A stretch of 64,000 nt of DNA, taken from the NCBI RefSeq assembly GCF_014204525.1, contig NZ_JACHLP010000002.1, positions 434,001-498,000 of the forward strand, in the 5' to 3' direction. Numbering within the stretch: the first letter of the stretch is position 1; every line of letters starts with the position of its first letter. Position numbers and translations under genes: made by a program. A model generated the notes under the pieces. That model was given only the letters and a program-made list of their open reading frames with translations, was not told where the DNA came from and made no database searches. Shown here in pieces: positions 1 to 64,000 of this stretch. Origin of the DNA: Roseateles oligotrophus (GTDB lineage: Bacteria; Pseudomonadota; Gammaproteobacteria; Burkholderiales; Burkholderiaceae_C).

Positions 1-195
1 GTCTTGCTCGAAGTCAGCGATGACGGGGTCGGCTTGACGCAAGGCAGCGAAACCGCCACGAACGGCCTCGGGCTGAAGAACTCCGACGAGCGGCTGCGCC
101 AGCTGTATGGCGGGCGCGCCCGGCTGACGCTGTTGCCACAACAGCCCGGCTGCCTGGCGCGGCTGGAAATTGACTGGATGCAAGAAAGCAAATGA
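1..195 (+). CDS. Sensor histidine kinase, C-terminal end (partial)
   Basis: Only the last 64 codons lie in the window; the frame is open at base 1. The residues match the end of a HATPase_c domain: a G1-box-like SDDGVGL is followed by NGLGLKNSDERLRQLYGG, the arrangement found in LytS/AlgZ-type (His_kinase) sensors, where the G2 loop reads GLGLxNxxxRL. It would phosphorylate the LytTR regulator that follows. The stop codon overlaps that regulator's ATG (ATGA), so the pair is almost certainly co-translated. The signal sensed cannot be judged because the sensor half is missing. Confidence 0.9.
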   Translation, partial: VLLEVSDDGVGLTQGSETATNGLGLKNSDERLRQLYGGRARLTLLPQQPGCLARLEIDWMQESK

Positions 196-980
196 TGATG
201 ACGACGCCCAAGCCAACAGCCCTGATCGCCGACGACGAAGAAGGCCCGCGCGAGCAGCTGCGCGCCGCCCTCCAGCGTCTGTGGCCCGAGCTGGACATCG
301 TGGCCGCCAGCGAGCATGGGGTCGATGCCTGGGACGACTTCCTCGCGCATGAACCCGCGCTGTGTTTTCTGGACATCCGCATGCCGGGCCTGAGCGGCAT
401 CGAGGTGGCGCGCCGCATGGCGGCCACGGCCACGCCGCCGCAGGTGGTGTTCGTCACCGCTTTTGGCGACCATGCCGTCTCGGCCTTTGAGGCCGGCGCG
501 GTGGACTATGTGATGAAGCCGGTGGATGACGCCCGCCTGAGCCAGGCCATCGACAGGGTCAAGCGCCGCCTGCATGCGGCCGCGCCCGGCCCCGATCTGC
601 ACAGCCTGCTCAAGCAATTGCTGCCCGCTGCCGCCGCCAAGCCGCGCCCCATCCAGGCCAGCCTGGGCCGCGAGATCAAGCTGATCGCGCCCGAGGATGT
701 GATCTATTTCGAAAGCGACAACCGCTACACCCGGGTGGTCTACCGCGAGCCCGGCGCGGCCAAGGACGGCGAGGCCTTGATCCGCACGCCGCTGAAGGAG
801 CTGCTGGCCCAGCTGGATGCCGAGGTCTTCTGGCAGGTGCATCGCTCGGTGCTGGTGAACAGCCGCTGCATCGCCAGCGCCCTGCGCATCGACGAGAGCA
901 GCATGGTCATCAGCCTGCGCGGGCGCGACACGCAGCTGCCGGTCTCGCGCCAGTTCCAGTCCTTGTTCAAGGGGCAGTAG
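192..980 (+). CDS. LytTR-family response regulator
   Basis: A 262-aa DNA-binding response regulator. Residues 1-125 form the receiver domain, with acidic pair D14/D15, phospho-acceptor D61 (FLDIRMPG), T89 and K109. Residues of about 155-258 form a LytTR DNA-binding domain, with motifs DVIYFESDNRYTRV and FWQVHRSVLVN. It overlaps the upstream LytS-type kinase by 4 nt (ATGA), the classical LytST/AlgZR layout. The start is one of three tandem ATG codons. In this group such regulators control envelope or virulence-like functions; the regulon here is unknown. Confidence 0.95.
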   Translation: MMMTTPKPTALIADDEEGPREQLRAALQRLWPELDIVAASEHGVDAWDDFLAHEPALCFLDIRMPGLSGIEVARRMAATATPPQVVFVTAFGDHAVSAFEAGAVDYVMKPVDDARLSQAIDRVKRRLHAAAPGPDLHSLLKQLLPAAAAKPRPIQASLGREIKLIAPEDVIYFESDNRYTRVVYREPGAAKDGEALIRTPLKELLAQLDAEVFWQVHRSVLVNSRCIASALRIDESSMVISLRGRDTQLPVSRQFQSLFKGQ

Positions 981-1048
981 GGCGGCTCAAGATCCGCGTT
1001 CGCCGGCTCGCTCGCTTTGTGCACAATCCTAGGCATCTTCCCTCCGAT

Positions 1049-2764
1049 ATGCGAGCAGCCATGGCCGTCCTGCCGACCCCCAGATTCGATGAGTTTTATC
1101 GTTATGAGGCCCTGACCGAGCTGCTCTTCGCCTATGCCGAGGCCAGGCCCAATCTGGTCTCGCTGCGCAGCATCGGCAAAAGCCATGAGGGCCGCGACAT
1201 CTGGGTGCTGGTGCTAACCAATACTGCCAGCGGAGCCGATGTGGACAAGCCCGCCTTCTGGCTGGACGGCAATATCCATGCGGCCGAGCTGACCGCTTCC
1301 ACCGCCTGCCTCTACTACCTTAACCATCTGGTAACGGGTTATAGCGTGGACCCGCAGGTGACCCAGTTGCTCGATACGCGCGCCGTCTATATGGTGCCGC
1401 GCCTCAATCCCGACGGGGCCGAACTGGCCTTGGCGGATCGGCCGCGCCATATCCGCTCCTCCACCCGTGCCTATCCCTTCGACGAGGCCCCGGTCGATGG
1501 CCTGAGCGTCGAAGATGTGGACGGCGACGGCCGCATTCTCAGCATGCGGGTGCGCGACCCGCATGGCACTTACAAAAAACATGCGCAGGAGCCGCGCCTG
1601 ATGGTGGCGCGTGAGCCGGGCGAGTTCGGCGGCGAGTACTACCGTTTGATCCCCGAGGGCTTCATCAAGAACCACGATGGCCTGACCGTGACGGTCAACA
1701 AGGACCGCGAGGGTCTGGACCTGAACCGCAACTTCCCCAGCGAATGGCGGCAGGAGCACAAGCAAGTCGGTGCCGGCCCCTATCCGACCAGCGAGCCCGA
1801 GGTGCGGGCCATGGTGGACTTCATCACCAGCCATCCGAATATCGGCGCCGCCATCAGCTACCACACCCATAGCGGCGTGATCCTGCGGCCCATGGGCGGC
1901 CAGAGCGACGAGGCGATGATCCCTGAGGATTTGTGGACCTATAAGCGCTTCTCGGCCCTGGGCGAGCAGCTCAGCGGCTACCCGGCCCTCAGCATCTGGC
2001 ACGACTTCCGCTACCACCCCAAGGAGGTCATCACCGGCACGCAGGACTGGGTCTACGAACATCTGGGCGCCTTGTTCTGGGTGGTGGAGCTGTGGTCGCC
2101 GAACAAGGAGGCCGGCATCGAGGGCTATAAATGGATCGACTGGTACCGCGAGCATCCGGTGGAGGACGATCTCAAGCTGCTCAAGTGGAGCGATGAGCAA
2201 TGCGGCGGCCAGGCCCATGTGGACTGGCGGCCCTTCCATCACCCGCAACTCGGTGACGTCGAGATTGGCGGTTGGGACAAGATGAACTTCTGGCGCAACC
2301 CGCCGCCGGCCCTGCGCCAGCGCGAGGCGGCGCGCTTCCCGGCCTGGATGGATCAGATCGCCCTGTCCCTGCCCAAGCTGGAGCTGCTGCGCACCGAGGT
2401 GCGGGCCCTGGGCCCCGACACCTGGCGCATCCGCATGGCCGTGGCCAATAGCGGTTATCTGCCCGCTTATGTGACCCAGCGCGCCCTGGAGCGCAAGATC
2501 GTGCGCGGCGTGATGTTCGAGATCCATCTGCCCGAGGGCGACCCCGAGTTCAGCCTGCTCGGCGGCAAGCAGCGCATGGAAGGCCCGCAGCTGGAAGGCC
2601 ATGGCCCCAAGAGCAGCCAGCAAGCCTTTCTGCCCAGCCGCGAGGTGACGGCCGACCGGGCCGTGGGCGAATGGGTGCTGCGCGCGCCCAAAGGCAGCCG
2701 CCTGGCCTTGAGCGCCTGTGCGGACCGGGCGGGGACGGTGCGCACCGAGGTGGTGTTGGATTAG
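1049..2764 (+). CDS. M14-family zinc carboxypeptidase
   Basis: A protein of about 571 aa. The N-terminal two thirds carry the M14 carboxypeptidase fold. The zinc motif HxxE is in DGNIHAAELTAS, substrate-side residues are in LDLNRNFPSEW, the third zinc histidine is in ISYHTHSG, and a late ELWSPNKEAG supplies the likely catalytic Glu. There is no signal peptide, so it is probably cytoplasmic. The C-terminal ~150 residues look like a separate beta-rich domain. The start is uncertain: GTG at 1019, ATG at 1049 and ATG at 1061 are all in frame and none has a clear ribosome binding site. The stop overlaps the convergent ankyrin gene by 4 nt (TTAG). Confidence 0.88.
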   Translation: MRAAMAVLPTPRFDEFYRYEALTELLFAYAEARPNLVSLRSIGKSHEGRDIWVLVLTNTASGADVDKPAFWLDGNIHAAELTASTACLYYLNHLVTGYSVDPQVTQLLDTRAVYMVPRLNPDGAELALADRPRHIRSSTRAYPFDEAPVDGLSVEDVDGDGRILSMRVRDPHGTYKKHAQEPRLMVAREPGEFGGEYYRLIPEGFIKNHDGLTVTVNKDREGLDLNRNFPSEWRQEHKQVGAGPYPTSEPEVRAMVDFITSHPNIGAAISYHTHSGVILRPMGGQSDEAMIPEDLWTYKRFSALGEQLSGYPALSIWHDFRYHPKEVITGTQDWVYEHLGALFWVVELWSPNKEAGIEGYKWIDWYREHPVEDDLKLLKWSDEQCGGQAHVDWRPFHHPQLGDVEIGGWDKMNFWRNPPPALRQREAARFPAWMDQIALSLPKLELLRTEVRALGPDTWRIRMAVANSGYLPAYVTQRALERKIVRGVMFEIHLPEGDPEFSLLGGKQRMEGPQLEGHGPKSSQQAFLPSREVTADRAVGEWVLRAPKGSRLALSACADRAGTVRTEVVLD

Positions 2765-4356
2765 CCCGCCTCCGCATCATCGAGCCAAGCCTGCAACTCC
2801 GCCGGTAACTCGTCCTGCTCCGCCTCAGAGGGGCGGGGCGCCCCTGCGGCCAGCAATAACTGCAGCGTGGCCAGATAGTCGCCGCCGGGCTGAGGCAGGT
2901 GTGCGGCGGCGTGCAGCAGGCTGCCCATCACATCGCCGCCATAGCCATTGCCCTCCTGCCAGCTGGCGCCATGCGCCAGCAGTAACTGCACCAGGGCCGC
3001 GTCGCCGTTGAAGGCGGCCTGGTTCAGGGCGCTGGCCTGCCAATCGCCCAGCACCCCGACCGGCCAGCCCAGCGACAGCATCAGCGCGACCGAGCTCCGC
3101 GCGCGCCGCTGCGTCTGGTCGGGCAGCAGGCGCAGCTCATGCGCGCCCAGCGCTTGCAGCAGTCCGGGCTGTTCGTCCAGCAAGGCCCGCGCCGTGCCGG
3201 CATCGGCAGCCGCGCAGGCGGCCAGAAAACGCTCCCGTGCCGAGGGCAGTTCCGGCCTCGCGCCCTGCGCCGCCAGCAGTTCCAGCGCCGCGCTTTCACC
3301 CAGCAGGGCCGCCAGCGTGGCGGGCTTGCGGCCCTCGGCGTCGCGGGCCGCGAGATCGGCGCCATGGGCGATCAGCTGGCTCAGGCAGGCGCCGGAGCGG
3401 CCTCTGCGCAAGGCGTGGTGCAGGGCCGCGCCGCCCTGCGGGCCGGCCTCGTTGACGTCGGCCCCCAGGCTCAGTGCCAGGTCGAGGCCGGTGGGGTCTT
3501 CAAAGTCGAGCAGGCGCAGCAGCGCATTCGTGCCCTGCCAGCGCGCACCGTGTGCGATCAACTGGCGGATCTGCACAGCGGCACGCTGGCGCTCGCTGTC
3601 TTCGCAGGCGTGGTACAGCGACTCGCCGTCGTTGGGATCGGCACCGGCGGCCAGCAGGGCGGCGGCCAGCGCCGGGCTTTGCGCCCGGGCGATGGCACCG
3701 TACAGCAGGGGCAGGCCGGGCGGCTCGGCCGTGTCCGGCATGCGCAGGGCATGGAGATCGCTGCCGCCTTGCGCGAGCAAGGTTTGGGCGCTGCGCAGCA
3801 AGCCGCCGGCCCAGGGCTCGCCGAGGCGATGCAGGCTGGAGAAGCATACGTAGGCCAAGGCGGGCGCATCGAAGGGCGGGAGCCGCTGGCCCGCAGCGGG
3901 CATGCGTTCAAGCGTCTCCAGCTCGCCCCGTGCCAAGGCCAGGGCCGGGCGCAAGGCCGGTGGGCATGGGCCTCGCAAACGCTGCATCAGCGCCAAGGCG
4001 CGCTCGGGCTGCGGGCTGTCCCAGCCCCGGCCCAGGGCCAGCGTCAGGATGCGCGTGATCAGCGCGGCCTGGTCGAGCTGGCTTGCCTCCTGCTGCGCCA
4101 GCACGGCCCGGCGCAGGGCGGGCCAGCTGGCAAAGCCCAGCTCGCGCGCGATCACCAGTTGGGCCTGGCTGAGGCTGGGCGGCGCGGCCGCATGGTCTCG
4201 GTGGTAGGGTGCGGCGCGCGCCAGGCTGGCGGCATCGGCGTTGCGCCAGCCGCGCAGCAATTCACGCGCTTGACGCTTGAGTTGTTGCAGATCGGCCGAG
4301 TCGGGGAGCGCGGGCAGGGCGGGCTGGGGCGCAGCCCCGGGATGGCTTGTTTTCAA
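2761..4356 (-). CDS. Ankyrin-repeat protein
   Basis: A 531-aa protein. The first ~90 residues contain a segment seen at the front of many proteobacterial ankyrin proteins: DLQQLKRQARELLRGW, then LVIARELGFASWPALRR. Ankyrin-type repeats follow, for example GADVNEAGPQGGAALHHA and AHGADLAARDAEGRKPATLA, with more near the C-terminus (LLLAHGASW, LLLAAGAPRP). There is no signal peptide, so it is presumably a cytoplasmic protein-interaction scaffold; the partner is unknown. It is a single-gene unit, convergent with the M14 peptidase and sharing TTAG at the stops. Confidence 0.85.
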   Translation of the reverse strand: MKTSHPGAAPQPALPALPDSADLQQLKRQARELLRGWRNADAASLARAAPYHRDHAAAPPSLSQAQLVIARELGFASWPALRRAVLAQQEASQLDQAALITRILTLALGRGWDSPQPERALALMQRLRGPCPPALRPALALARGELETLERMPAAGQRLPPFDAPALAYVCFSSLHRLGEPWAGGLLRSAQTLLAQGGSDLHALRMPDTAEPPGLPLLYGAIARAQSPALAAALLAAGADPNDGESLYHACEDSERQRAAVQIRQLIAHGARWQGTNALLRLLDFEDPTGLDLALSLGADVNEAGPQGGAALHHALRRGRSGACLSQLIAHGADLAARDAEGRKPATLAALLGESAALELLAAQGARPELPSARERFLAACAAADAGTARALLDEQPGLLQALGAHELRLLPDQTQRRARSSVALMLSLGWPVGVLGDWQASALNQAAFNGDAALVQLLLAHGASWQEGNGYGGDVMGSLLHAAAHLPQPGGDYLATLQLLLAAGAPRPSEAEQDELPAELQAWLDDAEAG

Positions 4357-4534
4357 GGGAAACCTCCATGCGTATCAAGCCTGCGATCCGCGCGCTCAGG
4401 CCGCACAAAGGCGTAACAGTGGGAAGTGAGTTGCGGACGCGGTCTTGAACGCGCGTCCCACCGGGTGGCCTCAGGCCTGCCTGCGGATCCAGCAGCACCC
4501 CGGCCGGTGCTGTGGGCGCAGTGTGCCATAGCGC

Positions 4535-5251
4535 TCAATGCTTGGCTTGCCGGTCCTGCTCCGCCGCCGCTTCCTGAGCGGCGCGCCACAGCCGCGCCGG
4601 CACAAAGGTACGCAACTGCTCCATGGCCTTGTCCACCAGCTTGGGGTGCAGCTCGTGGCCGATGCCGGGCAGCACATCGGCCGTCACGTCGGCGCCCAGA
4701 GCGACCAGGGTTCTGGCCATATTCACCACGGGGCGGTAGGGCACCAGGCCATCGTCCAGGCCATGCAGCAGGTGCAGGCTGACCTCGTGCGGCGCTCTTT
4801 CGGGCACCCGCCCATGGCCGCCCGAGAAGGCCAGCACCCGGCCTGCCAATTGGTCCTGGGCCTGCACCGCCTCCAGCGCCAGCGTGGCGCCCTGGGAGAA
4901 ACCGGCCAGGGCGATGCGCCCCCAGTCCAGCCCGAAGTGCCGGGCCCAGCCTTGCACGCGCTGGATCAGGGCGGGCAGGGCGGCGTCCAGGCGCTGCGCC
5001 AGCACGGCCTCGTCCAGGCCGTCCACCGCAAACCAGGCCCGGCCGCCTTCGGCCAGGGCCAGGGGCGCGTTCAGCGAGACCAGGGCCGCCTGCGGGTACT
5101 GGGCGCGCAGGGCGGCGCGCAGCGGCTCCATGCTGGCGGCGTCCGCGCCCAGGCCGTGCAGCAGCACAAAGCACAGATCCACCGCGCCGCTGGCCGGCAG
5201 ATGGACGAGGGCCGGCGGGGTGTTCGAGTCTTGGGTTTCGACGGGATTCAT
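4535..5251 (-). CDS. YpfH-like esterase/phospholipase (alpha/beta hydrolase)
   Basis: A 238-aa serine hydrolase of the carboxylesterase/phospholipase family (PF02230, YpfH-like). The nucleophile is S119 in GFSQG, the acid lies in HGLDDGLVP and the histidine in GIGHEL; the oxyanion region is [10 protein letters not shown]. It has no signal peptide, so it is a cytoplasmic esterase of broad short-chain ester activity. It stands alone, divergent from iorA. The 178 bp between it and the ankyrin gene hold no recognisable feature. Confidence 0.9.
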
Positions 5252-5379
5252 GGTGGCTGGGGGACGAGGTCGCTGACAGGCGGGGATTGTCGCTTGGGAG
5301 CCAAGGCCCCGGGGAGGCCTGGGCTATGCTGCGCCGTCCCGCCGCGGCTTCAGCGGCCGGGCGGGAAGGAGCCCAGAAC

Positions 5380-5847
5380 GTGGAACTGAAGGTCAATGGT
5401 CAGCGCATGCAACTGCCCGAACATGCCAGCGACCCGGCCATGCCCTTGCTATGGGCTTTGCGGGACGGCCTGCATCTCACCGGCAGCAAGTTCGGCTGCG
5501 GCGTGGCCGCCTGCGGCGCCTGCACCGTGCATGTGGACGGTCAGGCCGCCAGGGCTTGCGTCACGCCGCTGGGCGCCGTGCAGGGCAAGGCCATCACCAC
5601 CATCGAGGCCCTGGGCACTGCCGAGCATCCACATGCCTTGCAAATCGCCTGGCTGGCCGAACAGGTGCCGCAATGCGGCTATTGCCAGAGCGGCATGCTG
5701 ATGGCGGCGGCCGCCCTGCTGGCCAGAAACCCCAAACCCAGCGATGCCGATATCGACGCGGCCATGACGAATCTCTGCCGCTGCGGCACTTACCCGCGCG
5801 TGCGCCGCGCCATCCGGCAGGCGGCGGCACTCGGGGCCCGGCGATGA
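5380..5847 (+). CDS. iorA: Isoquinoline 1-oxidoreductase-type small subunit, [2Fe-2S]
   Basis: A 155-aa iron-sulfur subunit of a xanthine-oxidase-family molybdenum hydroxylase. The plant-type [2Fe-2S] site is CGVAACGAC (Cx4Cx2C). The second cluster uses CGYC and a late CRC in [15 protein letters not shown]. The start is taken as GTG at 5380 because GGGAAGGA lies about 10 nt upstream and the protein then has the usual IorA length; an in-frame upstream start at 5287 has no support. It overlaps the large subunit by ATGA. It passes electrons from the Mo site to an unidentified acceptor; no cytochrome subunit is adjacent. The actual substrate may be another N-heterocycle or an aldehyde. Confidence 0.92.
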
Positions 5848-8126
5848 AGCGCCGCACCTTGCTGCTGAGCGGGCTGGGCGCCTCGGCCGCCCTGCTGGTG
5901 GGCTGGGGCTATCTGCCGCCGCGCAGCCGCCTGGGCCATGCCGGCAGCCTGGGCCAGGTGGAGGGCGAGATCGGCCTGAACGGCTGGATCAAGATCGCCG
6001 CCAACGGCGATGTGCTGCTGGCCATGCACCGCAGCGAGATGGGCCAGGGCGTGCACACGGCCCTGGCCCAGCTGGTGGCCGAGGAGCTGAGCCTGCCGCT
6101 GGCAAGGCTGCGGCTGATCCCGGCGGGCTTCGAGTCCATCTACGGCAATATCGCCATGTTTGTGGGCTCCTTGCCCCTGCACCCGCGCCAGACCGAGCCC
6201 GGCCATACAAGCCTGGGGGCCCGCCTGGGCCAGTGGACGGTGGCCAAGCTGGCGCGTGAACTGGGCATCAACGCCACCGGCGGCAGCAGCAGCGTGGCCG
6301 ATGCCTGGGAACCGCTGCGCTGGGCGGCGGCCACCGCCCGTCAGCAATTGCTGGGCGCCGCCTCGCTGCGCTGGAAGCTGCCCCTGCCCGAGCTGCTGCT
6401 GGAGGACGGGCTGATCAGCCATGTCTCCGGCCCCAGCGCGCATTTTGGCGAGCTGGCCAAGGAGGCCGCGGCCACCCCGCCGGGCGAGGTCAGGCTCAAA
6501 CCCAAGGCCAGATGGACGCAGATCGGCAAGCCCCTGGCGCGCCTGGACCTGGCCGCCAAGGTGGACGGTAGCGCCGTCTTCGGCATCGATGTGCGGCCGG
6601 GCAAGGACCTGCTCTTCGCCGCCGTGCGCCACTGCCCCATGCTGGGCGGCGGCCTGGGGCCGGTGCCCGTCAATGCCTTGCTGCAGCAGCCCGGTGTGCT
6701 GCGGGTCGTGCAGCTGGGCACGGTGGCCGGCAGCCATGCGGCCGTGGCCGTGCTGGCCCGCAATAGCTGGCATGCGCAGCGCGCCGCCGCAAGCCTGGAG
6801 TCGGCCTGGCAGCAGCGTCCCGCCGGCGCCCTGAACACGGCCCAGATCGAAAGCCGCCTGGCCGACAGCGCCCGCGTGGCGGCCGCGCAAGGCCATGTCT
6901 TCTTCTCGCAGGGCGAGGCGGATGCCGCCCTGGCCCAGGCGCCGCGCAAGGTCGAGGCGCTCTACCAGGCCCCCTATCTGGCCCATGCCACGATGGAGCC
7001 GATGAATTGCACGGCCTGCGTCAAGGACGGCCGGGTGGAGGTCTGGGTCGGCACGCAGGTGCCAGGTCTTGCCCGGGCCGTGGCGGCGCGGGTGGCGGGC
7101 GTGGCCGAGGCGGCCGTGACCTTGCATCAGACTTATCTGGGCGGAGGCTTTGGCCGCCGCCTGGAGGCCGACCACGTGGGCCAGGCCGTGCGCGTGGCCA
7201 TGGACACCGGCGGCGTGCCGGTGCAACTGCTGTGGTCGCGCGAGGAGGACATGACGCATGACTTCTACCGCCCGGCCGGCGCCGCCTTCTTGCAAGCCGG
7301 CCTGGACGCCGCGGGCAAGCCCCTGGCCTTGCGGCTGGGCAGCGCGGGCGACGCGATCTCGCCGCGCTGGATGGAGCGGGTGCTGCCGGCCCTGGCCGGC
7401 CCGGTCGAGCCGCCCGACAAGAGTGCCAGCGAGGGCTTGTTCGATCAGCCCTATGCCATCCCGCAGCAGCGCATCGCGCATCTGGCCACGCACAGCGGCG
7501 TGCCGGTGGGCTTCTGGCGCTCGGTGGGTCATTCCCACAACGCCTTTTTCATCGAGAGCTTTGTCGACGAGCTGGCCCATGCCGCCGGCGCCGACCCGCT
7601 GGCCTACCGGCTGGCGCTGCTGGACGGCCTGCCGCGCCATGCCGCCGTGCTCAGGCGTGCGGCGCAGGAAGCGGGCTGGGGTCAGGTCTTGCCCAAAGAC
7701 CGAGCGCGTGGCCTGGCCTTGCACGAGAGCTTCGGCAGCATCGTGGCCCAGGTCATCGAGCTGAGCAGCCAGCAGGGCAAACCGCGGGTGCATCGCGTGG
7801 TCTGCGCCATCGACTGCGGCGTGGTGCTCAACCCCGGCATCGTCGCCCAGCAGATGGAGAGCGCGGTGATCTTCGGCCTGACGGCCGCGCTCTACGGCCG
7901 CATCGACATCAAGGACGGCGTGGTGCAGCAGCGCAACTTCCCCGACTATCCCCTGCTGACGCTGGCCCAGACGCCGCTGATCGAGACCCATCTGATGGCC
8001 AGCGATCTGCCTCCCACCGGCGTCGGTGAGCCCGGCACGCCGCCGGTGGCGCCGGCCCTGGCCAATGCCTGGTTCGCCCTGACCGGTGAGCGCTTGCGCC
8101 GCCTGCCTTTGGCAACTACTGTTTGA
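5844..8126 (+). CDS. iorB: Isoquinoline 1-oxidoreductase-type molybdopterin subunit
   Basis: A 760-aa catalytic subunit. The N-terminus [10 protein letters not shown] plus a hydrophobic stretch looks like a Tat signal or anchor, so a periplasmic location is likely. Family motifs include [29 protein letters not shown] (MPT/cofactor region) and a C-terminal [10 protein letters not shown] holding the catalytic Glu. Typical IorB proteins are 700-780 aa, so it is full length. Start and stop overlap iorA in ATGA. There is no XdhC-type maturation gene nearby. The substrate is inferred from family only. Confidence 0.92.
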
Positions 8127-8182
8127 TCAGGTGGCTTGCCGCCGCGCCAGCGGCGGATCCAAGGAGTGAGGTCGAGGAGCTT

Positions 8183-10303
8183 ATGCAGATCTCCCTGAAT
8201 AGTCGCATACGCCTGCCCGCCAGATCCGAGGCTCTGGCCGAGACTGTGGACCTGGACCGGCCGGTGGGCGCCATCCGGCGCAGCTATTTCCTGGCCCTGG
8301 CCATCCTGGCCTTGCTGGCCCTGGGCAACTATCTGGTCATCAACGCCATGTTGCGCGAGCAGGCCCATGCGGTGGCCCTCAACGAGGTGGCGATCAGTCA
8401 GCGCTCGGACCTGCGCCGGGTGGCGCAGATCGTCGAGCTGATCCTGCGCACCCAGGATCAGAATCCCGGCCCCGGTGGCCAGCGCTGGCTGGCCGCGACC
8501 CGCGAGGAGTTGGCGAGGTTGGCGGGGCGCCTGGAGTCCAGCCAGGAGGTGTTTGACCAGGCCCTGCTGCGCGACCAGGGCCTGCGGGTAAGCTGGCTCA
8601 AGACGCCTCTGATCGACACGGGCCGGGCCCAGCGTTTCTCGGCCATGACGCGCGCGCTGGCTCAGCAGCTGCGCAAGTTCGCCGCCCTGGATGCCGGCCA
8701 GGTGGAGTGGCGTTTCTCGGTCTGGGCGCCGCTGGAGCTGGCCCTGGCCGCCGACGGCCTCTTGATGAGCGAGGTGAATGCCATCACCAGCGATCTCTAC
8801 CGCCACGCCCTGCACACGGCCCAGCGCTTCCAGCGCCTGCATCTGGCGCTGGCCGGCATCACCTTGCTGACCCTGTTGGCCGAGTACCTGCTGATCTTCC
8901 ACCCCATGCTGCAAGGCCTGCGCCAGAGCAACCAGCGCATCCGCCAGATCACCGAGCAGCTGCGCCACCAGGCCAACCATGATCTGCTCACCGACGTGGG
9001 CAACCGGCGCCTGCTGCGGGCCACGCTGGAGGCGCTGGAGCGGGCGCCCCAGCCCTCGGCCTCGCATGCCCTGCTGCTGCTCGATATCGACAAGTTCAGA
9101 AAGACCAATGAGTTGTTCGGCCATGCGGCGGGCGACCATGCCTTGCGCGCGCTGGCCGAGCGCTTGCAGGACTGCCTGCGTCCGAGCGACCATCTGTTCC
9201 GCAGCGGGGGGAATGAGTTCACCATCGTGCTGCAGCCGGCGCCGCCGGATCCGCCCGCCATGCAGGCCGTGCTGGACGGCCTGGCGGAGGCGGTAGTCCG
9301 GCCGCTGCGCTTCCAGAACCAGGCCTTCCAGATCAGCGCCTGCCTGGGTGCGGCCAGCGCCGGGCTGACCGGCGATACGCAGGGCGATCTGCTCGGCCAG
9401 GCCGACTTCGCCCTGCGCATGGCCAAGCAGGCGGGGCCCGGATCCCGGCGCGTGTTCGACCGCAATGACGCCGGCATCAGCGCGGCGCGGGAGCGGATGG
9501 CCGTGCAGCTCAACCAGGCCTTGCAGCGGGGCCAGATCAAGGCCCATTACCAGCCGGTGGTCGATGTCCACAGCCAGCGCATCCTGGGCGTGGAGGCGCT
9601 GGCCCGCTGGGTCAGAGAGGACGGCGCGGTGCTGACGCCGGCCGAGTTTCTGCCCGTCGTGCAGGAGTTCGGCATGCTGGACCGGCTGACCGAGGCCATG
9701 CTGCAGGCCGTGCTGGACGACCGCCTGCTGTGGCGCGAGCAGGCGGTGATGCCCGGCTTCGTCAGCGTCAACTTCCCCGAGGTCAGCCTGTCGGACCAGT
9801 ATCTGCTGCCGCGTTTGCAGGCCATGGCCGGCGACGAGGGCCTGGCCTGGTTGCAGGTGGAGGTGCTGGAGACCGCCTTGCTCTGCCGGGCCAGCGAGAG
9901 GATCGAGTGCAATCTGCATGGCCTGGCCGAGCTGGGGGTGCGGGTGGTGCTGGACGATTTCGGCACCGGCTATGCCTCGCTCAGCCATCTGCGGCGCCTG
10001 CCCTGCCATTCGATCAAGATCGACCAGAGTTTTGTGGCCGCCATGCAGCGGGATGCGGGCAGCCTGCTGATCGTGCGCGGCATGATAGACATGGCCCTGG
10101 GCCTGGGCCTCAAGGTCACGGTCGAGGGCATAGAGAACCTGGCCCAGCACCAGGTCTTTCTGGCCTTTGCCGGGGTCCGTGGCCAGGGTCATTTCTATGC
10201 CCGGGCGCAAAGCCCGCAGGCGCTGTCCCAGCTATTGCGGGCCAATGCGGCGAACCCGGCCCAGCCGGCCTCGACCCTCGCCAGCACCGGAGCTGCCTCA
10301 TGA
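8183..10303 (+). CDS. Membrane c-di-GMP phosphodiesterase (degenerate GGDEF + EAL)
   Basis: A 706-aa sensor enzyme. TM1 is at about 35-56, a periplasmic domain at 57-219, TM2 at 220-240, GGDEF at about 265-425 and EAL at about 435-690. The GGDEF active loop reads SGGNEF (341-346), so the catalytic Asp is replaced and cyclase activity is doubtful. The EAL motif (471-473) and DDFGTGYASL are intact, so c-di-GMP hydrolysis is likely. The start ATG at 8183 has GAGGTCGAGGAG just upstream and is preferred to TTG at 8123. The stop overlaps the ATG of a periplasmic binding protein, suggesting that protein is its ligand adaptor, as NspS is for MbaA in Vibrio cholerae. Confidence 0.93.
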   Translation: MQISLNSRIRLPARSEALAETVDLDRPVGAIRRSYFLALAILALLALGNYLVINAMLREQAHAVALNEVAISQRSDLRRVAQIVELILRTQDQNPGPGGQRWLAATREELARLAGRLESSQEVFDQALLRDQGLRVSWLKTPLIDTGRAQRFSAMTRALAQQLRKFAALDAGQVEWRFSVWAPLELALAADGLLMSEVNAITSDLYRHALHTAQRFQRLHLALAGITLLTLLAEYLLIFHPMLQGLRQSNQRIRQITEQLRHQANHDLLTDVGNRRLLRATLEALERAPQPSASHALLLLDIDKFRKTNELFGHAAGDHALRALAERLQDCLRPSDHLFRSGGNEFTIVLQPAPPDPPAMQAVLDGLAEAVVRPLRFQNQAFQISACLGAASAGLTGDTQGDLLGQADFALRMAKQAGPGSRRVFDRNDAGISAARERMAVQLNQALQRGQIKAHYQPVVDVHSQRILGVEALARWVREDGAVLTPAEFLPVVQEFGMLDRLTEAMLQAVLDDRLLWREQAVMPGFVSVNFPEVSLSDQYLLPRLQAMAGDEGLAWLQVEVLETALLCRASERIECNLHGLAELGVRVVLDDFGTGYASLSHLRRLPCHSIKIDQSFVAAMQRDAGSLLIVRGMIDMALGLGLKVTVEGIENLAQHQVFLAFAGVRGQGHFYARAQSPQALSQLLRANAANPAQPASTLASTGAAS

Positions 10304-11529
10304 ACGGCGGCCGGGCCTGGCTGCTTGGCTGCCTATTGGCTTTGCCCGTGCAAGCCGAGACCGCGCCGCCTCGCATCGACCTCGCGCATTTCTGGATCGC
10401 GCCCAGCGAGCGCGCCAGCCTCGATCTGATCGCCCAGCGCTTTATCGCCCGCGGCGGGGTCTGGTCCGACACCCCCTCGCCGGACTATGAGTTCATGAAG
10501 CGGGACAGCGTCATGCGCATCACGGCGGGCTTCCCGCCCAGCGCCATGTGGTTGGGCGCCGAGGACATCGCCAGCCTGGGCGTGCTGGGCGTGGCCACCC
10601 GGCTCAATGACCTGGCCGAGGAGGACGGCTGGCGCCGGCATCTGCACGACTTCATCTGGCCGGTGCTGTACCAGCAGGGCGAGCTGGTCGGCCTGCCCGT
10701 GACCCTGCACAACGAAAACTGGGCCTGGTTCAATGCCAAGCTGTACCGGCGTCTGCATTTGCCCCTGCCCAAGACCTGGGACGAGGTGCTGGCCCAGGCC
10801 CCGGTGTTTATGCGGGCCGGCGTATTGCCCCTGGCCATCAGCGACCAGCCCTGGAATGTGCGCCTGCTCTTCACCACCCTGATGGCCGGGGCGGCCGGCC
10901 CCGAGCTGTATCGCCGCCTCTATATCGACGAGGACCCCAGCGTGTTCGACCACCCGCGCGTGCTCCGCGTGCTGGAAATCCTGGAGCGCTTGCGCGCCTA
11001 TCGGCCGCCGGCGGGCGAGGTGCGGACCTGGAATGCCGCCACCACCCTGGTGATCCAGGGCCGGGCCGCCATGCAGGTGATGGGGGATTGGGCCAAGGGC
11101 GAATTCAAGAAAGTGGGGCCGGCCTCGGCCCAGCAGGATTTTGTCTGCGCTCCCGTGCCCGAGGCCCAGCGCAGCTTTATCGCCGCCCTCGATATGCTGA
11201 GCTTTCCCCGTGTGCGCGACCTGCCCAGCCAGGCCGGCCAGCGCCTGCTGGCCCGGCTGATGCTGGAGCCTGAGCTGCAGGCCGCTTTTGCCCATCGCAA
11301 AGGCTCTCTGCCGGTGCGCCGGGACATTGCCGCCACCCAGCTGGACGCCTGCGCGGCCGACAGCCTGGCGCGCTTGAACGAGGCTTCCACCCGCCTGCTC
11401 AGCCCGCGCGCCCTCACCAGCGAGCAGGTGCGCGTGGCCTTGCAAGCCGAGCTGGCGGCCTTCTGGAACAGGCCCGGCATGACGGTGGAGGAGCTGCGCC
11501 AGCGGCTGCGCCAGGCCATGCGTAAATGA
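10300..11529 (+). CDS. Extracellular solute-binding protein (sugar-type, family 1)
   Basis: A 409-aa protein with a signal peptide (residues 1 to about 20, ending LPVQAE). The body resembles carbohydrate ABC-transporter binding proteins: NENWAWFNAKLYRRLHLPLPKTWDEVL in pieces, a DWAKGEFKK segment, and the C-terminal hinge half. It is translationally coupled (ATGA) to the GGDEF-EAL membrane protein. No permease or ATPase gene is near. This suggests a sensory rather than transport role, presenting a ligand to the periplasmic domain of its partner. The ligand is unknown; a sugar is guessed from family resemblance. Convergent with the lipoprotein that follows. Confidence 0.88.
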   Translation: MNGGRAWLLGCLLALPVQAETAPPRIDLAHFWIAPSERASLDLIAQRFIARGGVWSDTPSPDYEFMKRDSVMRITAGFPPSAMWLGAEDIASLGVLGVATRLNDLAEEDGWRRHLHDFIWPVLYQQGELVGLPVTLHNENWAWFNAKLYRRLHLPLPKTWDEVLAQAPVFMRAGVLPLAISDQPWNVRLLFTTLMAGAAGPELYRRLYIDEDPSVFDHPRVLRVLEILERLRAYRPPAGEVRTWNAATTLVIQGRAAMQVMGDWAKGEFKKVGPASAQQDFVCAPVPEAQRSFIAALDMLSFPRVRDLPSQAGQRLLARLMLEPELQAAFAHRKGSLPVRRDIAATQLDACAADSLARLNEASTRLLSPRALTSEQVRVALQAELAAFWNRPGMTVEELRQRLRQAMRK

Positions 11530-11535
11530 CCGAGG

Positions 11536-12021
11536 CTAGCCGCCGTAGAGCGTGCGCGGGTCGTCGGTGCTGGCGCTGCTTTGCACCCGGTGCTCGCGGT
11601 CGAACATGACGCTGAAGATCTTGCGGTCCTGGCCGTCCAGATAGCGCCATTCCCAGACCTCCTCATCCGGCTTGAGGGCGTAGCGATGGGTCTTGGCATG
11701 GCGGCCCAGGATCTCGCTCACCTGGGCCTGCGTCATGCCCGGCTGGATCTTGGCGAAGTTGTGCGGCGCCAGCAGCTGGCGCAGCGAGCTCAGCTTGCCG
11801 TCGGCGCCGATGATGATTTCGTAATTCGTGCTGCCCTCGGGCTGGCGCGGGTAGGCCAGCAGCTTGCTGCCGTCGGCTCTTTCGATGATTTGCGCCGGTT
11901 CGCCGAACTGCTGGCGCACATCGGCCTCGGTGGAGACCCCCTCGTTGAGCTTGTCGGCGCGTTGCGCATCGCAGGCGCTCAGCAGGCAGGCGGCCAGGGT
12001 CAGCAGCAGCAGGGGTTTCAT
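11536..12021 (-). CDS. BamE/SmpA-like lipoprotein with two repeats
   Basis: A 161-aa lipoprotein: signal peptide with lipobox LSAC, lipidated at C17. The mature part looks like two BamE/SmpA-type units. The first runs from EGVSTEADVRQQFGEPA to the beta segment YEIIIGADGKLSS. The second runs from IQPGMTQAQVSEILGRH to FSVMFDREHRVQSS. It is probably anchored in the outer membrane and may assist envelope assembly, but it is not the housekeeping bamE by length or context. It lies 5 nt downstream of the hybrid kinase, so it is co-transcribed with it. Confidence 0.8.
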   Translation of the reverse strand: MKPLLLLTLAACLLSACDAQRADKLNEGVSTEADVRQQFGEPAQIIERADGSKLLAYPRQPEGSTNYEIIIGADGKLSSLRQLLAPHNFAKIQPGMTQAQVSEILGRHAKTHRYALKPDEEVWEWRYLDGQDRKIFSVMFDREHRVQSSASTDDPRTLYGG

Positions 12022-12026
12022 CGGCG

Positions 12027-15000
12027 TCAGCTCCGGGTTTGATCGTTGTCGCGGTGGCCGATCAAGCGTACCAGGGTGGCGCGCAGCTTGGGCGCGTCGA
12101 TGGGCTTGGTGAGGAAGTCGTTCATACCCGCGGCCAGGGCCTCGTCGCGTTCGGACACCAGGGCGGCGGCCGTCAGGGCGATGATGGGCAGCTCCTCGGC
12201 CGGGAAGCGCTTGCGCACCTCGCGGGTGGCCTCGTGGCCGCTCATCACCGGCATCTGCACATCCATCAGCACGGCGTCGAAAGGCTTGCCCATGCTGGCG
12301 GCGGCAAAGATGGCCTCCACCGCCTGGCTGCCATCCTGGGCCTGCGAGACCTCCAGCCCCCATTGCTGCAACTGGGCCACGCCTATCATCATATTGACGG
12401 GGTGGTCCTCCACCATCAGCACGCGCAGGCCCTGCAGGTCCTGCTTGTCCCTGGCCGCATTGGCCGCATTGGGGCGGGTGCTGATGGCGGGCGTTGCGGC
12501 CGGCAGCGGCAGCTCGGCCCAGAAGGTGGAGCCCTGGCCCAGCCGGCTTTGCACCCCCACCTTGCCGCCCATCAGGGCCGCCAGCTCGCGGCAGATGGAC
12601 AGGCCCAGGCCGGTGCCGCCAAAACGCCGGGTGGTGGACTCGTCGGCCTGGGTGAAGGGCTGGAACAGGCGCTCGAACAGGCTTTCATCGATGCCGGGGC
12701 CGGTGTCCGTCACCTCGATGCGCAGGCGCTGCTCAGGGCGCGCCAGCACCCGCACCAGCACCGAGCCGCTGGCGGTGAACTTCAGGGCATTGCTCAGATA
12801 GTTGCTGAGGATCTGGCGTATGCGCACCTGGTCGCCCAGGACCCAGGCGGGCACGGCCGCGTCGATCTGGATGTCAAAGCTCAGGCCGCGGGCCTGGGCC
12901 AGCGTGATATAGGCCATGCGCATGGTGGCCAGCATCTCGCGCAGGGCAAAGGGGGCAGCTTCCAGGCTGAGGCGGCCGGCCTCGATCTTGGAGAGGTCGA
13001 GGATGTCGGAGATCAGGCCGGACAGGCTTTCGGCGCTGTCCAGCATCTGGTCCAGATACTCGCGCCGGGTGCTCTCCTCCAGATCGGGTTGTTGCAGCAT
13101 GCGGGCCAGGCCCAGCAAGCCGTTCAGCGGGGTGCGCAACTCGTGGCTGGTGTTGGCGAGGAAGGCGCTCTTGGCGCGGTTGGCGGCCTGGGCTTCGTCC
13201 TTGGCCTGGGCCAGGGCGGCCTCGACGCGGCGCCGCTCGGTGACGTCTTCCATGATCCAGATCGTGCCGCCGCGGCTGGGGTGGTTGGGGTCCACGGCCT
13301 TGGCCAGCAGGCGGCACAAAAAGGTGCTGCCATCGCGCCGCCGCATGGGGCGCTCGACCTCCACCTGCTCGCCGGCCGCCAGCTTGGGGCCCAGCTCCTT
13401 GCCGATGGCGGCGTAGTCGGCATCGGTGGGCCAGACCACCCGGCCATGCTGGCCCAGCATGCCGCCGGCGGGCCAGCCGAACATTTCTTCCACCCAGCGG
13501 TTGGCCTGCACAAAGCGCTGGTCGCGGGTCAGGGCGATGCCGATGGAGGCGTTTTCCAGAATGGCTTGATGGACCAGGCGCGAGCGCTCGGTCTCGGTCA
13601 CGTCGCGGGCGTTGATGACCAGGTATTGCTCGCCATCCATGGCGAAGGGGGCGGCCGACATCACCATGGAGATGGGCTCGCCGGCCTTGTTGCAGAAGGT
13701 CACCGGCTGATCGGTGACGCGGCCCTGCTGGCGTATGCCGGCCACGATGCGCTCGCGGTCGGCCGGGTCGAACCAGACGCCCAGCTCGTCGGCCGTGTGG
13801 CCCAGCACGTCCTCGATGGCATGGCCGGACAGGCGCTCGAAGGTCTTGTTGACCATGGCATAGCGGCCGCTATTGATCTCGGTCAGCGTGATCACATCGG
13901 GGCTGGTGGCGACCAGATGCGAGAGCAGGGCCTCGGAGCGGCGCAAGGCCTCCTGGGCACGCGACTGTTCGGTCTGGTCGATGAAAAAACTCAGCGTGGC
14001 CGGGCCGCTGATGGCGTCCACCCGCACGCTGGTGGCGCTGACCAGGCGGCGCCGCCGGGACAGGGTGCGCAGGCGGAACTCGGCCATGGGCAGGATGGCA
14101 CCCACGGCCATGGACTCCAATTTGGCGGCGCGCTGGCGGGCGCGTTCGTCGTCGCCCGGCTCGTAGTGCGAGAACAGATCCTGGCCAATCATGCTGGCGC
14201 GCTGGGTGTAGCCAAACATGGCCATGGCCGCCGGGTTGGCGTCGATGACACGGCCCCAGCGGTGCAGCACCAGGGGCGAGGGCGAGCGGCGGAACAGCTC
14301 GCGGTAGCGGGTCTCGGTGGCGTGGATGGCTTGCTCGGCCTGCACCTCCTCGCTGACATCGCGGCCCACGCCCCAGTAGCCGCGGAAATTGCCCTGCGAA
14401 TCAAAGCGGGGTTCGCCGCTGACCGAGACGTAGCGCAGGCTGCCGTCCTGGCCCAGGCGCCGCACCATCAGGCCGTGGAAGGGACGGTGCGACTCCAGAT
14501 CGGCCCGGTGGGCGTCCATGTCCTCGTCGCTGCTGCCCGGCGGGCCCAGCTCCCAGGGCGTCTTGCCCAGGCGGGACTGCAGATCCAGGCCGATGCTGCC
14601 GGGCTTGTCTTCGGCCACATGGGTGAAGCGGAACTCGCGGTTCATCTCCCAATACCAGTCGGCCGCCATGCTCAAGAGGCCGCGGAAGCGCGCATTGCGC
14701 TCGGCCGCATCATTCGCGCCGCGCTGCACGATGCGCAGCAGGCCCACGCCTATCATCAGGCCCGAGACCAGCAGGATCAGATGGGTGGAGATCCGCAAGC
14801 CCGGCGAGCTATTGGCCGCACTGCTGGTGGCCCAGCCCTGCAGCTCGGCCAGGCCGATGCCGCCCAGCAGCAGCAGGGCCAGGCCGCCCAGGCCGAGGCC
14901 GGCGCGCACGCCCAGCGTGCCGGTGCCCAGGGCCGTCAGCAGGCTCAGGGCCGCCATGGTGAGGGAATGGCTGCCCAGATCGCGCGAGACGGCGATGCAG

Positions 15001-15320
15001 CCGGCCAGCAGCATCATGCCCGCCATCAGCAGGCCCAGGGCCGGGGGCCCCCAGCGCTTGGGCAGGCGCCAGTAGCTCAGCAGGCTGAGCAGGGACAGGC
15101 TGGCCGCCAGGACCGGCGGCAACAAGCCGGCCAAGGGCTCGGCCGGCTTGCGGCTGAGCAGCAATAGCAGGGAGCCGGCCATCAGGATGAAGGCCGCGAC
15201 GCTCAGGAACAGCCGTATGGAGCGCCAGCGCACGCTGCGCTCCAGCGCCGTCCTTTGTTCGCCAGGGCTCAAATCCTGCCCAACGAGGCTGCTCAAATCA
15301 TCCTGGGAATCTATGCTCAC
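12027..15320 (-). CDS. Hybrid sensor histidine kinase with four PAS domains and a receiver
   Basis: A 1097-aa membrane protein. About six TM helices occupy residues 35-205. Four PAS units follow at roughly 215-335, 345-465, 470-585 and 590-705. HisKA carries the phospho-accepting H near 726 (FLANTSHELRTPLNG). HATPase_c has N, G1 (DTGPGI) and G2 (GGTGLGLS) boxes. A C-terminal receiver has phospho-acceptor D near 1018 (VLMDVQMPVMSGH). There is no Hpt domain, so a separate Hpt protein or regulator must lie elsewhere. The BamE-like lipoprotein follows by 5 nt. A redox or small-ligand signal is possible given the PAS domains, but none is identifiable. Confidence 0.93.
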   Translation of the reverse strand: MSIDSQDDLSSLVGQDLSPGEQRTALERSVRWRSIRLFLSVAAFILMAGSLLLLLSRKPAEPLAGLLPPVLAASLSLLSLLSYWRLPKRWGPPALGLLMAGMMLLAGCIAVSRDLGSHSLTMAALSLLTALGTGTLGVRAGLGLGGLALLLLGGIGLAELQGWATSSAANSSPGLRISTHLILLVSGLMIGVGLLRIVQRGANDAAERNARFRGLLSMAADWYWEMNREFRFTHVAEDKPGSIGLDLQSRLGKTPWELGPPGSSDEDMDAHRADLESHRPFHGLMVRRLGQDGSLRYVSVSGEPRFDSQGNFRGYWGVGRDVSEEVQAEQAIHATETRYRELFRRSPSPLVLHRWGRVIDANPAAMAMFGYTQRASMIGQDLFSHYEPGDDERARQRAAKLESMAVGAILPMAEFRLRTLSRRRRLVSATSVRVDAISGPATLSFFIDQTEQSRAQEALRRSEALLSHLVATSPDVITLTEINSGRYAMVNKTFERLSGHAIEDVLGHTADELGVWFDPADRERIVAGIRQQGRVTDQPVTFCNKAGEPISMVMSAAPFAMDGEQYLVINARDVTETERSRLVHQAILENASIGIALTRDQRFVQANRWVEEMFGWPAGGMLGQHGRVVWPTDADYAAIGKELGPKLAAGEQVEVERPMRRRDGSTFLCRLLAKAVDPNHPSRGGTIWIMEDVTERRRVEAALAQAKDEAQAANRAKSAFLANTSHELRTPLNGLLGLARMLQQPDLEESTRREYLDQMLDSAESLSGLISDILDLSKIEAGRLSLEAAPFALREMLATMRMAYITLAQARGLSFDIQIDAAVPAWVLGDQVRIRQILSNYLSNALKFTASGSVLVRVLARPEQRLRIEVTDTGPGIDESLFERLFQPFTQADESTTRRFGGTGLGLSICRELAALMGGKVGVQSRLGQGSTFWAELPLPAATPAISTRPNAANAARDKQDLQGLRVLMVEDHPVNMMIGVAQLQQWGLEVSQAQDGSQAVEAIFAAASMGKPFDAVLMDVQMPVMSGHEATREVRKRFPAEELPIIALTAAALVSERDEALAAGMNDFLTKPIDAPKLRATLVRLIGHRDNDQTRS

Positions 15321-15551
15321 TCAGCCCTCGTCGCCTTTATCGCTCGGGATCGAGCGGCCGTTGCCGCCGCTGCTCTTGTTCACACCAGGAGTTTCCCTGA
15401 GCCGGGCCTGGCCAGCCATTGGTGGAGCACCTGAATTCCCGGCCTATTCGGCGCCCCGCGAGGGGGCTGGGCGGTGGATTGAGCAATAGTTCTCGAACCT
15501 GGAGCCGCCAGCAGGGCCAGACGGGCGGCGGCTCAGGGTTTGCGTGGGCGA

Positions 15552-16397
15552 TCAGCGTGCGCGATTGAGCAGGGCGCGGGTGTCCAGGGCCACGCGGCGG
15601 GCGGCGGCGGCGAAGTCATTGCCGCTGCTGGCGTAGAGCACGGCGCGCGACGAACTGACGATGATGGGGCCGCGCTGGTCCGCCGGCAGGGCCGGGCCGC
15701 CGCGCCAGCCGGCCTTGACCGTGGCCTCGGCATCGCCGCCCTGGGCGCCCACCCCGGGGATCAGCAGGGGCAGGGTGGGGGCCAGCTCGCGCACCCGCGC
15801 GATCTCACTGGGGAAGGTGGCGCCCACCACCAGGCCCAGCTGGCCGTTCTTGTTCCAATCGCTCTGGGCCAGGCGGGCCAGGTGTTCGTAGAGGCGGGGC
15901 TGGCCGTCCACATCGGCCAGGCGCTGGTTCTGCCAGTCGCTGCCGCCGGGGTTGGAGGTACGGCACAGCAGGATGGCGCCCTTGTCCGGGTAGCGCAGAT
16001 AGGGTTCGATGGAGTCGAAACCCATGAAGGGCGAGAGCGTCACCGCGTCGGCCTGGTAGCGTTCGAAGGCCTCTTTGGCGTATTGCTCGGCGGTGGAGCC
16101 GATATCGCCGCGCTTGGCGTCCAGGATCACCGGCACATGGGGGGCGACGCGCTTGATATGGGCCATCAGGCGCTCCAGCTGATCCTCGGCGCGATGGGCG
16201 GCGAAGTAGGCGATCTGCGGTTTGAAGGCGAGGGTCAGGTCCTTGGTGGCATCGACGATTGCCGCGCAGAAGTCATAGATGCGGCCGGCGTCGCCCTTCC
16301 AGCTGCCGGGGAACTTGGACGGCTCGGGGTCCAGGCCCACGCAGAGCATGGAGTCGTTGAGCGTTTCCGCGGCTTGCAGTTGCTGGATGAAATTCAT
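15552..16397 (-). CDS. pyrF: Orotidine-5'-phosphate decarboxylase
   Basis: A 281-aa enzyme that decarboxylates OMP to UMP, the last step of pyrimidine biosynthesis. The signature [11 protein letters not shown] holds the catalytic Lys/Asp array; [13 protein letters not shown] at the N-terminus and [13 protein letters not shown] near the C-terminus fit the longer type-2 PyrF. It is monocistronic and divergent from the GNAT-NTF2 gene. The 231 bp between its stop and the hybrid kinase start contain no gene or convincing terminator. Confidence 0.96.
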
Positions 16398-16460
16398 GGG
16401 CGATGATGGGCATGTTTAAGGTGTCATATTGTCCGGGATTTCTTCGGGAGGGGAGCCGCG

Positions 16461-17387
16461 ATGCTGGTTTTGACGACGGAACGCTTGCGCCTGCGCTGGT
16501 TTGAGCCCGCGGATGCGCCCCATGTGTTGGAGCAGTTGCTGGAGCCCTCCTGGATCGCCAATATCCGCGACCCCGGCGTGCACGATCTGGACGCCGCCCG
16601 GCGCTGGATGGAGGAAAAGCTGTTCGCCGGCTACTGGTCCGCCGGCCTGGGCCTGTGGGCGGTGGAGCGGGCCAGCGATGGGGTCTTGCTGGGCATGTGC
16701 GGGCTGTTGCAGCGCGACTACCTGCCCGCCCCCGACATCGGCTACGCCTTCTTGCCGCGCTTCTGGGGCCAGGGCTATGCGCGCGAGGCCGCGGCCGGCT
16801 GCCTGCTGTATGCGCAGGAGGTGCTGGGCCAGAGCCGGCTCTACGCCACGACCGCGCCGGAGAACCAGGCCTCGCAGAAGGTGTTGCTGGGCCTGGGCTA
16901 CCGCTACCAGGAAGACCTGGCGCTGGACGGCTATGCGGGCGTCACCAAGCTCTTCGTCTGGGGCGGCGGCGGCCCCGAGCGCAGCGAAGAAACGCGCATC
17001 AAGGATCGCTTGATGCGCTTTTATCGCGCCTTCAACAACCGTGCCGGCCGCCTGCCCAATGTGTCGGCCCTGCCTTTTTGGCTGATGCCACGGGCCATGA
17101 TCAACCGCAGCGAAACAGCGGGCTTGCAGTGGGTGGATCTGCGCGACTTCATGCGCCAGCGCTATGAGCTGCTGGGCCCCGGCGGGCGGCTGCAGGACTA
17201 TGAGGAAATCGTCTCCACCAAGCGCCTGGAGATGCATGGCCGCATCGCCCATGTCTGGCTGCGCTACCAGCAGCAGGGGCGGCTGGACGGGCGGCACTTC
17301 AGCGCCCAGGGCGTCAAGTCCCTGCAACTGATCAAGCTGGCCGAGGGCTGGAAGATCGCGGCCCTGGCCTCGGAAGCGCTGGTTTGA
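16461..17387 (+). CDS. GNAT acetyltransferase fused to an NTF2-like domain
   Basis: A 308-aa two-domain protein. Residues 1 to about 170 are a RimJ/RimL-like GNAT: TTERLRLRWFEPAD opens the fold, GYAFLPRFWGQGYAREA is the acetyl-CoA loop, and APENQASQKVLLGLGY is motif B. Residues of about 180-305 look like an NTF2/SnoaL-type domain: RLMRFYRAFNNRAG, VDLRDFMRQRYELL, then the strand AHVWLRYQQQG and a closing GWKIAAL. The first half would acetylate an amine. The second half is usually found alone as a small ligand-binding or scaffold domain. The fusion has no internal start or stop. The next gene, an OmpR-type regulator, begins 55 nt later on the same strand. Confidence 0.85.
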   Translation: MLVLTTERLRLRWFEPADAPHVLEQLLEPSWIANIRDPGVHDLDAARRWMEEKLFAGYWSAGLGLWAVERASDGVLLGMCGLLQRDYLPAPDIGYAFLPRFWGQGYAREAAAGCLLYAQEVLGQSRLYATTAPENQASQKVLLGLGYRYQEDLALDGYAGVTKLFVWGGGGPERSEETRIKDRLMRFYRAFNNRAGRLPNVSALPFWLMPRAMINRSETAGLQWVDLRDFMRQRYELLGPGGRLQDYEEIVSTKRLEMHGRIAHVWLRYQQQGRLDGRHFSAQGVKSLQLIKLAEGWKIAALASEALV

Positions 17388-17442
17388 TGGCCCGCCGCTA
17401 CACTCTTCGACACCTTCATCAGCAGCACGGAGAGAGTCCCCC

Positions 17443-18153
17443 ATGTCGACGGAAGCAGTCAGCAGTGTCAGCGCAAGAATTCTTCTGGTCGAAGACGATG
17501 AGCGCCTGGCCCAGCTGGTGACCGAGGCCTTGCGCAAGGCGGGCTACCAGGTAACGCATTGCCTCAGCGGCCTGGAGGGCGAGGCCTTGATGCGCACCCA
17601 GGCCTTCGAGGTGGTGCTGCTGGACGGCCATCTGCCCGACAAGGACGGCTTCGACGTGCTGCGCGATGTGCGGCGCGACTTCGCCGGCCGCATCGTCATG
17701 CTGACCGCGCGCGACGACGACATCGACCAGGTGCTGGGCCTGGAGGGCGGGGCCGACGACTACATCACCAAGCCGGTGGCGCCGCGTGTGCTGATGGCCC
17801 GCATCAAGGCCTTGCTGCGCCGGGACGCGGCCGCGGCGCTGCCCGAGTCGGACGAGCTGCGTTTTGGCGAGCTGCTCATCAAGCCCTCGGCCCGCGATGT
17901 GCGCCTGGCCGGCGTGCCGGTGGAGCTGACCACGGCCGAATACGATTTGCTGCACTTTCTGGCCGAGCGCGCCGGCAGCACCGTCAGCCGCGAAGACATC
18001 ATGCAAGGCCTGCGCGGCATCGAGTTCGACGGCCTGGACCGCGCCATCGACGCCCGCGTCTCGCGCCTGCGCAAGAAGATTGGCGACGACGCCCAGGCCG
18101 CCGAGCGCATCAAGACCGTGCGCGGTCAGGGTTATCTCTTCGCCAAGGATTGA
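17443..18153 (+). CDS. OmpR-family response regulator
   Basis: A 236-aa transcription factor. The receiver domain has the acidic cluster E17/D18/D19, phospho-acceptor D61 (VVLLDGHLPDKDG), T88 and K110 (DDYITKP). A winged-helix DNA-binding domain of the OmpR/PhoB type occupies about 145-235, with VELTTAEYDLLHFL and VSRLRKKIGDD. GGAGAG lies a few bases before the ATG. The kinase gene starts 5 nt after the stop, so the two form one operon. Confidence 0.95.
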   Translation: MSTEAVSSVSARILLVEDDERLAQLVTEALRKAGYQVTHCLSGLEGEALMRTQAFEVVLLDGHLPDKDGFDVLRDVRRDFAGRIVMLTARDDDIDQVLGLEGGADDYITKPVAPRVLMARIKALLRRDAAAALPESDELRFGELLIKPSARDVRLAGVPVELTTAEYDLLHFLAERAGSTVSREDIMQGLRGIEFDGLDRAIDARVSRLRKKIGDDAQAAERIKTVRGQGYLFAKD

Positions 18154-18158
18154 AATCC

Positions 18159-19505
18159 ATGCAAGCGGGCATGCCGGCCATGCGCTCGCCCATGACCCGC
18201 ATCGCCCTGGGCCTGGGCCTGGCGGCCCTGGCCCTGGTGCTCTTGATCCAGGGCCTGATGACGCTGGCCGTCAACGGCGTCACCGACAACTATGTGCGCC
18301 GCTTCATGCGCGGCACCGTCAACATCCTGGTGGCGGAGCTGACGCCGCTGTCCTTCGAGGCCAGGCGTTCGCGCATCAAGGTGCTGGACGAGCAGTTCTC
18401 CTACCCCGTCACCCTCGTCTCGGCCGCCGAGCTGAGCCGCGCCGACCGCCAGGCCCTGGCGCGCGGCGAGCTGGTGGTGCACGGCTTCAACCGGCGCATC
18501 TACGCGGCCCTGCCCGAGGCCCCGGGCCAGGGCGCGGGCGAGCAGGCGCAGGTCTTGCGCCTGGGGCCTTTGAATGTGGACGGCGGGCCGGAGAACAGCA
18601 TCCGTCTGCCGTTTGAGTTATGGATGCAGCTGATCGCCGGCCTGGGCCTGGCCCTGGCGGTGTTCGCGCTGGCGGCCTGGGTGCTGCGGCCCATCTGGCG
18701 CGACATACGCCGCCTGCAGATCGCCGCCGACCGCATGACGGCCGGCCGCTTCGAGCTGGCCATTGATGAGCCCGAGAGCCGCCTCTTCGCCCCCATCGCC
18801 GCCGGCGCCCGCGCCACGCTGGAGCGCCTGGCCGCCGCCCTGGCCAGCCAGCGCGAGCTGACCGGCGCCGTCTCACACGAGCTGCGCACGCCGCTGGCGC
18901 GCCTGCGCTTCGCCATCGACGCCCTGGTGGACGAGGACGACGCCGGCCGCCGCGAGCTGGCCGTGCAGGCCTGCGAACGCGATATCGACGAGCTGGACGC
19001 CTTGATCGACACCAGCCTGATGATTGCCCGCCTGGACATGGGTGCCCTGCAGGCCCGCAGCGAGCCGGGCGATTTGCAGGCCTTGCTGACCCAGGAGGCG
19101 GCCAGCCTGGCGCCGCTGCTGGAGGGCAAGCAGCTGAGCACCGATATCCGCCTGTCGCGGCCGGTGCGCTTCGATGCCCGCCTGCTGCCCTACGGCCTGC
19201 GCAATGCCTTGCGCAATGCGGCCCGCCATGCGCGCGCGCGCATCGCGCTCTCGGCCTGGATCGCCGAGGGTCAGGTCTTGCTGGCGGTGGACGACGACGG
19301 CGAGGGCGTGCCCGCGGCCATGCGCGAGGCGGTGTTCGAGCCCTTCAAGCGCCTGGACCGCGCCAAGGAGCGCGGCAGCCGTGGCTTTGGCCTGGGCCTG
19401 GCCATCGTGCGGCGGGTGGCCGAGGTGCATGGCGGCCAGGCCCGCATGGATGTGGCGCCCGGCCTGGGCGGGGCGCGCCTGCTGATCAGTTGGCCGGTGG
19501 ATTGA
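18159..19505 (+). CDS. Sensor histidine kinase (EnvZ/RstB-like layout)
   Basis: A 448-aa partner of the preceding OmpR-type regulator. TM1 lies near residues 13-35, a periplasmic loop follows, TM2 lies near 155-178, then HAMP. HisKA has the phospho-accepting H240 in AVSHELRTPLARLRF; HATPase_c contains VDDDGEGVP and GFGLGLAIVRR. AAGGA lies 9-10 nt before the chosen ATG; ATGs at 18171 and 18180 are alternatives. The TGA stop (19503-19505) lies inside the 5-bp duplication that borders the MITE-like element, so the insertion fell on the last codons without changing the protein noticeably. Confidence 0.94.
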   Translation: MQAGMPAMRSPMTRIALGLGLAALALVLLIQGLMTLAVNGVTDNYVRRFMRGTVNILVAELTPLSFEARRSRIKVLDEQFSYPVTLVSAAELSRADRQALARGELVVHGFNRRIYAALPEAPGQGAGEQAQVLRLGPLNVDGGPENSIRLPFELWMQLIAGLGLALAVFALAAWVLRPIWRDIRRLQIAADRMTAGRFELAIDEPESRLFAPIAAGARATLERLAAALASQRELTGAVSHELRTPLARLRFAIDALVDEDDAGRRELAVQACERDIDELDALIDTSLMIARLDMGALQARSEPGDLQALLTQEAASLAPLLEGKQLSTDIRLSRPVRFDARLLPYGLRNALRNAARHARARIALSAWIAEGQVLLAVDDDGEGVPAAMREAVFEPFKRLDRAKERGSRGFGLGLAIVRRVAEVHGGQARMDVAPGLGGARLLISWPVD

Positions 19506-19506
19506 A

Positions 19507-19740
19507 CCTAGATTCGGCAGTTGGCCGCTTGCTTTGACCTGGAAACATCGATGCCTACGACGTTCTCTCCCGTTAACAGCCATCACCCTTGGGGTGACAG
19601 CGCTACACGCCCGCCTGTCTCGCCAAACGGCGCGCTGGCTGCGTTGCTTCTCCTTGTGGGCAGTAGCCCACTGCGTCGGCGCGCCTTGTCAGCGCACCGC
19701 CTGGCGAGCCTTTCGGGCGCGTCCAACTGCCGAATCTAGG
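19507..19740. mobile_element. MITE-like element with 18-bp terminal inverted repeats
   Basis: The left end CCTAGATTCGGCAGTTGG (19507-19524) is a perfect inverted repeat of the right end CCAACTGCCGAATCTAGG (19723-19740). TTGAA directly borders both sides (19502-19506 and 19741-19745), as a 5-bp target duplication would. The 234-bp element carries no credible gene. Its interior is itself a long imperfect palindrome, with a perfect small hairpin GTGGGC-AGTA-GCCCAC near its centre. These are the marks of a non-autonomous miniature transposon. The parent insertion sequence is not in the window and the family is not identified. Confidence 0.82.
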
Positions 19741-19756
19741 TTGAAAGGAGGCTCTC

Positions 19757-20449
19757 ATGAACAGACGCAGGCTAGGGATGGCGGCGGTGCTGGGCGGCTT
19801 GGTGGCCTGTGCCGACAAGCCGCTGCTTGAGGACGTTATGAGCAAGCCGGCCGCCACCCCGCTGTGGTTCATCTTCCTGGAGCGCGGCCGCCCCACGCCG
19901 GAGGACAAGGCGGCCGTGGCGGCGATGCAGCGCGGCCATATCGACAACTTCAAGCGCTTGTTCGCCGAGAAAAAGCTGTTCTCCGCCGGCCCGCTGCGCG
20001 ACCCCAGCGGCTTCAAGCGCGGCATCGTGATCGCCCAGGCGCCGACGCGCGAGGCCTTGCAGCAGTACTTCGAGCCCGATGAGTATGTGCGCGAGGGCTT
20101 TATGAGCGTCAACGCCGTACCCGCCCAGGCCCTGCGTGCCCTGCATGTGGAGGGCATAGACCCGGAGGGCATCGAGGAGTCGCGCATCCTGCTGCTGGGC
20201 CGCGCGGCGCAAGAGCCCACGCCTGAGCTGGCGCTGCGGCGCCGCGCGCATCTGCAACTGCTCTTGGACCAGGGCCGGATCGGCGCCTGGTATCGCCTGG
20301 CCAGCGGCCCTGTTGCCGAGGTCTTGTTTGCCCGCACAAATGACAAGGCCGCCTTGCAGGCGGCGTTGGCGGCTTATCCGGGCGTGGCCGACAAGACGGT
20401 CAGCCTGGAGATCTGGCCGCAGTGGCTGGGCAAGGGCGTCTTGCGCTGA
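19757..20449 (+). CDS. Lipoprotein with two YCII-like domains
   Basis: A 230-aa protein. The N-terminus reads like a lipoprotein signal with lipobox LVAC (C18), although a second in-frame ATG (MSKPAATPL) could give a cytoplasmic form. Two YCII-type units follow: LWFIFLERGRPTPED to PTREALQQYFEPDEYVREG, then a second from RRRAHLQLLLDQGRIGAW to LEIWPQWLGKG. YCII proteins are small ferredoxin-like folds of unclear enzymatic role. The ribosome binding site AGGAGG sits immediately right of the MITE-like element, so any promoter must come from read-through or from the element itself. Only 3 bp separate its stop from that of convergent purB. Confidence 0.78.
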   Translation: MNRRRLGMAAVLGGLVACADKPLLEDVMSKPAATPLWFIFLERGRPTPEDKAAVAAMQRGHIDNFKRLFAEKKLFSAGPLRDPSGFKRGIVIAQAPTREALQQYFEPDEYVREGFMSVNAVPAQALRALHVEGIDPEGIEESRILLLGRAAQEPTPELALRRRAHLQLLLDQGRIGAWYRLASGPVAEVLFARTNDKAALQAALAAYPGVADKTVSLEIWPQWLGKGVLR

Positions 20450-20452
20450 GGC

Positions 20453-22146
<1,694 letters not shown>

Positions 22147-22872
22147 ATGTTGCAAAAAGTAGAAAACCTCTATCTCGCCATTCTTCGTTTCGTCGTGCTG
22201 CTGGTTGCCGGGCTTCTGCTCGTCGCCGTGCTGGGCTTGGGCGTCAGCTCCTTCTCGCTGTGGAAGTCGGCACCGGCCGAGCAGCCCGTCGTGCCTGCCG
22301 TCAGCGACAGCCTGCTGAAGAAGAAGTTGCTGGCGCAGGACGAGGCTGCCACGCCGGACGCAGCCGCCTCGGCAGCCGCGGCGGCGGCCCAGAAGGCCGA
22401 CCCCAACAAAGCCTATTTCGAGCGCGCGGCCAGCGCCATCGTCGCCTTCGTCAAAGCGCATTCGGACGATAGCGAGGGCCCCAGCCATGCGACCGTGCTG
22501 GAGGTCACCCGCGACCACGCCGCCAAGTACGAGAGCGAAGCCCAGATCGGCAACTTCGGCAAGGGCTTTGCCGAAAGCCTGGAGCGCCTGCTGAAGGACC
22601 CGGCCGTGATCGCCCAGGCCAAGAAGACCTCGGCCCTGGACCTGGTCAATCTGCTGCTCGATTCCTATACCGAAGAGTTCGATGCCCAGCTGGAAAAAGG
22701 CAATGCCGCCAACGCGGCCAAGCTGGCGGCGCACGAAGAGCAGCGCGATGACAGCAAGCGCAATCTCTATGTGGCGGGCGGCGCTTTCGGCGCCTTCCTG
22801 ATGCTGGTGTTCCTGTCGATCAGCATCCGCATCGAGCGCAATCTGCGCCATCTGGAGCGGGTGGCCAAGTAA
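22147..22872 (+). CDS. Two-TM membrane protein of unknown function
   Basis: A 241-aa protein. One hydrophobic segment lies at about 10-35 (LRFVVLLVAGLLLVAVLGLG) and one near 207-227 (FGAFLMLVFLSISI). Between them is an Ala/Lys/Glu-rich, probably helical soluble region of about 165 residues, likely periplasmic or arranged as a hairpin. The C-terminus IRIERNLRHLE is basic and cytoplasmic-like. I do not recognise a named domain. It is a single gene followed by a 9-bp stem hairpin at 22878-22899. Confidence 0.8.
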   Translation: MLQKVENLYLAILRFVVLLVAGLLLVAVLGLGVSSFSLWKSAPAEQPVVPAVSDSLLKKKLLAQDEAATPDAAASAAAAAAQKADPNKAYFERAASAIVAFVKAHSDDSEGPSHATVLEVTRDHAAKYESEAQIGNFGKGFAESLERLLKDPAVIAQAKKTSALDLVNLLLDSYTEEFDAQLEKGNAANAAKLAAHEEQRDDSKRNLYVAGGAFGAFLMLVFLSISIRIERNLRHLERVAK

Positions 22873-22877
22873 TTCCA

Positions 22878-22899
22878 AGGGCGAATCGGGATTCGCCCT
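22878..22899. terminator. Hairpin after the membrane-protein gene
   Basis: AGGGCGAAT and ATTCGCCCT form a perfect 9-bp stem around CGGG, six bases after the stop codon. There is no T-run, so it may be a weak or Rho-assisted terminator or an mRNA-stabilising hairpin. Confidence 0.5.
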
Positions 22900-22964
22900 C
22901 AGGTATAGACTGGCGGCCACGAAACTTCATCGTGTCAAGTTATTTGAGGTGGGGTGCTTGAGTC

Positions 22965-23504
22965 ATGATTCACTTTGGATCGTGTAATTTTTCTTCTATC
23001 TGCTGGATTCCGATCCTGATCGGCATATGCACTTCAGTTCATGCTCAAACGTTCAAGTGCGTCGTGGACGGGCGTCCTGTGTATCAGCAATTCCCTTGTG
23101 AAGCTGCAGGAGGTAGTGGTAGAGCGATTCGACTGAAGGACTCAACAGCCGAGGTTGTGCCAAAGGCAACCCGCGTTACACCTGAGCCTACATTGGCGGC
23201 GCCCATAGCGGCGAATCCTTTGCCTGTCAGCCCGCACGCAAGCACAAGTAGCCCTCCACAACGCTCGCAGCTTGAGATTCAAGCCGACCTGTGTCTTGAT
23301 TGGTACCGACCAAAGCTGCGAGATCCTCGAAGTGCGTACTTTCGCGATCCAAAGCTCGAAAAAAATGTGCTTACGCTAACTTTGTATTCGACCAATGGTT
23401 TCGGTGGATATGTGAGTGCCCTTGCTGCATGTGAGATGAAACAGGGTGAAGTCGAAGATGCGTGGACCAAGATCCATGCGAAACGGCTCGGTTGGTCAAC
23501 ATAA
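22965..23504 (+). CDS. Exported protein with DUF4124-like N-terminus
   Basis: A 179-aa protein with an apparent signal peptide ending near VHAQ. The mature start TFKCVVDGRPVYQQFPCE resembles the short DUF4124 region, where two cysteines flank a KCxxxDGxxxYxxxPC pattern. A low-complexity Pro/Ser/Ala linker follows. A C-terminal region (RDPRSAYFRDPKLEK, then GGYVSALAACEM) looks folded but is unrecognised. Base composition is clearly lower in GC than its neighbours, suggesting recent acquisition. Its stop overlaps the convergent GNAT gene by 9 nt. Confidence 0.72.
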   Translation: MIHFGSCNFSSICWIPILIGICTSVHAQTFKCVVDGRPVYQQFPCEAAGGSGRAIRLKDSTAEVVPKATRVTPEPTLAAPIAANPLPVSPHASTSSPPQRSQLEIQADLCLDWYRPKLRDPRSAYFRDPKLEKNVLTLTLYSTNGFGGYVSALAACEMKQGEVEDAWTKIHAKRLGWST

Positions 23505-24065
23505 TGGCGGACCTTGATGGGGTGCTGCGACAACTTGCCGCCTAGCCTCCCAGTCGGCGCGGACCAGGCCCAGCAGATCGCCGTCCTGATAGGACCCGTG
23601 CATGAAGATCACGCCGCGCAACAAGCCCTCGAAGCTGAAGCCGGCCTTCTCCGCCACCCGCCGGGAGGCGGTATTGCCCGGCGCCATGCTGCAGGCCAGG
23701 CGGTTGATGGGGAAGTTCAGGAATAGATAGTCCACCAGGGCCTGCACGGCGGCGCTGCCATAGCCGCGCCCGCGCAGCGAGGGCTCGTGGATGCTCCAGC
23801 CCAGCTCGCGCGCCGTGGCATAGCGGTGCGCCAGAAAATGCGAGACGCTGCCGATCACGGCCCCGCTCTCGTCGCACACCAGCAGGCGCTCGGCCGCGTC
23901 GCTGGAAAAGCCGTCCTCGGCAAAGCGCTTGCGCAGGGCTTGCGGGCTGCGCAGCAGGCCGGACTCAAACTCGCCGCGCGCCTCCGCGCTGGCGGCCAGC
24001 TGGCAGAGCAGGGGCAAATCGTTCTCGGTGACGTGGCGCAGGCTGATCTTGCGGGGGCTGTGCAT
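23496..24065 (-). CDS. GNAT-family N-acetyltransferase (RimJ-like)
   Basis: A 189-aa acetyltransferase. Motif A is LGWSIHEPSLRGRGYGSAAVQ, with the acetyl-CoA pyrophosphate loop RGRGYG; motif B is MAPGNTASRRVAEKAGF. A GAGGAG ribosome site lies 7-8 nt before the ATG. It may acetylate protein N-termini or a small amine; the substrate cannot be inferred. It is divergent from the 72-aa gene at 24118. Confidence 0.88.
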   Translation of the reverse strand: MHSPRKISLRHVTENDLPLLCQLAASAEARGEFESGLLRSPQALRKRFAEDGFSSDAAERLLVCDESGAVIGSVSHFLAHRYATARELGWSIHEPSLRGRGYGSAAVQALVDYLFLNFPINRLACSMAPGNTASRRVAEKAGFSFEGLLRGVIFMHGSYQDGDLLGLVRADWEARRQVVAAPHQGPPLC

Positions 24066-24117
24066 GGGTTTTCTCCTCGACCCTAGATTAGCAAAATCAA
24101 AACCTCACAATAGCCCC

Positions 24118-24336
24118 ATGCGAACCGAACTCAGAACAAAAATCCTGCAAGTCTGTGCCGACAAGATCGCCAAGAAGGGCCCCGAGGTCGGCCTCTCCTT
24201 TTACGCCTTCTTTGCCAACAAGAACGATGACCCGCCCTTGCTGATGGAGGCCGCGCGCTGGTGGATCGAGGAGCAGCGCCTGGACCATTTCGAGAAGGCC
24301 AGCAAGATCCAGCGACTCTTGAGCGAGCATCCCTAG
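24118..24336 (+). CDS. Conserved-looking small protein of 72 aa
   Basis: A 72-aa, mainly helical soluble protein starting MRTELRTKILQVCADKI and ending LDHFEKASKIQRLL. No domain is recognised. Codon use matches the neighbouring chromosome, which supports it being real. There is no Shine-Dalgarno sequence; a CACAAT box ends only 7 nt before the ATG, so the message could be leaderless or the start might be slightly different. It is followed by the Nudix gene on the same strand after about 50 nt. Confidence 0.65.
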   Translation: MRTELRTKILQVCADKIAKKGPEVGLSFYAFFANKNDDPPLLMEAARWWIEEQRLDHFEKASKIQRLLSEHP

Positions 24337-24386
24337 GGCGCAGGGCAAGACCCGCCTACCCACTCGACGCACAAGCCCTGCCCGCC

Positions 24387-24782
24387 ATGTACAAAGTCTC
24401 CATCAAAGCCCTGCTGCCCGCGCCCGACGGCCGCATCGTCCTGCTGCTCAACGAGCGCGAGGAATGGGAGTTGCCCGGTGGGCAGATCGAGCTCGGCGAG
24501 ACCCCGCCCGCATGCCTGGCACGCGAGATCGCCGAGGAGCTGGGCCTGCAGGTGGCGGTGGAGGCGCCGCTGGACAGCTATCTGTTCGAGGTCATCCCCG
24601 GCCGCCATGTCTTCATCGTGACGTATCGTGCGCGCCTGACCGGGCCCTTCGAGCCAAGGCTGAGCCATGAGCACAGGCGCTGGGCCTTGTTCGCACCCGC
24701 GGCCTTGCCGGCCAATTTGCCGCAGGGCTATCGCGCCAGCATCTTGCGCGGCCTGCAAGCCGGCTCGCCTGAGAATTCTTGA
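24387..24782 (+). CDS. Nudix hydrolase
   Basis: A 131-aa protein with a complete Nudix box, GQIELGETPPACLAREIAEE followed by LGL (Gx5Ex7REUXEEXGU). It would hydrolyse a nucleoside-diphosphate-linked substrate in the cytoplasm. Nothing in the sequence tells which one. The preceding WELPG is typical of the family. The flavin reductase gene follows after 18 nt, so the two may share a transcript. Confidence 0.92.
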   Translation: MYKVSIKALLPAPDGRIVLLLNEREEWELPGGQIELGETPPACLAREIAEELGLQVAVEAPLDSYLFEVIPGRHVFIVTYRARLTGPFEPRLSHEHRRWALFAPAALPANLPQGYRASILRGLQAGSPENS

Positions 24783-24800
24783 GACCTTCAAGGCCTTGCC

Positions 24801-25322
24801 ATGTTCCACATCCTCGCCTTGTCCGGCAGCCTGCGCGCGGCCTCCCTGAACTCTGCCTTGCTGAGAGTGGCTGGGCGGCAAGTGCCACCGGGCATCAGCC
24901 TGCGACTGTTTGAGGGCCTGGGCCAGCTGCCGCTGTTCAACCCCGATCTGGAGGCGGCGCCGGGCCGGGCGGTGCAGGATTTGCGCGCGGCCGTGGCGCG
25001 CGCGGATGCGCTCATCATCGCCAGCCCGGAGTACGCCCATGGCGTCAGCGGTGTGATCAAGAATGCGCTGGACTGGCTGGTTAGTTACGAGCCTTTTGCC
25101 TTCAAACGGGTGGCGGTACTGAATGCCTCGCCACGCGCCAGCCATGCCGATGCGGCCCTGCGTGAGACGCTCAGGACCATGGCGGCCGACATCGTTGAAG
25201 AAGCCTCGCTGACGATTCCTCTGCTGGGCCGGGGCTGGGACGAGGCGGCCATGCTGCGGTCCGCCGAGGTCAGCGGCGCCTTGCGCGCCGTCTTTGCCGG
25301 CCTGCGGCAGGCTGGGCCCTGA
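24801..25322 (+). CDS. NADPH-dependent FMN reductase family protein
   Basis: A 173-aa flavoprotein. The FMN phosphate loop is LSGSLRAASLNSALL and the isoalloxazine side is SPEYAHGVSGVIKNALDWL, as in chromate/quinone/azo reductases (PF03358). Length is standard. It probably reduces quinones or xenobiotics with NAD(P)H. Its stop codon is part of a 7-bp hairpin (25316-25332) that also covers the stop of the convergent M48 gene. Confidence 0.92.
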   Translation: MFHILALSGSLRAASLNSALLRVAGRQVPPGISLRLFEGLGQLPLFNPDLEAAPGRAVQDLRAAVARADALIIASPEYAHGVSGVIKNALDWLVSYEPFAFKRVAVLNASPRASHADAALRETLRTMAADIVEEASLTIPLLGRGWDEAAMLRSAEVSGALRAVFAGLRQAGP

Positions 25323-25332
25323 GTTTCAGGGC
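25316..25332. repeat. Hairpin spanning two convergent stop codons
   Basis: GCCCTGA-GTT-TCAGGGC is a perfect 7-bp stem. The left arm ends in the TGA of the flavin reductase and the right arm begins with the complement of the TGA of the M48 gene. There is no T-run. It could act as a two-way mRNA 3' end. Confidence 0.5.
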
Positions 25333-26393
25333 GCGCCAAAAAAACGCATCCGTTCTGCGTCTGCCGGATGGCTGGCGAAGGCGATGGGCAGGCCGCTGTC
25401 GCCGCCTTTCTTCTTGCGGATATCGGCCATGGCTTGGAAGAAGTCGAGCATCACGCTGGGCTTGATGCCGGCGTCCAGCATCAGCTGGCGGGATGTGGCA
25501 TCCGACTCGCGTTCGAAATCACGCGAGTAAGAGGCTTGGGCCAGCACGGCGGGCACGCCCGCGATCAGGGCCGAAAAGTCCCCCACGACCATGCCGGCGA
25601 CCACGCCCACCATGCCGGCCTGCAAGGCCATGCGCATGCCGTGCTGGTGCTGCACATGGCCCAGCTCATGCGCCAGTATGCCGACCAAGGCGTCGGGGCT
25701 GTCCCTCTCCAGCAAGCGGACCAGGGCATCGGTCATGACGATGGCGCCGCCGGGCAGGGCGAAGGCATTGGGGCCCATGGCTTCGCCGGCATCGCGGAAG
25801 TGCAGTTGATAGGCGGGCCAGGGCTTGGCCTTGGGGCCGGCCTTGGCCCCTGCCTTGTGCAGCGCCTGGGCAAAGCGCTCGGCGATTTGTTCCTGCTGCG
25901 CGCGGGGCAGCTTGGAGGACTTCAGCATGTTTTTATCGAACCAGGCCAAGGCCTGCCCGCCGATCTGCTGCTCCACCGCCGCAGGGATCAGGGCCACGCC
26001 CTGATCGGCCACCCAGGGCACGCCCCAGCGCCATAGGCCTGCCAGCGTGCCAATGCTCAGCAACAGAGCCAGGGCGACACGACGCCAGCTCTGCATCCAG
26101 CGCACGGTCAACGAGTCTTGCAGGCCGGAGGCCAGCGTCCACGCGTCCCAGGCCGCTGCCTCGGGATGGCTCAGCAAGCCGCCGCCGGGCAGCTCGGCCT
26201 GGCGCTGGCCGTGGCGTTGCCGCTCGGGCCACTGCACCTCGCGCAGCGGGTAGTGGTGCAGGCTTTGATCGCCGGTTTGCAGATGCAACTCGCCAGCACT
26301 GATCCAGGCCTGTACGGCCTGGGGGCGGGCGCTGCGACCGTCAAAAAATCGGGCTTGCAGCCGAGGCGATGCGGCGGGGGGCGCGAGCTCCAT
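25326..26393 (-). CDS. M48-family metallopeptidase
   Basis: A 355-aa membrane-anchored zinc peptidase. The active site is LAHELGHVQHQHG (HExxH), with the third ligand in FERESDATSRQLM. The N-terminal ~90 residues form a small beta-rich cytoplasmic unit; a TM segment follows near 105-125 (ALALLLSIGTLAGLWRW), so the catalytic domain is probably periplasmic. It resembles the BepA/YcaL-type Oma1-like group. It starts 6 nt after the DUF898 gene, a pairing often seen and suggesting a joint role in membrane-protein quality control. Confidence 0.9.
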   Translation of the reverse strand: MELAPPAASPRLQARFFDGRSARPQAVQAWISAGELHLQTGDQSLHHYPLREVQWPERQRHGQRQAELPGGGLLSHPEAAAWDAWTLASGLQDSLTVRWMQSWRRVALALLLSIGTLAGLWRWGVPWVADQGVALIPAAVEQQIGGQALAWFDKNMLKSSKLPRAQQEQIAERFAQALHKAGAKAGPKAKPWPAYQLHFRDAGEAMGPNAFALPGGAIVMTDALVRLLERDSPDALVGILAHELGHVQHQHGMRMALQAGMVGVVAGMVVGDFSALIAGVPAVLAQASYSRDFERESDATSRQLMLDAGIKPSVMLDFFQAMADIRKKKGGDSGLPIAFASHPADAERMRFFGAP

Positions 26394-26399
26394 GCTGGC

Positions 26400-27632
26400 T
26401 TACCAACCCATATCGAAGCCGAAGAAGTCACCGGCGGCTTCGCCGGTCGCATCGTTTTGGCCGGCATTGGCCGGGGCGACCCAGCGATCCAGATCGCCGT
26501 CCAGGTCGACGCCGACCGACTGTAGGCGCAGACGGGCCGTGGCCACGGCGGCGAAGGGCCGGTACAGGCTCAGGCTCAGGGCGGTCAGCAGCCAGTTCTT
26601 GAAGGTCAGGCCAATCAGGCGGCGCGCTTTCAACTGGCTGTCGAATTGCAGGCTGGCGCTGCGGGTACCCGTCCAGACCAGATTCTGCAAGCGGGCGTTG
26701 AACAGGGGGCCGCTGACGGCAAAGAAGAAGAGATAGGCCAGGAACAGGGCGATGAAGACGACAGGGAGGGTTTCGGGGCGGCCCTTGACCATGGGCAGCA
26801 GTATGGCGGCCAGAACGCCAATCAGCATCAGGGGGAGGATGCCGATCAGCAGCACCTTGAGACCCAGGCCGTAGAAGCGTCGGTTGGGGATGTCCAGCCG
26901 GGTTTGCTCCTCCGCGTAGCGATAGCCATTGTGCTGATAGCGCTTGACGCAGGCCAGGCTCCAGGGAGCCAGGCCCAGCATCAAGAGGCCGCAGGCACCG
27001 GAGATGTAGCTGTACAGCTCGACGGAGGCGCCGAGCTTTTCCAATTCCTCGGGTGAGCTGGCTTGGGTGGCGCCGCCCAGCACAAAGTACTGAGCCGCCA
27101 TCAAGCCGATGGCCGGCAGATAAACCGGCATGAAGGCCAGATAGGCCGAGCGCAGATCGCCGCTGAAGCCAAAGCGCAGGCCTCGCCAGGCGGTATTGCT
27201 CAGGCGGAACTGCATGCCGGCGCGCCACAGAGCGGGCCACATGGCGCACAGCAGCAGATAGGCCAGCAGGCCGGCGGTGGGCGAGAACTTGCTGGCGATG
27301 CCGTAGGCAGCCATCAGGGCCAGCAACAGCACGAAGCCGCGGAACATGGGCCAGGGGCGGCCGTGGAAGCTCAGGGCCTCGCCATCCACCAGGGTGTTGG
27401 CGTAGAAGTATTTGATGCGCCGCACCTTGGCAAAGGGCAGGTAGAGGCCCAAGGTCAGCAGGGTCAGCAAGATATTGACGATCCAGATGCGGAAGTACTC
27501 GCTGCCGGAGCCGGTGAACGTGATCGTCAGCCGACGTTTGGGCGGGAGGGCGGGGCTGCCGCCGTGAGCGGAGAAATCTTCGGTGGCAACGGCGGCCGTA
27601 ATCGGGTCTGCCCCGGTGTGAGCGTCTGACAT
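26400..27632 (-). CDS. DUF898 (YjgN-like) inner-membrane protein
   Basis: A 410-aa polytopic protein. The family hallmark SEYFRIWIVNILLTLLTLGL with PFAKVRRIKYFYANTLVDG lies at the start, and a second copy (FKNWLLTALSLSLYRPFAAV with TARLRLQS) lies near the end. There are roughly eight TM helices. The molecular function of DUF898 is unknown. It is the first gene of a two-gene unit with the M48 peptidase. The 197 bp upstream separate it from the divergent GST gene. Confidence 0.9.
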   Translation of the reverse strand: MSDAHTGADPITAAVATEDFSAHGGSPALPPKRRLTITFTGSGSEYFRIWIVNILLTLLTLGLYLPFAKVRRIKYFYANTLVDGEALSFHGRPWPMFRGFVLLLALMAAYGIASKFSPTAGLLAYLLLCAMWPALWRAGMQFRLSNTAWRGLRFGFSGDLRSAYLAFMPVYLPAIGLMAAQYFVLGGATQASSPEELEKLGASVELYSYISGACGLLMLGLAPWSLACVKRYQHNGYRYAEEQTRLDIPNRRFYGLGLKVLLIGILPLMLIGVLAAILLPMVKGRPETLPVVFIALFLAYLFFFAVSGPLFNARLQNLVWTGTRSASLQFDSQLKARRLIGLTFKNWLLTALSLSLYRPFAAVATARLRLQSVGVDLDGDLDRWVAPANAGQNDATGEAAGDFFGFDMGW

Positions 27633-27787
27633 GGTCCTCCCAGCTTTTATGTGCTTTTGATGCCAATGGATTTTGGCGGAAGCGGCAGTCTGCGTTTCTT
27701 ACGCCGCCGTGACAAGAGGAAGAATCACTTCGCGTCGGTCCAACAACGCGAGCCCGGCATGCGGGCTGGACGCCACAAGGGCCTCGT

Positions 27788-27793
27788 TAGAAT
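27788..27793 (+). promoter_or_regulatory. Possible -10 element for the GST operon
   Basis: TAGAAT lies 37 nt before the ATG of the first GST gene. No good -35 hexamer is present 16-18 bp upstream, so this is tentative. A small hairpin (AGCCCG-GCATG-CGGGCT) sits about 20 bp further upstream. Confidence 0.35.
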
Positions 27794-27829
27794 GCGGCCA
27801 ACAGGGATGACGCAGTTAAAGCATTACTT

Positions 27830-28459
27830 ATGAAACTCATTGGATCACTCGCCAGCCCCTATGTGCGCAAGGTGCGCATCGTGATGGCCGAGAAAAAACT
27901 CGACTATCAATTCGTCCTCGAAGACGTCTGGGCCAGTGATGCCATTCTCAAGATGAACCCCCTGGGCAAGGTGCCCTGTCTGGTCATGGAGGGCCAGGAC
28001 TCGATCACCGGTGCGGTGTTCGACTCGCGCGTCATCGTCGAGTATGTGGACACCTTGTCCCCCGTGGGCAAGCTGATCCCCGAGCGCGGCCGCGAGCGCA
28101 CCGAGGTGCGTACCTGGGAGGCGCTGGCCGATGGCATTCTGGACGCCGGCGTGCTGGTGCGCCTGGAGCAGAGCTGGGCCGGCCGCCCCGACGAGCAGCG
28201 TTGTGAGGCCTGGGTGGATCGTCAGATGGGCAAGGTGCTGGCCGGCCTCAAGGCCATGAACCAAGGCCTGGGCGACAAGCCCTGGTGCTCGGGCACGCAC
28301 TTCACCCTGGCCGATATTTCGCTGGGCTGCGCCCTGGGCTGGCTGGACTTCCGCTTCCCCGCCATCCACTGGCGCGATGAGCACCCCAATCTGGCCCGCC
28401 ACTTCGAAAAGCTCAGTGCGCGCCAGAGCTTTATCGACACGGCGCCGCGCCTGGCTTGA
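27830..28459 (+). CDS. Glutathione S-transferase
   Basis: A 209-aa GST. The thioredoxin-like N-terminal half starts MKLIGSLASPYVRKVRI, where the Ser after the first strand is the likely glutathione-activating residue. GSH binding uses NPLGKVPCLV and the cis-Pro. The all-helical C-terminal half has the N-capping motif TLADISLGCALGWLD. It resembles YibF-like enzymes. The stop overlaps the start of a second GST (TTGA). Confidence 0.93.
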   Translation: MKLIGSLASPYVRKVRIVMAEKKLDYQFVLEDVWASDAILKMNPLGKVPCLVMEGQDSITGAVFDSRVIVEYVDTLSPVGKLIPERGRERTEVRTWEALADGILDAGVLVRLEQSWAGRPDEQRCEAWVDRQMGKVLAGLKAMNQGLGDKPWCSGTHFTLADISLGCALGWLDFRFPAIHWRDEHPNLARHFEKLSARQSFIDTAPRLA

Positions 28460-29118
28460 GCGCAGCGCCGCCATCGCTGCCGGTCCTCTACTCCTTTCGA
28501 CGTTGCCCCTACGCCATGCGCGCGCGCCTGGCCTTGCGTCAGGCCGGCCAGCGGGTGGAGTTGCGCGAGGTCGCGCTGCGGGCCAAGCCGGCCGAGCTGC
28601 TGGCCGCCTCCATCAAGGGCACGGTGCCGGTGCTGCTCCTGCCCGATGGGGGCATGCTGGAGCAGAGCCTGGACATCATGCGCTGGGCCCTGGCAAGATC
28701 TGACCCCCAGGGTTGGCTGAGCGCCGCGCCCGCGGCCGAGCAGGCGCGCTGGATCGAGCTTTGCGATGCCCGCTTCAAGCCCTTGCTGGACCGCTACAAA
28801 TACCCCGAGCGCTTCCCCGCGGAGCCGGCACAGCACCATCGCGAGGCCGCTTGCGCCTTGCTGCTGCGGCCGCTGGAACAGGCCCTGGCCCTCTCGGGCG
28901 CCTGGCTCTTCGGCCCGCAATGCAGCCTGGCCGATATGGCCTTGCTGCCTTTTGTGCGCCAGTTCGCCGCCGTCGATGCGGCCTGGTTCGAGACGCAGAC
29001 CGAAATGCCCGCCCTGCGCGCCTGGCTGCAGCGCTTTGTGGAGGGCGACTTGTTCAAGGCCGTGATGCAGGAGCGCCTGCCGCCCTGGGTGCCCGGGCAG
29101 GCGCCGGTCTACGGCTGA
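28456..29118 (+). CDS. Glutathione S-transferase, cysteine type
   Basis: A 220-aa GST with a Grx-like active site, FRRCPYAMRARLAL, so a Cys-type (omega/YfcF-like) enzyme doing thiol transfer or deglutathionylation is likely. The helical half has SLADMALLPFVRQFA. The only start that keeps the full first strand (VLYSFRRCP) is TTG at 28456, which overlaps the previous stop in TTGA; the next ATG would cut off the active site. The rare start implies coupling to the first GST and lower expression. Confidence 0.9.
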   Translation: MSAAPPSLPVLYSFRRCPYAMRARLALRQAGQRVELREVALRAKPAELLAASIKGTVPVLLLPDGGMLEQSLDIMRWALARSDPQGWLSAAPAAEQARWIELCDARFKPLLDRYKYPERFPAEPAQHHREAACALLLRPLEQALALSGAWLFGPQCSLADMALLPFVRQFAAVDAAWFETQTEMPALRAWLQRFVEGDLFKAVMQERLPPWVPGQAPVYG

Positions 29119-29215
29119 GTACAGCCGCCCGGCCTGGGGCAAACCCCTGTCATGTCTTTCGTTTGGCAGGCCCAGTTCCTGCACAATCTGCGCCACAAAT
29201 ATCAGCGGAGTGAGC

Positions 29216-31084
29216 ATGGGCGTCAAAAGCGTTTTCTCGGGTCTTTGGTGGGTGCTGAAAAAGTTCTGGGGCGCCTTGGACGCGACCCGGCGCGTGCTCT
29301 TCAATCTGCTGATCCTGGTCGTTCTGATCGCCCTGGTCGGCGGCCTGCTCAACCATGGCCCCAAGCCCTTGCAGGACAAGACCACCCTGGTGCTGAATCT
29401 GCATGGCCCGCTGGTGGAGCAGTTCTCCGGCTCGCCGCGCGACACCGCCGTGGCCCAGCTGCAAGGCACAAAGCAGAAACAGACCCGCTTGCGCGATGTG
29501 CTGGCGACCCTGGACGCCGCCGCCAAGGACCCCAAGATCGGCAGCGTGCTGCTGGACCTGGACGCGTTCGGCGGCGCCGGCCTGGCCGGCCTGAACGAGG
29601 TGGCGGCCGCGCTGGATCGCTTCAAGGCCAGCGGCAAGCCCGTGCTGGCCTATGGCGACAGCTATAACCAACGGGGCTACTTCCTGGCCGCGCGCGCCAA
29701 CGAGATCTATCTGCACCCCATGGGCATGGTGTTGATCGAGGGCTTTGGCCGCTACCGCACTTATTACAAGGACGCACTGGACCGCCTGGGCGTGAGCGCC
29801 AATGTGCTGCGCGTCGGTGCCTTCAAGAACGCGGCCGAGCCCTATTTCGCCAACGCGCCATCGCCGGCCGCGCTGGAGGCCGAGAGCTATCTCTACGGTG
29901 ATCTGTGGGCCCGCTACACCGCCTCGGTGGAGGCCGCCCGCAAGCTGCCCAAGGGCAGCATCGCGCAAGGCATAGAAAAGCTGCCCGAGGCCTTGGCGGC
30001 CGTCAAGGGCAACACCGCCAAGCTGGCCTTCCAGAGCAAGCTGGTGGACGGCATCAAGACCCGCGATGAGATGCGCGACTTGCTGATGGCCCGCGGCGCC
30101 AAGGACGATAAGGGCAATAGCTATCGCCGCATCTCTTTTGACGAGTACCAGGCCTATCTGAAGCCTGAGGCCAGCCATGGCCCCGCGGTGGGCGTGGTGG
30201 TGGCCGAGGGCGAGATCGTCGACGGCGACGCCGCGGCCGGCCGCATCGGTGGCGACTCCACCGCCCGCCAGATCCGCCAGGCGCGCGAGGACGAGAGCGT
30301 CAAGGCCGTGGTGCTGCGCGTCAACTCGCCCGGCGGCAGCGCTTTTGCCTCCGAGATCGTGCGGCGTGAGCTGGAGCTGACCAAGAAGGCCGGCAAGCCG
30401 GTGGTGATCTCCATGGGCGATGTGGCGGCCTCGGGCGGCTACTGGATCGCCATGTCGTCCGACGAGGTGATTGCCGATCCGGCCACCGTCACCGGCTCGA
30501 TCGGCGTCTTCGGCATGCTGCCCACGGCCGACAAGCTGCTGGACAAGCTCTCCATCCACACCGGTGGCTACACCAGCACCTGGCTGGCCGGCGGCTTCGA
30601 CCCGCGCCGGCCGCTGGACCCGCGCATGCAGGCCACCGTGCAGCAAGGCATCAACCATATCTACGAGGAGTTCACGAGCAAGGCCGCGGCCGCGCGCAAG
30701 AAGAGCGTGGCCGAGATCGACGCCGTCGCCCAGGGCCGCGTCTGGACCGGCGCCCAGGCCAAGGAGCGCGGTCTGATCGACCGCCTTGGCAGCTTTGACG
30801 ACGCCGTCCAGTCGGCCGCCAAGCTGGCCAAGCTGGAAGGCCAGCCGCGCCTGAACTACATCGAGCGCGAGCTGGGCCGCTTCGAGCGCCTGCTGGCCAG
30901 CCTGGACGAAGTCCTGGCGCCCGCGATCGCCACCTCGATTGGCAATGCGCTGCGCGCCGAGCTGGGCTTCAGCCTGCCTAAGGCGGCGCAGCAACTGCAA
31001 GGCGAGTTGGCCTTTGCGGCCGAGCTGAGCGAGGGCAAGAAGCCCTTCGGCGCGGTGGTGCATTGCCTATGCATGGCACCTTGA
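29216..31084 (+). CDS. sppA: Signal peptide peptidase SppA (67K type)
   Basis: A 622-aa membrane serine protease that degrades cleaved signal peptides. A TM segment lies near residues 27-45. Two peptidase S49 halves follow. The N-terminal half has the catalytic Lys region VGAFKNAAEPY. The C-terminal half has the Ser region VISMGDVAASGGYWIAM, with oxyanion motif VNSPGGSAFASE. The length fits the double-domain 67K family. ATG at 29216 is preferred to GTG at 29210 because CGGAG lies about 8 nt before it. Confidence 0.95.
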   Translation: MGVKSVFSGLWWVLKKFWGALDATRRVLFNLLILVVLIALVGGLLNHGPKPLQDKTTLVLNLHGPLVEQFSGSPRDTAVAQLQGTKQKQTRLRDVLATLDAAAKDPKIGSVLLDLDAFGGAGLAGLNEVAAALDRFKASGKPVLAYGDSYNQRGYFLAARANEIYLHPMGMVLIEGFGRYRTYYKDALDRLGVSANVLRVGAFKNAAEPYFANAPSPAALEAESYLYGDLWARYTASVEAARKLPKGSIAQGIEKLPEALAAVKGNTAKLAFQSKLVDGIKTRDEMRDLLMARGAKDDKGNSYRRISFDEYQAYLKPEASHGPAVGVVVAEGEIVDGDAAAGRIGGDSTARQIRQAREDESVKAVVLRVNSPGGSAFASEIVRRELELTKKAGKPVVISMGDVAASGGYWIAMSSDEVIADPATVTGSIGVFGMLPTADKLLDKLSIHTGGYTSTWLAGGFDPRRPLDPRMQATVQQGINHIYEEFTSKAAAARKKSVAEIDAVAQGRVWTGAQAKERGLIDRLGSFDDAVQSAAKLAKLEGQPRLNYIERELGRFERLLASLDEVLAPAIATSIGNALRAELGFSLPKAAQQLQGELAFAAELSEGKKPFGAVVHCLCMAP

Positions 31085-31192
31085 GGGGCAGCCCCGGCGC
31101 ATGCGGGAGTTTTTGCTGCGCACGCCGGATCGGCATCGGATCATGTTTGGGCAGCGGGATGCGAGCCCGTGAAAAGCTTGAATTCAGCAGGT

Positions 31193-31221
31193 TTGCCAAA
31201 TTTTGCCAAGCAATTTATGCT
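31193..31221 (+). promoter_or_regulatory. Promoter and direct-repeat operator of the ParDE operon
   Basis: TTGCCA (31193-31198), 17 bp, then TATGCT (31216-31221) gives a strong sigma-70 promoter. Transcription would start at about the A of the antitoxin ATG (31228), so the mRNA may be leaderless; no ribosome site is visible. TTTGCCAA occurs twice, at 31192-31199 and 31202-31209, exactly 10 bp apart and on top of the promoter. This is a likely operator for autorepression by the ribbon-helix-helix antitoxin. Confidence 0.65.
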
Positions 31222-31227
31222 CGCGGC

Positions 31228-31479
31228 ATGAGCACCATGAACATCTCCTTGCCCGACAGTCTCAAGACTTTTGTCGACTCGCAAGTCAGTCAGCGCGGCT
31301 ATGGCACCAGCAGCGAGTATGTGCGCGAGTTGATTCGTCGGGACCAGGACAAGCAGCAATTGCGTAGCTTGCTGCTGGCGGGCGCCGAATCCGAACCGAC
31401 CCCGGCGGTTGACGCTGGGTACTTTGAGGTCTTGCGCAAGCGTGTTCTCCAGCCTGCTGGCAAGCGCAAAAAAGCGTGA
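31228..31479 (+). CDS. Type II antitoxin, ParD/CopG family
   Basis: An 83-aa antitoxin. The ribbon-helix-helix DNA-binding strand is MNISLPDSLKTFVDSQV, followed by the ParD signature GYGTSSEYVRELIRRDQ. The flexible C-terminal part (residues of about 45-83) would wrap the toxin. Initiation could be at ATG 31228 or ATG 31237. The stop overlaps the toxin's GTG (GTGA). GC content is lower than in flanking chromosomal genes, as expected of a mobile TA module. Confidence 0.92.
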   Translation: MSTMNISLPDSLKTFVDSQVSQRGYGTSSEYVRELIRRDQDKQQLRSLLLAGAESEPTPAVDAGYFEVLRKRVLQPAGKRKKA

Positions 31480-31805
31480 AGGCCAAGCCGCTTGTTCCAC
31501 GCGCCCTGGCCCGGCAGGATGTCGATCAAGCTATCGCCTACTATCTGGCTGAGCATGCTCCTCAAGCTGCGCTTGGGTTTGTTGACGCATTGGAAGCCGC
31601 TTACGCCCATATCGCCAACAGTCCCGCTGCTGGATCGCCTCGCTACGCTCAGGAACTCGATATTCCAGGCTTGCGCAGCTGGCTGCTGACTCGCTACCCA
31701 TTTCGGGTTTTTTACCTTGAGCGACCCGCATCCATCGACATCTGGCGCGTGTTGCACACCCGCCGCGATATCCCCAGTTCCTTGCAAGAATCCGAGAGCG
31801 AGTGA
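31476..31805 (+). CDS. Type II toxin, ParE/RelE family
   Basis: A 109-aa toxin with the RelE/ParE fold. The N-terminal helix LARQDVDQAIAYYLAEHAPQ, the loop GSPRYAQELDIPGLRSWLL and the strand YPFRVFYLERP with IDIWRVLHTRRD are standard for ParE. ParE toxins poison DNA gyrase; RelE relatives cut mRNA, and sequence alone favours ParE. GTG start overlaps the antitoxin stop in GTGA, ensuring lower toxin synthesis. Confidence 0.92.
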   Translation: MKAKPLVPRALARQDVDQAIAYYLAEHAPQAALGFVDALEAAYAHIANSPAAGSPRYAQELDIPGLRSWLLTRYPFRVFYLERPASIDIWRVLHTRRDIPSSLQESESE

Positions 31806-31812
31806 GGTCGAC

Positions 31813-32249
31813 TTGGCGGATTTTGACGTGAACAAATCGATCGCCCCGTTTGAGCCCTTGCATTACGCCGCCGCACGCGAGCTGTGGGAGCGAACGCCCG
31901 GGGTCGGGCTGAGCGGGGCGGATGAGCGCCAGGCCATCGAGCAATTCCTTGCGCGAAACCCTGCCTCAGTCTTGTTGCATTGAGCGAGGGCGCGGTGCTT
32001 GGCACCATCCTCGTCGGGCACGATGGCCGGCGTGGCCTCATTCATCATCTGGCGGTGGCGTCCGAGAGTCAGCGTAAAGGCATCGGTACTTCGCTGGTGC
32101 ATGAAGGCTTGCGGCGCCTGCGCGCCGTGGGCATTCAAAAATGCCATCTGCTGGTCTACGCGGACAACGTCTGCGGCCGGGCATTCTTGGAGCGGGTGGG
32201 GGCGGAGCATCGAGACGCTCTGGCGATCTACTCGCTGCTTGTCAAGTAA
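31813..32249 (+). pseudogene. GNAT acetyltransferase gene split by a frameshift
   Basis: The first frame encodes NKSIAPFEPLHYAAARELW to ARNPASVLLH and stops at 31981. The second, in the -1 frame, starts with LSEGAVLGTILVGHDG and continues with LIHHLAVASESQRKGIGTSL (motif A) and VYADNVCGRAFLERVGAE (motif B). Adding one base in TTGTTGCATTG (31972-31982) would restore SVLLALSEGAVLGT, a normal GNAT strand. The gene is therefore inactive or programmed to shift, or there is a sequencing error. A GAGTGAGG site precedes a TTG start 7 nt after the toxin stop, so it follows parDE closely. Confidence 0.8.
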
Positions 32250-32277
32250 GCTGCATAAGCGGCTTGATCTCGAACGC

Positions 32278-32283
32278 TATACT
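32278..32283 (+). promoter_or_regulatory. metX: -10 element of the metX leader
   Basis: TATACT lies so that transcription would start near 32290, precisely at the first base of the SAM-II P1 stem. No clear -35 is seen. Position relative to the riboswitch is the main support. Confidence 0.55.
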
Positions 32284-32289
32284 CCCCAC

Positions 32290-32343
32290 AGCGCCGATTT
32301 GTTCCGAATTGCGGGCGCTTTAGAAATACAGCTAAAGAGGGGC
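32290..32343 (+). promoter_or_regulatory. SAM-II riboswitch upstream of metX
   Basis: P1 is AGCGCC (32290-32295) paired with GGCGCT (32314-32319). The conserved core follows the known SAM-II pattern: GATTTG after the first strand, TTGC before the second, then GCTAAAG (32331-32337) in the pseudoknot strand and GGGG. The gene controlled, metX, is the classical SAM-II target. Binding of S-adenosylmethionine would switch off methionine synthesis. An intrinsic terminator follows at once, so control may be at transcription rather than only at ribosome binding. Confidence 0.88.
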
Positions 32344-32351
32344 GCTCCGGG

Positions 32352-32389
32352 AACCGGCGTCCGCTTTGGCGGAGCCGGTTTTTGTTTTT
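32352..32389 (+). terminator. Intrinsic terminator in the metX leader
   Basis: AACCGGC pairs with GCCGGTT and, inside, TCCGC with GCGGA around a TTTG loop. T-rich TTTTTGTTTTT follows directly and runs into the GGAG ribosome site of metX. It lies 9 bp after the SAM-II core and is well placed as the off-state structure of the switch. Confidence 0.85.
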
Positions 32390-32405
32390 GGGAGCATGCA
32401 TCAAA

Positions 32406-33542
32406 GTGGCAGTCGCAGACATCGGGCAGGTCAGCCCGCAAACCATGCACTTCAACACGCCCCTGCCGCTGCGCAGCGGCGCACAGCTGGCAAGTTATCA
32501 GCTGGTCTACGAGACCTATGGCCAGCTCAATGCCGAGTGTTCCAATGCCGTGCTGGTCTGCCATGCGCTCAATGCCAGCCACCACCTGGCCGGCAGCTAT
32601 GCGGGCCAGGAAAATAGCGAGGGCTGGTGGAACAATCTGATCGGTCCGGGCAAGCCCCTGGATACCGACAAGTTCTTCGTCATCGGCATCAACAATCTGG
32701 GCTCCTGCTTCGGCTCCACCGGGCCCATGCACACCAACCCGGCGACCGGCCAGATCTACGGCGCCGATTTTCCCGTCGTCACGGTGCAGGACTGGGTCGA
32801 TGCCCAGGCCCGTGTGCTGGACGAGTTAGGCATCCAGCAATTGGCGGCCGTGCTGGGTGGATCCTTGGGCGGCATGCAGGCGCTGGACTGGTCGCTGCGC
32901 TACCCCGAGCGCATGCGCCACTGCATCGCCATCGCGACGGCGCCGGCCCTGTCGGCGCAGAACATCGCCTTCAACGAGGTGGCGCGCCGCGCCATCATCA
33001 CCGACCCCGATTTCCACGGCGGCCATTTCTACGCCCATGGCGTCGTGCCCAAGCGCGGCCTGCGGGTGGCGCGCATGATTGGCCACATCACCTACCTCAG
33101 CGACGATGTGATGGAGAGCAAGTTCGGCCGCCAGATGCGCGCCGCCGAGCTGGGCTATAGCACCCAGGACATCGAGTTCCAGATCGAGAGCTATCTGCGC
33201 TACCAGGGCGACAAGTTCAGCGATTACTTCGACGCCAACACCTATCTGCTGATCACCCGCGCGCTGGACTATTTCGACCCGGCGCGCGAGCACGGCGGCG
33301 ATCTGAGCCGCACCTTTGCCAGCGCCCGCTGCAAATACCTGCTGGCCAGCTTCACGACGGACTGGCGCTTCTCGCCGGCGCGCTCGCGCGAGATCGTCAA
33401 GGCCTTGCTGGACAACAAGCGCGATGTGTCCTACGCGGAGATCGACGCGCCGCATGGCCACGATGCCTTTCTGCTCGAAGACCCGCGCTACCACGGCTTG
33501 TTGCGAGCCTATTTCCAACGCATTGCAGGAGAGCAAGCATGA
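32406..33542 (+). CDS. metX: Homoserine O-acyltransferase
   Basis: A protein of about 378 aa (alpha/beta hydrolase fold) that acylates L-homoserine, the first committed step of methionine synthesis. The nucleophile is in [19 protein letters not shown], the catalytic His in [10 protein letters not shown], and [11 protein letters not shown] is characteristic. Members from this bacterial group mostly use succinyl-CoA although named acetyltransferases, so the acyl donor is uncertain. GTG at 32406 is chosen: GGGAG lies about 12 nt upstream and the N-terminus [13 protein letters not shown] aligns with the family. ATG 32444 is an alternative. It overlaps metW by ATGA. Confidence 0.95.
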
Positions 33543-34117
33543 GCACGGTGATGGAACAGATCGCCGCCCTGGTGCCCCCGGGCTCGCGGGTGCTGGACCT
33601 GGGCTGCGGCACCGGCGCCCTGCTGGATCATCTGCAGAAACAGCGCGGCTGCACCGGCTACGGCGTGGAGCTGGACGACGCCAATCTGCTGGCCTGCGCC
33701 CAGCGCGGCGTCAATGTGATCCAGCTCAATCTGGAGGATGGTCTGTCCATCTTCGAGGACCAGAGCTTTGATGTGGTGCTGCAGCTGGAGACCTTGCAGC
33801 ATCTGCGCAATACCGAGCTGATGCTGCGCGAGACGGCGCGGGTGGGCCGCATCGGCATCGTCAGCTTCCCCAACTTTGCCCACTGGCCCAACCGCCTGCA
33901 GGTGATGTTGGGCCGCATGCCGGTGACCCGGGTGCTGCCTTACGAGTGGTATGACACGCCCAATATCCGCGTCGGTACCTACGCCGACTTCGAGGTGCTG
34001 GCGCGCAAGAACCGCCTGCGCGTGCTGGACAGCTTCGGCATCCAGAACGGCCAGGCCGTGCGCAGCCTGCCCAATCTGCTCTCCAGCATGGCGGTGTTCA
34101 AGTTTGACCGTGGTTGA
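33539..34117 (+). CDS. metW: Methionine biosynthesis protein MetW
   Basis: A 192-aa protein with a class-I methyltransferase-like fold: motif I is [15 protein letters not shown] and a later [13 protein letters not shown]. MetW works with MetX in homoserine acylation in many beta- and gammaproteobacteria; its catalytic role, if any, is unclear. The gene overlaps metX by 4 nt and is under the same SAM-II switch. Confidence 0.95.
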
Positions 34118-34268
34118 ATCGAACTGAGGTGCCTGTCCGCGACAGGGCGGCGATCTCCTTGATCAAATGCGGGGGCAGGATGCCGCCGTGCTGCTACGCT
34201 CCAGCGTGGCGTTCTTCGACGTCGTTCAGGGGCCCCTCGCCCGAATCGCCTGGGGGATGGATGCTGGG

Positions 34269-35141
34269 ATGAGTTGGCGAAGGGCTGGGCCCGCAAGGAA
34301 ATTCTGCATGGCCATGGCGCTGGGCCTGGCCGCACCGTTGGCGGCCCTGGCGGGCTGCAGCCAGCCGATTCAGGTCCCCGTCGCGCCGACCGGATTCAAT
34401 GTGCTGCTGCGCCCTGAGCTGGACGACCGGGTGGAAGGGGTCTACCCCGATCTGCTGCGCCAGCTGGGCCAGGCGCTGGGCTGTGAATTCACCTTTCCCG
34501 TGGTGCCGCGGGCCCGCGTGGCGCTGATGTTTTTTGAGGCCAAGGAGGCGGATATTTTCGTGCCCGCCTCGCGCACGGCGGAGCGCGATCTCAAGGCCTT
34601 GTTCGTGCCCATGCTGAGACTGACGCCCAGCTTGATCACCCTGGCCTCAAGACCGCTGGCCGTGAACGATGTGGCGGGGCTGCTGCAGGCCAAGACCGCC
34701 TTGCGTGGCGCCATGGTGCGCAGCTACACCTGGGGCGACGAATACGAGGCCTTGATGCGCCAGCTGGTGGCCGAGAAACGCATCGATTTCGTCGCCGATT
34801 TGCGCACCGTGAGCCAGATGCTGCGCAGTGGCCGGGTGGACTTCACCATCCTGCCTCCCACCTTGCTGTACTCGGCGCTGCAAGAGCCGGGTGCGGTGGC
34901 GGCTGCGGCCAAGGAAGGGGCGCTCGCCTTCACCCGCGAGTTCCGTTTCACCGCCTTGCGTGGACTGCCGCGTTCCGAAGTCGGCGCCTATCTCTCGCGT
35001 CAAACCCTGACGGCCAACGATCTGCAATTGCTGCGCGAGGGCCTGGGCCGTGCCGCCCGCGACGGCAGCCTGATGCGCAGCCTGCAGCGCTACTACCCGG
35101 CCGAGGTGTTGCGGCAGGACGTGCAGATCATCGCCAACTGA
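34269..35141 (+). CDS. Orphan solute-binding lipoprotein (family 3 type)
   Basis: A protein of about 290 aa with a lipoprotein signal (lipobox LAGC, Cys 30). The mature protein follows the amino-acid-binding (SBP_bac_3) pattern: FNVLLRPELDDRVEGVYPDLL, then KEADIFVPASRTAERD, and a C-terminal lobe AARDGSLMRSLQRYYP. No ABC permease or ATPase is nearby, so it may feed a distant transporter or be sensory. The start is uncertain; ATGs at 34257 and 34167 are in frame. The stop codon is embedded in a 13-bp hairpin. Confidence 0.8.
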   Translation: MSWRRAGPARKFCMAMALGLAAPLAALAGCSQPIQVPVAPTGFNVLLRPELDDRVEGVYPDLLRQLGQALGCEFTFPVVPRARVALMFFEAKEADIFVPASRTAERDLKALFVPMLRLTPSLITLASRPLAVNDVAGLLQAKTALRGAMVRSYTWGDEYEALMRQLVAEKRIDFVADLRTVSQMLRSGRVDFTILPPTLLYSALQEPGAVAAAAKEGALAFTREFRFTALRGLPRSEVGAYLSRQTLTANDLQLLREGLGRAARDGSLMRSLQRYYPAEVLRQDVQIIAN

Positions 35142-35178
35142 GCGCTCAACAAAACCCTGCTGGCCTTGTTGAGCGCTC
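35140..35178. terminator. Long hairpin between convergent genes
   Basis: GAGCGCTCAACAA and TTGTTGAGCGCTC form a perfect 13-bp stem with a 13-nt loop. The left arm begins inside the TGA of the binding-protein gene. Each arm contains the 8-bp palindrome GAGCGCTC. No T-run follows, but the position between convergent genes suits a two-way terminator. Confidence 0.55.
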
Positions 35179-35192
35179 GCGTCCCTTGATGC

Positions 35193-36083
35193 TCAGCAAG
35201 CCTTGCGCAAGCTCGCGTTCTTGATGGCCTCGATCATGGCGGCTTGCGCCAGGGGGGTGCTGGCGATGCCGCCGTGGCCGACACCGGGGACCCGAACCAG
35301 GGTGGCGCATTGCCTGTGCTGCATATGTTGGAGGATGTCCTGGCTGAAGCGCGGGGGCGTGGTCTCGTCTTTTTCTCCGGCCAGCAGCAGGGTCGGGCGC
35401 TGCAGGTCTTGCAAGGCCTTGCGATTGTCAAAGGCGCGCACGCTGTCGGCCAGGGTGACGGTGACAAAGGGCGTGGCATACCAGGGCACGCGCTGGTCGG
35501 CCCAATCCTGGGCATTGGTCAGGCTGCCCTCCAGAATCAGCGCCTGGGGCGGCAGCTCCTGGCTCAGATGGCCGCTCACCAAGCTGCCCAGGGAATAGCC
35601 CCAGTACACCAGGGGCAGGGCCTCGCCACCCAGGCGGCGCGCCTCGGCCACGATGGCGCTGGCATCGCCGCGCAGCTGCGGGGTGCCGCCCTGGCCTTCG
35701 CTGAGGCCGGTGCCACGGTAGTCCCATAGCAGCAGATGGGCGGGCAGGGCTGCGCTGGTATGGAGCAAGCCCTTGATGGTTTTGGGAATCGTGTTGCCGG
35801 CGCCCTGGAAGTAGACCAGGGTGGCTTGTGCCCCGGGCTTGCGGACGAAGACACCGTTCAGCAGCGTGCCGTCGGCCGCCTTGATGCTGAAGCGCTCCAG
35901 CTGGGCGGCCGAGCCTTGGGCCTGGGCTTGTGCCTGGCCGAACCAGTCGTCCTGCGGGGCCGCTTGGCCACGGCGGAACATATCGCCGTCTTGCACATCG
36001 ATATGGGTGCAGGCGCTCAGGCCGAGGGCGAGCAAGCTGCTGAGCGCGGTGGCGCGCAGGCCGCGCGAGGTGAGGCGTTTCAT
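35193..36083 (-). CDS. Alpha/beta-hydrolase lipoprotein
   Basis: A 296-aa lipoprotein (lipobox LSAC, Cys 25). The hydrolase core has VYFQGAGNTIP as the oxyanion-hole strand, DYRGTGLSEGQGG, the nucleophile elbow YWGYSLGSLVSGH, the acid in LLLAGEKDETTPP and the histidine in VPGVGHGGIAS. It resembles YfhR/BEM46-type hydrolases. It should sit in the periplasm or outer membrane and cleave an ester; the substrate is unknown. Single-gene unit. Confidence 0.88.
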   Translation of the reverse strand: MKRLTSRGLRATALSSLLALGLSACTHIDVQDGDMFRRGQAAPQDDWFGQAQAQAQGSAAQLERFSIKAADGTLLNGVFVRKPGAQATLVYFQGAGNTIPKTIKGLLHTSAALPAHLLLWDYRGTGLSEGQGGTPQLRGDASAIVAEARRLGGEALPLVYWGYSLGSLVSGHLSQELPPQALILEGSLTNAQDWADQRVPWYATPFVTVTLADSVRAFDNRKALQDLQRPTLLLAGEKDETTPPRFSQDILQHMQHRQCATLVRVPGVGHGGIASTPLAQAAMIEAIKNASLRKAC

Positions 36084-36178
36084 GGCGGGTGGCGGAGGCT
36101 TGAGGAAGAAATGGCCGGCAGTTTAAGCTGGCTGCCGACCCCAGACCATGGGCAGGGGGCGTTGCAAGGGCGACCAGT

Positions 36179-37024
36179 TCATGCTGATTTCTCCGCCGCG
36201 TTCAAGGGCGCGAACTCGCCCGGCTTCTTGAGCTTCCAGGCCATGATGGCGCGGCCCATTTCTTCCACATCGAAGATGGCGCTTTGCAGCAGCGTCATCT
36301 GTTGCAGCGAGGCGGCGACGCCGTGGTCGCGGGCGTGGTTCATGGCCAGCTTGCTGCCGGCTATCGCCAGGGGCGATTTGCCGGCGATCTGGCGGGCGAT
36401 GGTCATGGCGTGCTCCAGCAGGGCGGCCTGGTCGGGCAGCACGGCGTTGACCAGGCCGGCGCTGAGGGCCCGCTCGGCGCCCAGGCGCTCGCCGGTATAA
36501 GCCATCTCGCGGGCCAGGCCGGCGGGCATCAGCTGTTGCAGGCGCTGCAGCACGCCCAGATCGGCCGTCATGCCGATCTGGATCTCTTGCACGCTGAAAA
36601 AGGCGTCGGCCGTGGCGAAGCGCATATCGCAGGCGGCCGCCAGGTCCAGGGCGCCGCCGATGCAGCCGCCTTGCACGGCACACAGCACCGGGAAGCGAGC
36701 CTCGTCCAGGGCGCTGAAGCAGTCCATCAGCTGGCGCAATGTGGTTTGGAAAGCCAGGCGGGCGCGGGCAGAGCGGGTGTCCAGCAAGGCGGACTGCGAG
36801 GCAAAGGTCTCCAGCGCCATGCCGGCGCTGAAATGCTTGCCGGTGGATGAGATCAGCAGCACGCGGGTGCGGCCCGCGGCATCCAGCTCGCGCACCGCAT
36901 CGCGCAGGGCCGGGAAGAAGGCCGGGGCCATGGTGTTCATGCGTTCGGGGCGATTGAGCTGCAGATGGGCAATGCCCGTTGCGTCCTCGTCTTCGCATGC
37001 GCTGAGGGTGAAGAAATCGTTCAT
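36179..37024 (-). CDS. Enoyl-CoA hydratase/isomerase (crotonase) family protein
   Basis: A 281-aa crotonase. The CoA-binding/oxyanion region includes STGKHFSAGMALETF and VQGGCIGGALDLAAACDMRFA; the Ech1-like body continues with EIQIGMTADLGVLQRL. The Asp in that segment suggests a dienoyl-CoA isomerase-like chemistry rather than plain hydration, but this is a family guess. A GGAGG site 8 nt before the ATG at 37024 fixes the start. It is not in a fatty-acid oxidation cluster. Confidence 0.9.
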   Translation of the reverse strand: MNDFFTLSACEDEDATGIAHLQLNRPERMNTMAPAFFPALRDAVRELDAAGRTRVLLISSTGKHFSAGMALETFASQSALLDTRSARARLAFQTTLRQLMDCFSALDEARFPVLCAVQGGCIGGALDLAAACDMRFATADAFFSVQEIQIGMTADLGVLQRLQQLMPAGLAREMAYTGERLGAERALSAGLVNAVLPDQAALLEHAMTIARQIAGKSPLAIAGSKLAMNHARDHGVAASLQQMTLLQSAIFDVEEMGRAIMAWKLKKPGEFAPLNAAEKSA

Positions 37025-37197
37025 GGTCGGGCCTCCCTGTGAATGCCAAGTTTTTGCTGTGCGCAAGCCTAGTCTTCTAGCGCATCGCTGCTGTCCGCCG
37101 TGTGACATCGCCGGTGGATTAGACCGGGCTGCCCAGAGCTTCGATGCGCGGGCAAGCCCTGGGGTGGGCCGGGCAGGTGGCTGTCTACACTGGGGCC

Positions 37198-38082
37198 ATG
37201 CGTACCTTGAAAAGCGATGATGGTCTGCCCCTGCATTGGCGGCAATGGAGCCAGCCGGGCCTAGCGCCCGCGCGCGGCACGGTCTTGATCGTCCATGGCC
37301 TGGGCGAACATATCGGTCGTTACGAGCATGTGGCGGCCCAGCTGAACAGCTGGGGCTGGCATGTGGTGGGCTATGACCAGCGCGGCCATGGCGCCTCGGG
37401 CGGCAAGCGCGGCGATGTGCCGACGGCCGAGCGCCTGCTGCAGGACCTGGCCCTGGTGATCGACGAGGTTCGCGCCGACCCGCTGCTGGGCCAGGGGCCG
37501 CAGGTGTTGCTGGGCCACAGCATGGGGGGCTTGGTGGCCGCGCGCTTTGTGGCCGGTGGCCTGGCCGCGCAGCGCGAGGGCGGCGAGGGCGGCGGTGCAG
37601 GCGCTTTGCCGGCCTGGTTCCGCCCGGTCCATGCCTTGGTCCTGAGCAGCCCGGCCCTGGACCCCGGCATGTCGGCTTTTCAGCGCCTGCAGCTCGCCCT
37701 GGGTGTGGCCCTGGCCCCGCATCTGGCGGTGGGCAATGGGCTCAAGACGGACTGGATCTCGCGCGACAAGGCGGTGGTGCAGGCCTATATCGCCGACCCG
37801 CTGGTGCATGACCGCATCACCCCCGCCCTGGCCAAGATGATTGTGGAGGGCGGCGAGCTGGTGCGCCGCCAGGCCCAGGACTGGATGGTGCCCACCTTGC
37901 TGCTGTGGGCCGGCAGCGACCGCTGCGTGGCCCCGAGCGGCAGCGCCGAATTCGCCGCCGCCGCGCCGGCCCAGCTGCTGCGCGCCCACTGTTTCGAGCC
38001 TCTGTTCCACGAGATCTTCAACGAGCCTGAGCAGGCGCAGGTCTTCGCCGAGCTGCGGAGCTGGCTGGCGCAGAGGTTCTAA
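37198..38082 (+). CDS. Monoacylglycerol lipase-like alpha/beta hydrolase
   Basis: A 294-aa hydrolase of the lysophospholipase/monoacylglycerol lipase group (Hydrolase_4). Motifs: VHGLGEHIGRYEHVA, GYDQRGHGASGG, nucleophile LLGHSMGGLVAARF, acid in LLLWAGSDRCVAP, His in EPLFHEIFNEPE. No signal peptide, so cytoplasmic. A short Gly/Ala-rich insert (EGGEGGGAGALPA) lies in the lid. Likely role: turnover of monoacylglycerols or lysolipids. Confidence 0.92.
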   Translation: MRTLKSDDGLPLHWRQWSQPGLAPARGTVLIVHGLGEHIGRYEHVAAQLNSWGWHVVGYDQRGHGASGGKRGDVPTAERLLQDLALVIDEVRADPLLGQGPQVLLGHSMGGLVAARFVAGGLAAQREGGEGGGAGALPAWFRPVHALVLSSPALDPGMSAFQRLQLALGVALAPHLAVGNGLKTDWISRDKAVVQAYIADPLVHDRITPALAKMIVEGGELVRRQAQDWMVPTLLLWAGSDRCVAPSGSAEFAAAAPAQLLRAHCFEPLFHEIFNEPEQAQVFAELRSWLAQRF

Positions 38083-38140
38083 AATCAGGGCGCGACCCGA
38101 ACCCTCGGGCCATTCACTCGCCACAAGCCGGGACCCCATC

Positions 38141-39616
38141 ATGAACGCTCGCGATCCTTCTTTGCCCCTGCCCGCCGACCAAGCCACCGCCCTGGGCGAA
38201 TTCGCCTCCCGCGTGTGGGACGAGGAGATCGTGCCGGCCCTGACCCAGTACATCGCCATCCCGGCCAAGAGCCCGATGTTCGATGCCGACTGGGCCGCCC
38301 AGGGCTTTATCGACAAGGTCGTGCGCGATGCCGCCACCTGGGTCGAGAGCAAGAAGTTGCCGGGCCTGAAGCTGGAGGTCATCCGCCTGGCCGGCCGCAC
38401 GCCGGTGATCTTCTTCGAGGTGCCGGGCACCAAGGTGGACAGCCAGGACACGGTGCTGCTCTACGGCCATCTGGACAAGCAGCCCGAGTTCAGCGGCTGG
38501 CGTAACGACCTCGGTCCCTGGACGCCCAAGTACGAGGATGGCAAGCTCTACGGCCGCGGTGGCGCCGACGACGGCTATGCCGTCTACGCCTCGCTGACGG
38601 CCATCATGGCCCTGGACCAGCAAGGCATCCCGCGCCCGCGCTGTGTGGGCCTGATCGAGACTTGCGAGGAAAGCGGCTCCTACGACCTGCCCGCCTATAT
38701 CGACGCACTGAAAGAGCGCCTGGGCCAGGTCTCCCTGGTCGTCTGCCTGGACTCCGGTGCCGGTGATTACGAGCAGCTGTGGCTGACGACCAGCCTGCGT
38801 GGCATGGTCAGCGGCGTCTTGAAGGTGGAGGTGCTGACCGAGGGCATCCACTCCGGCGATGCCTCGGGCGTTGTGCCTTCGAGCTTCCGCATCCTGCGCC
38901 AGGTGCTGGACCGGCTGGAGGACTCCAAGACCGGCCGTCTGCTGCCCGAGAGCTTCCACTGCGACATCCCCGCCAACCGTATCGAGCAGGCCAAGGCCAC
39001 GGCCGCCATCCTCAAGGACGAGGTCTACAAGCGCCTGCCCTGGGCCTGCGGTGCCGATGGCGGCCCGGTGCTGCCGATGACCGACCAGCCGGTGGAGGTG
39101 CTGCTGAACCGCACCTGGCGCCCGACCCTGTCGGTGACCGGGGTGGATGGTTTCCCCGAGATGAAGAGCGCCGGCAATGTGCTGCGCCCGCACACCGCCT
39201 TCAAGCTTTCGCTGCGCCTGCCCCCGCTGATCGACGGCAACGAGGCCGCGCTGCGCCTGAAGGCCTTGCTGGAGGACAACGCGCCGTATAACGCCAAGGT
39301 GACTTTTGTGCCGGACGGCCGCGCCGGTGCCTACGGCGCCACGGGCTGGAACACACCCGATCTGTCCCCCTGGCTCAGCACGGCGCTGAACGAGGCCAGC
39401 CTGGCGCATTTCGGCGCGCCGGTGGGCTATATCGGCCAGGGCGGCACCATCCCCCTGATGAGCATGCTGCAAAAAGGCTTCCCGGCCGCGCAGATGGTGG
39501 TCTGCGGCGTCTTGGGCCCCAAGAGCAATGCCCACGGTCCTAACGAGTTCCTGCATGTACCCTACGGCAAGCGCCTGACGGCGGCGGTGGCGCAGATCAT
39601 GGCTGCGCATCCCTGA
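38141..39616 (+). CDS. M20-family metallopeptidase
   Basis: A 491-aa di-zinc peptidase. Metal ligands and catalysis: LYGHLDKQPEF (His plus Asp), GRGGADDGYAVYA (bridging Asp), ETCEESGSYDL (catalytic and ligand Glu), CLDSGAGDYEQ (Asp) and a late KSNAHGPNEF (His). This is the dipeptidase/carnosinase-like branch. It is cytoplasmic and likely recycles dipeptides. It lies 58 nt after the lipase gene on the same strand; the short gap contains no obvious terminator. Confidence 0.93.
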   Translation: MNARDPSLPLPADQATALGEFASRVWDEEIVPALTQYIAIPAKSPMFDADWAAQGFIDKVVRDAATWVESKKLPGLKLEVIRLAGRTPVIFFEVPGTKVDSQDTVLLYGHLDKQPEFSGWRNDLGPWTPKYEDGKLYGRGGADDGYAVYASLTAIMALDQQGIPRPRCVGLIETCEESGSYDLPAYIDALKERLGQVSLVVCLDSGAGDYEQLWLTTSLRGMVSGVLKVEVLTEGIHSGDASGVVPSSFRILRQVLDRLEDSKTGRLLPESFHCDIPANRIEQAKATAAILKDEVYKRLPWACGADGGPVLPMTDQPVEVLLNRTWRPTLSVTGVDGFPEMKSAGNVLRPHTAFKLSLRLPPLIDGNEAALRLKALLEDNAPYNAKVTFVPDGRAGAYGATGWNTPDLSPWLSTALNEASLAHFGAPVGYIGQGGTIPLMSMLQKGFPAAQMVVCGVLGPKSNAHGPNEFLHVPYGKRLTAAVAQIMAAHP

Positions 39617-39645
39617 CAAGGAAACGCCGGGCCGCTCAAAGATAG

Positions 39646-40707
39646 TCAGCGCAGCGTGAACGAGGTCTCCACCATGCTGCCCTGCAGCTCTTGCAGCAAC
39701 CGCGTCAGCGGCGAGAGCTGCACATAGCGGGTCGTGACCTTGATGGCGTAGGCAAACAGGCGCGGCAGGTCCTGGAAATGGTGGGGCTTGCCGTCGCGGT
39801 GCTTGAGGCGGCAGAAGATGCCCAGGATCTTCAGATGGCGCTGCAGGCCCGTCCACTCCAGCTGCTGCCAGAACTCGCCGAAATCCGCGCTGATGGGCAG
39901 GCCCAGCTTGCGCGCCTGTTCCCAGTAGCGGATGGCCCAGTCCAGCTCCTGTTCCTCGTCCCAGGAAATGAAGGCGTCGCGCAGCAGCGAGGCGAAGTCG
40001 TAGCTGATGGGGCCCTTGACGGCGTCCTGGAAGTCCAGCACGCCGGGGTTGCCGTCTTCCGGAGGGCAGACCATCAGATTGCGCACCATGAAGTCGCGGT
40101 GCATGGGCACAAAGGGCTGGGCGGCGATGTTCTCGGCCAGCAGCTTGCAGCTGTGGGCCCACCATTTCAGCTGGGTCTCGTCCCATTGGCGGCCGTACTC
40201 GCGCTCCACACACCATTCCTTGAAGATGTGCAGTTCACGCAGCACAAAGGCCTCGTCGAACAGGGGCAGGCGCTCGGCTTCGCCCCGGGACTGCCACTTC
40301 AGCAAGGCCTGGGTGGCATCGCGCATCAGGCGATTGGCCTCGGTCTTGTCATCCTGGGTCTGGGTCTGCAGCAAGGCCTTCAGATAGGGCAGGCTGCCCA
40401 GGTCGCTGAGCAGCAAAAAGCCCTGGCCCTCATCCGCCGCAAAAATACTGGGGATGTGCAGGCCGCAGCCGCGCATATGTTCGGCGACCTCGATGAAGGG
40501 CTGGACGTTGTTGCTGGCGGGCGGTGCGTCCATCACGATATAGGAGCCGCCGCTGCCGTTGGCGATGCGCAGATAGCGTCGGGTGCTGGCGTCGGCCACC
40601 GCCTCGTGCAGGGATTCCGGCAGCAGATTGAAGGGCTGGACCAGGGGCTGGAGCCAGGCCTGGAAGTCTTGTTGGCGTTGCGGGTCGGGCCAGGCGATGG
40701 GATTCAT
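39646..40707 (-). CDS. amgK: AmgK-like amino-sugar kinase (APH fold)
   Basis: A 353-aa aminoglycoside-phosphotransferase-fold kinase. Active-site motifs are FVPMHRDFMVRNLMV and GVLDFQDAVKGP. The placement divergent from lptD is the standard context of AmgK, the anomeric N-acetylmuramate/N-acetylglucosamine kinase of cell-wall recycling. The usual partner murU does not follow; the next gene is the convergent M20 peptidase. ATG at 40707 is chosen; the 50-codon upstream extension is promoter DNA. Confidence 0.85.
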   Translation of the reverse strand: MNPIAWPDPQRQQDFQAWLQPLVQPFNLLPESLHEAVADASTRRYLRIANGSGGSYIVMDAPPASNNVQPFIEVAEHMRGCGLHIPSIFAADEGQGFLLLSDLGSLPYLKALLQTQTQDDKTEANRLMRDATQALLKWQSRGEAERLPLFDEAFVLRELHIFKEWCVEREYGRQWDETQLKWWAHSCKLLAENIAAQPFVPMHRDFMVRNLMVCPPEDGNPGVLDFQDAVKGPISYDFASLLRDAFISWDEEQELDWAIRYWEQARKLGLPISADFGEFWQQLEWTGLQRHLKILGIFCRLKHRDGKPHHFQDLPRLFAYAIKVTTRYVQLSPLTRLLQELQGSMVETSFTLR

Positions 40708-40844
40708 GCAGGTGCTTTTGTCATTGATGATGGGCCGGTGCGCAGCGGGGGCGGGAGCCTCATGGATAATGGATTTTACAAACCGCAGCCTCCCAGGCCC
40801 GCGGTGCCCGCCAACACCGCTACAAGAAGACGCTAGCCGACGCC

Positions 40845-43277
40845 GTGCCGCGCCCACGCCCTACCCCTCTTCCCGCCTTTTTGAGCCGCCCGGCCCGCCT
40901 GCGCCTTGTGCTGGCCGGCCTTGGCTTGCTGACGCCCGCTCTCGTGTGGGCGCAGGCGGCGGCGCCCGAGGCCTTGCGCCTGCGCCCCAGCAAAAGCCTG
41001 GGCAAGGCCGAGGCGGATGGCAAGCCCGCCCTGGTGCTCAGTGCCAGCAAGCTGAGCACCCAGATCGACCAGGCCTCGCGCGCCGAGGGCGATGTGGAGC
41101 TGCGCTACGGCGAGCTGCTGCTGCGCGCGCAAAACCTCACATACGAGCAGGTCGATGATCTGGCCCGGGCCAGCGGCGATGTGGCGCTCAGCAAGGGCGG
41201 CACCTTGTTCCGCGGCCCCGAGCTCAAGCTCTACCTCGGCCGCTTCGAGGGCGAGTTCCTCAATCCCAGTTATTTCTTCTCGCTCACCGGCGGCGGGGGC
41301 AGCGCCAAGCACATGTTCTTCAGCGACGCCAAGCATTTGCGGGCGCAAGAGGGCACGTACAGCAGCTGCCCGATCGACGAGTCGGCGCCCGAGCCGGCCT
41401 GGCAGATCAAGGCCGACGAGCTGGCCATGGATTTCGAGGCCAACGAGGGCGTGGCCAAGGGCGCGGTGCTGCGCTTTTACGGCCTGCCCATCCTGGGGGC
41501 GCCGGCCCTGAGCTTCCCGCTGGGCGGGCAGCGCAAATCGGGCTGGCTGCCGCCCAATATCAATTTCGACAGCCGCAGCGGGCTGGAGTTCGGCGTGCCC
41601 TATTACTGGAATATCGCGCCGCAGCGCGATGCCACGTTGACGCCTTTCTTGATGACGCGGCGCGGCCCCGGCCTGGACAGTGAATTCCGCTATCTGGAGC
41701 CCGAGCACAGCGGCCAGATCAACTGGGCCCTGCTGCCCAATGACCGGGTCATCAAGACCGACCGCTGGGCGCTCAATCTGCAGCAGGACGGTCAGCTGCC
41801 GCTGGACTGGCGCTACCGCGTGCGGGCCGAGCGGGTCTCGGACGACGAGTACTGGAAAGACCTGCCCAAGCGCATGCAAAGCCTGACCCAGCGCCTGCTG
41901 CTCAGCGATGTACAGCTGGGCCGCGACCGCAAGACCTCCTGGGGCGAGGCCCATGCCTATGGCCGCGTGCAGCGCTGGCAGGTGCTGCAGGGCAGCGAGG
42001 CCCTGGCCAATTTCGATGCGCCTTACCAGCGCTCGCCCCAAGTGGGCCTGCGCTTGAACACGGCGGCCGACGATGCGGTGCTGGACGGTTTTGTGCCCTG
42101 GGTGCGGCGCGCCCGGCTGGAAGGCGCCGTCGAGCTGGAGTACAACCGTTTCGATCTGCCGTCGCTGACCCAGCTGAGCCCGAATCAGCGCAAGGCCATG
42201 GCCGAGGGCAGGCTTTACACCGGCCAGCGTGCCCATCTGCAAGCGCATCTGAGCACGCCGGTGGGCGGCGCGGCCTGGTGGCTGATCCCGCGTCTGGCGC
42301 TCAATGCGGCCCAGTATTCGCTGGACCAAAACATGCTCGACGGCCGCCGCTCGGTGCACCGCAGCATCCCCAGCTTCAGCCTGGATCATGGCTGGGTGCT
42401 GGAGCGTGACACCACCTTGTTCGGCCGCAATAGCTTGCAGACCCTGGAGCCGCGCCTGCTCTACGTCAACACGCCGTATCGGGACCAGAGCAGCCTGCCC
42501 AATTTCGACTCGGCCGCCAAGGACTTCAATTTCGATTCGATCTACACCGAGAACCAGTTCTCCGGCGTGGACCGGGTCAATGACGCGAATCAGCTGACCC
42601 TGGGACTGTCCAGCCGCTGGATCGATGCCGGCCAGGGCGAGGAGGTCTTGCGCCTGGGTGCGGTGCAGCGCTATCTCTTCCGCGACCAGCGCATCACCGC
42701 GGACGGCATGCCGGTCAGCCAGCGCCTGTCGGACCTGCTGCTGCTGGCCTCGGCCCATATCAATTCGCAGTGGTGGGCGGATGGCTCGGTGCAGTTCAAC
42801 CCGGAGGCCGGACGTTCGGTGCGCACGGTGCTGCGCGCCCGTTACTCGCCCGGCCCTTTTCGCACCGTCAGCACCGCCTACCGGCTGGCGCGCGGGCAGA
42901 GCGAGCAGATCGAGATCGCCTGGCAATGGCCTTTGTGGGGCCAGGAAGGGAAGGCCGCCGCCCGCCGCAGCCACGGCAATAGCTGCTCGGGCGCCTGGTA
43001 CAGCGCCGGCCGCATCCAGTACAGCCTCAGCGACCGCCGTCTGACCGATTCGGTGATGGGCGTCGAGTACGACGCCGGCTGCTGGATCCTGCGCGTGGGT
43101 GCCGAGCGCCAGTCGACCGGCCAGGCCGAAGCCAACACCCGTTTGATGCTGCAAATGGAGCTGGTGGGCCTGTCCCAGCTGGGCTCCAATGCGCTCAAAG
43201 TCTTGAGGGACAATATCCCTGGTTACCGACCGCTGAGCGCCAACCGCTCGGCAAGCCTTGAAGCCCCCTATGACTGA
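40845..43277 (+). CDS. lptD: LPS-assembly outer-membrane protein LptD
   Basis: An 810-aa outer-membrane translocon subunit that, with LptE, inserts lipopolysaccharide. A signal peptide ends near WAQAAAP; an LptA-like beta-jellyroll follows (VELRYGELLLRAQNLTYEQ), then the 26-strand barrel. Cysteines in TYSSCPIDE, GNSCSGAWY and DAGCWILR match the disulfide-forming positions of LptD. The GTG at 40845 fits the signal peptide length. An AT-rich core GGATAATGGATTTTAC (40763-40778) in the amgK/lptD gap probably holds promoters in both directions. surA starts before the lptD stop. Confidence 0.95.
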   Translation: MPRPRPTPLPAFLSRPARLRLVLAGLGLLTPALVWAQAAAPEALRLRPSKSLGKAEADGKPALVLSASKLSTQIDQASRAEGDVELRYGELLLRAQNLTYEQVDDLARASGDVALSKGGTLFRGPELKLYLGRFEGEFLNPSYFFSLTGGGGSAKHMFFSDAKHLRAQEGTYSSCPIDESAPEPAWQIKADELAMDFEANEGVAKGAVLRFYGLPILGAPALSFPLGGQRKSGWLPPNINFDSRSGLEFGVPYYWNIAPQRDATLTPFLMTRRGPGLDSEFRYLEPEHSGQINWALLPNDRVIKTDRWALNLQQDGQLPLDWRYRVRAERVSDDEYWKDLPKRMQSLTQRLLLSDVQLGRDRKTSWGEAHAYGRVQRWQVLQGSEALANFDAPYQRSPQVGLRLNTAADDAVLDGFVPWVRRARLEGAVELEYNRFDLPSLTQLSPNQRKAMAEGRLYTGQRAHLQAHLSTPVGGAAWWLIPRLALNAAQYSLDQNMLDGRRSVHRSIPSFSLDHGWVLERDTTLFGRNSLQTLEPRLLYVNTPYRDQSSLPNFDSAAKDFNFDSIYTENQFSGVDRVNDANQLTLGLSSRWIDAGQGEEVLRLGAVQRYLFRDQRITADGMPVSQRLSDLLLLASAHINSQWWADGSVQFNPEAGRSVRTVLRARYSPGPFRTVSTAYRLARGQSEQIEIAWQWPLWGQEGKAAARRSHGNSCSGAWYSAGRIQYSLSDRRLTDSVMGVEYDAGCWILRVGAERQSTGQAEANTRLMLQMELVGLSQLGSNALKVLRDNIPGYRPLSANRSASLEAPYD

Positions 43278-44595
43278 CATGTCCGTTCGATCCCTGACCC
43301 TTGTTGGCTCTCTGCTCTTGGCCGGGCTGTTCGCCGGCCAAGCGGCCCATGCCCAGCGCCGTGCTGCCGACTTGCTGCCCGGCGACTACATCGCCGCCGT
43401 GGTGAATCAAGACGTGGTGGCGGCCAGCGAGGTCATCCAGCGCACCGAGAAGCTCAAGCGCGAGGCCGCGCAGCGGGGCGAACCCACCGATGCCCAGGCC
43501 CTGCACAAGCAGGCCATCGAGGCCTTGATCGAGGACCGGGTGCTGGTGACCTATGCCCGCGAGAGCGGCGCCAAGGTGGACGAGCCCGAGCTGGACCGGG
43601 TGGTGGCCAATGTGGCGGCGCAGAACAAGCTGACGATGGAGCAGCTGAAAGAGCGCCTCAAGCAGGAAGGCATCGACTACCGCAGCTTCCGCGAAAACAT
43701 GCGCGACCAGCTGATGAGCGAGCGGGTGCGTGAGCGCGAGGTGCAGGGCCGCATCCGCATCACCGACGGCGATATCGACAAATATCTGGACGAGCGCCGC
43801 AGTGTGCTGGGCAAATCCGATCAAGCCAATGTGGCACAAATCCTGGTCAGCGTGCCCGATGGTGCGGACGAGACCGTGGTGGCCGAGAAGCGCGCCCGCG
43901 CCGAAGCCGCCCTGGCCCGGGTGAAGGGCGGCGAGGACTTTGCCAAGGTCGCCCGCGAAGTTTCCGAGGATGCCAACAAGGACAAGGGCGGCGAGATCGG
44001 CCTGCGTCCGGTGGACCGCCTGCCCGATTTGTTCGTCGAAGCCATCAAGGGTTTGGGCAGTGGTGAGCTGGCGCCCAAGCTGCTGCGCTCCGGCGCCGGC
44101 TTCCATGTGCTGAAGGTGGTGGAGCGCAAAACCGGTTCGCTGACCACGGTGGTGCAGACCCGTGCCCGCCACGTGCTGCTGCGTCCCTCGGCCCAGCTGA
44201 CGGCCGAGGTGGCGGCCCGCCGCCTGGCCGAGTTCAAGCGTGCCATCGAAACCGGCCGCACGACGTTTGAGCAGGTGGCGCGCGAAAACTCTGAGGATGG
44301 CAGCGCGCCCGAAGGCGGCGATCTGGGCTGGATGTCGCCCGGCGCTTTCGTGCCCGAGTTCGAGCAAGCCATGGATGCCCTGCCCCTGGGCGGCATCTCG
44401 GCCCCGGTGCCCTCACGTTTTGGCATGCATTTGATCCAGGTGCAGGAGCGCCGCAATACCGAGATCGAGATGAAGCAGCTGCGCGACCAGGCCCGTGGTG
44501 CCCTGCGCGAACGCAAGTACGAGGAGGCCTACCAGGAGTGGCTCAAGGAGCTGCGTGCCCGTGCCTTCGTCGAGTTGCGCGAGTGGCAGGACTGA
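43270..44595 (+). CDS. surA: Periplasmic chaperone and peptidyl-prolyl isomerase SurA
   Basis: A 441-aa protein that escorts outer-membrane beta-barrels such as LptD. The signal peptide ends AAHAQ. The N-terminal SurA domain has [19 protein letters not shown]. Two parvulin (PpiC) domains follow, the first around [14 protein letters not shown] and the second around [10 protein letters not shown] to [17 protein letters not shown]. The ATG at 43270 overlaps the last codons of lptD by 8 nt; ATG 43279 is an alternative. pdxA, often between surA and rsmA in other bacteria, is absent. Confidence 0.95.
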
Positions 44596-44599
44596 TTCC

Positions 44600-45367
44600 G
44601 TGGCTCAACATATTGCACGCAAGCGCTTCGGCCAGCATTTCCTGACCGACGTCCACATCATCGAGTCCATCTGCGACGCGATTGATCCACAGGCCGGCGA
44701 GGCCTTGGTGGAAATCGGCCCCGGCCTGGGGGCCATGACCTTCCCGCTGCTGAACCGCATCCCGGCCTTCTCGGTGGTGGAGCTGGACCGGGACCTGGCC
44801 GCCAAGCTGCGCAAGCGCGAGGGCTTGGAGGTCATCGAAAGCGATGTGCTGAAGGTGGACTTTGCCGCCCTGGCCGCCGCCAAGGGCCAGAAGCTGCGCG
44901 TGGTGGGCAATCTGCCCTACAACATCTCCACGCCCATCCTTTTCCATCTGCTGGGCTTTGTGGACCAGGTGGAGGATCAGCACTTCATGCTGCAAAAAGA
45001 GGTGGTGGACCGCATGGCCGCCTCGCCCGGCTGCAAGGACTACGGCCGCCTGACGGTGATGCTGCAGTGGCGCTATGCCATCGAGTCGGTGTTCGATGTG
45101 CCGCCCGAGGCCTTTGATCCGCCGCCGCGGGTGATGTCGGCCATCGTTCGCATGCAGCCCTATGCCAAGCCGCCCGCGTTGGACGTGAAGCTGCTGGGTG
45201 AGTTGGTGGCTGCCGCCTTCTCACAACGCCGCAAGCTCTTGCGCCACAGCCTGGGTGTGTGGTTGACGGCCCAGGGTTTCAGCGGCCAGTTCGATCTGCA
45301 GCGCCGTGCCGAGGAGGTGCCGGTGGCCGAATACGTGGCGCTGGCGCAAGCGCTGTCTCAGGCATAA
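44600..45367 (+). CDS. rsmA: 16S rRNA A1518/A1519 dimethyltransferase
   Basis: A 255-aa KsgA/RsmA enzyme that dimethylates two adjacent adenosines in helix 45 of 16S rRNA with SAM. Motifs: [22 protein letters not shown] (SAM motif I) and [18 protein letters not shown] (motif IV, NLPY catalytic). The start is GTG at 44600, with AGGA 8 nt upstream at the end of surA. It closes the lptD-surA-rsmA operon and is followed directly by an intrinsic terminator. Confidence 0.96.
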
Positions 45368-45394
45368 AAAAAGGAGCCGATAGGCTCCTTTTTT
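45366..45394. terminator. Bidirectional intrinsic terminator
   Basis: AAAAAAAGGAGCC and GGCTCCTTTTTT form a stem of about 12 bp around the loop GATA. T-runs on both strands make it work for rsmA on the plus strand and for the barstar operon on the minus strand. Confidence 0.92.
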
Positions 45395-45410
45395 GATGGG
45401 GCTTGAACAC

Positions 45411-45602
45411 TCAAGCGGCGCTGAGCCACATGGCGGTGTCGAAAGCGCTGCTCATCATCGGCATATTCATTCCGAAATTGGCATTGGCTGCCGCTTTGGA
45501 ATTCTTTGCAGCCGGTTTGGCCGGCACGGCGGGGGTCTCTTCGGCAGCCCGCTCCCAAGAAGCATTTTCTTGTGAGCGGGCTACTGAAAAGAATAGAAGC
45601 AC
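45411..45602 (-). CDS. Possible small protein after barstar
   Basis: An open frame of 63 codons beginning with GTG inside the end of the barstar gene and ending 17 nt before the intrinsic terminator. The predicted protein has an Ala/Pro/Lys-rich middle (PAVPAKPAAKNSKAAANA) and a Met-rich tail (NMPMMSSAFDTAMW). Third-position GC in the last 45 codons looks coding-like. No domain is recognised. It may be a small accessory protein, or the tail of a longer barstar detached by a frameshift, or just trailer sequence. Confidence 0.3.
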   Translation of the reverse strand: MLLFFSVARSQENASWERAAEETPAVPAKPAAKNSKAAANANFGMNMPMMSSAFDTAMWLSAA

Positions 45603-45976
45603 CTGAACTGAACTTTGCGGTCGGCCCAGTAATCGGCCGCTTCCCGGAACACGTCGAGCAACTGCTCGCGGGCTTCGCGATCAAACTTGGAGTTGTCGGG
45701 CAATTGCTCGAGGACGACAACAAAGCCGGGCTGGGCGCCGGACTTGTGAACCAGATCGGTCATGCAGTCGTGGAGCGCGTCCAGATTCTTGCCAAAATGA
45801 GCCGGGAACAGGAATGCCTGGGCAATCCCTTCCAGCACGTCCTGCTTGGACTGCGCCTCGGTCAAGTTGGCGTACAGAAAATGCTGGCCGGCATCCTGTG
45901 CGGCTTGCATCAAGTCCTCTACGCGATAGGCCCTTATGGCCTGCACGATATTGGGACGGACGGTCTGCAAAAGCAT
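45581..45976 (-). CDS. Barstar-family ribonuclease inhibitor
   Basis: A 131-aa protein with the barstar fold. Motifs HFGKNLDALHDCMTDLV and QPGFVVVLEQLPD mark the inhibitor helix and strands; the conserved acidic D in LDALHDC faces the RNase active site in known complexes. ATG at 45976 is preferred because GGAGG lies 9 nt upstream; GTG 45982 would be too close. It lies 62 nt downstream of the secreted RNase gene and should protect the cytoplasm from it. Confidence 0.9.
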   Translation of the reverse strand: MLLQTVRPNIVQAIRAYRVEDLMQAAQDAGQHFLYANLTEAQSKQDVLEGIAQAFLFPAHFGKNLDALHDCMTDLVHKSGAQPGFVVVLEQLPDNSKFDREAREQLLDVFREAADYWADRKVQFRCFYSFQ

Positions 45977-46038
45977 GGTCACAATCCTCCTATATAGTCA
46001 CAGAACTTTTTGATCTTCGAATATGGACTGCGTCGGTT

Positions 46039-46482
46039 TCAGGGCTGAATCTGCCTGAAGCTGGCGTAGTGGTCATCGGAGTAATAACAAACATCAGGAC
46101 TTGTCGGGGCTTTCCCGCCGCAAACCAGACGCTTTGCTCCGCGATTGCGGGCGCCGGGTGTGGGGACGGTGTACTCGTGGTAGTAGCCTCTGGTCTTGCG
46201 CGGCAAGATGCGCTCGCGGTTGCCGAAGACAACGCCGTCTTTCTCGTAGGGGAAAGGCCCCCCGGCCAGAACGAGACGGTGCGTCTTTTGGGCCTCGCGA
46301 GGCAGTGCCGACAAGGCCACCGCTTCCAGCGTGACGACTTTTTCAATGCTCTCCCTGGCCTGCACCGGCGTGCCAAGCGTCGTTGCCACCACGCAAACCG
46401 CGGCTAAAACGGACTGGCACTTCAGCTGACGCCAAGTGGGAAAAGACAAGGGCCACGACAGCGGCCCAGAGAGCAAAGACAC
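46039..46482 (-). CDS. Secreted guanyl-specific ribonuclease (RNase Sa/barnase family)
   Basis: A 147-aa protein with an N-terminal hydrophobic signal (LAAVCVVATTLGTPVQA, cut near residue 42). The catalytic residues of the N1/T1-type microbial RNase family are all present: E103 in YYHEYTVPTPG, R118 in RGAKRLVC and H138 in SDDHYASF. C121 and C132 may form a disulfide. The enzyme would cut RNA 3' of guanosine outside the cell. No ATG exists in the frame; GTG at 46482 with AGGAACAGGG upstream is the start. It forms an operon with the barstar. Confidence 0.9.
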   Translation of the reverse strand: MSLLSGPLSWPLSFPTWRQLKCQSVLAAVCVVATTLGTPVQARESIEKVVTLEAVALSALPREAQKTHRLVLAGGPFPYEKDGVVFGNRERILPRKTRGYYHEYTVPTPGARNRGAKRLVCGGKAPTSPDVCYYSDDHYASFRQIQP

Positions 46483-46757
46483 GGGTTTACCCTGTTCCTG
46501 AAAGGTATATGGTAACGAAAGCGCTTGAAAACCTCAAGCGGCGCTCGTCCCGTCCCCCGTGTTTCGGCGACATGTAAGTGTGCGCACACAAGGCCGATTG
46601 ACTCGGTGGCATCGACAATCGACGATCTATTTTATTTTTTGTGAGCCCTCACAAACTTGTGTAAAAACAATTTGTAAGCAAGGGCAATGCCCGACAAGAG
46701 CCCAGGCCATGCCGGCAAGGCCGGGCGGGCCGTGGGCAATGTGCGCTAGCCGTTTCC
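46483..46757. other. AT-rich control region upstream of the RNase gene
   Basis: A 275-bp gap between the RNase gene and maeB, both on the minus strand, markedly lower in GC than the surroundings. It holds an 8-2-8 palindrome TTTGTGAG-CC-CTCACAAA at 46638-46655. On the minus strand TTGAGG, 17 bp, TACCAT (46538 down to 46510) is a weak sigma-70 match upstream of the RNase. No intrinsic terminator with a T-run follows maeB. Confidence 0.5.
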
Positions 46758-49076
46758 TCAGCGGGCGGCGTTGGCGTCGGCGACGGTCAGGGCCGTCATA
46801 TTGACGATGCGGCGCACGGTGGCCGAGGGGGTCAGCACATGCACAGGCTTGGCCGCGCCCAGCAGCACCGGGCCGATGGCGATGCCACCGCCGGCCGCCG
46901 TCTTCAGCAGGTTGTAGGAGATGTTGGCGGCATCAATATTGGGCAAGACCAGCAGATTGGCTTCGCCGTTGAGCGTGCAGCGCGGCATGGTGACGGCGCG
47001 GCTGACCGGGTCCAGGGCGGTATCGCCATGCATCTCGCCGTCCACTTCCAGCCAGGGAGCTTGCTCGCGCAGCAGGGCCAGGGTCTGGCGCATCTTCAGT
47101 GCGCTGGGCTGGTCGCTGGTGCCGAAATTGGAGTGCGAGAGCAGGGCGGCCTTGGGTTGGATGCCAAAGCGCATCATCTCCTCGGCCGCCATCACGGTGA
47201 TTTCGGCCAGCTGCTCGGCGCTGGGGTCGTAGTTGACATGGGTGTCGACCAGGAAGATCTGGCGGCCCGGCAGCATCAGGCCGTTCATGCAGGCGTAGAC
47301 CGGCACGTCCTGCGGCGTGCTGGGGCTGCCGCCCAGGTGCTTGCCGATGACCTGGTCGATGTAGTGCAGATGGTTGGCCGTTGTGCCCCAGGTACCGCAG
47401 AGCATGCCATCGACCTCGCCCTTGTGCAGCAGCATGGCGCCGATCAGGGTCAGGCGGCGGCGCATTTCGATCTTGGCCACCTGCACCGTCACGCCCTTGC
47501 GCTCGGTCATCTGGTGGTAGGTCTGCCAGAAGTCGCGGTAGCGGTGATCGTTCTCGACATTGACCACATCGTAGTCACGGCCCTCCTGCAGGCGCAGGCC
47601 GAAGCGCTCGCAGCGCTGGGCGATGACCGCGGGCCGGCCCACCAACGTGGGTCGGGCCAGGTTTTCGTCCACCACGATCTGGACGGCGCGCAGCACCCGC
47701 TCCTCCTCGCCCTCGGCATAGGCCACGCGCTTGTTCGCCGCCCGCTTGGCCACGTTGAAGATGGGCTTCATCGTGGTGCCGGAGGCGTAGACAAAGCTCT
47801 GCAGCTTCTCGCGGTAGGCGTCCATATCGGCGATGGGGCGCGAGGCCACGCCCGAGGCCTGCGCCGCCAGGGCCACGGCCGGCGCGATCTTCATCATCAG
47901 GCGCGGGTCGAAGGGCTTGGGGATCAGGTATTCGGGGCCGAAGCTGAGGTTGGCACCGGCATAGGCCGCCGCCACCACTTCGCTTTGCTCGGCCTGGGCC
48001 AGCTCGGCAATCGCGCGCACGGCGGCGATTTCCATCTCGTCATTGATGGTGGTGGCGCCGCAGTCCAGCGCGCCGCGGAAGATGTAGGGGAAGCACAGGA
48101 CGTTGTTGACCTGGTTGGGGTAGTCGGTGCGGCCGGTAGCCATGATGGCGTCCTCGCGCACGGCCTTGACTTCCTCGGGCAGGATCTCGGGGGTCGGGTT
48201 GGCCAGGGCGAAGATCATGGGCTTGGCCGCCATCTTGGCCACCATCTCGGCCTTCAGCACGCCGCCGGCCGACAGGCCCAGGAACACGTCCGCGCCCTCG
48301 ATGGCTTCGCTTAAGCGACGCTGGTCGGTCTTTTGCGCGAAGCCGGCCTTGTCGGGGTCCATCAGCTCGACCCGGCCTTCGTAGACCAGGCCGGCCAGAT
48401 CGGTGACCCAGATGTTTTCCTTGGGCAGGCCCAGCTTGACCAGCAGGCCCAGGCAGGCCAGGGCGGCGGCGCCGGCGCCCGAGGTGACCAGCTTGACCTG
48501 CTTGATGTCCTTGCCCAGCACCTTGAGGCCGTTCAGGAAGGCGGCACCGACAACGATGGCCGTGCCATGCTGGTCGTCGTGGAAGACGGGGATCTGCATG
48601 CGCTCGCGCAGCTTGCGCTCGACGTAGAAGCAGTCCGGCGCCTTGATGTCTTCGAGGTTGATGCCGCCGAAGGTGGGCTCCAGCGCGGCGATCACATCGA
48701 CCAGCTTGTCCAGGTCGTTCTCGGCGATTTCCAGGTCGAAGACGTCGATGCCGGCGAACTTCTTGAACAGCACGCCCTTGCCCTCCATCACCGGCTTGGA
48801 GGCCAGCGGGCCGATATTGCCGAGGCCCAGCACGGCCGTGCCATTGGTGACGACTGCGACCAGATTGCCGCGCGAGGTGTAGCGGAAGGCATTGGCCGGG
48901 TCGGCCACGATCTCCTCGCAGGCGAAGGCCACGCCCGGCGAATAGGCCAGGGCCAGGTCACGCTGATTGACCAACTGCTTGGTCGCCGCGATGGCGATCT
49001 TGCCCGGGGTCGGGAACTCGTGGTACTCCAAGGCGGCTTGACGCAGCTGGGCTTTCTTTTCTTCGGACTTGGACAT
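46758..49076 (-). CDS. maeB: NADP-dependent malic enzyme with phosphotransacetylase-like domain
   Basis: A 772-aa MaeB-type enzyme that converts malate to pyruvate, CO2 and NADPH. Residues 1 to about 430 are the malic enzyme: [31 protein letters not shown] (metal and substrate), and a Rossmann site [16 protein letters not shown]. Residues of about 430-770 are a phosphotransacetylase-like regulatory domain, as in E. coli MaeB, with LMDPDKAG earlier and [20 protein letters not shown] at its start. ATG at 49076 fits the family; the 57-codon extension upstream is not coding. A DctS-like kinase is divergent from it, fitting C4-dicarboxylate use. Confidence 0.95.
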
Positions 49077-49291
49077 AAGGGTTTCCGGTTTCTCTCGGCA
49101 AGGCAGAGCGGGGGGCGATTGTAGGAGGCAGGGCTGCACAAGTGTGCGGCCAGCCATGCGGTGGCGGTGTACGCGGTATTGCGCATGGGCGCTGTGTCCA
49201 GGCAAAGGATACTGCGAGCCGACCCCGCTCCCGCGCCGGGCGTGCAATGCTGTGCGAATCGCCGTGCGGACGATGCCTTACCAGCGCTGCC

Positions 49292-51487
49292 ATGCCCCCA
49301 CGCCATCCATCGATGCTGCTGCCACCCACTTTGCCTGCCAATTTGCTGCGCCCCTGGAGTTGGCGGCGGGCGCTGCTGTGGGCTGCGCTGACGGTGCTCT
49401 TGCTGGTGGCCCAGACCCTGCTGGTGGCACTGACCCTGCGCTACGAGGCCGCGCGTGAGCAGGAGAAGGTGGACCAGGTGGCGGCCGAGGTGGCCGGCCG
49501 GCTCAAGCAGATTGCCGACCGCGATCTGCAGGGCTTGCAAGGCCTGCTCTGGAATGACCCCAGCGCCGAGCCGGGCCCGCGCTGGGCGCAGGACTCGGCC
49601 GAGTTGCTGCGCCGGACCCGCCCGATCCTGCGGCTGGAGTACCGCAATGCGCAGCGCCTGATCACCCGCTCCACCGACTCACCCTATGTCTCGCCGCTGT
49701 ATCTGCAAGCCTCGCGGGAGGAGATGGAGATCGAAACCCAGCTGGCCTGTGCCGCCGCCCTGCGCCAGGGCGGCCACCAGTTCTCGCGCAGCTACTTCAT
49801 CGTGCTGGCCGGGGGCGAGGGCCTGGAGGTGTTCGATCTTTGCCTGCCCCAGCTGCGCAATGGCCAGGGTCCCAGCTTTGTGGTCGCCACGCTGAGCCTG
49901 CGCTATCTGCTGGAAGAAGCGGTGTCCGAGGAGCTGGCGCGCGGCGCCGAGTTCAGCTTTGTGGAGGGCGATGGCACCCGGCTGGCGCGCGCCGGCCTGA
50001 CGCGGGGCGCGGGCTATTACCTGGCCGAGCGCCTGGTGGACGTCAGCGGCCTGACCCTGCAGCTCAAGGTGGACAGCGCCGCCGGCCGCCCGCAGCTGAT
50101 CCCCAACCTCACCACGGCCCTGGTGCTGGGCCTGTCGCTGGCGCTGTTCGTGCTCGTCTTCCTGCTGGCGCGCGACGGCCGCCGCCGCGCCTTTGCCGAA
50201 CATGCCCTGGCCGAGGCCCTGGCCTTTCGCCACGCGATGGAGAACTCCCTGGTCACCGGCCTGCGCGCCCGCGATATGGCCGGCAATATCACCTATGTGA
50301 ATCCGGCCTTCTGCGCCATGGTGGGCTTCCGTGCCGAAGACTTGTTAGGCCAGGGCACGCCGCCCAATCTGCCCAACTACTGGCCGCCCGAGTTCGTCGA
50401 GGAATACCGCAAGCGCCATCAGGACCGCAAGGCGCGCTGGAGCGCCGGCGAGGATCCGCGCCAGGGCTTCGAGACCGTCTTCATGCGCCGCAATGGCGAG
50501 CGCTTCCCGGTGCTGATCTTCGAGGCCCCGCTGCTGGACGCCCAGGGCCATCAGACCGGCTGGATGAGCGCCGTGCTGGACGTCAGCGACCAGCGCCGGG
50601 TGGAAGAGCTCTCGCGCCAGCAGCAGGACCGCCTGCAGGCCACGGCCCGCCTGGCCACCGTGGGCGAGATGGCCTCGCTCTTGAGCCATGAGCTGAACCA
50701 GCCCCTGGCGGCCATCGCCAGCTACTCCGCCGCCTCGCTCAATCTGCTGACGCTGGAGGCGCAGGATGCGCAGACGCCCGAGCTGGTGCGCCAGGCCGTG
50801 GGCCGCATCGCCGAGCAGGCGGAGCGCGCCGGCCGCGTCATCAAGAGCGTGCACGACTTTGTGCGCCGCCGCGACCAGTCGCGCGAGTCCATCGCCGTGG
50901 ATCAGCTCTTCGAGGCCGTGCTGCCCCTGGTGCGCCTGCAGGCGCGCAAGAGCGGGGCCCGCATCGAGGTCGATCTGCCGCGGCCCGCGCCGCGCGTGCG
51001 CTGCGACCGCACCATGGTCGAGCAGGTGCTGCTGAACCTGACCCGCAACGGCATCCAGTCCATGGACGGCGAGGGCCCCGAGGCCACGCCCCTGGCCCAG
51101 CGGGTGCTGGTGCTGTGGGCACGGCAGACCGAGCCGGGCTGGGTCAGCATCGCCGTGCGCGACAACGGCCCCGGCATCTCGCCCGAGGTGGCGCGCCAGC
51201 TTTACACCCCCTTCTTCACCACCCGCGCCGAGGGCATGGGCCTGGGCCTGAGCCTGTGCCGCACGGTGATCGAGCAACATGGCGGGGCCCTGGATTTTGT
51301 CAACCGCGCCGATCAATGCCCGAGCGAGCCCGGCGAGTCTTGTGATCGAGGCACCGAATTCCGGTTTACGCTTGCAACGCCGCCCGGTTCGGGCAGCCCG
51401 CCCAAGCCGGCGGGCGCCGAGCCGGCCCGGTCCTCGACCGAAAGTGAGTCCCATGAACATGAGCATCAGCCCCAGCAGCGTCCGTAA
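49292..51487 (+). CDS. PAS-domain sensor histidine kinase, DctS-like
   Basis: A kinase of about 731 aa. TM1 lies near 28-50, a periplasmic sensor of about 200 residues follows, TM2 lies near 275-295, a cytoplasmic PAS domain covers about 310-430 (VTGLRARDMAGNITYVNPAFC), HisKA has H466 in LLSHELNQPLAAIASYS, and HATPase_c has DNGPGISPEVA and GMGLGLSLCRTV. The PAS-HELNQPLA architecture paired with a FixJ-type regulator matches DctS/DctR systems for C4-dicarboxylates. The start may be ATG 49292 or 49313; neither has a clear ribosome site. It overlaps the regulator gene by 35 nt. Confidence 0.9.
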   Translation: MPPRHPSMLLPPTLPANLLRPWSWRRALLWAALTVLLLVAQTLLVALTLRYEAAREQEKVDQVAAEVAGRLKQIADRDLQGLQGLLWNDPSAEPGPRWAQDSAELLRRTRPILRLEYRNAQRLITRSTDSPYVSPLYLQASREEMEIETQLACAAALRQGGHQFSRSYFIVLAGGEGLEVFDLCLPQLRNGQGPSFVVATLSLRYLLEEAVSEELARGAEFSFVEGDGTRLARAGLTRGAGYYLAERLVDVSGLTLQLKVDSAAGRPQLIPNLTTALVLGLSLALFVLVFLLARDGRRRAFAEHALAEALAFRHAMENSLVTGLRARDMAGNITYVNPAFCAMVGFRAEDLLGQGTPPNLPNYWPPEFVEEYRKRHQDRKARWSAGEDPRQGFETVFMRRNGERFPVLIFEAPLLDAQGHQTGWMSAVLDVSDQRRVEELSRQQQDRLQATARLATVGEMASLLSHELNQPLAAIASYSAASLNLLTLEAQDAQTPELVRQAVGRIAEQAERAGRVIKSVHDFVRRRDQSRESIAVDQLFEAVLPLVRLQARKSGARIEVDLPRPAPRVRCDRTMVEQVLLNLTRNGIQSMDGEGPEATPLAQRVLVLWARQTEPGWVSIAVRDNGPGISPEVARQLYTPFFTTRAEGMGLGLSLCRTVIEQHGGALDFVNRADQCPSEPGESCDRGTEFRFTLATPPGSGSPPKPAGAEPARSSTESESHEHEHQPQQRP

Positions 51488-52115
51488 ACTGCCCATGGTC
51501 TATCTCGTCGATGACGAGGACGTGATCCGCGACTCGCTCTCCTGGCTGCTGCGCTCGCGCCGGCTTTTGTCCGAGGGCTTTGCCAGCGCCGAGGCCTTCG
51601 AGGCCATGCTGGAAGCCCGCCCCGACCACGCCAAAGACTGGCCCGACGCGCCTTCCTGCCTGCTGCTCGATGTGCGCATGCCCGGCATGAGCGGCCTGGC
51701 CTTGTTCGAGCGCCTGAGCACCCGCGGCCTGGGCGCTGCCCTGCCGGTAATCTTTCTGACCGGCCATGGCGATGTGCCCACCGCCGTCGCGGCCGTCAAG
51801 CGTGGCGCCTTCGACTTTGTTGAGAAGCCTTTCTCCGACAACACCCTGGTCGACCGCATCGAAGAGGCCCTGGCCCTCAGCGAGAAGGCCATTGCGGCCC
51901 GCCAGCACAACGGCCGCCTGGCCCTGCGCCTGGCCGAGCTGACCGAGCGCGAACGCGAGGTGATGGGCCTGGTCGTGCAGGCCCTGCCCAACAAGCTGAT
52001 CGCCGACCATCTGCACATCAGCGTGCGGACCGTGGAGGTGCACCGCGCGCGGGTGTTCGAGAAGATGAATGTCAAGTCGGCGGTGGAGCTGAGCAATCTG
52101 CTCCGGGAAAATTAG
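51453..52115 (+). CDS. FixJ/DctR-type response regulator
   Basis: A 220-aa regulator. The receiver has D20/D21, phospho-acceptor D73 (LLLDVRMPGMSG), T103 and K125 (FDFVEKPFSDN). The LuxR-type helix-turn-helix at about 155-215 reads LTEREREVMGLVVQ and ISVRTVEVHRARV. It begins inside the kinase gene, a tight coupling. By context with maeB it may activate C4-dicarboxylate transport or metabolism. Its TAG stop overlaps the TAA of the convergent M16 gene (TTAG). Confidence 0.94.
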   Translation: MNMSISPSSVRKLPMVYLVDDEDVIRDSLSWLLRSRRLLSEGFASAEAFEAMLEARPDHAKDWPDAPSCLLLDVRMPGMSGLALFERLSTRGLGAALPVIFLTGHGDVPTAVAAVKRGAFDFVEKPFSDNTLVDRIEEALALSEKAIAARQHNGRLALRLAELTEREREVMGLVVQALPNKLIADHLHISVRTVEVHRARVFEKMNVKSAVELSNLLREN

Positions 52116-53407
52116 CCCGCCAGGAACAAGGCCTCGGCGCAGGCCTTGACCTTGGGCGGCACGCTGCCCGCCAGCGCGACGGCCGGGCGCCGTGAGGGCT
52201 GCAGCAATTGCTCGAACACGGCCTGCACCTGGGCGGCACTGACGGCTTGCAAGCGTGCCATCTGCTCCTGCGGGTCGCGCAGCCGGCCGAAGTTGAACAA
52301 GTCCTGCGCCGCGCCCTCCATGCGGCGGGCCGGCTGTTCCAGCGCGCGCAGGGCGCGCATCTGCAACTGCTTGCGGGCGCGCGCCAGCGCCACCGGGTCC
52401 AGCGGGCCCTGGGCCTGGCGCTGCAGCAAGGCGTGCACGGTTTGCAAGAACTCCTCGGCCTGGCCCGGCGCGGTGGCGCCTTCGATCAGGAACTGGCCGT
52501 AGAGCGGCAGGATGTCGGCCGAGCAAGCCACGTGATAGGCCAGGCCGCGGCGCTCGCGGACCTCGTCCAGCAGGGGCGAGCTCATGCCCTCGCCCAGCAG
52601 GGCGGCGGCCAGCACATGGGGCAGGTGCTCGGCCTCGGTCAGGCTGGGCGCTTCAAAGCCCAGCAAGACCTGGCACTGGCCGCTGCCGGCCATGCGCCGG
52701 GTCTTCAAGCCGCCCAGCCAGCTGGGCGCCGTCAAGGCATTGGGGCTGCCGGTGGGCAGGGCGCCAAATACCTGTTCCACCAAACGGGAAAATTCATCAG
52801 CATCGACCGGCCCCGCCACCGTCACCACCATATTGCTGGCCGTGTACTGGCGGCGGGCGTAGTCCAGCAAATCTTCGCGCTCAAAGCGCTGGATATTGGC
52901 GCGCGTGCCGATGATGGGGCGGCCGGCCGCATGGCTGGGCCCGTAGCAGGCGCGGTCCAGCAGCTGGAAGGCGGCGCTGGTCGGGTCGTCCTCGAACTCG
53001 CTGAACTCCTGCAGGATCACGCCGCGCTCGCGCTCCAGCTCCTCGGCCGGGAAGCTGCTGTTCAGCACGATATCGGCCAGCAGCTCCACAAAGGCCGGCA
53101 GGTCGCCGGGCAGGCCCTCGATGTGGAAGGCGGTGTGGTCCTTGTCCGTGTGGGCATTCAGTTCGGCGCCCAGGCCTTCCGCATCCAGATTGATGCGCTG
53201 GCAGCTGCGGCCGGCCGTGCCCTTGAAAGCCATGTGCTCGACCACATGGCTGATGCCGTTCAGGCGCGCGCTCTCGTGCAGACTGCCGGTGCGTATGAAG
53301 ACGCTGAGGCTCAGCGTTGCGCGCCAGGGCATGGGGATGGCGACGATGCGCAGGCCGTTGGCCAGGGTGCTGAGGCGGGGGGAGCTGGCGGCGCTGAGAG
53401 TATTCAA
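52112..53407 (-). CDS. M16-family (pitrilysin-like) zinc peptidase
   Basis: A 431-aa protease. The inverted zinc motif HxxEH is in GISHVVEHMAFKGT, and the downstream Glu ligand is in LERERGVILQEFSEFEDD. The second half contains the inactive M16_C fold with RRGLAYHVAC. It has no signal peptide, so it is likely a cytoplasmic single-chain processing-peptidase-like enzyme (PqqF/YmxG group). No pqq genes are nearby. It lies 62 bp after the EF-G-like gene on the same strand. Confidence 0.93.
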   Translation of the reverse strand: MNTLSAASSPRLSTLANGLRIVAIPMPWRATLSLSVFIRTGSLHESARLNGISHVVEHMAFKGTAGRSCQRINLDAEGLGAELNAHTDKDHTAFHIEGLPGDLPAFVELLADIVLNSSFPAEELERERGVILQEFSEFEDDPTSAAFQLLDRACYGPSHAAGRPIIGTRANIQRFEREDLLDYARRQYTASNMVVTVAGPVDADEFSRLVEQVFGALPTGSPNALTAPSWLGGLKTRRMAGSGQCQVLLGFEAPSLTEAEHLPHVLAAALLGEGMSSPLLDEVRERRGLAYHVACSADILPLYGQFLIEGATAPGQAEEFLQTVHALLQRQAQGPLDPVALARARKQLQMRALRALEQPARRMEGAAQDLFNFGRLRDPQEQMARLQAVSAAQVQAVFEQLLQPSRRPAVALAGSVPPKVKACAEALFLAG

Positions 53408-53469
53408 GAGATGCGGGGCTAGGGGGCTGACAGGTCCGCCATTGTGCGCTGCGCCGGCCAGGTGGCGGT

Positions 53470-55563
53470 TTACTCCTCGTCCTTCGCCTTGTAGGCCGAG
53501 GTCAGCGCGGCCTGGGTGTTGGGCGGCACGGCCTCGTAATGCGAGAGCGCCAGCGTGTAGCGGCCCTGGCCGCTGGTCATGGCGTTGAGCCGGGTCTGGT
53601 AGCTGTCCAGCTCGGCCAGCGGCGCCAGGCCCTGCACCGTGATGACGCCGGGCACGGCCGAGCGCGTGCCGTTGATCTGGCCGCGGCGGGCCGCGAGGTC
53701 GCCGGTGATGTCGCCCATCGCGGCCTCGGGCGTGCTGATCTCGACATGGACGATGGGCTCCAGCACCAGCGGCCTGGCCTCGCGCACCGCCGCGATCAAG
53801 GCCTTGCGGGCGGCGGTGATGAAGGCAATCTCCTTGCTGTCCACCGAATGGTGCTTGCCCTCGAACACCGTCACCCGCAGATCGACCAGGGGGTAGCCGG
53901 CGACGACGCCGCTGTCCAGCGCAGCGCGCACACCCTTCTCCACCGCCGGCATGAACTGGCCCGGTATCGTGCCGCCCTTGACGGCGTCCACGAACTCGAA
54001 GCCGGCCCCGCGCGCCAGCGGCTCCACGCGCAGCCAGACCTCGCCGAATTGGCCGGCCCCGCCGCTCTGCTTTTTGTGCCGGTAATGGCCTTCGGCCGGG
54101 CTGGCGACGGTCTCGCGGTAGGCGATACGCGGCGGCTGGGTCAGCACCTCGAATTTATAGCTCTCGCGCAGCCGCTCCAGCAGCATGCGCAGATGCAGCT
54201 CGCCCAGGCCGTAGACCAGGGTCTCATGGGTGGCGCTGGCGCGCTCGACCTTCAGGCAGGGGTCTTCGTCGATCAGGCGGTGGAGGATCTCCCACAGCCG
54301 CTGCTCGTCGCCATGGCGGGCCGGGCTGATCGCCAGGCCGTGCACAGGCATGGGGAAGTCCAGCGGCGCCAGATGGATGTGCTCGTCCTCGGGCGCGTCG
54401 TGCAGCACGGCATCAAAGTGCAGATCCTCGACCTTGGCGATGGCGCAGATATCACCCGGCAAGGCCTGTTCGATCTCGATATGTTCCTTGCCCTGCAGCA
54501 GAAAGAGATGGCCGACGCGAAAGGGCTTGCGCGCATGGCCGACAAAGAGCTGGCTGTTCTTCGTCAGCGTGCCCTGGTGGACCCGCAGCACGCCCATCTT
54601 GCCCAGATAGGGGTCGGCATTGATCTTGAACACATGGGCCAGCACATGGGCGCTGGGGTCGGGCAGGGCTTGCAGGGGCTGCGCGTCGGGGCCCTCGCCG
54701 CGCAGGAAGAGCGGCGGATTGCCCTCGCTGGGATTGGGCAGCAGGCGCTCGATCACATCGAGCAGCTCGGCCACGCCCGCGCCCGTGCGCGCCGAGGTGA
54801 AGCAGACCGGGATCAGATGGCCTTCGCGCAGCGCCTGTTCCAGCGGCGCGTGCAGCTCGCTGGCATCGACATCGCCCTCGTTCAGATAACGGTCTACAAA
54901 AGCGGCATCGACCTCGACGACCTGCTCCACCAGGGCGCGGTGGGCTTCGGCCACCGAGGAGAAATCGCTGGCCCCGCTGCTGCTGTAAAAACAGTCCTGC
55001 ACCCGCGTGCCGCCATCGGCTGGCAGATTCAGCGGCAGGCATTCGCGGCCGAAGTTCTCGCGCAGCTGCGCCAGCAGGGCCGGCAGCTGCAGGCCGGGCG
55101 CGTCGATGCGGTTGACCACGATCAGGCGGCACAGCCGGCGCTGTGCGGCGGTCTCCATCATGCGCGAGGCCATCAGCTCGATGCCATTCAGCGCATTGAT
55201 CACGACGACGGCCGTGTCGGCCGCCTCCAGCGCCGGCAGCGACTGGCCGATGAAGTCGGGCGCGCCGGGCGTGTCGATGGCATGGATGCGCAGGCCAGCG
55301 TGGTGCAGATGCACGACAGCGGCATGCAGCGAATGCTGGGCGCGCTTTTCCAGCGGGTCGAAGTCGCTGACCGTGTTGCCGCGCTCCACCGTGCCCGCCG
55401 CAGCGATGGCGCCGGCCTGCTGCAGCAAGGCCTCGATCAAGCTAGTCTTGCCCGCGCCGGCCGGCCCCACCAGGGCCAGGGTTCGGATCTGGGCGATCTG
55501 GGCGCTGAGGCCCGGGCTGCCCGGACTGGCAGCCTCCTGGGCTTTGCTATGGCTGGCAGGCAT
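53470..55563 (-). CDS. Elongation factor G-like GTPase (non-canonical paralogue)
   Basis: A 697-aa translation-type GTPase. The P-loop is GPAGAGKTSLIEAL, switch II DTPGAPDFIG and the base-specific motif NRID. Domain II and an EF-G domain IV/V region follow (HYRHKKQSGGAGQFGEV, VRAALDSGVVAGYPLVDLRV). The switch regions diverge from housekeeping FusA, and the gene is far from the str operon, so it is the EF-G-like subgroup whose role is not settled. It may act in ribosome rescue or stress. Confidence 0.9.
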   Translation of the reverse strand: MPASHSKAQEAASPGSPGLSAQIAQIRTLALVGPAGAGKTSLIEALLQQAGAIAAAGTVERGNTVSDFDPLEKRAQHSLHAAVVHLHHAGLRIHAIDTPGAPDFIGQSLPALEAADTAVVVINALNGIELMASRMMETAAQRRLCRLIVVNRIDAPGLQLPALLAQLRENFGRECLPLNLPADGGTRVQDCFYSSSGASDFSSVAEAHRALVEQVVEVDAAFVDRYLNEGDVDASELHAPLEQALREGHLIPVCFTSARTGAGVAELLDVIERLLPNPSEGNPPLFLRGEGPDAQPLQALPDPSAHVLAHVFKINADPYLGKMGVLRVHQGTLTKNSQLFVGHARKPFRVGHLFLLQGKEHIEIEQALPGDICAIAKVEDLHFDAVLHDAPEDEHIHLAPLDFPMPVHGLAISPARHGDEQRLWEILHRLIDEDPCLKVERASATHETLVYGLGELHLRMLLERLRESYKFEVLTQPPRIAYRETVASPAEGHYRHKKQSGGAGQFGEVWLRVEPLARGAGFEFVDAVKGGTIPGQFMPAVEKGVRAALDSGVVAGYPLVDLRVTVFEGKHHSVDSKEIAFITAARKALIAAVREARPLVLEPIVHVEISTPEAAMGDITGDLAARRGQINGTRSAVPGVITVQGLAPLAELDSYQTRLNAMTSGQGRYTLALSHYEAVPPNTQAALTSAYKAKDEE

Positions 55564-55739
55564 GGGTGCACTCCTCGGGTCATTGCGGATGGATGACGGT
55601 TGAAGCGGTGCCGGGTCTTGATACCCGGCTTGGGCACAGCCTAGGGCATGCGCGCCCGCGGCACAAGAGGCCCGTTCGCTGGCTGCAGCGTGTGGCGAAT
55701 GAACTAAAGTCCATCGCTTCGCAACGCCCTTGCGCCGCC

Positions 55740-56300
55740 ATGCAAGCAGAAATCGCCGCCCAACTGGCGGCCGCCATCGAAACGCCCCGGCTCTGGCTTG
55801 AGCCGATTGGCGAGCCGCATGCCGAGGCCTTCTTCCAGCCGTTGCAGCAGGACGAGGCCTTGTACCGCTGGATCTCTTGCCCCAAGCCCACCAGCCTGGA
55901 TGCGCTGCGCCGCCACTGGCGTGAACTCTCGCAGCGCCAACACCGTTCGCCGGACGGCTGTCTGGCCTGGCCGGTCTGGGCGCTGCGCCGCAAGTCGGAT
56001 GGCCGCTACATCGGTCGGGTCGATGCCGAAATCACTCCGGCCTTGGAAGCCAGCAATCTGGGCTACTACGTCTTCAGCCCCTTCTGCGGCCTGGGCTATG
56101 CCAGCGAAGCCGCCGGCGCGGCCACCGAGCGGCTGATCGCCCGCGGCGTCCAGCGCCTCGTTGCCACCGTCACCGTGGGCAACACGGCCTCGGGCCGGGT
56201 GTTGCAGAAAGCGGGCTTCAAGTTCGCGCGCATCTTGCCGGGCAACGATGTGATCCGGGGGGTGGAGATGGATGATGAGGAGTGGCTGAGGGTCGCGTAG
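55740..56300 (+). CDS. GNAT-family N-acetyltransferase
   Basis: A 186-aa RimJ/L-type acetyltransferase. It opens with ETPRLWLEPIGEPHAEAF; motif A is LGYYVFSPFCGLGYASEAA and motif B is VTVGNTASGRVLQKAGF. Substrate unknown. It is a stand-alone gene divergent from the EF-G-like gene; the 176-bp gap shows no distinctive element. Confidence 0.88.
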   Translation: MQAEIAAQLAAAIETPRLWLEPIGEPHAEAFFQPLQQDEALYRWISCPKPTSLDALRRHWRELSQRQHRSPDGCLAWPVWALRRKSDGRYIGRVDAEITPALEASNLGYYVFSPFCGLGYASEAAGAATERLIARGVQRLVATVTVGNTASGRVLQKAGFKFARILPGNDVIRGVEMDDEEWLRVA

Positions 56301-56404
56301 CACGGCTGCGCAGTCGAATGGACGTACCATGCGGAAGCCGCGTTACGAGGCCATGCGCCTCACAACTCATCGACTCAAGTCATCGCCTGGAAATTCTCGA
56401 AATC

Positions 56405-56524
56405 ATGGAATGGATCCCCGTCTTCCTCCTCTGCTTCAAAGTGCTTGTGTTCGGCACGGGCATGTTCTTCGCCATCAAATGGCATTACGACAAAGAGAAG
56501 AAGAACAAGGCCAAGAAAAAATAA
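56405..56524 (+). CDS. Mini membrane protein of 39 aa
   Basis: A 39-residue protein: one TM helix (IPVFLLCFKVLVFGTGMFFA) and a strongly basic tail (KEKKNKAKKK). The sharp hydrophobic/lysine split argues for a real small membrane protein. GGAAATT about 15 nt upstream is a weak ribosome site at best. It lies between the GNAT gene and convergent truD. No function can be assigned. Confidence 0.6.
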   Translation: MEWIPVFLLCFKVLVFGTGMFFAIKWHYDKEKKNKAKKK

Positions 56525-56545
56525 GGTAAGCGGGGGAGGCCAGCG

Positions 56546-57565
56546 TCATTCGGCCGCCGCCACCTCGCTCTCGGTGTGCCGCTCAGGCTCCGTGCATTGC
56601 AGAATTTCGTTCAGAACGGACGTCGCGTAATTCCCGGCGGGTAATGTGAAGCTGAGCAGCAGCTGATCGGCTTGCGGCCATTCCCATGTCATGTCCAGCG
56701 GCCTGGCCACCAGGGCGCGGCGCTGCTGATCCAGACCGGCGTGTTCCATGCCCTCGCACAAGCCGGCGTTGCGTTCGGCCACGCCTGTTTCCAGCGCCAG
56801 CGCTGCGTCGGTCGTGCTCACACGGCCGCGCCCCCAGAGTGGCCCGGTGGGCAGGCCCGCCTCATCCATCACATCACCGGCCAGGGTCTTGCCCCAGAGC
56901 CCCTGCTGAATGCGCAGCGCCAGCACTTCATTGAAGACGTAGGAGCGCACCGCCGACAGATAGATGCCCTTTTTCTTCGGGTTGCGCACGCGGATCTCGC
57001 GCGCCAGCATGGCCCGGCCCTGTTCGACATTGCCGCCCTCATGGCCGAAACGCTGTGCGCCGAAGTAATTGGGCACGCCCTGGGCTGCAACCGCCTTCAG
57101 ATTGGCCTCAATCGCATCGCGGTCGCCGATCACATCGCGCAGCACGATGCGGAAGCGGTTGCCCTGCAGATCACCGGGGCGCAGCTTTTTCACATGGCGG
57201 CTCTGGCTCAGCACCTTGAATTCCGGGTGCTGAAGCTGGGTCAGGTCGGGCGTCTCGCCTTTCGGCAAATAGATGCTGAACCACTGGCGGGTGATGGCAT
57301 AACGGTCCTTCAGGCCGGCATAGCCCACGTCCCATTCCTGCACGCCGGCGGCCGCGGCCAATTGCTGGGCGACGAAGGCGGTGTTGGCGCCGTTCTTTTC
57401 AACGTCCAGCCAGATGTGTTCGCCAGCAGCAGAGGGCAGTTGCAGCGGCACCTCGGTCACGATGAAGTCCTCGTTGAGAAGCTTCAAGGTGGCGCTGGCG
57501 CCGCTGGTCGGATAAGCCTTGGGCCATTGCGGCAGGGTCGTGTATTGCGTTTGAGCGTTGGTCAT
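56546..57565 (-). CDS. truD: tRNA pseudouridine(13) synthase
   Basis: A 339-aa enzyme that makes pseudouridine at position 13 of tRNA-Glu. The catalytic Asp is in VGYAGLKDRYAITRQWFS; NYFGAQRFGHEGGNVEQGR is a strong TruD signature. Length matches E. coli TruD (349 aa). Start ATG at 57565. Single-gene unit. Confidence 0.96.
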   Translation of the reverse strand: MTNAQTQYTTLPQWPKAYPTSGASATLKLLNEDFIVTEVPLQLPSAAGEHIWLDVEKNGANTAFVAQQLAAAAGVQEWDVGYAGLKDRYAITRQWFSIYLPKGETPDLTQLQHPEFKVLSQSRHVKKLRPGDLQGNRFRIVLRDVIGDRDAIEANLKAVAAQGVPNYFGAQRFGHEGGNVEQGRAMLAREIRVRNPKKKGIYLSAVRSYVFNEVLALRIQQGLWGKTLAGDVMDEAGLPTGPLWGRGRVSTTDAALALETGVAERNAGLCEGMEHAGLDQQRRALVARPLDMTWEWPQADQLLLSFTLPAGNYATSVLNEILQCTEPERHTESEVAAAE

Positions 57566-57726
57566 GAGGGGGCTGAGGGCGGCAGATGTGGGTGGGGGCA
57601 GTCCAAGATGTGATTGTCCCCTGACCCATTGCCGTAGCGCTAACAGGCCCTAGACGGGCGTCTTTGTCTCGCATGTGCACACGCGTAATGGTGGGCAAGG
57701 GCTACGCTGTGCGAGGATCAAGCGAC

Positions 57727-58023
57727 TCAATTCGTCGTCGGCAATTCCCATCCTCGCAACTTTGGGTAGTAGCGGGTCGAGCGCCCCCCGCCTACGCGTT
57801 CCAGCAAGCCCATCGCTTCCAGGTCAATGAGTTCACGCGAGGCCGTGGCGCGGGAGGTGGCGGCGATGTTCTCGTACTTCTTGGTGCTCATCCCGCCTTC
57901 GAAGCCGCTGGGCCCGGCGTCGAGCAGCAGGTTGATGACCTTGGTGAGTTGAATAAGGAGGTCTAATTGGCTCAAGGTGCGTTGGGAAGCGATTTGGGCT
58001 GCGAGCCATTCCTGGCCGCTATA
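57727..58023 (-). pseudogene. Remnant of a Fic-family protein (C-terminal winged helix)
   Basis: About 98 codons of open frame. The stretch VINLLLDAGPSGFEGGMSTKK, with SRATASRELIDLEAMGLLE and GGGRSTRYY, is the C-terminal winged-helix part typical of Fic/DOC proteins. The frame can be followed upstream to SGQEWLAAQIASQ but then meets a stop near 58096, and the Fic catalytic motif (HPFxxGNGR) is absent. It would be initiated only at TTG 57975. It is therefore a truncated leftover, cut where the orphan nuclease gene begins. Confidence 0.75.
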
Positions 58024-58080
58024 GCCAGCAGCATGACGGGTGTCCTTGCCTGGCCAATTGCCAAGTGGACAATTGCCCGT

Positions 58081-59106
58081 ATGACGACGCTTCCTTCAGC
58101 ACATCAAGATTTGCCCTTCGACCGGATGAAGGAGGCCGACGTTCGCGCTGAGATTCTTGACCCTTTGCTGCGTCGCCTGGGCTACTCGCTAAATGGGCCG
58201 GCAATCATTCTTCGAGAGCATGCGCTGAAGTATCCGTTCCTGTACCTGGGCAGGAAGAAGCCGGGAAAAGATCTCAGACTGCAAGGGAACGCCGACTACA
58301 CGCTGGAAGTCGCGACGCACGCACGCTGGACGCTCGAAGCCAAGGCGCCGAATCAAGAGTTGGATGAGGAAGTTATCCAACAGGCTTGGAGCTACGCAAT
58401 TCATCCAGAAGTTCAATCCAGCTACTTCGCGGTCAGCAACGGCCGGGTTTTCAAGCTGTACTCCACTTCAGCGGCTTGGGGGAGCCCGCCTATCCTCACT
58501 TGCAGATACGAGGAACTAAACAAGCGATACGAAGAAATTGAAGCGTTTCTCGGCCCCGCTCAACTCGCCAGAAAGTACCCGAACCACCTAAGTTCCGCTG
58601 GCAAGCCGTTGGGGCCGAACTTGAGAGCATTTGAGCGAATCGCCAGCGGGGGTATCTCGTATCACAAATCGACGACTGGACTCCCGCTTCTGAGCCAGAT
58701 GCAAGTCGCAATCATCGACGGGTCCATGCGGCGGGACAGCGCCGGGAAGATTGAAGTCACCCTCGTGACGCGGGCTCCTTTCCGAGAGCTCCAAGAGCGG
58801 ATTGACGCGTTGGGCATGCAGGTCCAGACCTACTACACAGATGACGAGCAACTGTCCGTCAACTCCGACACGCCAACGGTCCTTCGTTTCTTTACCGATC
58901 AGCCGTTGCCGTTGACATTCGATCCGACGACTCTGAAGGTGATGCCACCAACTGTTCCTGTGAGGGTGGTGATCAATGCCTCGGCGATCGGGTGCCTGAG
59001 GAACGATGTCTTCAGCGGCGACTTCCTCTTGGACGTGACCTATCACCTGGCCAACGGTACCGCCGCGTTCAGCGGTGAGGGCAAGTTCGAGCTACGTTTG
59101 ACGTAA
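58081..59106 (+). CDS. Orphan HsdR N-terminal-like nuclease
   Basis: A 341-aa protein. Residues 1 to about 150 match the N-terminal nuclease domain of type I restriction R subunits: E24 in ADVRAEILDPLLRRLGY, D72 in GNADYTLEV, E86-A-K88 in WTLEAKAP, then IQQAWSYAIHPEVQSSYFAV and NGRVFKLY. This is a complete PD-(D/E)XK set. No helicase part and no hsdM/hsdS genes are present. Residues of about 190-341 are unrecognised and beta-rich. GC is lower than nearby genes. The ATG at 58081 matches where the domain begins; TTG 57967 has a perfect AAGGAGG but adds an unnatural N-terminus. Likely a solitary defence or mobile-element nuclease. Confidence 0.82.
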   Translation: MTTLPSAHQDLPFDRMKEADVRAEILDPLLRRLGYSLNGPAIILREHALKYPFLYLGRKKPGKDLRLQGNADYTLEVATHARWTLEAKAPNQELDEEVIQQAWSYAIHPEVQSSYFAVSNGRVFKLYSTSAAWGSPPILTCRYEELNKRYEEIEAFLGPAQLARKYPNHLSSAGKPLGPNLRAFERIASGGISYHKSTTGLPLLSQMQVAIIDGSMRRDSAGKIEVTLVTRAPFRELQERIDALGMQVQTYYTDDEQLSVNSDTPTVLRFFTDQPLPLTFDPTTLKVMPPTVPVRVVINASAIGCLRNDVFSGDFLLDVTYHLANGTAAFSGEGKFELRLT

Positions 59107-59357
59107 GGCCAAGTCTGTGTTTGCTCCGCTTTAGCAATACCCCCGGCGGTACGACAAATAGGCCCAGCTGAATGGCTGGGCCTGAGCACAGCGGTCAGTT
59201 AGCTCGTGAACTACCTAACGATTGGTACTTGCAGCGGCGATCACGAGGCAAGGAAATCCCAGCGACAGCAGCCAGCCTATCGCAGCCCTTCCTCACTCCG
59301 GCAAAGCGGCTGTCTCCCACTCACTCTCCCCGCCTCCCGCCCTGACACAATCCCCCC
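59107..59357. other. Intergenic region between the orphan nuclease and thiL
   Basis: About 250 bp without a gene. It contains a 9-bp hairpin AGGCCCAGC (59160-59168) with GCTGGGCCT (59175-59183), 54 bp after the nuclease stop. No T-run follows. No tRNA or attachment-site duplication was found. Confidence 0.5.
59160..59183. terminator. Hairpin after the orphan nuclease gene
   Basis: A perfect 9-bp stem, AGGCCCAGC/GCTGGGCCT, with a 6-nt loop. It lacks a T-tract, so termination would be weak or Rho-dependent. Confidence 0.45.
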
Positions 59358-60326
59358 ATGGGCGAATTCGATCTGATCCGACGTTTTTTCAAAGACCAAA
59401 GCCGGCCGCCGCTGGATGCCGTGCCGGTGGGCATTGGCGATGACTGTGCGGTCATCAACCCGACGGCGGGCATGCAGTGGCTGGTGTCCAGCGATATGTT
59501 GGTTGAGGGCCGGCATTTCCTGTCCACCGTGGCACCTGAGCGCCTGGGGCACAAGGCGCTGGCGGTGAACCTGAGCGATCTGGCGGCATGTGGCGCGACG
59601 CCGCGGGCCTTCACGCTGGCGCTGAGTCTGCCGCGGGTGGATGAGGCATTTCTAACGGGCTTCTCGCGCGGCTTGTTCGCGCTGGCGCAGGCGCATGGCA
59701 TTGAACTGGTGGGTGGCGACACGACGGCCGGGCCGCTGAATATCTGCATCACGGTGATGGGCGAGGCGCCGCGTGGCCAGGCCATTCTGCGCAGCGGCGC
59801 ATGCGTGGGAGATGATGTTTATGTCAGCGGCACGACGCTGGGCGATGCGAGGCTGGCGCTGGAGGCCTTCCGTGGCACGGTCAATCTGCCCGGTGAGGAT
59901 TTCACGCTGGCACGCCAGGCCATGGAATGCCCGCAGCCGCGCGTGGCCCTGGGCCAGGCCCTGCGAGGTTTGGCGCACAGCGCCATCGATGTGTCGGACG
60001 GCCTGGTGGGCGACCTGGGTCACATCCTCAAGGCCTCGGGCCTGGGCGCCCGCCTGGAGGTGGATGCCTTGCCGCGCAGTGCGGTGCTGCGCCGCCAGCC
60101 CATGGCCTTGCAGCGCAAATGCGGTCTGGCCGGTGGCGATGATTACGAACTGGTGTTCACGGCGCCCGCCGCGGTGGCTGCGCAGTTGGCGGCCGCCGCA
60201 GCGGCCAGCGGCACGGCCATCACCCGCATCGGCCGCATCGAGGCCGAGCCCGGCCTGCGTTTGTTCGATGCCCAGGGCCAGACCCTGGATTTGGGCCTGA
60301 GCAGCTTTGACCATTTCAAATCATGA
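59358..60326 (+). CDS. thiL: Thiamine-monophosphate kinase
   Basis: A 322-aa AIR-synthase-like kinase that phosphorylates thiamine phosphate to thiamine pyrophosphate. Motifs: GEFDLIRRFF at the start, GIGDDCAVINP, LVSSDMLVEGRHF, LVGGDTTAGPLNICITVMGE and CGLAGGDDYELVF. Its stop overlaps pgpA (ATGA). The thiL-pgpA-pncC order is common in betaproteobacteria. Confidence 0.96.
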   Translation: MGEFDLIRRFFKDQSRPPLDAVPVGIGDDCAVINPTAGMQWLVSSDMLVEGRHFLSTVAPERLGHKALAVNLSDLAACGATPRAFTLALSLPRVDEAFLTGFSRGLFALAQAHGIELVGGDTTAGPLNICITVMGEAPRGQAILRSGACVGDDVYVSGTTLGDARLALEAFRGTVNLPGEDFTLARQAMECPQPRVALGQALRGLAHSAIDVSDGLVGDLGHILKASGLGARLEVDALPRSAVLRRQPMALQRKCGLAGGDDYELVFTAPAAVAAQLAAAAAASGTAITRIGRIEAEPGLRLFDAQGQTLDLGLSSFDHFKS

Positions 60327-60859
60327 GTGATATGTCTGCCGCACCCCGCCGCGCCACCGCAAGCTTCATGCTGGCCCACCCGGCGCGCTGGATCGCCCTG
60401 GGCTTTGGCAGCGGGCTCTCACCTGTGGCGCCGGGCACGGTCGGCACTTTGTGGGCCTGGCTGGCCTTTCTGGTCATCAACCCCTGGCTGAACGACTGGC
60501 AATGGGCCGCCCTGCTGCTGGGCGGCACCGCCGTCGGCTGGTGGGCCTGCACGGCGACGGCCCGCCACCTGGCAACACCTGACCCCGGCGCCATCGTCTG
60601 GGACGAGGTGCTGGCTTTCTGGCTGGTGCTCTGGCTCATCATGCCCACGGGTTTCTGGGGACAGGTGATTGCCTTTGCCCTGTTCCGTTACTTCGACGCC
60701 GCCAAGCCCGGGCCGGTGGGCTGGGCCGACCGGCTTTACAAGGGCGAGCGTGGCAAGCCGGTCACTTGGGCGCAGGGCTGGGGCATTTTGTTTGACGATT
60801 TCGTCGCGGCTGGATGTACGCTGCTGGTGATCGCGCTGTGGCGGTTTACTTTCTTCTGA
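60323..60859 (+). CDS. pgpA: Phosphatidylglycerophosphatase A
   Basis: A 178-aa inner-membrane phosphatase that makes phosphatidylglycerol. Family motifs: GFGSGLSPVAPGTVGTLWAW, VWDEVLAFWLVLW, FRYFDAAKPGPVGWADR and GWGILFDDFVAA. About four TM segments. Coupled by ATGA to thiL and followed by pncC after 14 bp. Confidence 0.96.
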   Translation: MSDMSAAPRRATASFMLAHPARWIALGFGSGLSPVAPGTVGTLWAWLAFLVINPWLNDWQWAALLLGGTAVGWWACTATARHLATPDPGAIVWDEVLAFWLVLWLIMPTGFWGQVIAFALFRYFDAAKPGPVGWADRLYKGERGKPVTWAQGWGILFDDFVAAGCTLLVIALWRFTFF

Positions 60860-60873
60860 CAGGAGGCTCAACC

Positions 60874-61374
60874 ATGCATTTCCCTGAAGAGCAAGAACTG
60901 ATCGATCGCATCGCCGTGGCCCTGATGCAGCGGCGCGAGCGCCTGGGCACGGCGGAGTCCTGCACCGGTGGCCTGATCGCGGCGGCCTGCACCAGCTTGT
61001 CGGGCTCCAGCCAGTGGTTTGAGCGCGGCGTGGTCAGCTATAGCAATGAGTCCAAGACCGAGTTGCTGGGCGTGCCGGCGGCCTTGATCGGCCTGCATGG
61101 TTCGGTCAGCGGCGAGGTGGCCCTGCATATGGCCCGCGGCCTGCTGGCCCATGCACCGGTGGACTGGGCGCTGGCGGTGACCGGCATTGCCGGCCCCACC
61201 GGGGGCAGCACCGACAAGCCCGTGGGCACCGTCTGGCTGGCCCTGGTGCATGGCAGCTCCGAGCCCAAGGTGTGGCAGGAGCTGTTCAGCGGCGACCGCC
61301 ACGCCGTGCGCACCGCCACCTTGCGTGCCGGCCTGATGGCTTTGTGCGAAGCCCTGGAAGACAAGGACCGATGA
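60874..61374 (+). CDS. pncC: Nicotinamide-nucleotide amidohydrolase PncC (CinA C-terminal type)
   Basis: A 166-aa single-domain CinA-family enzyme that deamidates NMN to NaMN in NAD salvage. Motifs: GTAESCTGGLIAA, VVSYSNESKTELLGVP, LAVTGIAGPTGGS. AGGAGG 7 nt before the ATG fixes the start. The COG1058 domain of full CinA is absent, as in E. coli PncC. The stop overlaps the next gene (ATGA). Confidence 0.94.
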   Translation: MHFPEEQELIDRIAVALMQRRERLGTAESCTGGLIAAACTSLSGSSQWFERGVVSYSNESKTELLGVPAALIGLHGSVSGEVALHMARGLLAHAPVDWALAVTGIAGPTGGSTDKPVGTVWLALVHGSSEPKVWQELFSGDRHAVRTATLRAGLMALCEALEDKDR

Positions 61375-62303
61375 GCCTGCTCTTGCTGGGCCGTTGGCCG
61401 GATGCCGAGCGGGATCGCTGGCTGAGTCTGCTGCAAGCCGCCTTACCCAATGAGCGCATCCTGCTGGCGCGGCCCAGCCAGGCCGCCGAGGTGGAGGTGG
61501 CCATCGTCGCCAACCCCGAGCCCGGCAGCCTGGTGGGCCTGCCGAATCTGCGCCTGATCCAATCCGTCTGGGCCGGGGTGGACCGTCTGCTGCTGGACCC
61601 CGATCTGCCGCCCGAGGTGCCGCTGGCCCGCATGGTGGACCCGGCCATGAACGAGGCCATGGTGCACACGGCGCTGTGGGCCGTGCTGTCCCTGCACCGG
61701 CATTTCTTTGACTTAGCCCGCCAGCAGCGCGATGGCGTTTGGCGGCAGCCGGCGCAGCGCCGCGCGGCCGAGCTGAGCGTGCTGGTGCTGGGCCTGGGCG
61801 AACTGGGCGGGCGGGTGGCGCGGGCCCTGGCGGCCCAGGGCTATGCCGTCAGCGCCTGGAGCACGCGGCCCAGCGAACAAGCCGGCCTGCGCTGCCTGGC
61901 GGGCGAGGCCGCTTTGCAAGCGGCTTTGGCCGAGGCCGAGGTGGTGATCAATCTGCTGCCCCTGACCCCGGCCACCCAGCAGTTCTTTGACGCGGCGCGC
62001 CTGGCCCAGATGCGGCGTGGTGCGGCCCTGGTGAATCTGGCGCGCGGCGCCCATGTGGACGAGTCGGCGCTGCTGCAGGCCCTGGCCAGTGGCCAGCTGG
62101 GCCATGCGGTGCTGGATGTGTTTGCGCAGGAGCCGCTGGCCCCGGGCCATGCCTTCTGGCAGCACCCGCAAGTCACCGTGCTGCCGCATTGCGCGGCGCA
62201 GACCGATGCGCGCAGCGCTGCGGCCGTGGTGCTGGGCAATCTGCGCGCCCTGCGCGAGGGGCGGCCGCTGGCTCATCTGGTGAGCCGGCAGCGCGGCTAC
62301 TGA
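61371..62303 (+). CDS. Glyoxylate/hydroxypyruvate reductase A-like dehydrogenase
   Basis: A 310-aa D-2-hydroxyacid dehydrogenase of the GhrA type. The NAD(P) site is VLGLGELGGRVARAL; VNLARGAHVDESALLQAL has the substrate-binding Arg; the catalytic Glu lies in DVFAQEPL and the His in VTVLPHCAAQT. It likely reduces glyoxylate or hydroxypyruvate. It overlaps pncC by ATGA and is convergent with the GGDEF-EAL gene, 10 bp between stops. Confidence 0.92.
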   Translation: MSLLLLGRWPDAERDRWLSLLQAALPNERILLARPSQAAEVEVAIVANPEPGSLVGLPNLRLIQSVWAGVDRLLLDPDLPPEVPLARMVDPAMNEAMVHTALWAVLSLHRHFFDLARQQRDGVWRQPAQRRAAELSVLVLGLGELGGRVARALAAQGYAVSAWSTRPSEQAGLRCLAGEAALQAALAEAEVVINLLPLTPATQQFFDAARLAQMRRGAALVNLARGAHVDESALLQALASGQLGHAVLDVFAQEPLAPGHAFWQHPQVTVLPHCAAQTDARSAAAVVLGNLRALREGRPLAHLVSRQRGY

Positions 62304-62313
62304 GCGGGCGGTC

Positions 62314-64000
62314 TCAGCCGAGGCCGCCCAGCACGGTGTCGGCCGATTCGCTGCTGAGGTCGGGCGCCTGCCAGTGGCGCAGCCAGTCCAGGAACTGGGC
62401 CTCGGGCATGGGCTTGGCGATGAAGTAACCCTGACCTTCATCGCAGCCCAGGGCGGCCAGGATCTTCCAGGCCTTGGCCGTCTCCACCCCTTCGGCCACC
62501 ACCGACAGGCCCAGATTGTGGGCCAGCTCGATGGTGGAGTGCACGATCTTGGCGTCGCCCAGGTCGCGCTCCATGGCCAGCACAAAGCTCTTGTCGATCT
62601 TGAGCTCATCCACCGGCAAGGTCTTCAGATAGGCCAGCGAGGAGTAGCCGGTGCCGAAGTCGTCGATGGACAGCTTGAAGCCCAGGGCGCTGAGCTGCTC
62701 CAGCGTGTGCAGGGCGCGCTGGGGGTCGTCCATGATGGCGCTCTCGGTGATCTCCAGGCACAGGGCCTGGCTGCCGGCGCCCTGGGCGGCCAGCATGCCC
62801 ATGATCTTGGCCGGCAAGTCCTGGTCCAGCAGATCGCGGGTGGAGAGATTGACGCTGATGCGCAGCTCCAGGCCCTGCGCCTGCGCTTGCGACCAGGCAC
62901 GCAGGGCGGCGGCAATCACCCAGGTGGTGAGCGTGCGGATAAAACCGCTCTGCTCGGCGAAGGGGATGAAGTGCATGGGCGGCACCAGGCCGCGCTCGGG
63001 GTGCTGCCAGCGCAGCAAGGCCTCGGCGCTGAGGATGCGGCCCCGGGCCAGGTCGACCTTGGGCTGCAGGTACAGGCGCAGCTCGCCGGCCTCGACCGCG
63101 TGGCGCAGCTCGCCCAGCAGGGACAGCGACTCCTGGCTGCCCACGTCCAGCTGGGCGCTGTAGACCATGCTGCCGCTCTGGCGCTTCTTGGCGTCGAACA
63201 TGGCCAGGGTGGCGCGCGCCAGCAGCAGCTTGGCCTCGCGCCCGTGCTGGGGCGCCAGGGCGATGCCGATGCCGGCGCTCAGGTCCACCGTCTGGTCCTG
63301 GATCTGCAGGGGGTTTTCGAAGTCGCGCCGGATCGCATCGGCCAGGGCCAGGGCCGAGGCCTCATTGGCGCCGCGCAATAGCAGGGCGAACTCATCGCCG
63401 CTGAGGCGGGCCAGACCGTCCTCGGGGCCGGGCAGCAGGGCTTGCAGGCGCTTGGCCACCTTGCGCAAGAGCAGGTCGCCGAATTCATGGCCCTGCACAT
63501 CGTTGACGTGCTTGAAGCGGTCCAGGCCCAGGATCAGCACGGCCAGGGGGGTGTCGGCGCCGGCCTGCGCCAGCGCCTGGCCGACCCGCAGGCCGAAGCC
63601 CGCTCGGTTGGGCAGTTCGGTCAGCTGGTCCTTGAAGGCCAGGTCATTGAGGCTGTGGTCGCGCTGGCGTATGCCCTGGCGCATGGCTTCGAAGGCGCTG
63701 GCCAGATGGCTGACCTCCTCGGCCCCCTTGATCTGCGCGACCGGGGTGTCGTAGTCGCCCCGGCCCAGGCGTTCCACCGATTCGGCCAGGGTCGAGATGG
63801 GCTCGCTGATGCGGCGCGCCGTCAGCACGCTGCCCAGGGCAAAGGCGGCCACGCCCAGCAGGGTCAGCCAGGCCAGGGTTTGGCGCAGCAGGCCGAAGGA
63901 GAGAAAGGCCTGGTCAAACGAGCGCAGCAGCACCACCGCCAGCTCCTGCGGGCCCTCTTGCAGCAAGGGCAGGTAGAGGCCGCGCATCTCTTCGGCGCCG
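62314..64000 (-). CDS. HAMP-GGDEF-EAL c-di-GMP protein (partial)
   Basis: The last ~562 codons of a membrane protein whose start lies beyond the window. Visible parts, in order: the end of a periplasmic sensor, a TM helix (TLAWLTLLGVAAFALGSVLTA), HAMP (RRISEPISTLAESVERLGRGD), GGDEF, then EAL. The GGDEF loop is RLSGDEFALLL, a variant that can still be active. EAL is intact (AEALLRW, ITESAIMDD, DDFGTGYSSLAYL). It may be bifunctional or a phosphodiesterase with a GTP-sensing GGDEF domain. Confidence 0.93.
   Translation of the reverse strand, partial: GAEEMRGLYLPLLQEGPQELAVVLLRSFDQAFLSFGLLRQTLAWLTLLGVAAFALGSVLTARRISEPISTLAESVERLGRGDYDTPVAQIKGAEEVSHLASAFEAMRQGIRQRDHSLNDLAFKDQLTELPNRAGFGLRVGQALAQAGADTPLAVLILGLDRFKHVNDVQGHEFGDLLLRKVAKRLQALLPGPEDGLARLSGDEFALLLRGANEASALALADAIRRDFENPLQIQDQTVDLSAGIGIALAPQHGREAKLLLARATLAMFDAKKRQSGSMVYSAQLDVGSQESLSLLGELRHAVEAGELRLYLQPKVDLARGRILSAEALLRWQHPERGLVPPMHFIPFAEQSGFIRTLTTWVIAAALRAWSQAQAQGLELRISVNLSTRDLLDQDLPAKIMGMLAAQGAGSQALCLEITESAIMDDPQRALHTLEQLSALGFKLSIDDFGTGYSSLAYLKTLPVDELKIDKSFVLAMERDLGDAKIVHSTIELAHNLGLSVVAEGVETAKAWKILAALGCDEGQGYFIAKPMPEAQFLDWLRHWQAPDLSSESADTVLGGLG

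Follow-up and report, generated by a model that had tools for sequence, protein, structure and literature searches.

A GGDEF-EAL receptor gene overlapping a gene for a glucose-family solute-binding protein in Roseateles oligotrophus: a likely sugar-to-c-di-GMP sensor

The window analyzed in this study, a stretch of 64,000 nucleotides from Roseateles oligotrophus, contains two overlapping genes, which like all features described below are on the forward (+) strand. The first (positions 8183..10303, ATG at 8183, stop codon at 10301-10303) encodes a GGDEF-EAL receptor of 706 amino acid residues, referred to as PDE. The second, downstream of it (10300..11529, ATG at 10300), encodes a secreted sugar-type solute-binding protein (SBP) of 409 residues with the predicted fold of the glucose-binding protein ppGBP. 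The stop codon of the receptor gene and the start codon of the SBP gene overlap in the tetranucleotide ATGA (10300..10303). Open reading frames, Pfam matches and hydropathy confirmed the preliminary description of the locus, namely a protein with two transmembrane motifs, an SGGNEF motif and an intact EAL domain whose gene overlaps that of a secreted family-1 SBP. No promoter was found in a scan over positions 7900-12200. The preliminary description had also placed no ABC permease or ATPase nearby. This held for permeases of the GtsB/C type: when the 58 called window genes were searched with three seeds from that transporter family, two for permeases and one for the ATPase, 0/58 matched a permease; a weak match to the ATPase seed (E of 2e-4) was found in a distant gene (53470-55563).

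The cytoplasmic portion of PDE comprises a GGDEF domain (residues 264-418, 8972..9436; Pfam 3.6e-32) and an EAL phosphodiesterase domain (residues 442-674, 9506..10204; Pfam 1.2e-53). The altered motif GGNEF of the former (SGGNEF in context; residues 342-346, 9206..9220) does not match the GG(D/E)EF motif of diguanylate cyclases. The EAL motif was present, as were E471, N530, E560, E563, D591, D592, K612, E648 and Q668, all of which presumably have metal-binding or catalytic roles. Given the GGNEF motif, the output in the window species is most likely that of the EAL phosphodiesterase alone. Of nine compared receptors, the one in the window included, six had a canonical GGDEF motif and three were altered, each differently. 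The altered GGDEF is no family trait.

At the N-terminal part of PDE, hydropathy placed two membrane helices at about residues 35-57 (8285..8353, part of a predicted helix of residues 25-90) and about residues 219-243 (8837..8911). The periplasmic sensor domain (residues 57-219, 8351..8839) was modeled as a helical bundle with a pLDDT of 76.9. Its most conserved part was the WRFSVWAP block (residues 176-183, 8708..8731), which has the conserved form WRFSxWAP and is proposed to be a docking site near the membrane-distal end, a position suggested by the helix order of the model. A Pfam search of the sensor gave chance-level matches only and no family. Its profile matched keratins, syntaxins and similar among PDB sequences, with a best E of 0.007, and its model matched no PDB fold at E<=0.001, a designed bundle ranking first. 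Comparison with the four-helix bundle of NarQ was weak, with a probability of 1.00 but an E of 0.03 and TM-scores of 0.43-0.45.

The SBP starts with a likely signal peptide, read by eye (residues 1-19, ending in VQA; 10300..10356), and matched the Pfam families SBP_bac_1 (1.3e-11) and SBP_bac_8 (2.9e-10). All five PDB sequences matching it at E<=1e-10 were from the glucose-binding group. Likewise, the best nine fold matches of its model (pLDDT 91.7) were from this group, with a TM-score of 0.91 to ppGBP (5dvj). These matches bear out the earlier assignment of the SBP to a carbohydrate type. Polyamine sensing was rejected given the membership of the SBP in the glucose-binding group. The identities between the SBP and ppGBP (GtsA) of Pseudomonas putida CSV86 were 31-32%. 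Among the twelve glucose contacts of ppGBP, six were kept, W35 was replaced by F and five were changed, among them K92 (here G) and N301 (here A), in an alignment whose positions 68 and 379 were inside gapped stretches. Moreover, the pocket core of W36, E41, W250, W270, D303 and K339 was kept in 9/9 SBPs of groups A and B. Because the core is kept and five of the twelve contacts are changed, a non-glucose sugar is the probable ligand; glucose itself is unlikely, as K92 and N301 are replaced.

The pair was found to recur. A GTDB scan covered only SBPs with the peptide HNENWAW or AMQVMGD, of which 80 of 107 loci were kept. For all four SBP relatives at 43-74% identity, the SBP gene immediately followed a GGDEF-EAL gene whose sensor is homologous, and the stored flanks gave no permease match. 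ABC-permease neighbors were common among distant relatives (<=36% identity), and an ABC permease was near in 67/80 of the loci. Thus, the objection raised beforehand, that homologs of the SBP would mostly sit in full ABC operons, applies to its distant relatives but not to its close ones. In the reverse direction, sensor profiles were run over overlapping draws of 399 order, 369 class, 398 phylum, 61 family-of-G394 and 289 class-of-G1001 genomes. Matches carrying the conserved block or its rhizobial variant were found at L191, L192, L214 and L217, the block being defined post hoc with the loci already seen and its pattern being widened after a first version had missed L214 and L217. An SBP gene directly followed the GGDEF-EAL gene in 3/3 loci with enough contig (L191, L214, L217), with two SBPs in tandem at L217; L192, whose contig ends inside the EAL domain, was not counted. 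Among the weaker sensor matches with fetched flanks (L193-L197, L215, L216, L218-L222, L276-L279), the block was found in 0/16 hit genes and an SBP, also sought by profile, in 0/16 loci, of which L216 and L222 have contigs that stop <1 kb behind the hit gene. L193 also encodes a GGDEF-EAL protein, yet without an SBP. The E-values of the sensor alone did not separate L214 (1e-15) and L217 (2e-12) from SBP-less kinases (best 5e-13). Many weak matches, found in kinases or GGDEF proteins, covered mainly the second membrane helix, and further weak matches were viewed with 1.5 kb flanks only. The flanks fetched for L103-L106, L191, L214 and L217 gave no GtsB/C-type permease match; L105 and L106 are short contigs. 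At L104, one ATPase-seed match was observed about 2 kb upstream.

The rhizobial version of the sensor was found on 34 plasmid records, in 32 of which an SBP match (E<=1e-90) followed the sensor in the same orientation at a distance of 1.4-1.5 kb. The remaining two, from Sinorhizobium americanum, contained only part of the SBP. The window sensor itself had no match in a search of plasmids. On several plasmids the rhizobial receptor was upstream of Tad pilus genes. The conserved adjacency for which the preliminary description had suggested a search was found in both directions as well as on plasmids, and recurrence in distant bacteria argues that the pair is not due to chance. The pair is rare. 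The SBP ortholog was identified in 2/18 genomes of the genus, and a single-sequence search identified the sensor in 2/200 genomes of the family (its own and G144). In G065, a weak 38% sensor piece with an internal stop was left out of this count. On a careful tree, descent of all PDE-linked SBPs from one ancestor was neither shown nor rejected (p-AU 0.26); a single clade of all receptor-linked SBPs was suggested by a quick tree and neither shown nor rejected by the careful one (p-AU 0.23).

Several known systems resemble this pair. ScrB of Vibrio parahaemolyticus is a binding protein that works with the GGDEF-EAL receptor ScrC, and the signal of this system is self-made. TorT and LuxP belong to SBP families other than that of the window SBP, and the outputs of TorT-TorS and LuxP-LuxQ are kinases. 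In both, the binding protein works via the periplasmic domain of its receptor, that of TorS being all-helical (PMC8534201). GltB of P. aeruginosa, which is of the same family as the window SBP, drives a membrane receptor in the GltB-GtrS-GltR system; it binds the sensor domain of GtrS with a KD of 0.1 uM, and its glucose pocket is needed for activation (PMC7927077). Different from PDE, however, GtrS has a histidine kinase output, and gltB is within the operon gltBFGK-oprB. Compared with ppGBP, with which it shares fold and sequence similarity, the window SBP has five changed contacts and no close permease in its genome. In Vibrio cholerae, the occupancy of the binding protein NspS is described to set the phosphodiesterase or cyclase state of MbaA (PMC8967002, PMC8079147), and NspS-MbaA homologs are described in Sinorhizobium meliloti. 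The comparison with NspS-MbaA made in the preliminary description holds for the adjacency of a binding-protein gene and a membrane GGDEF-EAL receptor gene. It does not extend to the SBP family, as NspS is a polyamine (PotD-like) binder, or to gene order, as nspS is immediately upstream of mbaA (PMC8079147). In addition, MbaA has SGDEF and EVL where the window receptor has GGNEF and EAL. A literature search found no description of a GGDEF-EAL receptor paired with an SBP of the GtsA type, which does not prove absence.

We consider it likely that PDE and SBP form a two-protein receptor that relays an outside sugar to c-di-GMP, for which we infer the binding, ligand, docking site, direction and output. 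The earlier idea of a sugar-to-c-di-GMP sensor is supported in part, by the coupling of a carbohydrate-family SBP to a c-di-GMP enzyme, the conservation of the pair, the lack of a close GtsB-like permease elsewhere in this genome and the precedent of GltB-GtrS. By analogy, the pair probably works like NspS-MbaA. The exported SBP would bind a sugar or sugar-like ligand, close, and then dock at the end of the helical PDE sensor domain. Docking would shift the second membrane helix and reset the cytoplasmic GGDEF-EAL unit, by which an outside sugar would alter c-di-GMP and hence attachment or motility. The NspS-MbaA analogy slightly favors docking that lowers phosphodiesterase activity, so that the ligand would raise c-di-GMP.

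Alternatively, the SBP could be a transport protein that is merely encoded in the PDE operon and feeds an ABC permease encoded elsewhere, with PDE reading something else. The ABC linkage of most distant SBP relatives is in line with this, as are two weak permease matches in the same genome (27-28% identity, best 27% with an E of 3e-24) and, in Pararhizobium A13, carbohydrate-annotated genes for an ABC ATPase and permease, with their own binding protein beside them, that precede the receptor gene by 1.3 kb. However, the window genome lacks a close GtsB-type permease, whereas those adjoining such SBPs in the kin genomes G144 and G207 matched at 44-53% (E of 5e-78 to 4e-94). Moreover, sensor and SBP stay paired in distant bacteria where fetched flanks had no GtsB/C-type match. 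We therefore regard transport as unlikely. Dual use of an orphan SBP, by PDE and by another receptor such as the two-component system (L003) beside the only other SBP of the glucose-binding family in this genome, is more doubtful still: although P. aeruginosa GltB bound several receptor domains (PMC7927077), the L003 system has its own SBP, and the periplasmic region of its kinase, judged by eye, is unlike the PDE sensor. Finally, it is very improbable that PDE senses by itself, with the SBP as a degenerate relict or a helper that binds no sugar. The changed glucose contacts and the partial SBPs of S. americanum would fit this reading, but the Trp, Glu, Asp and Lys core is kept in all nine SBPs, and the SBP is more conserved between the two congeners than PDE (75% vs 62% identity).

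The preferred reading, a two-protein sugar receptor, bears on a group of enzymes of which few have a known outside signal. According to a 2022 review, work on c-di-GMP networks had covered just one of the 27 Pfam families of the binding-protein clan, SBP_bac_3, in the form of a fused domain (PMC8846402). A stand-alone SBP of the sugar type that has its own receptor offers a directly testable route from ligand to c-di-GMP, including in rhizobia with tractable genetics, and the short WRFSxWAP motif may predict receptors that use SBPs. Tentatively, and with more doubt than confidence, these pairs might represent a scattered, unnamed class of sugar-to-c-di-GMP co-receptors with one helical sensor family, in which the WRFSxWAP end would be a docking port that takes different SBPs or even two, as at L217. 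The glucose-type SBP family would then habitually serve kinases, chemoreceptors and c-di-GMP enzymes rather than transporters. In rhizobia, such receptors might link sugars of plants or neighbors to attachment, and in Paucibacter-like bacteria they might provide sugar-guided settling or leaving.

The GGDEF-EAL receptor gene (PDE; 8183-10303, + strand; gene call and Pfam) encoded 706 residues, with two membrane helices predicted from hydropathy (residues about 35-57 and 219-243) that enclose a periplasmic stretch, and Pfam GGDEF and EAL domains at residues 264-418 and 442-674, respectively. Its stop codon overlapped, by ATGA, the start of the gene for a glucose-family solute-binding protein (SBP; 10300-11529, + strand), whose 409-residue product has an N-terminus that looks like a signal peptide. 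The preliminary description of a two-TM phosphodiesterase with an altered GGDEF and an EAL domain, overlapping the SBP and without an ABC permease nearby, was borne out by gene calls, Pfam and hydropathy, and by searches with two permease seeds, in which none of the 58 called genes of the window was matched. A second GGDEF-EAL gene was found at the window end (62314-63999, - strand).

The pair recurred when GTDB was scanned with two SBP peptides as seeds, from which 80 of 107 confirmed loci were kept. The SBP relatives of loci L103, L104, L105 and L106, with identities of 43-74%, were each immediately 3' of a GGDEF-EAL gene, and the periplasmic sensor domains of these receptors aligned with that of the window (residues 57-219) at 29-65% identity. 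For L105 and L106, the MAG assignments (Sulfurovum and Phycisphaerales, respectively) rely on contigs of 5.8 and 4.8 kb, where misbinning is possible, and L104 had one ATPase-seed match ~2 kb 5' of its receptor gene. In L128, from a Thiothrix MAG, the SBP was 36% identical and an EAL gene just upstream was truncated by the contig end. The anticipated conserved adjacency, with no permease match in the flanks, applied to all four SBPs at 43-74% identity but not to the scan at large, in which the neighbour was a permease at 67 of 80 loci, an EAL gene at 5, a kinase without a permease at 5, a chemoreceptor at 1 and none of these at 2.

Searches with a sensor profile identified four more GGDEF-EAL matches (L191, L192, L214 and L217), which covered 65-97% of the profile. 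An SBP gene directly followed the receptor gene in L191, L214 and L217, and the L192 contig stopped inside the EAL domain. L217 (7577-10479) possessed a single receptor with a tandem pair of SBPs behind it, perhaps allowing one receptor to read two ligands. As it emerged from two search directions, the combination of PDE and SBP is a real unit. Seven sensors shared the invariant W, F, S, W and P of a W-R/H-F-S-x-W-A/S-P block (WRFSVWAP in the window) as well as four single positions downstream; the rhizobial version was x-R-Y-S/T-F-W-G-P, in which the first Trp is missing. At 16 fetched loci of weaker sensor matches, the block was absent from the matched gene and an SBP from the locus, also when an SBP profile (E 0.01) was used; these matches included L193, a GGDEF-EAL protein with neither. 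The block was recognised only after these loci had been inspected. Given that the sensor E-values of L214 (1e-15) and L217 (2e-12) overlapped those of SBP-less kinases (best 5e-13), the block together with the EAL output, not the E-value, defines the group.

No Pfam family was found for the sensor in the seven sequences scanned. Its model from five sequences was a helical bundle (pLDDT 76.9), in which helix order would place the block near the membrane-distal end. No PDB structure matched at E<=0.001; a designed bundle ranked first and NarQ second, the latter with a probability of 1.00 but an E-value of 0.03, and several NarQ entries had TM scores of 0.43-0.45. The EAL residues that we take to be catalytic were present in all eight proteins with a complete EAL domain, the window included, while the EAL motif itself was ETL in L191. 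GGDEF was canonical in six of nine receptors and altered in those of the window, L104 and L105. With its altered GGDEF and intact EAL residues, the window receptor is best read as a phosphodiesterase. Other receptors of the group could be bifunctional, similar to the bifunctional GGDEF-EAL receptor MbaA (PMC8967002, PMC8079147).

L214 was 98% identical to a locus on plasmid pRspN324e of Rhizobium sp. N324. In PLSDB, the sensor was found in 34 plasmid records (22 Rhizobium, 10 Sinorhizobium, 1 Pararhizobium and 1 Agrobacterium), which are mutually related and not independent events. In 32 of them, compared positions placed an SBP match (E<=1e-90) behind the EAL part, 1.4-1.5 kb beyond the sensor and on its strand; that of NZ_CP023064.1 was split in three pieces. 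The other two, from S. americanum (L282 and L283, about 8190-8640), matched SBP residues 35-183 only, in two pieces, downstream of a receptor gene matching over almost its full length. Where annotation was present and inspected, rhizobial SBPs were labelled ABC transporter substrate-binding proteins. Among ten fetched plasmid regions (L280-L289) and L214, sequence or annotation showed TadE/TadG pilus genes downstream of the pair in N324, CIAT 652 and Pararhizobium A13; L214 likewise had them, and in Agrobacterium cucumeris they were present by annotation alone and one gene further away. The pair was upstream of TadE/TadG on several plasmids (L280:5965-12084, L281, L214, L287 and L286). No such pilus genes were seen in the flanks fetched for the four Sinorhizobium loci, CB3171 or SL42. 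Transporters were not always far from the rhizobial pair: Pararhizobium A13 had a carbohydrate-type ABC ATPase and permease 1.3 kb upstream, and an amino-acid ABC transporter was at least 4 kb upstream on the opposite strand in N324 and CIAT 652, each with its own binding protein.

The SBP model (pLDDT 91.7) was closest to the Pseudomonas putida CSV86 glucose-binding protein (5dvj) and other glucose-binding proteins (TM 0.85-0.91 for the top seven), and all five PDB sequences matching at E<=1e-10 belonged to the glucose-binding group. Of the twelve glucose contacts enumerated for the family (PMC7927077), W36, E41, W250, W270, D303 and K339 were retained in all nine SBPs of groups A and B, two clades linked to PDE-type receptors, and the SBP may still be called carbohydrate-type, as initially proposed. 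W35 was F or Y. Group A (six SBPs) had D for G68 and A for N301, W for Q90 and G for K92 in five of six, and P for H379 in four of six; in group B (three SBPs), Q90 was retained, K92 replaced by N and N301 by V. The SBP of L128 had F at the W270 position. Because the core contacts are kept and several others replaced, the ligand is likely sugar-like, and glucose would not be the first guess.

Just one further SBP of this family was found in the R. oligotrophus genome, in an SBP-response regulator-histidine kinase operon (L003, G000:C1:762000-781000; gene 7634-9325). Across the fetched loci, such an SBP and regulator were neighbours in 14 or more of the 18 genus genomes; the next gene often belonged to a cluster of which the member that was scanned is a tryptophan-halogenase homologue. 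A close GtsB-type permease was not found in this genome, where the best match was 27% identical (E 2.8e-24), versus 44-53% beside such SBPs in the congener Paucibacter sp. KBW04 and in genome G207, nor in G202, another congener.

Between the window and KBW04, the compared flanking genes were 81-96% identical, the SBPs 74% and the PDEs 62%. In the window, the pair is flanked by an oxidoreductase gene on one side and a BamE-like gene (11536-12021) on the other, whereas that of KBW04 is on the opposite side of the BamE-like gene (L063:12314-12754). Three further congeners had 4.1-4.6 kb without window genes between the oxidoreductase and a kinase. In one of them (L260:5405-8140), this site encoded a chemoreceptor-like protein preceded by two small proteins that look secreted and may be single Cache domains (all named by eye). 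The pair thus looks fast-changing or repeatedly inserted.

Group A was supported at 100/99 in the careful tree and group B at 100 in the quick tree. A common clade for both (p-AU 0.26), or for all receptor-linked SBPs (p-AU 0.23), was neither shown nor rejected. Same-family SBPs were also found next to chemoreceptor genes or in their vicinity, with no permease (L080:7000-12557, L102:7779-8996 and L172). As these and the SBP near a hybrid kinase (L097) were placed elsewhere in the quick tree, SBPs may have become coupled to receptors on more than one occasion.

Two precedents bear on how the pair would work. For GltB, from the same family as the SBP of the window, binding to the sensor domain of GtrS, a kinase, was reported (KD 0.1 uM), as was a requirement for the GltB pocket residues in activating GtrS (PMC7927077). 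In NspS-MbaA, a binding protein is able to switch a GGDEF-EAL receptor (PMC8967002, PMC8079147). The logic of NspS-MbaA had been proposed for the window pair; different SBP family and gene order put the pair outside that system, yet, by analogy, it probably works in a similar way. Literature searches on the topic found no published account of a sugar-type SBP paired with a GGDEF-EAL receptor. The pair joins both known ideas, GltB-GtrS and NspS-MbaA, and has its own sensor family.
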